Of a stretch of 37,776 nucleotides of DNA, positions 1-37,776 are shown piece after piece. The notes under the pieces are model-generated. The model was not told the origin of the DNA, ran no database searches, and saw nothing but the letters and a program-made list of their open reading frames with translations. The DNA is from a virus. Within the stretch, counting starts at the first letter, position 1. Every line of letters starts with the position of its first letter. Where the stretch lies: positions 1 through 37,776 of the IMG/VR virus record IMGVR_UViG_3300023082_000024, one strand, 5' to 3'. The translations under genes were made by a program, and so were the position numbers.

Positions 1-1059
1 TGGGGCAGCACCTTGAGTGCCAAGGTTTGCCATCCGCGACAGAGTTCCACCACCACCAGAAACGAAATTTCCCACAGCTTGAGCAGCGGGTGCTGCCCCA
101 GCCAGAGCAGGCGTACCGCGCATTGCCCCGAGCAGCGCGTTGCCACCAACGGCTAGCCCCCTTCCCGCCATACCAATTGGCCCAGCCGTGCCTAGCACGT
201 TGCCGCCCACTCGGCTCAGCGTGCCCTGAATGCCTGGATCTGGATTGGCAGCGTCATAGGCGGCGCGGCTGTCCTTGTTCATTTGCAGCTGCTGCTCGCC
301 GGTAGGCATGTTGATGCCCGCTTTTGACAGCAGGCCCGTGAGGCCAATCTTTTCGGCACCGGATGCCAGCCATTCAGATGGCGCGTCCAGAACATCACTG
401 ATTCCGCGACCGATGAAGTTAGCGTTTTTGATGCCTTGGGCGCCAAGGGCCTGAACTGCATTGATCGGGTTGAGCAACGATTGATCTTGCGGCCCTGGCT
501 GAGCCTGCTGATTTTGTGGCGCGACAACAGGCACGTCCGAGCCAATGGCGGCAGCGACAGGTTGCGCAGCCTGGGCGGCTTTAGGCTCAGCAAAGTCGAT
601 GGCGGCGAAATCGTCAGGCGCCGGCGCAGCGTTTGCTTTGGGTGCAGCGAAATCCAGCGCGGCGAAGTCTTCTTCGTCTGGAGCCTTGGCAGCTGATGGT
701 GCTGCCTTCCCGGTGTAGCTCGCCACGACGTTGTTTGCGTAAGCCTGGGTCTTTGGCCCCCAATTAGACTGATCGGTGCCGCCGTGGTATGCGCGCACTG
801 CGTCCTCCACGTTGCCGTATCTGTCCAGGTTCTCGGCCATCAGGCGCGCAGCCGCATAAATCGACTGCTTGGGGTCGGTTGGGTCAGTAACGCCAAGGGC
901 CTTTTGGGTCTCAGGGATCAGCTGCATCAAACCCACCGCCCCCTTTTCAGACTTGGCGTTAGGATTGCCGCCGCTCTCAATCTTCATCTGCGCACGTAAC
1001 AAGGCCGGATCGACATTGAACTGCCTTCCGGCCTGCTCGAACAACTGGTCGTAAGCCAT
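1..1059 (-). CDS. SLT-domain ejection protein, 5' part (gene cut by window end)
   Basis: This is the N-terminal 353 codons of a gene whose remainder lies at 36087..37776; joined through the terminal overlap it encodes 872 residues. Residues 1-115 form a lytic transglycosylase (SLT, goose-lysozyme-like) domain: catalytic Glu28 in KIESGG, the GLMQL motif at 43-47 and AYHGG at 90-94. A Pro/Ala linker follows with a duplicated motif (DFAALDFA, then DFAAIDFA), then Gly/Ala-rich helical sequence. By analogy with P22 gp16-type ejection proteins it should travel in the virion, enter the periplasm with the DNA and locally open peptidoglycan. The ATG at 1059 directly follows the 497-residue gene upstream, as expected for an operon. 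The last codons at the window edge (bases 1-4) do not match the other copy and are suspect. The domain call is firm; the ejection role is inferred from position. Confidence 0.9.
   Translation of the reverse strand, partial: MAYDQLFEQAGRQFNVDPALLRAQMKIESGGNPNAKSEKGAVGLMQLIPETQKALGVTDPTDPKQSIYAAARLMAENLDRYGNVEDAVRAYHGGTDQSNWGPKTQAYANNVVASYTGKAAPSAAKAPDEEDFAALDFAAPKANAAPAPDDFAAIDFAEPKAAQAAQPVAAAIGSDVPVVAPQNQQAQPGPQDQSLLNPINAVQALGAQGIKNANFIGRGISDVLDAPSEWLASGAEKIGLTGLLSKAGINMPTGEQQLQMNKDSRAAYDAANPDPGIQGTLSRVGGNVLGTAGPIGMAGRGLAVGGNALLGAMRGTPALAGAAPAAQAVGNFVSGGGGTLSRMANLGTQGAAP
5..130. repeat. Terminal direct repeat, left copy (126 bp)
   Basis: Bases 5..130 are identical to 37651..37776. Both copies lie inside the same SLT-domain gene in the same frame, so removing one copy restores a continuous reading frame. 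This is the signature of a contig from a circular or circularly permuted genome rather than a functional duplicated element. Bases 1-4 (TGGG) fall outside the match. Confidence 0.95.
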
Positions 1060-1061
1060 GA

Positions 1062-2555
1062 TCAGCCCCCTGGACGCTGAATGATGCCGCTGCGCACGGC
1101 TTGGTTATAGGATCGGCTGAAAGTGGCCTTGTCCTTCTCGCTGAGCCCCTTGTACATCTTGGAGCGTTCTTCTTGGGTGAGCTCTGGCGCCACGAAAACA
1201 CGAGGGTCAACTTCCTTGTTCCACTGCGCCGCCCACTTGCCATAGTTCTGCGGCTGTTCGCCGGAGTTCTGCCACGCTTCGTTTTTGGCTTGAGTTGCGC
1301 GCTCAGTGCCGATCAGCACCTTCATGATCTGCTCGTTGCCCAGCTTCGACAGGCTGGCGTTCGGGTTGCCTGCCACCGCCGCAGCCAGCTTCGAGTCGGT
1401 GCCCGCCCCGAGACCTGCGCTTGTGTTGATCGCGAGGTTCGTTGCGAACTTGGCGAACTCTTCCTTGGATGCCACCGCCTGCGGGTCAATACCCATCTTC
1501 GCAGCCATGCCGGGAGCCAGTTGCAGAGCCAGAGCGTTGGCCTTAGCTGTCCAGTCAGCAGTTGGTCCGCTGTCGAACTTAGGCAGGTTGGCGAGCATGT
1601 CTTGCAGGAAGTACACGCGCTGCGGCGAGCCTTCTGCCTGGTTTTGGAGGTTGAGCGCACCCTCTGCCGAACCTTTCCCAATGGTTTCCGCTGCTGCGGC
1701 CTGACCAAGCGATGGGCCTGTCTGCACGCCAGCCGGGGCGGAAGCGCCAGGATAGCGACCGTTGGCGCCAGTACCGGGCAGACCCATCTGAGGTTGTCCC
1801 GCGCCACCCGCCTGGGCTGCAAACTGCTCTCGGGTGAGGTTGATTGGCGCGCCTGTGTTCGGATCGAACGCGGCCACCGGGGCCGAAGCCGTGTTCGGGT
1901 CCATCGTGTTCTGCACCGAACCAGTAACACGGGGCTGCCCAGTCAGCGGGTCGATAGCCACGATTGATTGTTGACCGCCTGTGTTCAGAATCTGAGTCTG
2001 CGGCATCAAAAGTTTCAATTGTGCGTCTGCATCAAGTGATTGCAGGTAGCGCTCGTTTACCCATTGCTTGCGGCCTTCTGGCGTGTCCGGGATGTTCTGC
2101 ATCCCCCGAATTACTTCTTCAACTGGCACTAGCCCGTCTTTGACTAACCCAGCTCCCACACGGGCGAGGTCTGCCCCGGTAATTTCAGGCTGTTTCAGCA
2201 AAGGGCCAAATTGATTTTTGAAATAATTGTTCTGCTTCAATCCGAGGTCGAACTTGTTTTTATCGAACTCCAGCTGTTTGTTGCGCTGTTCGAGGATTTG
2301 ACCTTGAACTTGGGGAAGGTTATAGGCCGCATCCGGGTTTTGTGAGATCAGGCCAAGCAGCTTGTTCTGATCTACTTGCCCGGTGGCAGGGTCAGTAGCC
2401 TGCTGGTACGCAGCTGAGATTGCCTTGTTGGCGCCAATCTGCTGGGTGAGTTGATTCTGTTGCAGCATGGCTCCTTTCAGCTGAGTGGCGCCAATGAGGT
2501 TCTGCAAGATGTTCGGTTGCTGGCCGCCCAGCGCGATGGAAGCATCGATAGCCAT
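1062..2555 (-). CDS. Putative DNA ejection / internal virion protein (497 aa)
   Basis: This protein of 497 residues is rich in Gln, Asn and Ala. Its N-terminus is helical and repetitive (ILQNLIGATQLKGAML, then QLTQQIGANKAISAAY), followed by a low-complexity central part (Gly/Pro/Ala, about residues 205-285) and a helical C-terminal region. There is no signal peptide or membrane segment. The start has a good Shine-Dalgarno (GAGGAA, 5 bases from ATG). It sits between a 274-residue virion protein and the SLT-domain protein, the position and size of P22 gp20. That makes it the middle member of a three-protein ejection set which would assemble in the capsid and leave with the DNA. Assignment rests on composition, size and synteny; no catalytic motif is visible. 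Confidence 0.72.
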   Translation of the reverse strand: MAIDASIALGGQQPNILQNLIGATQLKGAMLQQNQLTQQIGANKAISAAYQQATDPATGQVDQNKLLGLISQNPDAAYNLPQVQGQILEQRNKQLEFDKNKFDLGLKQNNYFKNQFGPLLKQPEITGADLARVGAGLVKDGLVPVEEVIRGMQNIPDTPEGRKQWVNERYLQSLDADAQLKLLMPQTQILNTGGQQSIVAIDPLTGQPRVTGSVQNTMDPNTASAPVAAFDPNTGAPINLTREQFAAQAGGAGQPQMGLPGTGANGRYPGASAPAGVQTGPSLGQAAAAETIGKGSAEGALNLQNQAEGSPQRVYFLQDMLANLPKFDSGPTADWTAKANALALQLAPGMAAKMGIDPQAVASKEEFAKFATNLAINTSAGLGAGTDSKLAAAVAGNPNASLSKLGNEQIMKVLIGTERATQAKNEAWQNSGEQPQNYGKWAAQWNKEVDPRVFVAPELTQEERSKMYKGLSEKDKATFSRSYNQAVRSGIIQRPGG

Positions 2556-2564
2556 TTCAGTTCC

Positions 2565-3389
2565 TCACTTGTACAGCGCGTTATAGAGCATGTAGTTGTT
2601 TACGCCGCTGCTGAGCGCATTGCTTGCACCAACGATGCCGGATGCCTGGGCATTCCCTGCCTGGGTCAGATAGTTGCCCGCGTTGTTGGCTGCTGCAATA
2701 CCTGCCTGCCCCGTTTGAGCTGCCGAGTTTTGCCCGGTGTTTACGAGGTTTTGCAGGTTGTTCACGTTGTTCGCGGCCACCTGATAGTTCGTGTTGTAGG
2801 TGCTCAGTGCGCGGTTGTACTGGTTCCCGTAGGTCTGATCTGCAAGGCCAGTGGCGAAGCTGGTAGCGCCCTTAAGCTGAGCGCCTGACAGACCCAGGCC
2901 ACGCGCTGCCGCCGAGTTGTTGACCTGGCGCAACCCCTGATCCAGCGAGAACTGATAGCCGGGTGTGGTCGCGAGGTCTTGCGGATTGAAGCTGAATTGT
3001 TTTTGAAGTGTCGAGTTTGGGTCAACACTTCGTGACCCATTGGTTGCTGCGTCCAGCTCGGATTGGTACGCCGCCAACTGCTCGTTGGCCTGGCCCTGAT
3101 CCCACCAAGGGTTGGCCGCCATTGCGGCCTTGTACTGGTCAAGCTGTTGCTGCTTGGCTACGACTTCCGGGCTATTGGTGTTCGTGTTGTATCCCATTGC
3201 CGCCCACAACGGGTTGATGGCCTGCTGTCCGAGGCTGGCATAAGGGGATAGGTCTGATCGAATAGCCGCGGCTGCTCCCGCTTGCTGATCGGCAGCATCG
3301 CCAGCCGCCCCCGCTTGGGTCTTGGCGGCCTTGCTTGCCGAATAAGCGCCTAATGCTGCTGAACCCACAACTGCTGTAGTAGCGGCCAT
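2565..3389 (-). CDS. Putative ejection/DNA transfer protein (274 aa)
   Basis: The protein has an Ala/Gly-rich N-terminal helix (residues 1-45), then a conserved segment with TPGYQFSLDQG and NNSAAARGLGLSGAQ around residues 140-170. The C-terminal third is Asn/Gln/Ala-rich and coiled. The TPGYQF...ARGLGLSGA segment recurs in small virion proteins of many podophages, often annotated as DNA transfer or tail-associated proteins. Size and place correspond to P22 gp7. The start is supported by GAGGA eight bases upstream of ATG. Function as an ejected virion protein is inferred from family resemblance and order. Confidence 0.72.
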   Translation of the reverse strand: MAATTAVVGSAALGAYSASKAAKTQAGAAGDAADQQAGAAAAIRSDLSPYASLGQQAINPLWAAMGYNTNTNSPEVVAKQQQLDQYKAAMAANPWWDQGQANEQLAAYQSELDAATNGSRSVDPNSTLQKQFSFNPQDLATTPGYQFSLDQGLRQVNNSAAARGLGLSGAQLKGATSFATGLADQTYGNQYNRALSTYNTNYQVAANNVNNLQNLVNTGQNSAAQTGQAGIAAANNAGNYLTQAGNAQASGIVGASNALSSGVNNYMLYNALYK

Positions 3390-3830
3390 TTATAAAATCC
3401 TCGTATATGAAGTTTCAGACTTCTTGTATCCCCGAGCCTCATAGATGGCGGCTCCAACCTCTGGCTGGCATGATTCCATGACAACCATATTCCAGTACTT
3501 TACGCCCTGGTCTTGGGCCATCCGCTCAATATGCTTCATCAAAGACAAGCCGTTTCGTCCTTTTCTCGCCTCTGGGTTGACCCACCATGCAATCTCTGTG
3601 GCTGTCAGGACAGATGCGTTGGCGAGCAATGGGGCCTTTATCGCCGCACAAAACCCCTGAGTGACCCCGCCAATAACCAGGACCGCCATAAGACCATGAT
3701 CCAAAGCCATCGACGCCATGAATCGGACGTGATCAGGATCAAAGTCATCTTTGTACATTGTGTGCTTCCAGAACTCGCGAGCCATATCAACAACGGCATC
3801 GAGGTCGAACTTATTACCGTCGCGAACCAT
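3390..3830 (-). CDS. GNAT-family N-acetyltransferase
   Basis: This 146-residue protein has the GNAT fold pattern. A central beta strand (EIAWWVNPEAR) leads into the acetyl-CoA loop RKGRNGLSL and a following helix (MKHIERMAQDQGV); a beta strand with NMVVME and a terminal ARGYKKSETSYTRIL strand complete the core. The start chosen is the ATG at 3830, five bases after GAGG; a GTG two codons upstream is less likely. It lies directly after the oxygenase gene in the virion operon. Phage GNAT proteins of this kind are found beside structural genes, and the substrate is unknown. It could acetylate a virion or host protein or a small molecule; nothing here decides that. Confidence 0.82.
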   Translation of the reverse strand: MVRDGNKFDLDAVVDMAREFWKHTMYKDDFDPDHVRFMASMALDHGLMAVLVIGGVTQGFCAAIKAPLLANASVLTATEIAWWVNPEARKGRNGLSLMKHIERMAQDQGVKYWNMVVMESCQPEVGAAIYEARGYKKSETSYTRIL

Positions 3831-3837
3831 AGTCACC

Positions 3838-4404
3838 TCAACTGAAAAAGCATGTCAGGACGAGCCTTGTGTCCTGTGGGGTTGATCCGAAACCGCCGAT
3901 AGGCTCAGCTCGGTGCAAAGCTCCAGCGTCGAAAATCACAGCCCTGTTAGGGATCATGTGTGCGATTTCTCGAACCTGCCAGCTTTCATCCAAATTCTGA
4001 TGAGCCGTGATGATGTCCACGAAACCAGGCCAGACAGGATGGTAGGCAATGCCCGTGTCAATGTGGGACACAAAGCTTGTCCCTCCAGCGCAGTGCTCTA
4101 AGCGGTTGAGGTACAGCATCAGGCTGTACCTCCCCATAGATAGGTCCGAGTGGACCTTGTGCGGGCACTCAACACCCAGCGGCGACTGGCGCATAAACAT
4201 GGTCTCACCAGTAATTTTTGATCCTTTCCAAGTTTCCAACTTAGCTAATATTTCTTCTCGAACATGGTCCGGTATTTCCACGCAAATCTTCGGATAAACC
4301 ACCCCATCAAACTCATTTTTGATATCTGAGAATTTTGAGATGTCCGCGTACTCCCGCAGATCGGCATAGGTGCGGACTGATAGGAAGCCATCAATAATTT
4401 TCAT
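3838..4404 (-). CDS. 2OG-Fe(II) oxygenase-like protein
   Basis: The 188 residues carry the full ligand set of 2-oxoglutarate/Fe(II) dioxygenases: HxD at His85-Ser-Asp87, distal His164 (in ALHRAEP) and Arg180 (in DTRLVL), the residue expected to bind 2-oxoglutarate. The strand RYSLMLYLN and the GGTSFVSH segment between them fit the double-stranded beta-helix core. The expected reaction is hydroxylation of an unknown substrate coupled to 2-oxoglutarate decarboxylation. The gene sits between a 110-residue virion-like gene and the GNAT gene, and stretches of it are visibly more AT-rich than the flanking virion genes, which suggests a later insertion. Family call is strong; substrate unknown. Confidence 0.82.
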   Translation of the reverse strand: MKIIDGFLSVRTYADLREYADISKFSDIKNEFDGVVYPKICVEIPDHVREEILAKLETWKGSKITGETMFMRQSPLGVECPHKVHSDLSMGRYSLMLYLNRLEHCAGGTSFVSHIDTGIAYHPVWPGFVDIITAHQNLDESWQVREIAHMIPNRAVIFDAGALHRAEPIGGFGSTPQDTRLVLTCFFS

Positions 4405-4406
4405 GG

Positions 4407-4739
4407 CTATTCCGCCAGAAACTCAACACCCGACACGAACAGCGTCAGGCCGTTTCCGGTGGCAAAAATCTGCGTGCCGGTTTGCAGCTTGTGGTTGATA
4501 AATTCATTCAGCGATGCCGTGGCGCCAGCCGCAACAGAACGAGTGCAAACCAGCGTGCTGGCGTCTGCAGAGCGCGACGTTGGCACCTTGTAGATGTTCA
4601 CCGCTGCCGCTGCGCCAGATGGGTTGTAGACGGTCGCGGCCTGCACGGTTGCAGCGTTCAGCGCGGGCGCCGTGTAGTAGGACACAGGTGAGCCGGTCAT
4701 GATCTGGCCGTTCACCATTTCCACGAATTTGATAGCCAT
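4407..4739 (-). CDS. Small beta-rich virion-associated protein (110 aa)
   Basis: The sequence alternates short strands and turns (SPVSYYTAPALNAATVQ, AVNIYKVPTSRSADAS, GTQIFATGNGLTLFVSGVEF), as expected for a single beta-sandwich, with no membrane segment. Proteins of this pattern are common near tail and head genes of phages and are usually annotated hypothetical. The ATG overlaps the stop of the upstream gene in a TAATG arrangement, so translation is coupled to the knob-domain protein. It may decorate that fibre or the capsid. Function is not established. Confidence 0.6.
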   Translation of the reverse strand: MAIKFVEMVNGQIMTGSPVSYYTAPALNAATVQAATVYNPSGAAAAVNIYKVPTSRSADASTLVCTRSVAAGATASLNEFINHKLQTGTQIFATGNGLTLFVSGVEFLAE

Positions 4740-5542
4740 TACTTGATTCTCCAGCCGCCGAAAAATGTGAGGTTCTGACCGACTACGGTCGTGTCTGCGA
4801 TCCCGCTCAGATAGCGAAAGGTTACGCTGTCATTGGCTGCCAAGCGAATCGGCATAGAGCTGCCTGTGATGGTTGCAGTGCCGGTGGCAGCACTCATATC
4901 AAACAGCGTAGTCCGCTGGGTTCCGTTCACGAACAAAGAGAGCTGGCGGCGTGTGGCTGCCGCCTGGGTTCCGGTAACTGCGCCAGCAAACACGTAGGTT
5001 CCTGCTGCTGCCGCAACGAAGGCAGAAGTGCCGGTAGAGAACTCGGTGTTGTCGTCAAACAGCTTTGTGTATCCGGTGATGGTTGTCTGCGTATTGAGCG
5101 CGACGGCCTGGGCCGCAGACTGGTACGCGGAGAAGCACGATATGGCGCCCGCGATACCGTTCAGTTTCACCTTGTCGGCAGCGCTCATGAATCCGGCAAG
5201 AGTGGTAGTTGCCAGCGCGTGCAGCGCTTCATCTGTTTGCAGTCCGTGCGTAGGGACCAGGCCCATGTCTGGCTGTTGCACTGGCTGTTGCGGCGCAACG
5301 CCTTGCAGCGACATCGCTTGGCTAAGCATGGCGCGCAGGTCAGGGATTGCCTCGACTTGCGAGCTGTCCTGGCCGTAAAGCGCATTCACAATGATCTTGA
5401 GGTTTTCGATTTCGGGGTTGTTGCCGCTACTGGTGCGCACGAACAGTTTCAGGAAGAACTGAAACCACACAGGGTTGATGTTCCCGTTATCCATGACGAA
5501 CGGGGCAGCAATGTCGGGGACTGTTGCGCTGATGTTCTGCAT
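4739..5542 (-). CDS. Tail needle/fibre-like protein with C1q/TNF-like knob
   Basis: The N-terminus (VPDIAAPFV...NPVWFQFFLKLF, residues 8-35) resembles the attachment segment of phage fibre proteins. A helical part follows (residues 40-80), then ATTTLAGFMSAADKVKLNGI at about 110-130, a motif frequent in tail fibres. Residues 135-267 look like a C1q/TNF-type jelly roll, from CFSAYQSAAQAVALN to LTFFGGWRIK, with NDSVTFRYLSG near the end. It follows the gp10-like gene, where P22-type phages encode the tail needle; the Sf6 needle tip is a TNF-like knob. A trimeric needle or head fibre is therefore the favoured role, by inference. Start and stop overlap neighbours by one base on each side. Confidence 0.68.
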   Translation of the reverse strand: MQNISATVPDIAAPFVMDNGNINPVWFQFFLKLFVRTSSGNNPEIENLKIIVNALYGQDSSQVEAIPDLRAMLSQAMSLQGVAPQQPVQQPDMGLVPTHGLQTDEALHALATTTLAGFMSAADKVKLNGIAGAISCFSAYQSAAQAVALNTQTTITGYTKLFDDNTEFSTGTSAFVAAAAGTYVFAGAVTGTQAAATRRQLSLFVNGTQRTTLFDMSAATGTATITGSSMPIRLAANDSVTFRYLSGIADTTVVGQNLTFFGGWRIK

Positions 5543-6966
5543 TAGGTGGCTGCCGGTGATACCTGAACGAAGGCGCCGTTCAGGGATGTTTTGCAGTTAG
5601 AAACCCACGACAGCTCAAACACCCTGTCCCGCGCCATGCCCAATCTCTGGAACATACAGGAATGCAGAAAATCGCCCGTCTCGCCCAATTCTTTGTGGAT
5701 ATGGTTGTTCCAGGATCGGCCACGCGTATCGGAGAACCTAAGCCGTAGCTCTGGCAGTGGATCACCGCTAGGGACGCCCTCACCGCACTGCACGTCAGCC
5801 CTGAAGCTGTGATAAATCATCCGGTTGCCGTCTCCGACCATATGCGGGAAGGTGCGGATTCTGATCATCTCGTTGCCGTCATCGGTGAACAATCCAAGGC
5901 TCTGACGGTAAAGTTTGCCGTTCTGCCAGTCCCCCACAAGCGTGTCACCGTTGAAGAAAGCGTGACAGTTGGCGCGCTGGCGATGCTCGGCACCTGACTC
6001 ATCCATCCAGACACGTTCCTGCCACATGTCCACGGAGATATCGTAGACCCACGTCTTGTCCGCAGACGGGAAGTTCAGCACGTAGAAAGGGTGGCCGTTC
6101 TGCTGGTAGATGTAGCCGGTGGCATCGCTTACGTTTCGGTACTTGGCGAACTCGGCCTCAATGGCGAATGTGGACTTGCGCGCTCGGTCGTAACCCTCGG
6201 TGCGCTGAACCATGTATTCGCCTTCCTCGGTGCGGCTCAGCCAGTACAGAGAGCCGTCGAATTGCGCGATGGTGCCAGCGGCCACACATCCGTGCTGAAT
6301 GAAGGCCCCCGGCATGCGGGAGAAAGGGAAATCCGCCTCGCCCGAGTTGTACCAGACTTCTGTTGTCTGCTCGCCAAACAGAAAAAGCTGACGTTTTGTT
6401 GCGCCAACACCTATAAGTCGGTCAGAAAAACCTGTTTTACCGGCGAAGTCGAGAGCATCAAAATCAACGTCCAAGAACTTGGAAATGTAGAACTGGTTCG
6501 TGTCGGGGCGGTTGAACAGCAGGTATCCATCCAGCAGGTCTACCCGCGATGCACCATAGAACGCCGCGTTGCCTACGTCCGACATGATGTCGTTATCCAG
6601 GTTCACCACCTTCCCACTGGTGCTGCCGTCAACGATGATCAGCGAGCTGCCGTTGTCCACCATCGAGACGTAGCCCACGGTCGTCGCCAGGGTGCCAAGC
6701 ACTGAAATGCTGTAGCCCTCTGCCGCTGGCTTGATGTGGACGACGCTGGCCCCGACAACCCCATAGAGCGCGCCGTTGGTTGCCACGTACAGGCAGCGCC
6801 AGCCGTTGTCGGTAGCGGTCGCCACGGTCTGGATGCCAGGCGTCAGATAGTGCGTGGTCGGGAATGGCGAGTCTTCGGGGTTGACCTCGACAAAGAGGTT
6901 CACGCACCGCTGAGCGCTCGCCAGCAGGCCTTGTGCTGAGTAGGCATTGCCAATGATCGCTTTCAT
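5542..6966 (-). CDS. P22 gp10-like packaged DNA stabilization / tail hub protein
   Basis: The 474 residues have the repeating beta-strand pattern of a propeller and the typical start of the family (GNAYSAQGLLASAQRCVNLFVEVNPEDS) with TPGIQTVA following. Several blade-like repeats are visible, such as NGALYGVVGASV, NGSSLIIVDGSTSGKV and KLFLFGEQTTEVWYN-like strands. Members of the phage stabilisation family plug the portal channel after packaging and connect the adaptor to the needle. Length matches P22 gp10 (472). It is coupled to the gp4-like gene by TGATG. Confidence 0.86.
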   Translation of the reverse strand: MKAIIGNAYSAQGLLASAQRCVNLFVEVNPEDSPFPTTHYLTPGIQTVATATDNGWRCLYVATNGALYGVVGASVVHIKPAAEGYSISVLGTLATTVGYVSMVDNGSSLIIVDGSTSGKVVNLDNDIMSDVGNAAFYGASRVDLLDGYLLFNRPDTNQFYISKFLDVDFDALDFAGKTGFSDRLIGVGATKRQLFLFGEQTTEVWYNSGEADFPFSRMPGAFIQHGCVAAGTIAQFDGSLYWLSRTEEGEYMVQRTEGYDRARKSTFAIEAEFAKYRNVSDATGYIYQQNGHPFYVLNFPSADKTWVYDISVDMWQERVWMDESGAEHRQRANCHAFFNGDTLVGDWQNGKLYRQSLGLFTDDGNEMIRIRTFPHMVGDGNRMIYHSFRADVQCGEGVPSGDPLPELRLRFSDTRGRSWNNHIHKELGETGDFLHSCMFQRLGMARDRVFELSWVSNCKTSLNGAFVQVSPAAT

Positions 6967-7682
6967 CAGTTGGGGATGTCCGAGTAAACGTTGTATTTGC
7001 CCCGATTGGTGAGTGTCGGGTCGATGGTCATCGTCGGAATCTGTGCGTTGGATGTCGCCAGCGTGTTGATCGATGCGCGGGCCAGGGCAGTAATGGTCGC
7101 CTCTGGCTCAAGGCCGTACATGGGCCGCAGCCGGCCTGCAAGGTTCCACATGATCGCCTCTTCATACTGCGGCGGCATGTCGATGACATCAGCGACCGTG
7201 CCGAACTGCTGAAGCTGGGCAAACGTGGTGATGAACAGGCTGTATTGGTTGTCAGGCACAGACCAAGGGAACACGCTGCCAAGCGGGTACGCCGAGTCGT
7301 AGAAAAGTGCCGTTGGCATGGAGCCCTGCTGCTTGACTGCGATCCGGTCGTAATCCTCGCGAGCCGTGATGATCGTCAGCGGATAGTCCACTTGGTTCGG
7401 TGCCGTCTGTGAGGTCAGCTGCACGTAAGCGGCAGAAATCTTGTCAGGCCGTGGAATGCTGAAGTCCCCACCAATCCCGACCGTGTACGACTGCTGTCCG
7501 GTGCAAACAAGGCTGTTGGTGACAAGGTGATAGACCAGAAAGCGGTTGGTCTGCCACTGCGCCAGCATCATGTTCATAATCTTGAAGGCGTCTTGAACGT
7601 CTCCAGCAGAAGCGGTTTGACCAACGCCCAGCACGCCGGACTGCTTTAACGCCAGGTTGATCAGCTCGATGGGCGTGGTCAT
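6966..7682 (-). CDS. P22 gp4-like head-tail adaptor (tail accessory factor)
   Basis: A protein of 238 residues beginning MTTPIELINLALKQSGVLGVG and continuing with DVQDAFKIMNMMLAQW, the helical pattern seen at the N-terminus of gp4-like adaptors. A central domain follows (YPLTIITAREDYDRIAV), with the C-terminal helix-rich PPQYEEAIMWNLAGRLRPMYG, a segment typical of the family. Such proteins bind the portal ring and provide the platform for gp10. SD GGGGAA lies seven bases before the ATG. Gene order coat, small protein, gp4-like, gp10-like supports the call. Confidence 0.84.
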   Translation of the reverse strand: MTTPIELINLALKQSGVLGVGQTASAGDVQDAFKIMNMMLAQWQTNRFLVYHLVTNSLVCTGQQSYTVGIGGDFSIPRPDKISAAYVQLTSQTAPNQVDYPLTIITAREDYDRIAVKQQGSMPTALFYDSAYPLGSVFPWSVPDNQYSLFITTFAQLQQFGTVADVIDMPPQYEEAIMWNLAGRLRPMYGLEPEATITALARASINTLATSNAQIPTMTIDPTLTNRGKYNVYSDIPN

Positions 7683-7686
7683 TTGG

Positions 7687-8094
7687 TTATTCCCCTTTCG
7701 CTTCGATAGCGGCCTTGATCTGGTCGCTCACTTTCTTCTGGCCGGCACGCGGATGCACGGTCAGGCCCATGCCCACAGCAGTGGCGCGCAGGGTTTCGAT
7801 GTCCGGCAGTTCTGTGTCGGGAGCATCGTCCAGATCTTCTTCGGAGTGGTCAGAGTTGTCCTTGCCGATGTTGGCCTTGAGCGTTTCGATTTCCTTGTCC
7901 AAAGCATCCTGCTCGGCTTTCGTCTTGCGCTTGGCCAGCAGTTCGTCATCAATCTTCTTGGCCTTCTCATCCAGGCTGGCCTGCAGCTGGCTTGGCAGGT
8001 CAAACCACTCGCCGCGCAGGGCAGATTCTTCCTCCTCGTTTTCCACGACCACTGATTTGCCGATTGAGTATTTCCATTTAGGGAAGTGTTTCAT
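7687..8094 (-). CDS. Small acidic protein with C-terminal HeH/LEM-like motif
   Basis: Residues 1-35 form a short beta-rich head (KWKYSIGKSVVVENEEEE), residues 36-80 a charged coiled coil, and residues 100-135 a helix-extended loop-helix motif (LRATAVGMGLTVHPRAGQ, then KVSDQIKAAIEA). Proteins with this C-terminal motif occur next to capsid genes in many phages and may bind DNA or the capsid interior. The gene starts downstream of a terminator that follows the coat gene, so its transcription is probably reduced relative to coat. The ATG is preceded by a GGAGATAGACCA box. Confidence 0.66.
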   Translation of the reverse strand: MKHFPKWKYSIGKSVVVENEEEESALRGEWFDLPSQLQASLDEKAKKIDDELLAKRKTKAEQDALDKEIETLKANIGKDNSDHSEEDLDDAPDTELPDIETLRATAVGMGLTVHPRAGQKKVSDQIKAAIEAKGE

Positions 8095-8114
8095 TGGTCT
8101 ATCTCCGATCAGAT

Positions 8115-8141
8115 GAAAAAAGCCCCCAATGGCTGGGGGCT
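8115..8141 (-). terminator. Rho-independent terminator after the coat gene
   Basis: On the minus strand AGCCCCC (8141..8135) pairs with GGGGGCT (8127..8121), a 7-bp GC-rich stem with a 7-base loop, followed by a run of six T. It lies between the coat stop (8179) and the start of the next gene (8094), so it can end or attenuate late transcription just after coat. Confidence 0.88.
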
Positions 8142-8178
8142 AAGTGGTGTTTCAGGTTAAGCCCGTTCCCAGGCTAGG

Positions 8179-9384
8179 TCAAAGCACGTCCGGAACAACG
8201 CAGACCCATTCAGGACGGAGGCAGACGTAACCGTAAAGGATGTCAATCCTTGTAATAAAAAGGTCGTTCGTCACGTCGTAGTCGCTGATCATGCGCAGGC
8301 TGATGCCGTCGTATGTCTCGCGAGCTGCTTCGTTAACGCCGCGAGGCAGTTGCAGGTCAGCGGTTGCCAGGGTGAAGGCTTCAGGCACGTAGGCGATGTT
8401 CTTGCGATACGTGGTGACTGGAGCTGCCAGCAGGCTGATAACTGCACCGCTGGCTGGCGATGCAGTGACGGTGCCGTATGCTGCCGGAGCAACAACGATG
8501 GCCGGGTAGATCGGAATCGACGTGGCGCCGGATGCGACGTTGGCGGTCACGTTGAACTGCTGCAGTTCACCGGTGCTTTGCTTGGTCACACGGTTGACGG
8601 CGAACACGCCCGCAACGGTGATCACGTCACCTTTGACCAGCGTCCCAGTGATGGCGTTGGTGGTCAGGGTTGAGCCGGTTTGGCCTGCGCCGTTGACCGT
8701 ACCAGCCGTGAACGTGCCAGGGGTGTGCTTGATGACGGTCTGGTCCATGTACCAGTCAAAGCCCAGCGTGTCGTGGCCCATCTGACCCATTTCGTACTGG
8801 TCTTTCAGCTTGGTTTGCGAGTTGAACAGGCCAGCCAAGGTGGAGACGGTGCGAGCCTGGGTCAGCGGGTCCATCATGATGCGGCGGGACATGCTGGTGC
8901 GCGGCGCACTGTTGTTATCCAGCTTCGCACCGGCCAGCAGCCAGGTGGTTGCATCAGGGGTGGCAATAACGCCCGAACCAGCATCCTTGAACACGAAAGC
9001 CGAGGCGCTTTCCGCCATCGTCATCACGTCAGCAGCCACAGCGCCAGCAAGCACGTTCATGGCGGGCAGCAGGATGCGGTTGCTGAAGTCATCCAGGGAC
9101 AAGGACAGTTCAGCCGAAGAGAACGAAATGGCGACGTTCTTCTGCGTGCTGATGGTCAACGAGCGTTGCTGCTCGGTGGTGTCCTGAGGGGTGATCACGC
9201 GACCGTTGCCGACGGTGTAGTCGTTCGGCAGGCGGATGCGCAAGGTGTCACCGATCTTGGCGCCAGCGACGGCAAACTGATCGTCGTACTGGCGGTCGAT
9301 GTTCTTCAGGAACGCGTTGGAGTTGATGAAGAGGCGCAACGCCTCGCGGGTGATCTTGCTGGTGGTTAACAGGGCATTGGCCAC
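8179..9384 (-). CDS. Major capsid (coat) protein, P22 gp5-like
   Basis: The 401-residue protein starts MANALLTTSKITREALRLF, the pattern of P22-type coat proteins, and keeps the HK97-fold order: N-arm, E-loop region (GDTLRIRLPNDYTVGNG), spine helix (NRILLPAMNVLAGAVAADVM) and a Gly/Thr/Val-rich inserted domain at about residues 220-330 (GDVITVAGVFAVN). It forms the icosahedral shell. Start is a GTG at 9384 with AAAGGT eight bases upstream. The gene lies immediately after the scaffold gene and is followed by a strong terminator. Confidence 0.9.
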   Translation of the reverse strand: MANALLTTSKITREALRLFINSNAFLKNIDRQYDDQFAVAGAKIGDTLRIRLPNDYTVGNGRVITPQDTTEQQRSLTISTQKNVAISFSSAELSLSLDDFSNRILLPAMNVLAGAVAADVMTMAESASAFVFKDAGSGVIATPDATTWLLAGAKLDNNSAPRTSMSRRIMMDPLTQARTVSTLAGLFNSQTKLKDQYEMGQMGHDTLGFDWYMDQTVIKHTPGTFTAGTVNGAGQTGSTLTTNAITGTLVKGDVITVAGVFAVNRVTKQSTGELQQFNVTANVASGATSIPIYPAIVVAPAAYGTVTASPASGAVISLLAAPVTTYRKNIAYVPEAFTLATADLQLPRGVNEAARETYDGISLRMISDYDVTNDLFITRIDILYGYVCLRPEWVCVVPDVL

Positions 9385-9390
9385 GATTCA

Positions 9391-10149
9391 TTACCTTTTG
9401 CGGGATTGTGAGTTCCGCGCCTTCATGAAGTCGTCGATTGAAGAGTTGTCGAGGTCTACCGCTTTTGACCCCGACCCATCCACCCGCGAGGAAATCGGAT
9501 CTGGCGCATTGGATACAGGTTTTTTGCCTTTCGCTGGTGCTGGCTTGGAAGCCAAGCGCTCCAGTTCACGACCTTGCTTGAGTGGTGGCAGGGCCAGGAT
9601 ACGTGCCGCTTCTTCCGGGTTCGAGCCCAAGGCATGGAGCACCTTGTGCGCGTCGTCAAGCTCCACGATGGACTTGAAGAAATCCGGGGTGGCGCCAAGC
9701 ATCCCGAGGTTCTTTAGCGAGACATCGAAATCCGGGTGTTCTTTCACACCCACTGCATAGACTTCGTTGGCCCGATCATTGAAGCGCTGAGTTTCGACCA
9801 TCTGCGCCGCTGCTTTGGAGATGCGTTCGTCCTCACTGACGGGCTGGATCTGATGCCCCGATTGCTGAGTCTGTTCGCCTTCGCCAAGCTTGGCCTGTGC
9901 AAGCGCCATTGCATTCTTCAGGTCTCGCTCTGCTGCTTCTGCCCTGCGCTCCGCTTCATGCCGGCTCCGAGTCATTTCAGCAAATCGACGTTCGACCCAT
10001 GCTGGCGTCTTGCTCGACTGGCTTTCCTGCTCTTCGCCTTCCTGCACCGTGGCCTCGTCGGTGCCTGTTACGGCCTCTTGCGACTGTTGTTCAACATCAA
10101 CATCGAGTTGATCGGTAGTCTCGCCCGCGTTCAGAGTTTCATCGGTCAT
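9391..10149 (-). CDS. Scaffolding protein
   Basis: An acidic, mostly helical protein of 252 residues. A Glu/Gln-rich N-terminal segment is followed by a long charged helix (EMTRSRHEAERRAEAAERDL) and an Ala/Leu-rich middle (DDAHKVLHALGSNPEEAARI). The C-terminus is basic, ending MKARNSQSRKR, where P22-type scaffolds bind coat. It would direct procapsid assembly and then leave. The ATG at 10149 is chosen because GGA lies nine bases upstream; an in-frame TTG at 10164 lacks a ribosome site. It sits just before coat. Confidence 0.86.
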   Translation of the reverse strand: MTDETLNAGETTDQLDVDVEQQSQEAVTGTDEATVQEGEEQESQSSKTPAWVERRFAEMTRSRHEAERRAEAAERDLKNAMALAQAKLGEGEQTQQSGHQIQPVSEDERISKAAAQMVETQRFNDRANEVYAVGVKEHPDFDVSLKNLGMLGATPDFFKSIVELDDAHKVLHALGSNPEEAARILALPPLKQGRELERLASKPAPAKGKKPVSNAPDPISSRVDGSGSKAVDLDNSSIDDFMKARNSQSRKR

Positions 10150-10240
10150 TGCCTTGGTTCCCAAGTGATAAGCATCGGATTACGCCGAAGACGGTGTTTC
10201 GTTGCGTGGATTCTGGACTATGCGCAATTGTTTGTCACTT

Positions 10241-10582
10241 TCAGCGCATTACCTGAATTTGATATACCCCTGCGGCAGGCACCAGAGCGCCAGCGGTAGG
10301 GTTGAGCCATGTGATCGCCAGGGTGTTGGCAGCGCTCACTCGCGAGGTGACTGGAGCCACGCCAGCGGTCAGGCCGGGAGGTGTCACGTCCACGAAGTCG
10401 CCCACGCGCAGGCCAGGGACAGTGAATGTCTGTTCGGCTGCCGTGGTGGCGGCCACCGATGCCGGGGTGATGCTTTGGGAGATTCGACCCATCGCGGTGA
10501 TGATGCTGGAAGGGAATCCAGCCCCTACAGTACCCACAGAGAACTGCGGGAGGTTATCTTGTGCTACGCCTGTGTATGCCAT
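10241..10582 (-). CDS. Small beta-rich protein near scaffold (113 aa), putative decoration protein
   Basis: This unrecognised protein has short strand-turn repeats (GLRVGDFVDVTPPGLTAG, SAANTLAITWLNPTAG, AAGVYQIQVMR), which suggest a small beta barrel. It has no membrane segment or signal. It lies between a tailspike-like gene and scaffold, with GAGGG seven bases before its ATG. Small proteins in this place can decorate capsids, but nothing in the sequence proves it. Confidence 0.55.
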   Translation of the reverse strand: MAYTGVAQDNLPQFSVGTVGAGFPSSIITAMGRISQSITPASVAATTAAEQTFTVPGLRVGDFVDVTPPGLTAGVAPVTSRVSAANTLAITWLNPTAGALVPAAGVYQIQVMR

Positions 10583-10600
10583 TTTGTTGCCCTCGTTGGT

Positions 10601-12409
10601 TTATTTAGCTACCCAGCCGGTAGCGGTTGCTGCGCCTGTTTCTTTTACGTAAAGCACCGTCCCTGTGCCGCCATCTGTGCGGGTGTACAAGGAGCCAACT
10701 GCGGCTGCTAGCACGCCTTCTGGACTACCAGTGCCCGACGTGAGCATTACAGTTCCAGCGCCGAATCTTAACCGCTGAAAGAACCCATCCAGCATTCTCC
10801 TAGCGAGCTGGCCGACGCTCGACCCAAGATCAACGGCGCCCCTCAGCACGCCAGACAGATCGACTGCGGGGGCTGTGAGGGATACTTGCCCAGCGACAAT
10901 TGCATAGATGGCCTGCGCGTTTGCACTTGTCCCGCCAGTTACGGAAACGCGGGCGTCGTAGTCGTTGACGTTACCGCTAGCGTGATAATCGTGTATGTAA
11001 GGGGCCGCCACGCCACCGCCACGGATACCTGCCTCTACATTGCCAGATGCGTCAATGTTGTAACTGGTAAACCCTGCGCCGTTGATACAGGTTAGGAGGT
11101 TCTGGAGTTCATCAGTCCTGCCCAAATCGCCTCGATACACGAAGGCGTTTCGGACTCCGCCAATAGGTGTGTAGCCATTCACCCAGCGCCCACCAGTAAT
11201 TGCGGCATAGGTGTTGTAGTAGTCGTTCACATCACCTTGAAGGCTTGCAGACAGAATGCCGTAAGTGGCGATGTTTCCGCCCATGCCTGAAGACTGCGCC
11301 TTGGCATTGGAAACCCCAACCTCGTAACCCACAGCCTCGGTACCGTACGAAAGCGTGTCGATGAACACGTTGCTGTTGCCAGCCCAAGCCTTGCGAACGA
11401 CGTTGATGTCCAGGCCGTCAGTTCCTGGCGGCGTAGAGGCCGTGCCCACCGCTGTGCCGTCCACAAGGAACCACCCCGCCGCAACGGTCACGCTTGTGCG
11501 AGTAAAAGCCGTCACATAGCTCGCATATTTGCTTGGGGTGTGGCGCGTCTGGATGATCATTCCCACGCGCATACGCCGGAATTCGGAATCGGTCATGGCG
11601 GTCGCCAAGGTTACGCCGTTTGATGTGTACGCAGTGACTGCGGCAGTTCCGTAGCTTGGAGCTGGAACCCTATTCCCGCTGTAGAATGCCACGCTGTCGC
11701 GCCCGTTTCCGGCAGCCAGGCGGCTCGCTGTACCAACACCGCCAACAGGGACAACCTCGTCGATCTGGCGGTTAAGCATGACGGCAAAGCCAGTGGCCGC
11801 GTCAAGGATGCCGTGAGAGAAGTCGGTTATCTTGTTTCCGTCCCGCAACAGCCGACCATTCAGGAACTGCGGATTAACCACCCGCGTGCCGACTTGTGCG
11901 CGCCACACCACCTCCTTGTTCGCTACATCAACCTCTTCAGTCAGCGTCCAAGTTCCGGCAGGCAAATCAACAATGGCCCACTGGCAGTACGGCACCAGCG
12001 GATAGGGGCCGTCACTGTCTATCGCGTATGAGACGGCGGCAGCAGCAGCGGCAACCGACGCGTCTTGGTCGCTGGTGCCAACAGGCTTGAACCAAATGGC
12101 TTGGATGCCCCCAACGAACGACCGCACCCATGACCGTCCAACACCATCGACAATCACGGTTCCGTTGTTTTCTGCTGGGGATACGCCATTGGTTCGAGTA
12201 AAGAAGCCTTCAATGCCTGGGCCAGTGATGTGCACCACCGTCGCGTCACCAATGTAGGAGCGCAAAGCCCCATACGTTGAGAAGGACTTCAGCTTGTCGA
12301 GGGCCTGCTCGACAGTCTCCTCCTCGTAACCAATCAGTGAGGAGCCAGCAGGCCCGGACAGGATCTTGATCGTCATGTCATCCGTGGCGACCCCGAGAAA
12401 TTTAGTCAT
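10601..12409 (-). CDS. Tailspike/fibre-like protein encoded between portal and scaffold
   Basis: The 602-residue protein has an N-terminal segment with GPAGSSLIGYEEETVEQAL (residues 19-37), similar to capsid/tail-attachment starts of phage tailspikes. A long beta-rich body with Gly/Asn/Thr turns follows (AITGGRWVNGYTPIGGVRNA). The C-terminal ending, with SLYTRTDGGTGTVLYVKETG then WVAK, recurs in phage receptor-binding and appendage proteins. It probably forms a beta-helical or beta-prism fibre. The position is unusual because P22-type phages usually have scaffold directly after portal. Its start overlaps the portal stop by one base. No catalytic residues were identified. Confidence 0.68.
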   Translation of the reverse strand: MTKFLGVATDDMTIKILSGPAGSSLIGYEEETVEQALDKLKSFSTYGALRSYIGDATVVHITGPGIEGFFTRTNGVSPAENNGTVIVDGVGRSWVRSFVGGIQAIWFKPVGTSDQDASVAAAAAAVSYAIDSDGPYPLVPYCQWAIVDLPAGTWTLTEEVDVANKEVVWRAQVGTRVVNPQFLNGRLLRDGNKITDFSHGILDAATGFAVMLNRQIDEVVPVGGVGTASRLAAGNGRDSVAFYSGNRVPAPSYGTAAVTAYTSNGVTLATAMTDSEFRRMRVGMIIQTRHTPSKYASYVTAFTRTSVTVAAGWFLVDGTAVGTASTPPGTDGLDINVVRKAWAGNSNVFIDTLSYGTEAVGYEVGVSNAKAQSSGMGGNIATYGILSASLQGDVNDYYNTYAAITGGRWVNGYTPIGGVRNAFVYRGDLGRTDELQNLLTCINGAGFTSYNIDASGNVEAGIRGGGVAAPYIHDYHASGNVNDYDARVSVTGGTSANAQAIYAIVAGQVSLTAPAVDLSGVLRGAVDLGSSVGQLARRMLDGFFQRLRFGAGTVMLTSGTGSPEGVLAAAVGSLYTRTDGGTGTVLYVKETGAATATGWVAK

Positions 12410-14490
12410 CAGATGGTTCCTTGCTGTTCGATTGGGTTGGGGTCATCCATTGCGATGCCGGCTGTTTGCCCGCTGACCAGATCGAGTACCGGCAGTGGTC
12501 CAAGCTTCTCCATCCTCTGGAGCATGTCGTTTAGGCGGTCAGTGACAGCTTTGTACGCGTTGATTTCGTTGGCCTTGGCCTTGTCGTCACTCTTCTTCTG
12601 TTCATCCGCGAGCGCCTGCATGGAGCTGGCGAGCTGAGCCTGCATGTCCTGCATCTGCTGCTGCGCTTCCTGGAGTTGCTGCTGAAGCTGCTGCTCTTCA
12701 GGGGTGGGCCCATCGCCCTTGAGGCTGGCCGGGATGCTGTTCGACATGCGCTCGGCCAGTTCCTCGGACATTGGGAAGTCCTGCATGCGGAAGAACAGAT
12801 CGCCTGCGGTTGCCATCAGCTGCGGGTTGGTGCTGAACACGGCGGTCATGGCCTCGGCAGCCTCTTCACGACGAGTTGCGTAAGCAGGGCCTGCCTGGGC
12901 CACAACTTCATACTTGCCGACGCCAGGGTTGAAGATGCGCTGCGCTTCCTGGTCCCCCTCGCTCTGAGTGGTGAGCGCTTCCTTCTGGCTTGGATCGATG
13001 CGGATCTGCTCATCGCTGCCGTCTTCTGCCCGAATCCGGATGATGCGCGGGGTGTCGTAGATGCGCGGGATCAGATCGATCAGGATCTTGCCGGTGTAGC
13101 GGATCGAACTGGACAGGTTGTCAATAAAGTGGAACGTGGCCTTGTCGCCCTGTTTGATGCGGCGCTGAATGGCTACACCTGCAAGCTCATTGGCCTGCAT
13201 GCCCATCGTCGGATCTGCCTGGCCGCTGACCATCTTCATTTCTTCGGCAGCGATCTGCATCCCGTTGATGTAGGCGCTTGCCATCTGAGGTGGCTGCTCG
13301 CGGGTTGGTGCTGCCAGTGGATTTCCCTGCTCATCCACTGAGTTGAACGGGATGTACGAGTAGTTCAGGCGATTGGCGTTCTGGTAGTAGTTCTCGAAGC
13401 CCTTGATGGCCTGCACGGACGCCATGTAGGGCTGCTTGCCCTGAAGCGCGACCTGCTCAACCGCTGAAGAGGTCCAGTAGTTGTACATGCGCTGCGGGTC
13501 TTTCAGGTTGCGGACGTGCCCTTTGCGCTCGAGCTGCCCCTCAATCAGCATTTCCTCGCCGACAACCCGGACGATGGGGTTGTACATACCGGGCCAGTCC
13601 TTGCGGTCGATGATTTCGTCACCGGCAATCAGGAACCACTTCCACTTCTTGGTTTCGATCTTGCGGCGCTTGATGGTTTCGTCATCGCGCACGGCCTTGC
13701 GCAGCGCTTCGGGAATCTCGGACATGCGCAGGGTGTCGTATTCGCCTTCAATGGGCTGCCCCTGGGCATCACGGATCGGCAGCGCAACCAGCCAGTCGTT
13801 GGCGTATTCGCAGCGCATGTACTCGGCCACGCGCACCTTGTCCTTGTTGCACCAGTTGCTGTTGCCGAACTTGATTCGGGAGATAGTTTCCTTGGCTCTC
13901 GGATACTTTCGCTTGAATTCCTCGGGCACCATGTCATCGAACACGAAGTTGTACATGGCGTCAGAGCCGTCGGCCTCAGAACAATCGCAGTCGATGTAGA
14001 TGCTCATCGGGTCTTTGACGCGGCGGATGAAAATCTCTTGATCGAACGAGTCTTCATGCGCGTAACCGGTGGTAACACGCCAGTACCCAATGCCGCCCTG
14101 AACCTGGTAGGTCATGGCGTTGGCGTAGGCGCCCGCTGCGTTGGAGTTGTACTCGATGTGGCGCACCACCCCCGCATAGACCTGGGCCGAGTCGTAGGAG
14201 GCAGTGCCGCCGGTTGGGCTTATCTTGACCGCCGGCAGGTTCTCTTTGATTTCGTTCTGCACCATCAGAGCGTGCTGACGCGTCTTGTTTATGGTCAGGC
14301 TGGGGCGTGAGTCGCGGGCGCGTGACTGGCGCAACTCGTTGGGCCACTGATACATGTTGTCGCTGTCGGCGTTACAGAATTTAACGTCGGCCACGAACAG
14401 CGTTCGGAAATCGGCCTCGAAGTCCTCGCACCGCTTAAACCGCTCCTGCGCCTCCTGGATGATTTCTTCGTCTTTCGTGTTTTCACTCAT
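12409..14490 (-). CDS. Portal protein, P22 gp1-like
   Basis: The 693-residue protein has the P22-type portal pattern: a charged helical start (EIIQEAQERFKRCEDFEADF), FCNADSDNMYQWPNELRQSR, a conserved RPSLTINKTRQHALMVQNEI, and DPMSIYIDCDCSEADGSDA. A Gln-rich coiled region (EEQQLQQQLQEAQQQMQDMQ) near residues 595-625 fits the C-terminal helical barrel. It forms the dodecameric ring through which DNA is packaged and ejected. SD GAGG lies eight bases before ATG; the gene follows terminase large with a 10-base gap. Confidence 0.9.
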   Translation of the reverse strand: MSENTKDEEIIQEAQERFKRCEDFEADFRTLFVADVKFCNADSDNMYQWPNELRQSRARDSRPSLTINKTRQHALMVQNEIKENLPAVKISPTGGTASYDSAQVYAGVVRHIEYNSNAAGAYANAMTYQVQGGIGYWRVTTGYAHEDSFDQEIFIRRVKDPMSIYIDCDCSEADGSDAMYNFVFDDMVPEEFKRKYPRAKETISRIKFGNSNWCNKDKVRVAEYMRCEYANDWLVALPIRDAQGQPIEGEYDTLRMSEIPEALRKAVRDDETIKRRKIETKKWKWFLIAGDEIIDRKDWPGMYNPIVRVVGEEMLIEGQLERKGHVRNLKDPQRMYNYWTSSAVEQVALQGKQPYMASVQAIKGFENYYQNANRLNYSYIPFNSVDEQGNPLAAPTREQPPQMASAYINGMQIAAEEMKMVSGQADPTMGMQANELAGVAIQRRIKQGDKATFHFIDNLSSSIRYTGKILIDLIPRIYDTPRIIRIRAEDGSDEQIRIDPSQKEALTTQSEGDQEAQRIFNPGVGKYEVVAQAGPAYATRREEAAEAMTAVFSTNPQLMATAGDLFFRMQDFPMSEELAERMSNSIPASLKGDGPTPEEQQLQQQLQEAQQQMQDMQAQLASSMQALADEQKKSDDKAKANEINAYKAVTDRLNDMLQRMEKLGPLPVLDLVSGQTAGIAMDDPNPIEQQGTI

Positions 14491-14500
14491 TGGTAATGCC

Positions 14501-15988
14501 TCAATTCATCCAGGATTGTGAGCCGTGTGCCAGCTGGTGGCGCTCTGTTAAGTCTTCTTTCGGCTTGTTTATCTCGCACTTCTGTATCGCGAATCGCCGC
14601 ATCATGTACGCATAGCGGGTTGCGGACAATATATCGTCTTGCACCTTGACGATGTTTCCGGCCTCGTCTCGATGGTAGTTCAGCTTTTCGTCAAACCAAG
14701 GGCCCAGGGTCTTGAACACCTTGAACGTGCCCTTTTCCATGCGGGCATACAGCTCAACAAGGCCAGCTTCAACGCCTACGCCACCGCTTTGCCACGTCGC
14801 GTGATTCTGGAGCATGTTCCACCCGGCTTTCTTGTACCCGTCGCGCTGCTGGTTGCCGCTGGACTTCTCGGATTGCAGGCCATCAGCTGGCCATGCGGTG
14901 GGAATGCCCTTAGCCCAAGGCCCGACAGCGCCCCACGCAACCTCGGGTATGGTCTTCGATTTCTTCCAGGCCTGGGTGACGTAGATGATGTCCGAATCTT
15001 TGTCCCACGCCAGCTGGACGTGTGCCTGCGGGTGATCCCAGCCGAAGTCCATGCCATTGATCAGCCACCAGTGCTCAGGGATTTCGAAGGGTGCGCACTC
15101 AATGGTGTCGTTGCCAAGGTCGAAGATCAGGCCCGCCCCCAACAGCGGTTCCCCGCGTGTACGCATGTCGCGCTGCCACTCAGGGTAAAGGGCCAGAAGG
15201 GTTCGCTTGGTCTGTTCTGTCAGGTGCGGCGCGTCATCCCATGTCGCCTTCTGGAGATACTGCCCCTCATTGGCCGCATCCATGAACTGCACAACCAGTT
15301 CGGTGCGCCCGTTCTCTGGCGTAAACGTTAGGATGCCGCGCCCACCCTTGCCTCGATCGCCGGTAGCGGTACGGGTCAGCACTTGCGGGAATATGGACTT
15401 GTCGCGGGGCTCTTCGTCGATGTGGAACCAGTCAACGGTGTCACCCATGATGGCGTGCTGGCCCTGGCTGTAGGACCATAGCTGGGCAATGGCTGTGCCG
15501 CCGCTTGAATGCCGGACGCTGACCTGTCGCATCGCTCCACTTGTCCCTGATGCAGACAAATGCCCAACAATTCTTTCAGCCGGAACAAGTCCGCCAGACC
15601 ATTTTCCACCCTCGTAGACGCCGAACAGCACATTCTGGAGCAGGTCGCGGGTCTTTTCCATTGAGTAACCGAGCAGCCAGCACAGCGGGGCGAACTCGTA
15701 CTTGTGGCCCGTCCAGTCTTCGGGGTATTCGCCAAGCAGGTGGGCGGCATCCATCGTTAACCCGGTCATTGTCTTGCCGACGCGGTTGGCCGCCATCAGC
15801 ATGCAGACCGTGTTTGAGGCTGTTGCCGTTATGAACTTCTTCTGCCAGGCGTAGAGCGTGCCGAACCGTTCCTTGAAGGCGTGCTGCTGCAAGCGCCGCT
15901 TCTTTTCCTCAAGCAGCGCCAGAAGCTGGATTTTTTCATTCCGGCTTAGCTGGGTTGAGCTGCTTGATTTTGTGTTCAAGTTCTTCAT
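14501..15988 (-). CDS. Terminase large subunit
   Basis: The 495 residues contain an ATPase domain with Walker A AANRVGKT (66-73) and Walker B ending in HIDEE (Asp191, Glu192). A C-terminal RNase H-like nuclease follows, with Asp314 in GMDFGWDHP and an acidic DD in KVQDDILSATRY near the end. It cuts concatemeric DNA and pumps it into the procapsid. The gene overlaps the small-subunit gene by 53 bases; the ATG at 15988 has only a weak ribosome site, so translational coupling is likely. No other in-frame ATG lies upstream of Walker A. Confidence 0.92.
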   Translation of the reverse strand: MKNLNTKSSSSTQLSRNEKIQLLALLEEKKRRLQQHAFKERFGTLYAWQKKFITATASNTVCMLMAANRVGKTMTGLTMDAAHLLGEYPEDWTGHKYEFAPLCWLLGYSMEKTRDLLQNVLFGVYEGGKWSGGLVPAERIVGHLSASGTSGAMRQVSVRHSSGGTAIAQLWSYSQGQHAIMGDTVDWFHIDEEPRDKSIFPQVLTRTATGDRGKGGRGILTFTPENGRTELVVQFMDAANEGQYLQKATWDDAPHLTEQTKRTLLALYPEWQRDMRTRGEPLLGAGLIFDLGNDTIECAPFEIPEHWWLINGMDFGWDHPQAHVQLAWDKDSDIIYVTQAWKKSKTIPEVAWGAVGPWAKGIPTAWPADGLQSEKSSGNQQRDGYKKAGWNMLQNHATWQSGGVGVEAGLVELYARMEKGTFKVFKTLGPWFDEKLNYHRDEAGNIVKVQDDILSATRYAYMMRRFAIQKCEINKPKEDLTERHQLAHGSQSWMN

Positions 15989-16394
15989 CCGTCAGGTTGT
16001 TGTAGACCACGTTGCCGGTGTGCTCGGTTTCGTGCTTGTCACGCCAGCGGGCCTTGTCACGGTTCTTCAGCCAGAAGATGGCGGCAGGCACATCTGGCGG
16101 ACAGTGCTTCGTGGTGGTGGTCTTGTGCTCGACCGTGCCAGCCATCCGAATGCTGACTTCCTGGTACGTGTAGCCGATGGCGCGCTTGTACAGCTTGGCG
16201 GCTACCTCGGCGTTCGCAATGTCCTTGCCGCGCTTCATTGCCGCGTTCAGTTCCGGGTATTTCTTTTTCCACTTCGACAGCGCTCCAACGCTGATCCCGA
16301 AGAGGTCTGCAATCTCGATGTCAGTGGCGCCTAGCAAGCAGAACTTGCGTGCCTGCTCGGGGTACTCGGGCTTGTACAGGGATGGTCGGGCCAT
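15936..16394 (-). CDS. Terminase small subunit
   Basis: A 152-residue protein with an N-terminal HTH (LLGATDIEIADLFGISVGAL, residues 21-40) followed by SKWKKKYPELNAAMKRGKDIANAEV-type helices and a conserved AAIFWLKNRD motif, characteristic of phage small terminases. It recognises the packaging site and activates the large subunit. SD AGGAA is six bases before ATG. A pac site may lie in or near this gene, as in P22, but none could be identified by eye. Confidence 0.88.
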   Translation of the reverse strand: MARPSLYKPEYPEQARKFCLLGATDIEIADLFGISVGALSKWKKKYPELNAAMKRGKDIANAEVAAKLYKRAIGYTYQEVSIRMAGTVEHKTTTTKHCPPDVPAAIFWLKNRDKARWRDKHETEHTGNVVYNNLTDEELEHKIKQLNPAKPE

Positions 16395-16414
16395 GTTCGT
16401 TCCTGAAATAGAAA

Positions 16415-16433
16415 CCCCGGCGCTTGGCCGGGG
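16415..16433 (-). terminator. GC-rich hairpin before terminase small (weak terminator)
   Basis: Minus-strand GCCCCGGC pairs with GCCGGGG around a 5-base loop, followed by TTTCTATTTC. The stem is strong but the T run is interrupted, so it may act as an attenuator or RNA-processing site between the 74-residue gene and terminase. Confidence 0.5.
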
Positions 16434-16456
16434 CTTGTGTGTTGCTGCGGGTCAGC

Positions 16457-16681
16457 TTACTGAACTGTATCCGTCGGCGCGGGATCTGGCAAAGGCTGCT
16501 CGGCCTTGTCGGACTCAAGGTCCATCAGTGCCAGGTCAACCAGACGATCAACGAGCTGTGACATCTTCATGCTGATTGGCGAGTTTTGATCATGCTTCTG
16601 TGCGGCGATGCTGGCGTATGAAGCTGCCTGAGCGAGGTTCAGGCCTGTCGTGAGCTGGCCTTGCTGAATCTTCGTTGCCAT
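16457..16681 (-). CDS. Hypothetical small protein (74 aa)
   Basis: Not recognised. A helical N-terminal half (LNLAQAASYASIAAQKHD), a short helix with MSQLVDRLVDLALMDLES, and an acidic Pro-rich tail (PLPDPAPTDTVQ). Soluble by appearance. AAGGA lies eight bases before the ATG. It is the gene immediately before the terminase pair, so a packaging-related role is possible but unproven. Confidence 0.6.
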   Translation of the reverse strand: MATKIQQGQLTTGLNLAQAASYASIAAQKHDQNSPISMKMSQLVDRLVDLALMDLESDKAEQPLPDPAPTDTVQ

Positions 16682-16730
16682 GTCTTGAATCCTTGGTCAG
16701 TGGTGGTCGTGAGCCGCCAGCATACCAGAA

Positions 16731-17102
16731 TCAGCCCATCATCAGCTTCTTGAACACGGGGGCGAGCATGATGCCAAGCCCAACGAACGCGGCAGATGCG
16801 CCGAACACCCACATAACGCCACGAATGAACGACAGGGCCTTGGTCTGCTCTGTCTGGATCTTGCCAATTTCGATTGCGGAGTTGGTGCTGAGCTTTTCGA
16901 TACCTGCATCCAGCTTGACGCCGATACCCCTGGCTATCTCCTTCACCGCTGTCACCTCACCTTGGAGCTGGGCAGTTATGAATTCAACTTCGGCCACTCG
17001 GCGGGGCAAGCGTTCGTTCTCAAGCTGCTGTAGGCGCCATTCGAAGCTAGCACTATCCATCGATATTTCCCTCGCTGGCCTTTCTTCAGAATTATTTGTC
17101 AT
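16731..17102 (-). CDS. Coiled-coil protein with C-terminal membrane anchor (XhlA-like layout)
   Basis: The 123 residues comprise a charged coiled coil (about 18-85) and one hydrophobic span near the C-terminus (GVMWVFGASAAFVGLGIML), ending in a short basic tail. This layout matches XhlA/haemolysin-like phage membrane proteins, which in some phages assist holins. A separate holin-endolysin-spanin cassette exists at 33067..34081, so this gene is more likely an accessory membrane protein. SD GAGGGGAGC directly precedes ATG. Confidence 0.6.
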   Translation of the reverse strand: MTNNSEERPAREISMDSASFEWRLQQLENERLPRRVAEVEFITAQLQGEVTAVKEIARGIGVKLDAGIEKLSTNSAIEIGKIQTEQTKALSFIRGVMWVFGASAAFVGLGIMLAPVFKKLMMG

Positions 17103-17195
17103 TGCTCCCCTCGATGTGCAGGCCAGTAATTGGTTTTATTAATCATGGCGCATGGTAGCACTCAGGAAATCTCGTTGGACATTGGGGGCTGGCGG

Positions 17196-17669
17196 TCACT
17201 CGTCCGGACGCCAGTCGCGGTACTCGAAGTATGCTTCGATCACGGCAGCGGTAATGATCCCGTTCGCGATGCGGACAATGTACTGCGTATTCGGCCTGAG
17301 CGTGAGGACGGCGCCACCGCCTGTGATCACAGTAGTGGTATCCCTGAGAGTCAGTCCGGTGATGGTAGTTCCGGGCGTGCCGGTGACACCTTGGCTGAAG
17401 GTGGCGGGAGGGATTGAGTTCATCATCAGGTTTCTGTTGGCTGTGCGGCACGGTGTCCCGCCTGTCCATGCCGCTTCTGACAGCTCAACGGTGATCGGTG
17501 TCAGCGTGGTCTGGTAGCGCCGTCCCAGCAACCGCAGCGGCAGCGGGCCTGTTGCAATCCCGATCAGATACGGCCCGCCCAGCGCAACCGTTGCAGTAGC
17601 CTCCGACCTGAACGTGCGCCCGGTCTTGGCGAAGAACTCTTCCGATGAATCTGAAGCCTGAATGAACAT
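17196..17669 (-). CDS. Putative beta-rich structural protein (157 aa)
   Basis: The start at 17669 is fixed by an excellent SD (GGAGGT, five bases before ATG); a longer frame to 17723 has no ribosome site. The protein reads as a string of beta strands (SEATATVALGGPYLIGIA, GTTITGLTLRDTTTVITGGG, PNTQYIVRIANGII) and resembles small phage virion or baseplate-associated proteins, but I do not recognise the family. It is the first gene after a strong terminator and so may begin the late block. Confidence 0.6.
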   Translation of the reverse strand: MFIQASDSSEEFFAKTGRTFRSEATATVALGGPYLIGIATGPLPLRLLGRRYQTTLTPITVELSEAAWTGGTPCRTANRNLMMNSIPPATFSQGVTGTPGTTITGLTLRDTTTVITGGGAVLTLRPNTQYIVRIANGIITAAVIEAYFEYRDWRPDE

Positions 17670-17723
17670 GGTGTACCTCCCTGATTTCGGGAGAGAGTAT
17701 CTGCTTGGATAGATTACGGCCAC

Positions 17724-17754
17724 AAAAAAGCCCCAGCGTTTTAAGCTGAGGCTT
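17724..17754 (-). terminator. Strong Rho-independent terminator at the early/late boundary
   Basis: On the minus strand AAGCCTCAGC pairs with GCTGGGGCTT (10 bp with one G-T wobble, loop of seven), then six T. It closes the early leftward block after the 98-residue gene. Late genes downstream must use read-through, antitermination or a promoter in the 54 bases before 17669. Confidence 0.9.
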
Positions 17755-17836
17755 CCCGCTTACCCTGATGCGGGGCCCGAAGGCGGGGTGTTCCGGCCTG
17801 ATCCGCAGCGGAATACTGTTTCACTACCGGTGGCAA
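17755..17836 (-). other. Structured non-coding 3' region
   Basis: These 82 bases between the stop of the 98-residue gene and the terminator are packed with short inverted repeats: CCCGC/GCGGG (17755..17774), CCCG/CGGG (17776..17787), TTCCG/CGGAA (17791..17813) and TCCGC/GCGGA (17802..17812). No open frame of note. With the terminator it could form a stable 3' RNA of about 110 bases. Function unknown. Confidence 0.4.
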
Positions 17837-18133
17837 TCAGACCTGAAGGCTATCGCATAGGCGTTCAAGCGTTGCTGCGAGAATCTCAAGGGCATCATTG
17901 CTGTTTCCAATCTGGGAAGCTAGCAGGCTACGCGCCACGCCAGCGGTCCCTGGATTAAATTCCTTCTCACCCTTAGCCGCGCCGCCATCAATTAAAACCG
18001 AAGAAAGCTGTGTTTCCAGACGTTTGGCTGCCTCACTCAAACGCTTAACCAGCTTTTCCGTTTTTTTGACTTCTTGATTAACGTCGCCTTTGGTAACAGG
18101 CATTTCGTAGATTGGGCCGTTTGATTCGCTCAT
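17837..18133 (-). CDS. Hypothetical helical protein (98 aa)
   Basis: Not recognised. The sequence is mainly helical, with a Lys/Leu heptad-like stretch (VNQEVKKTEKLVKRLSEAAK) and a second helix near the C-terminus (DALEILAATLERLCDSL). It has no membrane segment. The ATG is preceded by the recurrent box CTGGAGATAGACC. Uniquely in this block it stands alone, with a 180-base non-coding leader before it and a structured tail plus terminator after it, like an independently regulated cassette. Confidence 0.65.
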   Translation of the reverse strand: MSESNGPIYEMPVTKGDVNQEVKKTEKLVKRLSEAAKRLETQLSSVLIDGGAAKGEKEFNPGTAGVARSLLASQIGNSNDALEILAATLERLCDSLQV

Positions 18134-18313
18134 GGTCTATCTCCAGAGTTGCGATTAGTTTGGTTGCCGCATGTGCGGGCCCGTGTCGCTGGCGTTGGTT
18201 GTTCGATAGCCCCTTACGAGGGCGAGGCGGCGAGCCTGGAGTGTCGTACACCGTGAGGAAACGACAGAGGGGACCAGTCCTCGTTACTCGCAGGCCGATG
18301 CTACTCAGTTGCC
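18134..18313 (-). other. Structured non-coding leader, possible C4/P4-type antisense RNA
   Basis: No credible gene fills these 180 bases. The minus-strand RNA has several hairpins: TGTCGT/ACGACA (18266..18242), CCCT/AGGG near 18220, and CCGC/GCGG (18178..18167). A segment CTCCAG just after the first hairpin is complementary to CTGGAG, the ribosome site of the 98-residue gene. One minus-strand frame reads through with SPPRPRKGLSNNQRQRHGP, wording I associate with leader regions of P4 Ash/Icd-like loci that carry C4/CI-type regulatory RNA. The hairpins are seen; the RNA identity is inference. Confidence 0.35.
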
Positions 18314-18811
18314 CTATGCCGCGTCAATGACGGTCCAGTCATCCGCGAGCATATCAGTCTGAGACGCGAGCCAACCTGGCTGCATCTCGCCAGTGGCTGT
18401 TTTCATGTCGATATGGGGGTTGATCGTGAACGATCCTGTGATGCCGGCCTTGTGGTACGCGCTGCCCTCGCGGATCCCCGAAACTACAGAACCAGGATCA
18501 AGAACCAGCCACATGCCTTTCCCGTTCCAGCCAGTACGAGCAACGCGCAGCCCCTTCTTTAGACACTCGATAGCTAAGCCGAATGGCATGCCACTGGTTT
18601 TGCGGTAAGCATTCTCAAACTGCTCTTTGGGCGACCAACTAATGTATCCAATATGGGCAGGATGGTTCGGTTTTCCGCCGTCCGTGTACTCGACCAAATA
18701 GCCTTCGTCGGCGCCGTCTTCATCTTCAGGAAGCGCCCAGCCCCGGTAATCGTTGTAAGCCAAACGAGTCATAGCTAACCCAATCACGATCTTTGTTCCA
18801 ATGAATTGCAT
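18314..18811 (-). CDS. DUF2829/Tad2-like putative anti-Thoeris protein with extra N-terminal domain
   Basis: The ATG at 18811 is chosen (AGAGGA upstream) over a longer frame. Residues 1-72 form a domain seen in other phage proteins (GTKIV.., RGWALPEDEDGADEGYLVEY, YISWSPKEQFENAYR). Residues 75-165 match DUF2829: FGLAIECLKKGLRVARTGWN, GKGMWLVLDPGS and the ending GWLASQTDMLADDW. Some DUF2829 proteins are Tad2, which binds the cyclic ADP-ribose-type signal of the bacterial Thoeris defence and so blocks it. It lies in the leftward early block beside RusA, a sensible place for counter-defence. Family call by eye is strong; anti-Thoeris activity is inferred. Confidence 0.8.
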   Translation of the reverse strand: MQFIGTKIVIGLAMTRLAYNDYRGWALPEDEDGADEGYLVEYTDGGKPNHPAHIGYISWSPKEQFENAYRKTSGMPFGLAIECLKKGLRVARTGWNGKGMWLVLDPGSVVSGIREGSAYHKAGITGSFTINPHIDMKTATGEMQPGWLASQTDMLADDWTVIDAA

Positions 18812-18836
18812 GTTAAATCCTCTTCCGTTGGTTGAA

Positions 18837-19382
18837 TTAAGCTGGCAGCAAATCAAGCGGGATGACACGCACCAGCACGCAGGGATCTTCAGCAAACCAG
18901 CGCTCGACGCTCATGCGTATGACCTGGGTGTCGTCCTTCCACATGCAGTCGTTGAACGCATCAAACCAGATCTTTGCCACGTTGTCGGGGTCTGGCTTAA
19001 GCGTGGGGGCGATATGGCCAGAGAGCGCCGCAGCCTTCTTGGTCTTGGTCCATGATGCTCTGATCGGGTGATAGATCTCCATTTCGACGCGCACCGGGCC
19101 AGCAAAAATCGGCTCGCCGCCAAAGTCCTTGAACGCCTGGATGAACGATGCGCGCTTGATCTGGCGCGTTCGATCTACCAAAGCCTGCTGGCCCATGTGG
19201 CGCAGCACCTCAACCTGAATCAACTCTTCATATTCGGCTGTCGCGGCGTCTGTGTAGACCTTCACGAACCCTCCATGCGTGCTGAACCTGGGCCTTCCCT
19301 TTCCCCGGGGATCACCCTCGACCACGATGACAACCATCTGGTCGAGCAGGTCCAGGTTTGGGCGCTGGAATAGGTCAATCAT
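18837..19382 (-). CDS. RusA-like Holliday junction resolvase
   Basis: Length is 181 residues. The N-terminal GDPRGKGRPRFS (23-34) and the metal-binding cluster KPDPDN (Asp131, Asp133, Asn134), Asp141 in FDAFND and WKDD (Asp150, Asp151) define the RusA endodeoxyribonuclease family. It would cut four-way junctions and branched replication products before packaging. The start overlaps the upstream gene by eight bases; a later Met (MVVIVV, residue 16) is a possible alternative start. Confidence 0.9.
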   Translation of the reverse strand: MIDLFQRPNLDLLDQMVVIVVEGDPRGKGRPRFSTHGGFVKVYTDAATAEYEELIQVEVLRHMGQQALVDRTRQIKRASFIQAFKDFGGEPIFAGPVRVEMEIYHPIRASWTKTKKAAALSGHIAPTLKPDPDNVAKIWFDAFNDCMWKDDTQVIRMSVERWFAEDPCVLVRVIPLDLLPA

Positions 19383-19758
19383 TTGGCGGGCTCATGGCGG
19401 CATCGATGTTGATGGCGGCATCAATATCTCGATCAAGAGACTTAAATGATCCATGAGCTCCGTAGCTATGAACGGTGTATTGGCGAAGCCACCGATACCG
19501 CTCGGCATCTTTGCGCAGCGCCTCAACCTCGGCCTTGAGCTGATTGCGCTCTTCAAATCGCTTGCCTGCAAGGTCACGCTGGATGTCCAGCTGGATCAGT
19601 GCAGTCTTCAGTTCCGCGATCAGCTCCCAAACTACGGAAGGGCTGGCGGCAATAGCGAAATGCTTTTGCAACGAAGTGAGGCCAAATGCCGGATCCCACT
19701 CTGGCATATCTGCGGTTGCGGCCTCAGCCAGCGCCTTCAACTTCGAATGGTCGATCAT
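19375..19758 (-). CDS. Ead/Ea22-like early phage protein
   Basis: The 127-residue protein has the familiar small-early-gene layout: an N-terminal DHSKLKALAEAA segment, SPSVVWELIAELKTALIQL, a coiled coil, then ALRKDAERYRWLRQY. The LRKDAERYRWLR motif is common in Ead/Ea22-type and other accessory proteins of lambdoid and Pseudomonas phages; the function is unknown. The start overlaps the preceding HTH gene by ATGA. Confidence 0.7.
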   Translation of the reverse strand: MIDHSKLKALAEAATADMPEWDPAFGLTSLQKHFAIAASPSVVWELIAELKTALIQLDIQRDLAGKRFEERNQLKAEVEALRKDAERYRWLRQYTVHSYGAHGSFKSLDRDIDAAINIDAAMSPPND

Positions 19759-19931
19759 GAGCCTTGCTCCAGTTCGATAAGTCTCTGCCCCATAAGCTCT
19801 AGAGTCCTAACTTGGGTTTTTTTAACACCTACCAGCGCAGCGACTTCGCGAACCGGAACACCGTCTGCACGAAGTCTGGCGACACGCTTAGATTTTGCTC
19901 TGTTTTGAAGGACATCCCGCTCAGAACTCAT
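19755..19931 (-). CDS. Small HTH protein (58 aa)
   Basis: A short gene found by reading between neighbours. The start ATG at 19931 and stop TGA at 19755 both overlap adjacent genes by four bases (ATGA), a strong sign of a real coupled gene. The protein has a basic N-terminus (NRAKSKRVARLR) and a helix-turn-helix-like stretch, GVPVREVAALVGVKKTQVRT (residues 24-43). It probably binds DNA; the target is unknown. Confidence 0.68.
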   Translation of the reverse strand: MSSERDVLQNRAKSKRVARLRADGVPVREVAALVGVKKTQVRTLELMGQRLIELEQGS

Positions 19932-20158
19932 ATCTTCAGCTCTTTCATGAGTGCGGCATAGGCCTTCTGGCTCTTAATAAAACAAGATTTACAGCGATGC
20001 GTAACTATAGGGTTTGTAAGTGAGTCCCTGCCTTTTTCAATTTGCTCGCCACATTCGCACCGGCATATCCAGCGCGGCCCACGACCTTTCTGGCCTTCCA
20101 CTCTGCGAACAAGTGTGAGTTTGCCAATCTTAATTCCAGGTATCAGATGATGCTTCAT
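19928..20158 (-). CDS. Small zinc-binding phage protein (76 aa)
   Basis: The start at 20158 (MKHHLIPG) is chosen because it overlaps the upstream stop by ATGA. The sequence IPGIKIGKLTLVRRV followed by WICRCECGE and HRCKSC is the usual form of small phage proteins carrying a treble-clef or zinc-ribbon (Cys54, Cys56, Cys58 region and a distal CxxC). These are often found beside HNH endonucleases, but no nuclease motif is present here. Confidence 0.7.
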   Translation of the reverse strand: MKHHLIPGIKIGKLTLVRRVEGQKGRGPRWICRCECGEQIEKGRDSLTNPIVTHRCKSCFIKSQKAYAALMKELKI

Positions 20159-20391
20159 GCCATCCCCGCCAGCACGATCAGCACCGTGAAAATGCCAGCG
20201 CTCCAGCCGAGCAGGAAGGGGATAACAGCGCTGCCTGTTGAATCCGAAGATTGCCCAATGGTCGGGCCGTACATGCAGGTCGTGAAGGGTAGTTGTGTGC
20301 ACCTTAGCTCGCGGGCATTGTACTTTTTCATGTCCGCATAACTTGGGTAAGGATCAACATCAGGTTCAACTGCCGTTGTTTGATCATTCAT
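20155..20391 (-). CDS. Small membrane protein (78 aa)
   Basis: Not recognised. Residues 1-52 are polar; the C-terminus is one membrane span (AVIPFLLGWSAGIFTVLIVLAGMA). The ATG at 20391 follows a CTGGAGATTGACC box with good spacing; a TTG two codons upstream is less likely. The 71 bases upstream (20392..20462) hold no gene, only this box and a small GCGCC/GGCGC hairpin. Confidence 0.66.
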   Translation of the reverse strand: MNDQTTAVEPDVDPYPSYADMKKYNARELRCTQLPFTTCMYGPTIGQSSDSTGSAVIPFLLGWSAGIFTVLIVLAGMA

Positions 20392-20462
20392 GGTCAATCT
20401 CCAGGTAGGCGCCGGGTCATGTGGCGCAGGGGTAGTGTAGCGGGGTTATGTGGGGGCGTAAA

Positions 20463-20873
20463 TCAAATGCCGCCGATGAGCTCTCTAAAGATCCTGTTCC
20501 ACCCTTCCGTCAACTCGTCGTGCGTTAAGAACTTGCCGCTGCTTGGCAGTTTTGCACCGATAGAGCGCGATTCCGCCACTCTGCTTCCACTTTCCCCAAC
20601 CAAATCAACGCCGCCCGTTGCCGCATGGGGCTTCCCGGGCGCTTTTGCCTGTTCCCACGAAAGGCACTTATGCGGTGAATCTATGCAGCCTTCAATTGAA
20701 ACGCGTAATAACTCCCCTTCTTTTGCCTCAAAACCAGCCCGAAACATGCGCCAACTAGACGCAATTGCGGGAAGTCTATAGGAGTCGGTGCCCATGCGCT
20801 GGGCTTTGATCTTGTCCACTTCCTGCAAGTGGGTTGCCGCGTAGTGGTGCTCGAAGAGTTCTTGGCAGTTCAT
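20463..20873 (-). CDS. Hypothetical early protein (136 aa)
   Basis: Residues 1-55 (MNCQELFEHHYAATHLQE, then SSWRMFRAGFEAKEGEL) resemble the N-terminal segment shared by many small Pseudomonas-phage early proteins of unknown role. The middle is Gly/Ser-rich, and a final helical stretch contains THDELTEGWNRIFRELIG. The start overlaps the previous gene's stop by ATGA and carries a GGGAG..AGACC box. Confidence 0.62.
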   Translation of the reverse strand: MNCQELFEHHYAATHLQEVDKIKAQRMGTDSYRLPAIASSWRMFRAGFEAKEGELLRVSIEGCIDSPHKCLSWEQAKAPGKPHAATGGVDLVGESGSRVAESRSIGAKLPSSGKFLTHDELTEGWNRIFRELIGGI

Positions 20874-21520
20874 GGTCTTTCACTCCCGCAGTGAGGACAT
20901 TTCTTGACGTAGCGGTTGTGCAGACCCTCGTAACTGCACGCTTCTGGGTGCTGTGGGTGGCCAGATGCCCGTTTTTGGAGGATTTCGTCTGAAGTTTGAA
21001 CCAAGGTAGCGGGTCGAACTTTGCGCGCCTTACGCGACGTGTAGAGCGTCCTGATGAATCCTTGCTGCTTCCTGATGGTTTCCATCGCTTTGCGCAGCAG
21101 ATCGCCCGCGACGGCATTCGCAGTGCTCTGGACGCTGTAGGCGTGATCGACGGCGTGCAACCTGGATTGGATTTCAGTCTGCTCCTTGCGCAGATCTGAC
21201 AGGCCGATGCGGGCGGTGCCCAGCTCGTCGGTGCGGTCAACCAGCAGGCGCTTGAGTTCCTGGATTTCGTTGTCCTTCTCAGCGACCGACGCTTTGAACC
21301 GCTCATACCCTTCGCGGAGCATCACAGCCTCAGTCACGTATTCGTTGGTTTTCATTTCGTGCTCAAGCGATTCGCGGCGCAGGCGTTCGAGGTAGTTTTC
21401 TAGCGCGTCTTCAAGACAGGGCAATGACGCATACGGCAATTGCCCCATGCGCATGCACGCCTTGTTCGCTTCCAGAAAGTGGTACATCACACGCTTCAGC
21501 TCTTCGGTCGTCTTGCTCAT
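20870..21520 (-). CDS. Coiled-coil protein with C-terminal CxxC knuckle (216 aa)
   Basis: A long helical, charged protein (coiled coil about residues 40-160, for example EKDNEIQELKRLLVDRTDEL) that ends in KKCPHCGSERP, half of a zinc ribbon; further Cys/His lie at EACSYEGLHNRY. No enzyme motif is seen. The ATG is preceded by CTGGAGAACGACC. It lies between the helicase and small early genes. Confidence 0.65.
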   Translation of the reverse strand: MSKTTEELKRVMYHFLEANKACMRMGQLPYASLPCLEDALENYLERLRRESLEHEMKTNEYVTEAVMLREGYERFKASVAEKDNEIQELKRLLVDRTDELGTARIGLSDLRKEQTEIQSRLHAVDHAYSVQSTANAVAGDLLRKAMETIRKQQGFIRTLYTSRKARKVRPATLVQTSDEILQKRASGHPQHPEACSYEGLHNRYVKKCPHCGSERP

Positions 21521-21546
21521 GGTCGTTCTCCAGTTGCGTTGGGTTA

Positions 21547-22926
21547 TTAATCCAGCAATGAGCTGCTGGCATAGGTGCGCTGCGGTCTTGGTTTCGGCTC
21601 CTCGTACTCGGCGCTAAGGTCACTGAACGAGCTGTACTTGCCCTGGTATCGAGTTTTCACGGTGCAAGCCTCAACCTCTCGGGCTACGCCGATGATGACC
21701 TCTGCCACGCCTTGGTACTCGGTGTTTTCGTTGTACACCTCGTCGCGGTACACGAAAATGATTGTGTCAGCATCTTGCTCAATGGTCCCTGAGTCGCGAA
21801 GGTCGCTTGCGATAGGTCGCTTGTTGGGCCTGCTCTCCAGCTGCCGGTTGAGCTGACTGAGGGCGATGATCGGAATCCCTAGCTCGCCAGCCAGCAACTT
21901 CAGTTCCCTTGTGATCTCCGACACTCGCTCAACTGCGCTGGCCCTGCCGTTCTCAACCCCGACCAAACCGATGTGGTCGATGATCACCAGGTCAAGCCCG
22001 TGATTCATCCTATGCCGACGCGCAACTGAGCGTATCCGGTTGATCGTCGCGCCCTTTCGGTCGTACAGGTTCAGTCCGGACTCAGCGATCTTGCTGGAGG
22101 CCACCAGAAGCTCATTGGAATGCGTGCGCATTGCGCTCCCATCCTTGAGCGATGTCAGGGGTATCGAGCCTACGCTCGACAGAGACTTGTCCATCAGCTG
22201 ACGGTGGCTCATTTCCAGGCTTATCACCAGCACCTGCTTGTGGCACTTGATCGCATTGTGATCCGCGATGTTCATGGCGAGCGTGGTTTTGCCCATCTTT
22301 GGACGGCCGGCAATGACAATCAGTTGTTCTGGCTTCAGCCCCAGCAGCTTTGCATCCAGCGATTCGATACCAGTGCTCAGGCCGTCAATTGCGCCGCCGA
22401 GTGATTCTCGGCGCTCCAGCTCGTCAACATGCTGCTCGATGGCCTGGCGCCCGGTGATCGTCTCGGCCTCGCCGCCGCCTGTGTGGATGCCCGTCACTTC
22501 GGCCTGAGCCTGCGACAGCTTGTCTTCGGTGCTGGCCTCGCTGTAGGCGATTTCGTGGATGTTGTTTGAGGCCGCCACCAGTGCACGGTCGATGCTGCGC
22601 TTGATGACCATCGCCGCGTATGACTTGGCATTGGCTGCGCTTGGCGTGTTGCGGTACAGCTCGCCGGTATAGGCCAGCGCGCTGTCACCGCCAGTCAACT
22701 CCCCAACCTCATCCGCAACGGTCAGGATATCAATCGGTTGGTTCTTCGAGCGCAGCGCCAGGATTGCGACGAAAACTTCCCGGTTGTACGCGAAGAAGAA
22801 ATCGCTGCCCTTCACATCAGCGCTCAGGATGTCGATCAGCTCAGGCTTGATCAGCATCGCACCCAGCAGGCCTTGCTCGGCTTCCAAGCTGTACGGGGCT
22901 TGCTGAAGATAATTTTCGTCGATCAT
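21547..22926 (-). CDS. DnaB-like replicative helicase
   Basis: 459 residues with both DnaB domains: a helical N-terminal domain beginning PYSLEAEQGLLGAML and a RecA-like C-terminal domain with Walker A GRPKMGKTT (207-215), the H1a-like VLVISLEMSHRQL segment, Walker B LDLVIIDHIGL (Asp317) and the helicase motif PIIALSQLNRQLE. It unwinds DNA at the phage fork, loaded by the initiator encoded immediately upstream (ATGA overlap). The phage therefore brings its own helicase rather than a lambda P-type loader. Confidence 0.93.
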   Translation of the reverse strand: MIDENYLQQAPYSLEAEQGLLGAMLIKPELIDILSADVKGSDFFFAYNREVFVAILALRSKNQPIDILTVADEVGELTGGDSALAYTGELYRNTPSAANAKSYAAMVIKRSIDRALVAASNNIHEIAYSEASTEDKLSQAQAEVTGIHTGGGEAETITGRQAIEQHVDELERRESLGGAIDGLSTGIESLDAKLLGLKPEQLIVIAGRPKMGKTTLAMNIADHNAIKCHKQVLVISLEMSHRQLMDKSLSSVGSIPLTSLKDGSAMRTHSNELLVASSKIAESGLNLYDRKGATINRIRSVARRHRMNHGLDLVIIDHIGLVGVENGRASAVERVSEITRELKLLAGELGIPIIALSQLNRQLESRPNKRPIASDLRDSGTIEQDADTIIFVYRDEVYNENTEYQGVAEVIIGVAREVEACTVKTRYQGKYSSFSDLSAEYEEPKPRPQRTYASSSLLD

Positions 22927-23621
22927 TTCGAGTAGTTTCCTTCAGCGACCTTTTTGAAATTCGAAGGCTTGATCAGCCAGTCGAACGCGAGCGTGTTTTG
23001 GCTCATAAGCCATTCGCTTTCCTTGACCACCGAGAAATACTTTTCCCAAAATTCAATGCTTTGAAATTTCTTGTCCTTGCGCCACATGGAGCGAACTGCT
23101 TTTCGTCTTGGCTCGTCGCGAATTCTAAGGCGAGGCTTGTTTGGCAGTACCCGCTCGTAAGCGTTGAAAATCTCTTCAACTGGAATGTCGTCAGCCTGCT
23201 GATGACAAGAGTCTTTTTGATTATTGGTTATTTGATTATTGGTTATTTGATTTGTCGGAAAAATTTCCGACCTTACCTCGGAAAAATTTCCGACCTCACT
23301 CGGATAAAAATCCGACCTATTCCACTCTCTACCCTTCTCTGTGAGGCGGATAAGGGTGATTTTTGGAGTACTTGAAAGCGTTATCACCTCGATAACCTCA
23401 AGAGCCTTGAGTAACCGGTAAGCGGTGTCTGGCTTATCGGTGAGCAGAGGCAATTCTTCAATGATCTTTGCCTTGCTAATCGCATAGTAGGTTTTGCCAT
23501 CAACGACTACAGGCCTAGCCCATGAGGGAACTTGGTAGATGAATGCAAATAGCATCGCCTGCTGGGCGTTCATGCCCCATTCGATGGCTTTCGTCTGGTT
23601 AATCATGACTGTGAATTGCAT
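22923..23621 (-). CDS. O-like replication initiator (winged helix) with internal origin
   Basis: 232 residues. The N-terminal part (about 1-105) looks like a winged-helix DNA-binding domain: NAQQAMLFAFIYQVPSWA, then TAYRLLKALEVIEVITL. A linker carries NQITNNQITNNQ. The C-terminal region has a conserved RKAVRSMWRKDKKF...FWEKYFSVV and ends in AFDWLIKPSNFKKVAEGNYSK, typical of phage replication proteins paired with DnaB. The linker DNA contains iterons and AT-rich repeats, as in lambda O. It likely binds those iterons and recruits the helicase encoded next. Confidence 0.85.
   Translation of the reverse strand: MQFTVMINQTKAIEWGMNAQQAMLFAFIYQVPSWARPVVVDGKTYYAISKAKIIEELPLLTDKPDTAYRLLKALEVIEVITLSSTPKITLIRLTEKGREWNRSDFYPSEVGNFSEVRSEIFPTNQITNNQITNNQKDSCHQQADDIPVEEIFNAYERVLPNKPRLRIRDEPRRKAVRSMWRKDKKFQSIEFWEKYFSVVKESEWLMSQNTLAFDWLIKPSNFKKVAEGNYSK
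23218..23318. other. Predicted origin of replication: three 19-bp iterons plus AT-rich repeats
   Basis: Two identical 19-bp copies of TCGGAAAAATTTCCGACCT lie at 23255..23273 and 23278..23296. A third, TCGGATAAAAATCCGACCT, lies at 23300..23318. Spacing is 23 and 22 bases, and each unit is itself a near-perfect palindrome. Beside them are two tandem 15-bp AT-rich copies of GATTATTGGTTATTT (23219..23248). Iterons next to an AT-rich segment inside the initiator gene is the lambda-type origin plan. Confidence 0.8.
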
Positions 23622-23818
23622 TACTTCCTACCTCGATTCGTTGCCTCAATTGCGCCTAGCTCGTTTTTTATAGCCGGGTCGTCTCTGCTGATTAATTCGG
23701 CCATCAGTTCTGCTGCTTGCCTGGGAGAAAGCTGAAGAACCTTGTTTCCTTGGGCGATTAATAGTTCGCCGTCAGAAAGCCACTCAATAGCCACTTTTTT
23801 GGTGCCGTCTATGACCAT
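23621..23818 (-). CDS. Hypothetical small protein (65 aa)
   Basis: The start at 23818 follows GGAGGA at six bases; a longer frame upstream has no ribosome site. The N-terminal half is a beta hairpin (KKVAIEWLSDGELLIAQGNK), followed by SPRQAAELMAELIS, a short amphipathic helix, and a basic tail. Not recognised. It occupies the place between the Cro-like and O-like genes where lambdoid phages carry cII, but it has no clear CII similarity. Confidence 0.62.
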   Translation of the reverse strand: MVIDGTKKVAIEWLSDGELLIAQGNKVLQLSPRQAAELMAELISRDDPAIKNELGAIEATNRGRK

Positions 23819-23820
23819 GA

Positions 23821-24021
23821 TCAGTCCTCCCCCAGCTTGATGAATTCGCTGACCTTCATGTGGAAAGCGTCGGCCAGTTTTTGGAGCGTTGCACCTGTGC
23901 ATGATTTCTGCGAGGCGAGCTGGCTAAGGCTGGTCTGAAGCATGCCCAACTGAGCTGCCAGCTCCTTCTGGCTCATGTCGCGCTGAGCCAGGGCCGTTCT
24001 GATGCTTTTGCGTAGGTTCAC
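23821..24021 (-). CDS. Cro/CI-type HTH transcriptional regulator (66 aa)
   Basis: The start is a GTG at 24021 with GAGG eight bases upstream. The protein is a compact XRE/Cro-type HTH: LRKSIRTALAQRDMSQKELA, then AQLGMLQTSLSQLAS (recognition helix) and TLQKLADAFHMKVSEFIKLG. It has no C-terminal oligomerisation or cleavage domain, so it resembles Cro more than CI. As first gene of the leftward replication block it should act on the adjacent divergent promoter region. Confidence 0.85.
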   Translation of the reverse strand: MNLRKSIRTALAQRDMSQKELAAQLGMLQTSLSQLASQKSCTGATLQKLADAFHMKVSEFIKLGED

Positions 24022-24186
24022 TTCGAATTCCTCATTGATGGCTGATGTGACGCAATCTATACCGTGCCGAGAACAGTTGCAATGGTGCCGAATAAATATT
24101 TCCATAAATCGTACAGACGGTATTGACGCCCCCACAAATTCCACATAATCTTGGCTCAACGAAACGAACAACACCTGGAGACGACC
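24022..24186. promoter_or_regulatory. Divergent early control region
   Basis: These 165 AT-rich bases separate the two divergent early blocks. Rightward candidate promoter: TTGACG (24123..24128), 15 bases, CATAAT (24144..24149). Leftward candidate on the minus strand: TTGCAA (24082..24077), 15 bases, TATAGA (24061..24056). Two direct copies of GTGCCGA start at 24064 and 24085, 21 bases apart, flanking the leftward -35. ATACCGT (24059..24065) and ACGGTAT (24117..24123) form a distant inverted pair. These are candidate operators for the HTH protein. Spacings are on the short side, so exact promoters are uncertain. Confidence 0.6.
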
Positions 24187-24405
24187 ATGATCAACAAACG
24201 AGTTTCCCCGCACTACGAACACCTGATGGCTGAGGCGCTGTCGGCACCTGCTGATGAGCTGTGCGAAATGCGACTGAACCAGGCGATGGGAATGGCTGAA
24301 TATGCCTACCTGATCAATGATCTGACGCATTGCGAGTTCAACCGTGAGTGCCAGCGCATGCAGCAGATTCGTACCACGCGTATGGCTCGGGGAGTGGCGG
24401 CATGA
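24187..24405 (+). CDS. First gene of rightward block, hypothetical (72 aa)
   Basis: Not recognised. The ATG at 24187 follows CTGGAGACGACC. The protein is helical with several Met and His residues (HYEHLMAEALSAPADELCEM, EFNRECQRMQQIRTTRMARG) and has no membrane segment. As the first product of the rightward early operon it is a candidate host-takeover protein by position only. Confidence 0.65.
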   Translation: MINKRVSPHYEHLMAEALSAPADELCEMRLNQAMGMAEYAYLINDLTHCEFNRECQRMQQIRTTRMARGVAA

Positions 24406-24545
24406 AGCTCACAATTATCAGCAGCCAGATGACTGGCCTTTACAAAGTCCTGGACCGTCTCGGTTTCATCCACATGGAAGGCGTGCTGTTCTCGCGCTCT
24501 CCGTTCAAGCGCAACGGAATGTGGGTAGCCGAGGTTTTGGTATGA
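24402..24545 (+). CDS. Micro-protein (47 aa)
   Basis: The start overlaps the upstream stop by ATGA, and its own stop overlaps the next start, so it is part of a coupled chain. Sequence: a beta-like start MKLTIISSQMTGLYKVLDRL and a short HMEGVLFSRSPFKRNGMWVA region. No family recognised. Confidence 0.58.
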   Translation: MKLTIISSQMTGLYKVLDRLGFIHMEGVLFSRSPFKRNGMWVAEVLV

Positions 24546-24634
24546 ACGCCCGCAATCCGAGCAAGCGCGATCTGCTGGTGTCAGCCGGACTGATCCTGGC
24601 GATCCTTGTCCTCAACTCAATGGGGTATCTGTGA
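24542..24634 (+). CDS. Single-span membrane micro-peptide (30 aa)
   Basis: A basic head (MNARNPSKRD) is followed by one hydrophobic helix (LLVSAGLILAILVLNSMGYL). Start and stop both overlap neighbouring genes, which supports real translation despite the size. It probably sits in the inner membrane. Function unknown. Confidence 0.55.
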   Translation: MNARNPSKRDLLVSAGLILAILVLNSMGYL

Positions 24635-24747
24635 TGGAAACCTGCCCGCACTGCGGTGCTGAATTCTGCAACACGTTCGCGCTGTTCCAGCACCTTAAGC
24701 GGTGCCAAGCGATTATTGGAAAGACTGAGCCTGGAGATTTGAAATGA
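24634..24747 (+). CDS. Zinc-finger micro-protein (37 aa)
   Basis: Cys4 and Cys7 in CPHCG, then FALFQHLKRC with His20 and Cys24, form a C2HC-type zinc finger followed by a polar tail (IIGKTEPGDLK). The start shares one base with the previous stop, and the stop overlaps the next gene by four bases. Nucleic-acid or protein binding is likely; the target is unknown. Confidence 0.6.
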   Translation: METCPHCGAEFCNTFALFQHLKRCQAIIGKTEPGDLK

Positions 24748-25397
24748 GCGATAGAATCGAAAAGTGTGACGGCGATCATGGCGGACCACGCTGCGGCGAT
24801 CCGGAATGCTGGAATGATTCGCCTGTGCCGCCTGCTGGCGATGTGGAAGTGCTGGGGTACGCGGATAAAGACGGGCAACTTTGCGTACCAGAATTTGTAG
24901 AAGGCCCTTACGTTGAAAGGTTTAGTATCGAACTAGTAGACCGCGCCCACGTCACCCTCCTGACTGCTGAAAACGCACGGCTACATGCTGAGAACGAAGC
25001 CAATCGTTATGAGCGTGAAGTCTGTTGTGACAACTTCGAACGCGTGCAAGCCGAACTGACCAAGGCGCGGGAGTTGAACTCTGTAGCGGCTGATGACCTT
25101 CATCAGGCTAATGTGCGTGCAATCTTGGCGGAAGAGCAGCTTGTGCAGTACCAGTGCCGTCATGAGTGGATCGATAACGGCGAAGACTTGCTCGTCTGCC
25201 CTAAATGCGGAAAAGAAGATTCCGATCCTGAGCCATTCGGGTGGGTTCAAACCTCCGGCCCGAGCATTAACCGATTCACCCAAGAGTGGGATGTTGTCCA
25301 AGAATGGTCCGACAATGGCTATGAATGGGTAGAACTGTTTGAGGGTGACGACCACCAATCCGCGCCAGCCGCGAAGGGTGATATTCATGAGCTTTGA
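24744..25397 (+). CDS. Ead-like accessory protein with zinc ribbon (217 aa)
   Basis: N-terminal Cys/His-rich part (KCDGDHGGPRCGDPECWND), then a coiled coil (TAENARLHAENEANRYEREV) and a knuckle CRHEWIDNG...VCPKCGKED near residues 137-157. It ends in an aromatic acidic tail (EWSDNGYEWVELFEGDD). Mosaic early proteins of this sort are frequent in phages and have no known function. GGAG lies seven bases before ATG. Confidence 0.65.
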   Translation: MSDRIEKCDGDHGGPRCGDPECWNDSPVPPAGDVEVLGYADKDGQLCVPEFVEGPYVERFSIELVDRAHVTLLTAENARLHAENEANRYEREVCCDNFERVQAELTKARELNSVAADDLHQANVRAILAEEQLVQYQCRHEWIDNGEDLLVCPKCGKEDSDPEPFGWVQTSGPSINRFTQEWDVVQEWSDNGYEWVELFEGDDHQSAPAAKGDIHEL

Positions 25398-25536
25398 TTC
25401 AATCCCAGAAGACAAAGGACAGACATACGAGTGCCCGCACTGTGATGGCGGAAGCATCAAGCTTTCAGGCTTCAAGTGGGAATGCGATTCGTGCGAATTC
25501 ATCGCTCCGGAAACCGATGGTGAAGTCGATGAGTGA
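25387..25536 (+). CDS. Zinc-ribbon micro-protein (49 aa)
   Basis: Two knuckles, CPHC and CDSC (TYECPHCDGGSIKLSGFKW, then ECDSCEF), make a complete four-Cys zinc ribbon with acidic flanks. It overlaps the preceding gene by 11 bases and the next by 8. Such ribbons can bind nucleic acid or RNA polymerase; no target is evident. Confidence 0.62.
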   Translation: MSFDSIPEDKGQTYECPHCDGGSIKLSGFKWECDSCEFIAPETDGEVDE

Positions 25537-26032
25537 CCAATATCTGAGCGCGCCGCGTGAGTTGCTGGAGCACCTACACCAGCACGAAGATTGCCCGGTG
25601 GAGTTTATTGACGCGCTACGGCGTGTGCTTGCCGCCCCTGCCGAGGATGTCCGCGCAATGGTGGATGAGCCGGTTCCGTTTGGATATTGGCGCGTGCCAA
25701 ACGATGCTCCGCTACAAGGCATGTTTTTGTCTTGGGAAGTTGACGGCCCTTACGGGAATTCAGATTCGCATATTGCCAATGCAGTTGACGCTGGATTCAC
25801 CATCACGAAGCTTTACCGCCACGCCGCCCCACTATGTTCGGAGGTCACCCCTCAATGTTTGGAGCATGTCAGAACACAAGGCCCGCGCAAGGTCGTGATG
25901 CCGGAGCGTGAGATTTATTCCCGCTACTTTCTCGGCATCATTCCTGAAAATCGCTTTGAGGTTGAAGCGTACAAAGATGGCTGGAATGCCTGCCTCGACG
26001 AAATCGAGCGTCTCAACGGTGACCAGTCATGA
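25529..26032 (+). CDS. Hypothetical early phage protein (167 aa)
   Basis: The start at 25529 (MSDQYL) is set by overlap with the zinc-ribbon gene. Residues 1-35 (SAPRELLEHLHQHEDCPVEF) and PVPFGYWRVPNDAP resemble modular early proteins of Pseudomonas phages. The C-terminus has EAYKDGWNACLDEIERLNG, a motif also shared by such proteins. Function unknown. Confidence 0.64.
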   Translation: MSDQYLSAPRELLEHLHQHEDCPVEFIDALRRVLAAPAEDVRAMVDEPVPFGYWRVPNDAPLQGMFLSWEVDGPYGNSDSHIANAVDAGFTITKLYRHAAPLCSEVTPQCLEHVRTQGPRKVVMPEREIYSRYFLGIIPENRFEVEAYKDGWNACLDEIERLNGDQS

Positions 26033-26121
26033 CCGTCGCCCTGTGGATTATCGGAATAATCGTCTACTGCGGATTTGTCGTAGCCGTGGGTAAATTCATC
26101 AAGTACGGAGGCATCAAATGA
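26029..26121 (+). CDS. Single-span membrane micro-peptide (30 aa)
   Basis: One hydrophobic helix (VALWIIGIIVYCGFVVAVGK) with a basic tail (KFIKYGGIK). ATGA overlaps on both sides show translational coupling. The sequence also supplies GGAGG, the ribosome site of the next gene. Function unknown. Confidence 0.52.
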   Translation: MTVALWIIGIIVYCGFVVAVGKFIKYGGIK

Positions 26122-26495
26122 AAAGTGAAGACCGGTTTCTGGAGCGTAAGGCCAGCGCAGAAAACACCGCGTTGTGGATGAAGGCTGACTTGCACCGCAA
26201 GTTCGATGATGGCGCCAAAGAGGTCACGGTTAATCTCAAAGACCTATTTGAGATTCTGGCCTATGTCGATTCCGTGAAGGCCCGCGCCAAGATGGAGTAC
26301 GAAGGCAAGCGTCTTGGCTTTTGCAGGCCAGACGAAATGCGCCGCTTGATGGACGGTGATGTCTCGAAAATCCTGGTCGTTGCCCGCAAGAGTTCCACGT
26401 ACTGCACGGGCGTCAGCTATCTCGAAATGCCGCCAAAGAATCCCATTGACGTGGGGGCGGATATTGCAGAGAATGGGCCTCAAGACGGCGAATGA
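26118..26495 (+). CDS. Hypothetical early protein (125 aa)
   Basis: Not recognised. Charged, helical N-terminal half (DRFLERKASAENTALWMKAD, then VTVNLKDLFEILAYVDSVKA), followed by RLGFCRPDEMRRLMDGDV and beta-like KILVVARKSSTYCTGVSY. GGAGG lies six bases before ATG. It is coupled to the recombination exonuclease downstream by ATGA, so it may be functionally linked to it. Confidence 0.62.
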   Translation: MKSEDRFLERKASAENTALWMKADLHRKFDDGAKEVTVNLKDLFEILAYVDSVKARAKMEYEGKRLGFCRPDEMRRLMDGDVSKILVVARKSSTYCTGVSYLEMPPKNPIDVGADIAENGPQDGE

Positions 26496-27328
26496 CCACG
26501 CCGTTTAAACCTGGAGTTCGACCAATGCCACCTGTTCGTGTCCGCGCCTCTTCATGGGGCAAACTCTTCGACTGCGCTTATGCGTGGCAGGGTATAAACC
26601 TGTTGGGCATCCGTAGCCCATCCAGCCCACGCGCCCTGCTTGGGACCGCTATCCACGCCAGCACAGCGGCATTTGATGTTGCCCGCATGAACGGGGAAGA
26701 CATCAGCGCCTACGATGCATCCGAACTGCTGGTGAACGTTTTGCGGCGCCCAGCCGAGGACGTGAACTGGAAGGGCTCGGACATCACTGTTGATCAGGCT
26801 GAAGCTATTGGCCTGCGCCTGCACACCATGTACTGCAAGGACTGGTCTCCGAAGTTCGATTTCTACGCTGTCGAGCTGACCGTGAAACCGCTGCTGCTGG
26901 ACCTGGGCGGCGGCCTTCAGCTGGAACTGACAGGAACCCTGGACCGGGCGCGGTTCTTCAAAGGTCGCACCGGCATCGGCATGGCTGACGTGAAGTCGGG
27001 CGGCGCATCTGTCGCTCAAGGCGTTGCGAAGACGAAAGGCCATTCGGCGCAGATCGGAACCTATGAACTGCTGTTCGAGCACACCACCGGCGAACTGATT
27101 ACTGAGCCTGCTGAAATCATTGGCCTGAAGACTCGGGGCAAGCCTGAGATTGCCGTTTCACCGATTTACGGCGCCAAAGAACGCATGATTGGCACCGAAG
27201 AGTTCAAGGGCCTGATCGAAATAGGCGGAGAAATGATCCGCTCCGGCCTGTTCCCGCCGAACCCATCAAGCCACCTGTGTGCCAAGGCTTACTGTCCCCG
27301 TTGGAATTCCTGCCCTTACCATGAGTGA
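26492..27328 (+). CDS. PD-(D/E)XK exonuclease, Cas4/RecB-like with Fe-S type cysteines
   Basis: 278 residues with the nuclease motifs in order: His55 (GTAIHAS), Asp151 (TGTLDRAR), Asp166-Val-Lys168 (GMADVKSGG) and Gln187 (QIGTYELL). One Cys near the N-terminus (Cys28) and three at the C-terminus (Cys263, Cys268, Cys274) form the four-Cys pattern of Cas4/AddB-type iron-sulfur nucleases. It likely resects DNA ends to give single strands for the annealing protein encoded next (8-base overlap), a Red-like pair. Confidence 0.87.
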   Translation: MTTPFKPGVRPMPPVRVRASSWGKLFDCAYAWQGINLLGIRSPSSPRALLGTAIHASTAAFDVARMNGEDISAYDASELLVNVLRRPAEDVNWKGSDITVDQAEAIGLRLHTMYCKDWSPKFDFYAVELTVKPLLLDLGGGLQLELTGTLDRARFFKGRTGIGMADVKSGGASVAQGVAKTKGHSAQIGTYELLFEHTTGELITEPAEIIGLKTRGKPEIAVSPIYGAKERMIGTEEFKGLIEIGGEMIRSGLFPPNPSSHLCAKAYCPRWNSCPYHE

Positions 27329-28274
27329 TACGAAAATGACCGATTCCACTACCCTTTCTGAGCTGAAAACCTCGGCTGTTGCCAAGCCAAAGAACAATGC
27401 CCCTATGTCATTCTTGACCAGTGACGGGTTTGACCAGCTGCTGCGCGTGTCCAACATGCTCTCAGCTTCAACAATGGTCCCTGTGGCCTACCGCAAGTTC
27501 AAGGAAATCAAGGAATTCGGGCAAGTTACCGGATGGGAAGAAAACCCCGCCGCCCTGGCTAACTGCGCCGTTGCGTTGAACATGGCGCAGCGCATGAACG
27601 CTGACCCTCTCATGATTATGCAGAACCTCCATATCATTGAGGGGCGACCGTCTTGGTCCACTCCATTCATTATTGCGTCAATCAACAGCTGCGGGCGCTA
27701 TACGTCGCTGGATTATGAGCTGAGCGAACCAAGCGAACCAACCGTAGTTGAGTACATTGCGGTTGAGTGGATCAAGCCACAAGGTGGCAGCAAAAAGCAG
27801 CGAACCGAAATTAAAAAGCAAGTCACGGTTCGTCATCAAAACTGCATCGCCTTTGCCACTGAGAAATCTACGGGCAAGCGCCTGGAGTCTCCAAAGATCA
27901 CCATTCAGATGGCTATCGATGAGGGATGGCTGACCAAGAATGGCAGCAAGTGGCAGACCATGCCCGAACTGATGTTGCGCTATCGCTGCGCCAGCTTCTT
28001 TGGCCGTCTATACGCGCCTGAACTGTTAATGGGCCTGCAATCCACTGAAGAGGTTCAGGACTTCATCGAGGCAACGCCTGATGGTGCTGGCAACTATGCC
28101 GTCAACATGGAAGAGCTTCGCAGTCGAGAGGCTAAGGCACCAGAGGTCGAGAAAGATCCTGAAGAGGCTGAGTTTGAAAGCGTAGATAAGGAGACCGGAG
28201 AAATCACTGAACCAGAAGCCAAGCCCGAAGAAGTAAGCGAGGCCAAGACCGACGACTTGCCCGACTTCGATTGA
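27321..28274 (+). CDS. RecT/Bet-like single-strand annealing protein
   Basis: 317 residues from the ATG at 27321 (an ATG five codons on is possible). The core contains NCAVALNMAQRMNADPLMIM, GRPSWSTPFIIASINSCGRY and, near residue 230, PELMLRYRCASFFGRLYAPE then LLMGLQSTEE. This corresponds to the RecT/Red-beta region where an Arg-rich helix precedes P-x-x-L-x-G. The C-terminal 50 residues are an acidic tail ending DDLPDFD, a common protein-interaction tip. Adjacent to its exonuclease partner. Confidence 0.78.
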   Translation: MSDTKMTDSTTLSELKTSAVAKPKNNAPMSFLTSDGFDQLLRVSNMLSASTMVPVAYRKFKEIKEFGQVTGWEENPAALANCAVALNMAQRMNADPLMIMQNLHIIEGRPSWSTPFIIASINSCGRYTSLDYELSEPSEPTVVEYIAVEWIKPQGGSKKQRTEIKKQVTVRHQNCIAFATEKSTGKRLESPKITIQMAIDEGWLTKNGSKWQTMPELMLRYRCASFFGRLYAPELLMGLQSTEEVQDFIEATPDGAGNYAVNMEELRSREAKAPEVEKDPEEAEFESVDKETGEITEPEAKPEEVSEAKTDDLPDFD

Positions 28275-28319
28275 CACGCAACACCGCAAAACCACAATCC
28301 ATGACCGAAGGAATGAACG

Positions 28320-29363
28320 ATGAAGACCGAACACAGAGCAATCCTGGCCCGCGCCGAAAAAGAAGGCCTGCTGCCGTCCGAGCTGGCCGCCGAACTGGTG
28401 GTGCATGATCTGGTGAATGCCGCTCGCGCTCAGATGAGCCGCTATGAGGTCGGTTACAACAAGATGACCGAAAAGCAGCAGGACGCCGTTTTGGCTGAGC
28501 TGCAAGAGAACTTCACAGGCACTGCCGAAATCATCGGTCGGATCCTGGCAAGCGCTGGCACTTCATCTGTCCGCATGACCTGCAAAGACATGAAGATCAG
28601 CAACGGCACTCTGACCGGCGTTGTCAGCAGCGATGAGCCCGCATTCAATCAGCTGATTTCGAAGGTGCAGGATAAGTCTGAAGTTCTGGTGGTTCTGTAC
28701 GAGCGTGAGTATTCAGAAGCGCTGGACAACATCCAGTCCGAGAAAGACCAGAAGTCTTTACCGCTGGATGGCGCTGATGAGCAAAAGTCGAAAGGCAAGC
28801 GCGCCAGCGCCGGAACTGGCAGCGCAACGTCGGCGGCGAACATCGCCAAGAAGGCCACAGAACTGCCTCCGAAGCTGCTCCAGGATGCCCGCGACTTCAT
28901 CAAGAATCAGCAGGTCTGCACCGTTTCAGGAATTCAGAACGGCCTGAAGATTGGCGCACTCAAGGCTGTTGCCGTGCTCGATCAGATGGTCACTGAAGGT
29001 ATCGTTTCGTTTGTCGGCGATTCCAAGTCAGGCGAGTATCAGCTGGTGCGTTCCGCTCCTACAGTCGAGCCCATGCCAGATACGGACTTGGCTGCCGAAC
29101 CGCTCGACTTCGCTCCTACAGATGATCTGTCCTTTGATGGCGATGACGAATCGATTGGCAACACGGCAGCGGGCCTTACTGACGACCTGTATGCCAAGAT
29201 CAAAGATTTCGTGATCAAGTCTGGCAAGTTCAGCGTGGGCTCTGTTCTGGTCTCACTGGACATCGCTGATGACGTTACTGTGGAAGAGGCAGCCCAGCGC
29301 CTCGAGGCAGAAGGCATCTTGACGGAAGAGAACGAAGCGGGCATTCGCAGCGTCGTTGCATAA
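28320..29363 (+). CDS. Protein with two FtsK-gamma-like winged helices (347 aa)
   Basis: The N-terminal 140 residues are an unrecognised helical and beta domain (VNAARAQMSRYEVGYNKMTE; SSVRMTCKDMKISNGTLTGV). Residues about 180-243 resemble the FtsK gamma winged helix (LLQDARDFIKNQQVCTVSGI, then GALKAVAVLDQMVTEGIVSF). A second, more divergent copy follows an acidic linker at about 285-347 (LYAKIKDFVIKSGKFSVGSV, EEAAQRLEAEGIL). Gamma domains bind DNA or act as protein-docking modules. Position after RecT suggests a recombination or replication accessory. Function unproven. Confidence 0.66.
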   Translation: MKTEHRAILARAEKEGLLPSELAAELVVHDLVNAARAQMSRYEVGYNKMTEKQQDAVLAELQENFTGTAEIIGRILASAGTSSVRMTCKDMKISNGTLTGVVSSDEPAFNQLISKVQDKSEVLVVLYEREYSEALDNIQSEKDQKSLPLDGADEQKSKGKRASAGTGSATSAANIAKKATELPPKLLQDARDFIKNQQVCTVSGIQNGLKIGALKAVAVLDQMVTEGIVSFVGDSKSGEYQLVRSAPTVEPMPDTDLAAEPLDFAPTDDLSFDGDDESIGNTAAGLTDDLYAKIKDFVIKSGKFSVGSVLVSLDIADDVTVEEAAQRLEAEGILTEENEAGIRSVVA

Positions 29364-29378
29364 ACCAGAAATACCGAA

Positions 29379-29407
29379 AGCCCTGGCCTAATCGCTGGGG
29401 CTTTTTT
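29379..29407 (+). terminator. Rho-independent terminator
   Basis: AGCCCTGGC (29379..29387) pairs with GCTGGGGCT (29394..29402), nine pairs with two wobbles and a six-base loop, followed by six T. It follows the 347-residue gene and separates the RecT group from the ATPase group. Confidence 0.85.
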
Positions 29408-29412
29408 ATTAC

Positions 29413-29441
29413 TTGCCCCCGCGCTAATAGTTAGTTATTGT
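29413..29441 (+). promoter_or_regulatory. Possible sigma70 promoter for the ATPase-exonuclease group
   Basis: TTGCCC (29413..29418), 17 bases, TATTGT (29436..29441), located just after a terminator and 24 bases before a gene start. The match to consensus is modest, but the position fits a new transcript start. Confidence 0.35.
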
Positions 29442-29464
29442 ACGGGCAGAAAGAGGAAGCAACC

Positions 29465-29617
29465 ATGCAAAAGAAAATCGGCAGACCGGCGTCAGATGAA
29501 CCGAAAAAAGACAGAGCCATCCGCATGACTGATGCGCAGTGGCAAACCTTCAAAGAAAAGCTGGGCCCCAGGTGGCTCCGCGAACAGATCGAAAAAGCAG
29601 CATCCGACCAGCAATGA
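29465..29617 (+). CDS. Small ribbon-helix-helix-like protein (50 aa)
   Basis: KKIGRPASDEPKKDRAIRMT (residues 3-22) gives an AT-hook-like GRP and a strand RAIRMT, followed by two helices (DAQWQTFKEKLG, PRWLREQIEKAA), the layout of ribbon-helix-helix DNA-binding proteins. AGAGGAAG lies five bases before ATG. It stands between a promoter-like site and the ATPase gene and may regulate that unit. Confidence 0.68.
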   Translation: MQKKIGRPASDEPKKDRAIRMTDAQWQTFKEKLGPRWLREQIEKAASDQQ

Positions 29618-29632
29618 CCAAGGAGAAACACC

Positions 29633-31363
29633 GTGAAGTTATCCAAGATTGAAATCGCCAACGTCATCGGCCTGCATCGCGCCGACATCGAAATCACCAC
29701 GCCGATTCTGATGGTGTTGGGCATGAACGAGTCCGGCAAATCTTCTCTTCGTGACGCGATCAATATGGCGCTGATCGGGGATGCAGTTCGCGTGAAGCTG
29801 AAGAAGAACTACGGCCAATTGCTGCATGATGACGCCAAGAAGGGCCGCGTTACGCTGCTGGCTGACGGCGAGCTGTTGGCCGAATACAAACTGCCCGCTG
29901 GTGAGCACCACTGCGAACCAATCGCGCATGCGGAGTTCATCCCGTACCTGATCAACTCCCCACTGTTCGCCAGCCTCCCCGACGCGGAAAAGCGCAATGC
30001 GCTGTTCAAGCTGACGGCCTGCAAGGCAAGCCCGGACGTCACCGAGCAGATGTTGCTTACGCGTGGTGCTGATCCTGCATTTGTGGAAGAGGTAAAGCCC
30101 ATGCTGCGTAGTGGGTTCCCAGCCGCTGCCAAGGACGCTGCTGAGCGTGCGACGCAGGCCAAGGGCGCCTGGCGTCAGCTGACCGGCGCCAATTGGGGAT
30201 CAAACGTTGGCGAAACATGGGAGGCTGAAGTCCCTGATGTGGAGATTCCAACACCTGCGGACCTTGATGCGGTCATGGCAAGCCACAAGAAGGCTGAAGG
30301 AGAGCTGAATAAGGGCATCGCCTGGGTTGGTGAGCAGACTGCCAAACTGTCGGCAACTCAGTCGTACAACGCACGCCGCAACGCCCTGCGCGAGACTGCC
30401 GAACTACTGGAACGCCGCAAGACTAAGTTGGGAGTCACTGAAAAGGATCTGAAGGGATGGGAGGAAAAGCTCGCGCCACTCCAGATAAAACTGGACGAAC
30501 TCAAGACCGCTTCAATGCCAATCGTCTGCCCTTGCTGCTCGGAAGAACTGACGTTGGTCGCTGGCAAGTTGGAGAAGTTCGCCGGGCTCAAGGCGGACAC
30601 CAAGGCTCTCAGCGATGTGGCGCTTGAGGTGACGAAGGCAAAAGCAGCCGTTCAGACGCTGAAGGGCGTGCTGGTAAACGACATGCGTGACGTTGCTGAA
30701 TCAGAAGGTGCGGCCAAACAGCTGAATGTGGTTGAGGCTGAAGAAATCGACATGGTTGACGAAGCCAAGCTGGAACTTGCAAAGGAGAAGGTCAACGCAC
30801 TTCGTCAGCGCGAAGCTCAGTTGCGTGCTGAGTTCAATGCAAAACAGCAACTGCGCTTCGATGCTGACGCTGTTGGCGAGACCACCAAGAAGGCCAAGGC
30901 GCTTCACCATAACGTCATGGCTTGGCTGCTGATCGCTGAAGCGCTGTCACCTGCTGGCATTCCTTCAGAAATCCTGGGGAAAGCACTCAAGCCGGTGAAT
31001 GACTCTCTGGCGATCCTGTCGCGTATCTCGGGCTGGAAGAAGGTCAGCATCAGCACCGACATGGAAATCACCGCCGATGGTCGCTTGTACGGGCTCATGA
31101 GCGAGTCAGCGCAATGGCGCATCGATACCCTTCTGTCGCTGGCAATCGCTCAGATCAGCGAGCTGCGTTTCGTGGTACTGGACCGGTTCGACGTGCTGGA
31201 CCCTAAAGGCCGCAAGCAGTTGATTGGCATGATGCGGCAGCTCACTGAAATGAAACTGATGGATCAGGCCATCATTTGCGGTACCAACAAAGAGCTATAC
31301 GCCGGGATGCCTGCCGACATCGGACAGGTTTGGGTAGAAGGCGCTCAGGCCACCAACGCTTAA
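29633..31363 (+). CDS. SbcC/Rad50-like AAA ATPase with CPCC hook and degenerate Walker B
   Basis: 576 residues starting at GTG with AGGAG seven bases upstream. Walker A is GMNESGKS (30-37). A coiled coil spans about 205-430 and carries CPCC at 299-302, a CxxC that could form a zinc hook. The C-terminal lobe has a signature-like SESAQWRID (490-498) and Walker B FVVLDRFDVLD, where Asp517 is followed by Arg518 instead of the usual Glu. It is half the size of SbcC, and no SbcD/Mre11 partner is encoded; the next gene is a DnaQ-like exonuclease. DNA end handling is the likely role. Confidence 0.8.
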   Translation: MKLSKIEIANVIGLHRADIEITTPILMVLGMNESGKSSLRDAINMALIGDAVRVKLKKNYGQLLHDDAKKGRVTLLADGELLAEYKLPAGEHHCEPIAHAEFIPYLINSPLFASLPDAEKRNALFKLTACKASPDVTEQMLLTRGADPAFVEEVKPMLRSGFPAAAKDAAERATQAKGAWRQLTGANWGSNVGETWEAEVPDVEIPTPADLDAVMASHKKAEGELNKGIAWVGEQTAKLSATQSYNARRNALRETAELLERRKTKLGVTEKDLKGWEEKLAPLQIKLDELKTASMPIVCPCCSEELTLVAGKLEKFAGLKADTKALSDVALEVTKAKAAVQTLKGVLVNDMRDVAESEGAAKQLNVVEAEEIDMVDEAKLELAKEKVNALRQREAQLRAEFNAKQQLRFDADAVGETTKKAKALHHNVMAWLLIAEALSPAGIPSEILGKALKPVNDSLAILSRISGWKKVSISTDMEITADGRLYGLMSESAQWRIDTLLSLAIAQISELRFVVLDRFDVLDPKGRKQLIGMMRQLTEMKLMDQAIICGTNKELYAGMPADIGQVWVEGAQATNA

Positions 31364-31377
31364 CTGGAGATAGACCG

Positions 31378-32010
31378 ATGTCCTTTGAAATCCTTAAGAC
31401 CGCAAAGCGTGTGTTCGTCTTCGATACGGAGACAACAGGCCTGCCAAAGTTCAACCTGCCAAGCTCAGACCCAAGTCAGCCGCACCTGACAGACGTTTGC
31501 GGCCTGCTGTACAGCATGGATGGCGAACTGATTGAAATGTTCGAGCAACTGATTCAGCCGAAAGGCTGGACGGTAGAGGAAGAGGCAGCAGCCATCACAG
31601 GGCTGACAACAGATTTCCTGATGATCAACGGCGGCGATGAGAAAGAAGCCGTGGCCCGCTTCGGCCAGATGCACAAGAAAGCTGACGTTCGTGTGGCGCA
31701 CAACATCGGGTTTGATGACCGGATCTTGCGTATCGCGATCAAACGTTACTTCGGTGATGCGCCTGCTGAACGATTCAAGGCCGCTCCAGGCTACTGCACT
31801 GCGAATGCGTCAAAGCCTATTGTGAAGTGCCCGCCCACCGCCAAGATGCTGAAGAGCAGCTTCAGGAACTCGTTCAAGACACCAAACATGGCAGAAGCCC
31901 TGGATTTCTTTTATCCGGGAGAGAAGATCGGCCAAGCGCACCGAGCTCGCCCTGATGCCGAGGCCTGCGCAAAGGTGTTCTTTGCTCTGATGGCTCGCGG
32001 CGACCAATAA
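31378..32010 (+). CDS. DnaQ-like DEDDh 3'-5' exonuclease
   Basis: The 210 residues carry Exo I FDTETTG (Asp16, Glu18), Exo II HNIGFDDRIL (Asp113) and Exo III HRARPDAEA (His188, Asp193), the complete DEDDh set. Such enzymes remove nucleotides from 3' ends; phage versions act in proofreading, recombination or nucleotide recycling. No phage DNA polymerase is present, so proofreading for its own polymerase is unlikely. The start at 31378 follows CTGGAGATAGACCG, 14 bases after the ATPase stop, so the two are co-expressed. Confidence 0.88.
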   Translation: MSFEILKTAKRVFVFDTETTGLPKFNLPSSDPSQPHLTDVCGLLYSMDGELIEMFEQLIQPKGWTVEEEAAAITGLTTDFLMINGGDEKEAVARFGQMHKKADVRVAHNIGFDDRILRIAIKRYFGDAPAERFKAAPGYCTANASKPIVKCPPTAKMLKSSFRNSFKTPNMAEALDFFYPGEKIGQAHRARPDAEACAKVFFALMARGDQ

Positions 32011-32050
32011 CCAACACCGGCCACTGCGGTGGCCTTTCTGGAGAGTGACC

Positions 32051-32269
32051 ATGATCAGAAACAGAATCGAGTTCATCACCGGGCGCCGCTGGGCTGCTCA
32101 GGTGGTTGAGTCATCACTGGCGCTGCTTACCACAACTGGCGGGCGTGAGCGGATGATTGCCACGCTTCACCGGGGAACCATAGAGAAGCCAGAGAGCTAT
32201 GCGGCTGCGGTTCGTGAGTTCATCACTGAAGTTGAGGACGTGCTGGACGTTCAGGCGTTGTCGAAATGA
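32051..32269 (+). CDS. Hypothetical small helical protein (72 aa)
   Basis: Not recognised. Basic N-terminus (IRNRIEFITGRRWAAQ), then two helices (VVESSLALLTTTGGRERM; ESYAAAVREFITEVEDVLDV). The ATG follows CTGGAGAGTGACC; a GTG two codons earlier is less likely. It overlaps the next gene by ATGA. Confidence 0.62.
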   Translation: MIRNRIEFITGRRWAAQVVESSLALLTTTGGRERMIATLHRGTIEKPESYAAAVREFITEVEDVLDVQALSK

Positions 32270-32421
32270 CAGCGCCGCGCAAGAACCCCGGCAAGCTTCA
32301 ATCCAACTGCCCGGACCTGCCCAGCAAGTGCGATATCTGCGGGCTGTCCAGGAACAAGAAAGTCCACTCAAAGTGCAGCAAGATCAGACAGCGCCGCAAT
32401 GCGGCTGGAGAATTGAAATGA
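32266..32421 (+). CDS. Basic zinc-knuckle micro-protein (51 aa)
   Basis: Highly basic, with CPDLPSKCDICGLS and a later HSKCSK, giving four Cys and one His that could hold zinc; the tail is KIRQRRNAAGELK. Start and stop overlap neighbours by four bases each. The charge pattern suggests nucleic-acid binding. No family recognised. Confidence 0.6.
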   Translation: MTAPRKNPGKLQSNCPDLPSKCDICGLSRNKKVHSKCSKIRQRRNAAGELK

Positions 32422-32960
32422 CCGATATCAACTGGAGCAAAGCGCCGGAAGGCGCTACCCATTTCCATCCAGGGGCCACCACCGCTATAGGTGGCACATG
32501 CCCACACTGGTACAGGGATGGATATTTTTGCGTGACAGATTTCGAAAATGGCGGCTGGGTGGAAGACTCCGCTCCGCTGAAAGACAAGTCCGGCTACATC
32601 GCGAGACCAGTTGAATGGAATGGCGACAGCCTGCCGCCAGCTGGGACGGTGTGCGAGCACTTCGGTACAGCTGATCACACGAATTGGATTGAAGTTCAGG
32701 TCATCGGGCACGGGCATGTTCGCCACCACAACGTTGCGTTCTTTGAATACATCGACCCGAGCAAAGGAAAGGCTGGCTACAACGGCTACACGGTCAGTTA
32801 CTCGACTGCGAATAACTTCCGCCCAATCCCCACCGCTGAGCAGAAAGCAGCTGAAGAGCGCGCAACTGAGATAAATCAGATGCGCATGGATGCCGGCTCT
32901 TTGAATTCTTACCCGTTCGAGCAGCTTTACGACGCTGGCTGGCGCAAGGTGACACCATGA
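32418..32960 (+). CDS. Hypothetical modular phage protein (180 aa)
   Basis: The opening MTDINWSKAPEGATHF and PHWYRDGYFCVTDFENGGWV are typical of a widespread family of uncharacterised phage early proteins, as is VEWNGDSLPPAGTVCEHFG with a following beta-rich domain (WIEVQVIGHGHVRHHNVAFF). The end has AEERATEINQMRMDA and EQLYDAGWRKVTP. Function unknown. Confidence 0.7.
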   Translation: MTDINWSKAPEGATHFHPGATTAIGGTCPHWYRDGYFCVTDFENGGWVEDSAPLKDKSGYIARPVEWNGDSLPPAGTVCEHFGTADHTNWIEVQVIGHGHVRHHNVAFFEYIDPSKGKAGYNGYTVSYSTANNFRPIPTAEQKAAEERATEINQMRMDAGSLNSYPFEQLYDAGWRKVTP

Positions 32961-33037
32961 GGTACTTCGTTGATTGCCTGGTTGTCGGCCTCATCGGATG
33001 GGGTGTCGCGTTCTTTTTATTCGTGCAGCTCATCTAA
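32957..33037 (+). CDS. Single-span membrane micro-peptide (26 aa)
   Basis: One hydrophobic helix (VDCLVVGLIGWGVAFFLFVQ) with an N-terminal MRYF. It overlaps the preceding gene by ATGA and is the last gene of the rightward block, just before the bidirectional terminator. Function unknown. Confidence 0.5.
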   Translation: MRYFVDCLVVGLIGWGVAFFLFVQLI

Positions 33038-33042
33038 TAAAA

Positions 33043-33064
33043 AAGGCCCCTTGATTGGGGCCTT
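33043..33064. terminator. Bidirectional terminator between converging blocks
   Basis: AAGGCCCC (33043..33050) and GGGGCCTT (33057..33064) form a perfect 8-bp stem with a TTGATT loop. On the minus strand it is followed by six T, which ends the lysis genes; on the plus strand by CTTCATTTT, weaker, which ends the early rightward block. Confidence 0.88.
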
Positions 33065-33066
33065 CT

Positions 33067-33267
33067 TCATTTTGCGCAGTGGCTGTCGTACAGCTGGTTA
33101 TGGACCACGATCTGCATTTTCAGATCCTTCGCCATCGCTGCCCGGTCGGCCTTGTTCGTGCTAATCGGCTTGACCCAGCTACATGCCGTGTCAATCGGGA
33201 CGACTGTGCTTTTGCAGCTCGCGGTCAAGATCGTCATCAGTAGAAACAGAAACCTTAACTTCCACAT
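33067..33267 (-). CDS. Rz1-like outer-membrane spanin lipoprotein
   Basis: 66 residues with a signal peptide (MWKLRFLFLLMTILTASC) and lipobox LTAS-Cys18. The remainder (CSWVKPISTNKADRAAMAKD, then IVVHNQLYDSHC) matches the small lipoproteins that follow endolysin genes in many phages. It would be anchored in the outer membrane and work with the inner-membrane spanin to break the outer membrane at lysis. Its first 77 bases overlap the Rz-like gene in another frame, a classic Rz/Rz1 arrangement. SD GGAGAGAG precedes ATG. Confidence 0.78.
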   Translation of the reverse strand: MWKLRFLFLLMTILTASCKSTVVPIDTACSWVKPISTNKADRAAMAKDLKMQIVVHNQLYDSHCAK

Positions 33268-33445
33268 TTGCTCTCTCCTGCACAGCGGCTGTGATGGCTT
33301 TGGCCTGGGTGACTTCCTGTTGTTGGGTTGCCTGCTCAGCGCCTTCAGTCTTGCCTACGGACTTCCCGCGAGCATGGCCGCCAAGGAATCCGAGAATTAA
33401 CCCCCCAAGCGCGATTAGCGCGGCAATGATGGCTGTGATCGACAT
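33191..33445 (-). CDS. Rz-like inner-membrane spanin
   Basis: 84 residues: an N-terminal membrane anchor (ITAIIAALIALGGLILGFLG), then a periplasmic helix rich in Gln/Ala/Glu (EGAEQATQQQEVTQAKAITA) that can form the coiled coil of an i-spanin. It overlaps the lipoprotein gene and is coupled to the endolysin by TGATG. It is shorter than lambda Rz (153), but its position and topology fit. Confidence 0.74.
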   Translation of the reverse strand: MSITAIIAALIALGGLILGFLGGHARGKSVGKTEGAEQATQQQEVTQAKAITAAVQERANVEVKVSVSTDDDLDRELQKHSRPD

Positions 33446-33867
33446 CAGAATTTCCCCTCCCTCATGGCCTTGGATAGACGCTGAGCGCGTGCGCCAACTT
33501 GCGTGGCCCAGGTCGAGTCCAGCATTTCAAGAGAAGCTTCGGCGAACTCGCTGGCATTGACCGCAGCCAAGAACTTCTTGAAACCAGCCAATCGGCTGTA
33601 TCCGAGATTGAATGACATATTGGCGATGACTTCCTGGCGGACATCGTCAAGGTTGTCGAAGCCTGGAACCAGCTGGCGCGCATCCTTAACGGCCAGATTG
33701 ATGTCGTTGCTCAGCATCAGGTCAATCTCGTCTTCGCTGAATCCTCGATCAGTCAGGTTACGCCCGACACCACCAGTCCACTTGGGCGGCTTTGCCGTGT
33801 CCAGGTAGATCCGGCTGCGGCGACCCTCGTCCACACTGAGCTGTTTACTGAGTCTTGCCCTGTTCAT
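33445..33867 (-). CDS. Endolysin, T4-type lysozyme (GH24)
   Basis: 140 residues. Catalytic Glu14 in VDEGRRSRIYLD, Asp23 and Thr31 in WTGGVGRNL form the Glu-Asp-Thr triad of GH24 lysozymes. The rest fits the helical lobe (RQEVIANMSFNLGYSRLAGF and STWATQVGARAQRLSKAM). It hydrolyses the glycan backbone of peptidoglycan. There is no signal sequence, so it depends on the holin encoded just upstream (23-base overlap). SD GGAGGG precedes ATG. Confidence 0.9.
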   Translation of the reverse strand: MNRARLSKQLSVDEGRRSRIYLDTAKPPKWTGGVGRNLTDRGFSEDEIDLMLSNDINLAVKDARQLVPGFDNLDDVRQEVIANMSFNLGYSRLAGFKKFLAAVNASEFAEASLEMLDSTWATQVGARAQRLSKAMREGKF

Positions 33868-34081
33868 CGTCTGGCCCTCCGGACACGGCGTTCTGTTTGA
33901 TGTTTACCGCGATCACGATCAGGAAGCCCAGCAGTCCGATGATCAGCTTGTACTGGGCCAGCGGAATGACTTCCTGAAGGTTTGGCAGCGCCTCACGCGC
34001 AATCGTCAGCGCTGGAAGCGCGAGCGACAGGTAAGTGCTGTAGCGCTTCCACCATTTTCTCCACATAGGAATAGGCCTCAT
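33845..34081 (-). CDS. Putative holin (78 aa)
   Basis: Two hydrophobic segments (YSTYLSLALPALTIAREALP and YKLIIGLLGFLIVIAVNIKQ) separated by a short loop, a basic N-terminus and a charged C-terminal tail (GPDDEQGKTQ): the layout of a small two-span holin. It lies between the tailspike and the endolysin. AAGGGT lies five bases before the ATG. It would permeabilise the inner membrane to release the endolysin. Confidence 0.8.
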   Translation of the reverse strand: MRPIPMWRKWWKRYSTYLSLALPALTIAREALPNLQEVIPLAQYKLIIGLLGFLIVIAVNIKQNAVSGGPDDEQGKTQ

Positions 34082-34093
34082 GTTTCACCCTTG

Positions 34094-35992
34094 TTATTTA
34101 GTCCGAGCCACTGAGAAGCTGAAGGCGGTGTCGGTGTATGCCGATACCGAGTCCAGACGGAACCCGATGCGGAACGTGCTTTGATCGACCTTGACGCAAT
34201 AGTCAATCTTGAGCGAGCCCGTCAAGTTGTTGATGTTCGCCATGACGTGGAACCCATCTACGGTCGGCGCCCAGCCGTCTGTTTTGGTGACGGTGTACTG
34301 CCCGGCAGAGTTGCGAACGACAGCTACGCCAACAGGCGCCGTATCGATTGTGCCGTTGGCCTGGACAGACCCCGAGAGAACTGCGGAGCTGCTTGAGTTG
34401 AACGCTGGCTTGATCGATGTGGTTTCGCTGTAGGTGCAGGTGTCCCATCCGATCACTTCACAGTTAGCGCCGAAATCAATGAATGGCCTGGTGTTGGAAG
34501 GGACATAGGTGCCCGCGCTCAGGAAGCTGCATCCGTTCAGCACCAGCTTGACCTTCCCGCCGCCAGAGGATGTGACCAAAATGTTGTTGGTGGCGTACTT
34601 CCCGCTCGAAGTTCGGTTGAACAGGCACCCGTTCAGAACCACTGTCACGTTGAACGCCGTCACGTTGTCCAATTTCAGGTCGAAACCACCACCGTTGGCT
34701 TCAAAATAGGTGCCGTTCATGGTCAGGCAGGCGGTTCCGTTCGATCCGTCAAGGTTCACGGCCATGCCGCCTTTAGCCGCATCACCTTGCGTACCGTTGC
34801 CCTCGATGCTGCCGCCGATGAAGACGTTGCCGGCACCCATTGAGTTGAAGATGACGCCAGCCTGGGAGTTACCAGAAAACACGTTCTTCACGAAGGTCAG
34901 CGCGTTTGGAAGGCTGATTGCGGTCTTGTTGACCATGAGCCCGATTACACCGTTCTTCAGGTAGCAGTTGCGCATTTCGGAAGACAGAACGCCGTCGAAC
35001 TCCATTCCGTAATTCATGTATTCCGTGGAGATGTTTTCAATCGACGTGTATGACTTGTTCAGCACGTACAAGCCGATACCCTTTTGCCCGGAGGGGTAGG
35101 GCCTGCCTTTGCAGTAGACGGAAAAGTTGCCCACGCGGTCCTGGCCGTGAACCCCTTGCCCTACAGCGCCAACTACCGTCCCTTCGAACTTGAAGCACTG
35201 ATCGATGCCCGCGACCGGCGCATGCTCGAAAATGGTGTTGCCCATCGAATCGCCTAGGAAGTCAACGCGCTTGGACGGAACAGCAATCTCAGGGAAGTCT
35301 GTGCCCGCGTAGGAGACGGTTACGGGGGTGACGATCTTGTACAGGGCATCCCGGGCATTGAACAGGCCACCTTGAGACAGCGCGGCATTGATCCTTGGGC
35401 CCGCATCAGAAATGCTCGCCACCGCACCAAACTGTGAAATGTTCTCGGCCTGCGGCTGGTCCAGTTTCCAGCGTCCGCCGTCCGTGGCAACGATAATTGA
35501 TCCGCCGTTGTCCGGGGATGTCGTGTCGGCCACGTCGAGGTAATAATTCCCGCCGCCGCCGTCACCCTTGTCGTAGTAGCCCTGCACGAATACCGCTGTC
35601 GAGCCACCAGTTTTTGGCAGCGTACGGAGCGTGGAGATAGTCGCCACAATCCGGCCCGCTGTCGGGATCAGTGAAACCCCCTTGGTTGGATCGATGGTAT
35701 TGCTCAGGTCAGTGATGAACACGCCCGATGCGTCGGGGATGATCTGGTCCCAAATCAGCACGCCAGTAGCGTCATTGACCACTTGACGATAGAGCCCTGT
35801 GCCGTAGATGGCTGCCTGCCCACGCGCATCCAGAACAACCGGGTTGGTGTTCGGGATCGTCTGCGCATAATCCTGATAGGTGGCCTTCGGGGTGTTGGTG
35901 GATACGACATAATGGGCCACCTTACCGCCGACGAGAGGCTTGCCATTGATGTCTAGAAATTGCTGCTTACCGTTCGGTAAAAGCTGTGTCAT
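34094..35992 (-). CDS. Tailspike with head-binding domain and beta-helix
   Basis: 632 residues from the ATG at 35992 (AAGGGG nine bases upstream); the longer frame to 36046 has no ribosome site. Residues 1-100 form a P22-like head-binding domain (LPNGKQQFLDINGKPLVGGK, then YQDYAQTIPNTNPVVLDARG). The body has pectate-lyase-like beta-helix rungs (AISLPNALTFVKNVFSGNSQ, NVFIGGSIEGNGTQGD), with a beta-rich C-terminal domain. It should be the trimeric receptor-binding and probably glycan-cleaving spike. The 94 bases upstream, to the SLT gene stop, hold no gene. Confidence 0.85.
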   Translation of the reverse strand: MTQLLPNGKQQFLDINGKPLVGGKVAHYVVSTNTPKATYQDYAQTIPNTNPVVLDARGQAAIYGTGLYRQVVNDATGVLIWDQIIPDASGVFITDLSNTIDPTKGVSLIPTAGRIVATISTLRTLPKTGGSTAVFVQGYYDKGDGGGGNYYLDVADTTSPDNGGSIIVATDGGRWKLDQPQAENISQFGAVASISDAGPRINAALSQGGLFNARDALYKIVTPVTVSYAGTDFPEIAVPSKRVDFLGDSMGNTIFEHAPVAGIDQCFKFEGTVVGAVGQGVHGQDRVGNFSVYCKGRPYPSGQKGIGLYVLNKSYTSIENISTEYMNYGMEFDGVLSSEMRNCYLKNGVIGLMVNKTAISLPNALTFVKNVFSGNSQAGVIFNSMGAGNVFIGGSIEGNGTQGDAAKGGMAVNLDGSNGTACLTMNGTYFEANGGGFDLKLDNVTAFNVTVVLNGCLFNRTSSGKYATNNILVTSSGGGKVKLVLNGCSFLSAGTYVPSNTRPFIDFGANCEVIGWDTCTYSETTSIKPAFNSSSSAVLSGSVQANGTIDTAPVGVAVVRNSAGQYTVTKTDGWAPTVDGFHVMANINNLTGSLKIDYCVKVDQSTFRIGFRLDSVSAYTDTAFSFSVARTK

Positions 35993-36086
35993 TGGAGTTC
36001 GCCCCTTGGAATACTTAACCACTGTTTTAAGTCGTTGCCTGTCCATTGTGACAGACGTTCATAACCCGGTTTTCTGGTTCTGGTGG

Positions 36087-37776
36087 TTAGCGCTTATTTG
36101 TACCGCCGCCAGAGATGGAAGACGCCCCACCCTGGACCGCCCCCTTTTGAAGAAGAATGTTGTTCAGCATGGATTTCGTCGCCGGATCTTCAAGCGCCTT
36201 TAGGGCCTTCGCGCCGTCGGGGTTGAGCAACAGGTTGATCAGCTTGGCCTCGACATCTGGCGCTTTCGACCGCAATGCAGCACCAGCCACGTTTCCTATG
36301 GTCCCTCCAACAGACCCACCCAGAAGCGCCCCAGCGCCACCACCAACCAAATAACCAAGGCCTGTACCAATCGCGGCGGGCGTGACCGTTCCAGCAACAC
36401 CGCCGCCGCCCATGGCCTCGATCAGCTGATTGGTTGCAAGGTTCTGGAAAGTGTTGCTTCCTCGCGCCATGCCCTTGCCTGAGTTAGCCTCGCGCTGCAA
36501 GTCGGCGTGCAATGCCTTCAGCCCATTCAACTGATCGTCGCTTAAATCCTTCGCCTCGTTGGCGCCTGGAGCCTTGCGCATTTTTTCTATCTTGTTGACC
36601 GCAGCTTTTACTTTGTTTAGCGAAAACTGGCTGCTCGTCTGATCCATCAGATCAAGGTTTTGCAGATACCCTTGCGAGGTGATCGGCTTGGATAAAGTGG
36701 CGTACTGCTTGAGATAGTCCTTGAATCCAGGCGCCGCATCTTCGATTGCCGAATCGAGCGACTTGCGCACCTGAATAAGCTCACGCGATGCCAATTGGGA
36801 TACAGAGTTATCTCGACCGGAGACTTTCTCAAGCTGGTCATTGATGGATTTTCGGATGCCGTAGAGCTGGTTGACGTCGTACTGAAGCCCGTTCCCATTA
36901 ATCCCGGTCGGGATCTTGGTCCCTGGGATAAGCGGGTCAGATGTGAACTTTTGGCCAATGCTCAATTTGTCGATGACTGGCTTGAGTGCGGCTTTCACAG
37001 CGTCTCGCTGTCCTGCCTCGCTGCTCATAATCCCGCGGATAGTGCTCATGACGGGGGCGGTGTCAGCCTTGCCGGCGCCGGCAAGCGCATCCTTCAGAAG
37101 CGGAATAGCTGTCTCTTCACGCTGAGCAACAGCCTGCTCAAGCGTCTGAGCATTACCGCGCAGACCTTCGAAGAATTCGGCCCGAGCTGTATTGTTTGCC
37201 TGTTGCAGCTCATTGAAGGCGTTCGGCGCCCTGCTTTGTGCTGCGCGCTCCAGTGCAGCAATACCAGCGTTGCCGGTGGCCTGGGCCAGAGTTGGCTTGC
37301 TGCCAGGAATGATTTCGTCGAAGTTCGCGGCAGTGCGCCCGCCGCGTGAGGCAGTAGATAGCGCATCTTCAGGGCTGAAACCCGGGCCAATCGGAGGTGC
37401 TGACTGCGTGACTGCTGGTGCCGATGCCTGCCCTATAGTGGAGTCAGCTGCTCGCGCCTCGCCGCCGATAAGGCGTTCCGCCATGCGCTGGCGCCCGGCC
37501 TCGGTGAATGGATTGGTGAGCGCCTGAGCGGCATTCTTACCGCCTCGCAACAATGCAGCGCCAGCGGGAATTGCGGCCCCCAGCGCAGCACCTACCCCCA
37601 TCTGTTCGGTCAGTGGCGTATCAGATGCGCCGGACAGCAGCGCAGCGCCAGCAGCACCTTGAGTGCCAAGGTTTGCCATCCGCGACAGAGTTCCACCACC
37701 ACCAGAAACGAAATTTCCCACAGCTTGAGCAGCGGGTGCTGCCCCAGCCAGAGCAGGCGTACCGCGCATTGCCCCG
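36087..37776 (-). CDS. SLT-domain ejection protein, 3' part (continues at 1..1059)
   Basis: This is the C-terminal portion (about residues 311-872) of the gene whose start is at 1059; the frame runs off the right end and is completed by the left end after removing the 126-base overlap. The internal Met at 37769 is therefore not a start. The segment is helical and Ala/Gln-rich (NELQQANNTARAEFFEGLRG) with a glycine-zipper-like stretch at about 766-812 (GTGLGYLVGGGAGALLGGSV). Such a stretch could insert in or span a membrane during DNA ejection. P22 gp16 is 609 residues, so this protein is long for the group. Confidence 0.9.
   Translation of the reverse strand, partial: GAMRGTPALAGAAPAAQAVGNFVSGGGGTLSRMANLGTQGAAGAALLSGASDTPLTEQMGVGAALGAAIPAGAALLRGGKNAAQALTNPFTEAGRQRMAERLIGGEARAADSTIGQASAPAVTQSAPPIGPGFSPEDALSTASRGGRTAANFDEIIPGSKPTLAQATGNAGIAALERAAQSRAPNAFNELQQANNTARAEFFEGLRGNAQTLEQAVAQREETAIPLLKDALAGAGKADTAPVMSTIRGIMSSEAGQRDAVKAALKPVIDKLSIGQKFTSDPLIPGTKIPTGINGNGLQYDVNQLYGIRKSINDQLEKVSGRDNSVSQLASRELIQVRKSLDSAIEDAAPGFKDYLKQYATLSKPITSQGYLQNLDLMDQTSSQFSLNKVKAAVNKIEKMRKAPGANEAKDLSDDQLNGLKALHADLQREANSGKGMARGSNTFQNLATNQLIEAMGGGGVAGTVTPAAIGTGLGYLVGGGAGALLGGSVGGTIGNVAGAALRSKAPDVEAKLINLLLNPDGAKALKALEDPATKSMLNNILLQKGAVQGGASSISGGGTNKR
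37651..37776. repeat. Terminal direct repeat, right copy (126 bp)
   Basis: This sequence is identical to 5..130. Immediately inside, base 37650 is A where the left copy has G, which defines the limit of the match. See the left copy for interpretation. Confidence 0.95.

Follow-up and report, generated by a model that had tools for sequence, protein, structure and literature searches.

The DNA studied here, a viral sequence of 37,776 nt (IMG/VR record IMGVR_UViG_3300023082_000024; "the window" denotes this whole stretch), encodes a protein whose C-terminal half the original prediction assigned to the Tad2 (DUF2829) family and whose N-terminal 72 residues it described as an extra domain that could alter oligomer or ligand choice. 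This raises the question of which signal the Tad2-like half would trap and what the additional domain contributes. The ligands of characterized Tad2 family members are gcADPR, His-ADPR, and/or cyclic dinucleotides; one member also goes by the name AcrIIA7.

The predicted gene is real and is located on the minus strand, which had been left unstated (Table 1). It reads from an ATG at 18811 to a stop codon at 18314-18316 and encodes a 165-aa protein beginning with MQFIGTKI and ending with DDWTVIDAA. Since the ribosome-binding site GGAAGAGG sits 7 nt upstream of this ATG, it was preferred over the TTG start of a longer, 193-aa ORF, which was set aside. A profile search with the 165-aa protein matched PHROG 872 over residues 2 to 162 (E=4.6e-56), and the sole Pfam family detected in it was Tad2-like PF11195 (residues 75 to 162, E=1.1e-24). 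In comparisons with the closest relatives (L002 to L005), dN was 0.12 to 0.15 and dS was >2 or saturated, with the N-terminal and Tad2 halves behaving alike; strong purifying selection acts on each of the two domains. A scan for promoters and terminators yielded nothing above chance level. The large terminase of the window shared ~70% identity with its counterparts in podoviruses of Pseudomonas, for example vB_PaeP_FBPa42 and YA3, and the gene itself is flanked by packaging genes on one side and by a region with a RusA-like resolvase, an HNH nuclease, and a DnaB-like helicase on the other. TerS, RusA, and DnaB homologues are kept nearby in the relative L005. An HNH endonuclease-like ORF was also noted in the same minus-strand gene run.

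Table 1. Positions of the gene, its parts, and a neighboring ORF in the window
Feature	Position	Strand	Residues	Basis or remark
N-domain + Tad2-like CDS	18314..18811	-	165 aa plus stop	PHROG 872 architecture, like phage N4 gp49
Ribosome-binding site GGAAGAGG	18819..18826	-		7 nt before ATG
N-terminal module	18596..18811	-	1-72	Alignments; mixed strand/helix fold
Tad2-like domain (PF11195)	18326..18589	-	75-162	Pfam, PDB sequence matches, Foldseek
GWNGKGM, beta1-beta2 loop motif	18512..18532	-	94-100	Part of the pocket described for Tad2
Variable region	18374..18511	-	101-146 (46 aa)	Between GWNGKGM and WLASQTDMLADDW
WLASQTDMLADDW, beta4-alpha3 motif	18335..18373	-	147-159	Other side of the Tad2 ligand pocket
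HNH endonuclease-like ORF	19931-20302	-		PHROG 374, E=2e-9

A profile match, sequence matches in the PDB, and the predicted fold all support assigning the C-terminal half to Tad2/DUF2829. The PF11195 match scored 87.1 bits, versus a curated cutoff of 25, and covered the full profile (1 to 73). Among PDB sequences, matches were obtained to SptTad2 (8wjd, E=6e-17), HgmTad2/AcrIIA7 (2.5e-15), SPO1 Tad2 (8sme, 6e-12), and ModTad2 (9eib, 7e-12). An AlphaFold2 monomer model of the 165-aa protein, built from a 51-sequence alignment (mean pLDDT 88), retrieved 24 PDB chains with Foldseek at E<=1e-3, every one of them a Tad2, including 8wjd (E=2.9e-8) and ModTad2 chain 9eib_B (TMt 0.80). With a pTM of 0.58, the model does not fix the mutual placement of the N-domain and the Tad2 domain. 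The border between the two was placed near residues 72 to 74, consistent with the original prediction, and the motifs it quoted are all present. Moreover, the family motifs GWNGK.M and W..SQTD..A.DW are both intact, conservation of the pocket being judged from motifs only; GWNGKGM is the same or one residue off in SPO1 Tad2, SptTad2, HgmTad2, ModTad2, and N4 gp49. The window protein resembles SPO1 Tad2 (8sme/8smf) and ModTad2 (9eib) in having the Tad2 fold (TM ~0.7 to 0.8 on target length), the GWNGK.M and W..S.[ST]D..A.DW motifs, and a similar loop length, but in contrast to these single-domain proteins of ~88 to 90 aa, it adds the N-domain.

The gcADPR pocket of Tad2 lies at exactly the beta1-beta2 and beta4-alpha3 motif loops, and the cyclic-dinucleotide site of HgmTad2 and SptTad2 is carried by a long insertion between both motifs (review, PMC12043709). 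The intermotif region comprises 37 aa in N4 gp49, 42 aa in both SPO1 Tad2 and ModTad2, 46 aa in the window protein, 54 aa in SptTad2, and 60 aa in HgmTad2. The loop studied here falls between both ligand classes and is nearer in length to the ADP-ribose-binding Tad2s (42 aa) than to the cyclic-dinucleotide binders. Since 3'3'-cGAMP is not a ligand of SPO1 Tad2 (PMC11722364) and ModTad2 is a His-ADPR binder (PMC13299392; 9eib), we infer from these sequence comparisons, with moderate confidence, a ligand of the ADP-ribose type. The loop, 8 to 14 aa shorter than in SptTad2 and HgmTad2, and the behavior of SPO1 Tad2 both speak against the alternative that the domain is an anti-CBASS sponge for cyclic dinucleotides of the HgmTad2/SptTad2 type or binds these together with ADPR signals. 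We regard that alternative as unlikely, although SptTad2, the closest solved protein in both sequence and fold, was solved with cGG (8wjd), WLASQTDMLADDW is closer to SptTad2/HgmTad2 than to SPO1, and Acb4, a related partner family of the N-domain, binds cGAMP. The GWNGKGM and WLASQTDM core is identical to that of SptTad2/HgmTad2. The original statement that the family sequesters the Thoeris nucleotide was plausible for this protein but applies to only part of the family, as other members bind cyclic dinucleotides.

An ADP-ribose-type Thoeris signal, either a gcADPR isomer or His-ADPR, is most likely what the Tad2 half traps. The putative pockets would be built by the GWNGKGM loop and the SQTD-ADDW segment, and the domain most likely assembles like known Tad2 proteins, as a tetramer of V-shaped dimers. 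With its signal trapped, the Thoeris effector would never be switched on.

The N-terminal domain does not set this protein apart and is part of a widespread architecture. A tblastn search with the window protein found 373 related phage records, in 89 of which, including that of N4 gp49, one place covered at least 80%. PHROG 872 and N4 gp49 already represent the N-Tad2 layout, which occurs in at least 89 phage records; the window protein adds one more member to this known two-domain phage family. It shares the domain order with N4 gp49 over its full length, at 45% identity; the two differ in the loop (37 aa in N4 and 46 aa here) and in the Acb4 gene, gp48, found directly upstream in N4 and not in the window. 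Labels given to this architecture in phage records include "DUF2829 domain-containing protein" and, in several cases, "anti-CRISPR protein." The latter name, together with the inclusion of AcrIIA7 (8kbi, 9kzr) in PF11195, would fit an AcrIIA7-like inhibitor of Cas9 instead of a signal sponge. This is very improbable, however: the PDB entries for AcrIIA7 are those of HgmTad2, with cADPR and cGG bound, and the domains joined to the N-domain are sponges, not Cas9 inhibitors.

In alignments, the module follows the motif YIGTK..A..MTR..YN.YRGW.LP..E.G.D.GYLVEY.DGG..N....GYISWSPK..F..AY. Aromatic residues occupy most of its conserved positions (Y38, Y42, Y56, W59, F65, and Y69), and residues are invariant across distant phages. 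Two models, the second of an N-domain joined to crAss001_48 (pLDDT 94), gave the order strand-helix-strand-strand-helix, with an N-domain pLDDT of ~97 over residues 11 to 40. The N-domain matched no family in Pfam, its profile had no significant match among PDB sequences, and in fold searches with both models it matched no ligand-binding domain at E<0.1. We do not claim a relationship to chromodomains, as these matches were weak and nonsignificant (E at least 1.2) and none recurred among the 50 matches listed for the second model. Against PDB folds, the second model had no solved relative (best E=0.5 among the 50 matches listed); fold comparison therefore cannot choose between docking, multimer building, and a second ligand site. 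No Acb2/Tad1 hairpin was among the same 50 matches, and we do not claim such an identity for crAss001_48.

To survey the partners of the N-domain, IMG/VR and GTDB were searched with the N-domain alone and also with the full protein, which together with hand-picked phage and plasmid matches resulted in 335 ORFs. Collection scans used a five-sequence N-domain profile, an 18-sequence diverse profile being too divergent. The N-only searches gave 164 proteins after removal of redundancy at 80% identity. Tad2 was present in 101 of them, crAss001_48 (PF21825) in 30, Acb4 (PF13876) in 24, and Tad1 (PF24729) in 4, so that 147 (90%) bear at least one of these families, 126 bear a validated sponge domain (Tad2, Acb4, or Tad1), and 12 combine two of the four. 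The N-domain stood alone in 11 proteins of 57 to 105 aa, and 6 had other tails. At least 3 of these 6 belong to the same families in diverged, truncated, or broken form: the L256 tail is a Tad2 (Pfam, E=3.6e-14), and those of L285 and L293 resemble Acb4 and crAss001_48 domains that have been cut or broken. We know of no function for crAss001_48.

An independent Pfam check confirmed PF13876, PF21825, and PF11195 in shared polypeptides with the N-domain. Tad1 was joined to it in L209, L215, L276, L283, and L286, and the L276 tail matched PDB Tad1 8kbb at E=1.1e-34; an Acb4 segment of an N-domain protein matched 9e4w at E=0.0018. These Acb4, Tad1, and crAss001_48 proteins resemble the window protein in carrying the N-domain in one polypeptide, but differ in their unrelated C- or N-terminal partner folds. 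The orders observed were N-Acb4, Acb4-N, N-crAss, crAss-N, N-Acb4-Tad2, N-crAss-Tad2, and Acb4-N-crAss. Three N-Acb4-Tad2 polypeptides appear to be two-sponge fusions (L188:3010-3846, L296:4992-5750, and L300:4998-5970), and six others combine the N-domain, the crAss001_48 hairpin, and Tad2 (L290, L292, L314, L317, L150, and L220). On an N-domain tree, the minimum numbers of partner changes were 25 for Tad2, 17 for Acb4, and 25 for crAss001_48, counts that are rough because a 70-aa tree is poorly resolved. An ORF of Klebsiella phage K17alpha62 (L167:1995-2399) encodes an intact N-domain + crAss001_48 protein and is enclosed in a feature annotated as a broken "virion RNA polymerase," apparently a misannotation. 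A further, unnamed C-terminal domain accompanies the N-domain in L119:4989, L120:4947, and L162:1992-2537 (Rhodoferax phage P26218 gp06); it has the motif DYAWAWHCNIAM.AFDAGCPH..ANEGAARF.QLLAGVDTR and no match in Pfam or PHROG. The unnamed partners in L119/L120/L162 and in L155, like the 11 proteins with no partner at all, were counted against our preferred reading of the N-domain as a counter-defense module.

Tested members of PF13876 (Acb4) bind 3'3'-cGAMP and block CBASS, several Acb4 homologues have extensions that their discoverers left unexplained, and the sponges Acb4, Tad1, and Tad2 have no structural relationship to one another (PMC11722364). Since the N-domain is joined to three structurally unrelated sponges, it is tied to signal sequestration and not to one fold, which argues against a role in Tad2-specific tuning; it is therefore probably a shared part of the phage anti-immunity toolkit. 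The N-terminal 72 residues would accordingly form a separately folded mobile module, reused with Tad2, Acb4, Tad1, and the crAss001_48 hairpin, that most likely provides a function general to sponges. Candidate roles are docking near a host defense complex, holding several sponge units together, and a second small-molecule site. The last of these, a ligand-binding N-domain that would turn the protein into a sponge for two ligands, is possible but doubtful. It is consistent with the repeated joining of the N-domain to known sponges and its occasional occurrence on its own, with its aromatic conserved positions, and with the nonsignificant fold matches beyond Tad2 being mostly chromodomains; however, a docking or assembly domain fits this pattern equally well, and the fold searches gave no ligand-binding match at the threshold stated above. 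The mosaic nature of phage accessory loci and the unnamed partners (L119 and L155) would also suit a domain that recombination spreads among accessory genes as a neutral passenger or linker, with no part in counter-defense. We consider such a passenger quite unlikely, given that the N-terminal half is under purifying selection as strong as that on the Tad2 half, that its residues are invariant across distant phages, and that ~90% of its occurrences are with four particular families.

N-domain genes were also found clustered with stand-alone sponge genes. In nonredundant N-domain loci, 46 of 54 stand-alone sponge ORFs were located <=1 kb from the N-domain gene, and most of those near it are Acb4 genes <300 bp away. 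In Escherichia phage N4, gp48, annotated as hypothetical, is an Acb4 (PF13876, E=8.8e-35); its gene overlaps that of gp49, which consists of the N-domain and Tad2. Judged by these assignments, N4 appears to carry a two-sponge pair, gp48-gp49 (L161:2606-3456). Vibrio phage 1.205 has a crAss001_48-Tad2 gene followed by a separate N-domain gene. The N-Tad2 or N genes of Pseudomonas phage phiAH14a (L175:9989-10459) and Vibrio phage 1.205 (L336:2770-3761) lie among the head genes, immediately ahead of the one for the major capsid protein. In the whole window, no further N-domain, Acb4 (PF13876), Tad1 (PF24729), or crAss001_48 domain was found, and the 165-aa protein itself had no Pfam match to PF13876 or PF24729; the absence of a second sponge gene from the window was weighed against the preferred reading.

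Taken together, the protein is probably a sponge of the Tad2 type that traps a Thoeris signal of the ADP-ribose type and carries a mobile counter-defense module common to unrelated sponges. Sponges have so far been described one family at a time, mainly as single-domain proteins. Outside several central papers on sponges (Yirmiya 2024, Li 2024, Sabonis 2025, Tal 2026, and the Hadary 2025 preprint on sponge diversity), we found no description in the literature of an N-domain shared by Tad2, Acb4, Tad1, and PF21825 or of multi-sponge polypeptides, and the N-domain itself appears to be unreported so far. We give even chances to the broader proposal that it is an unrecognized mobile counter-defense module common to at least three validated and structurally unrelated sponge families (Tad2, Acb4, and Tad1) which marks a class of modular multi-sponge polypeptides, such as N-Acb4-Tad2, and that crAss001_48 would, by association, be a further binder of immune signals.

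A domain common to Tad2, Acb4, and Tad1 offers a handle for finding more counter-defense proteins by association, and PF21825 becomes a candidate counter-defense domain through its association with the N-domain. The finding also raises the question of why the same module is bolted onto unrelated sponges. Since the laboratory phage N4 has an Acb4 gene beside its N-Tad2 gene, this question is directly testable in N4.
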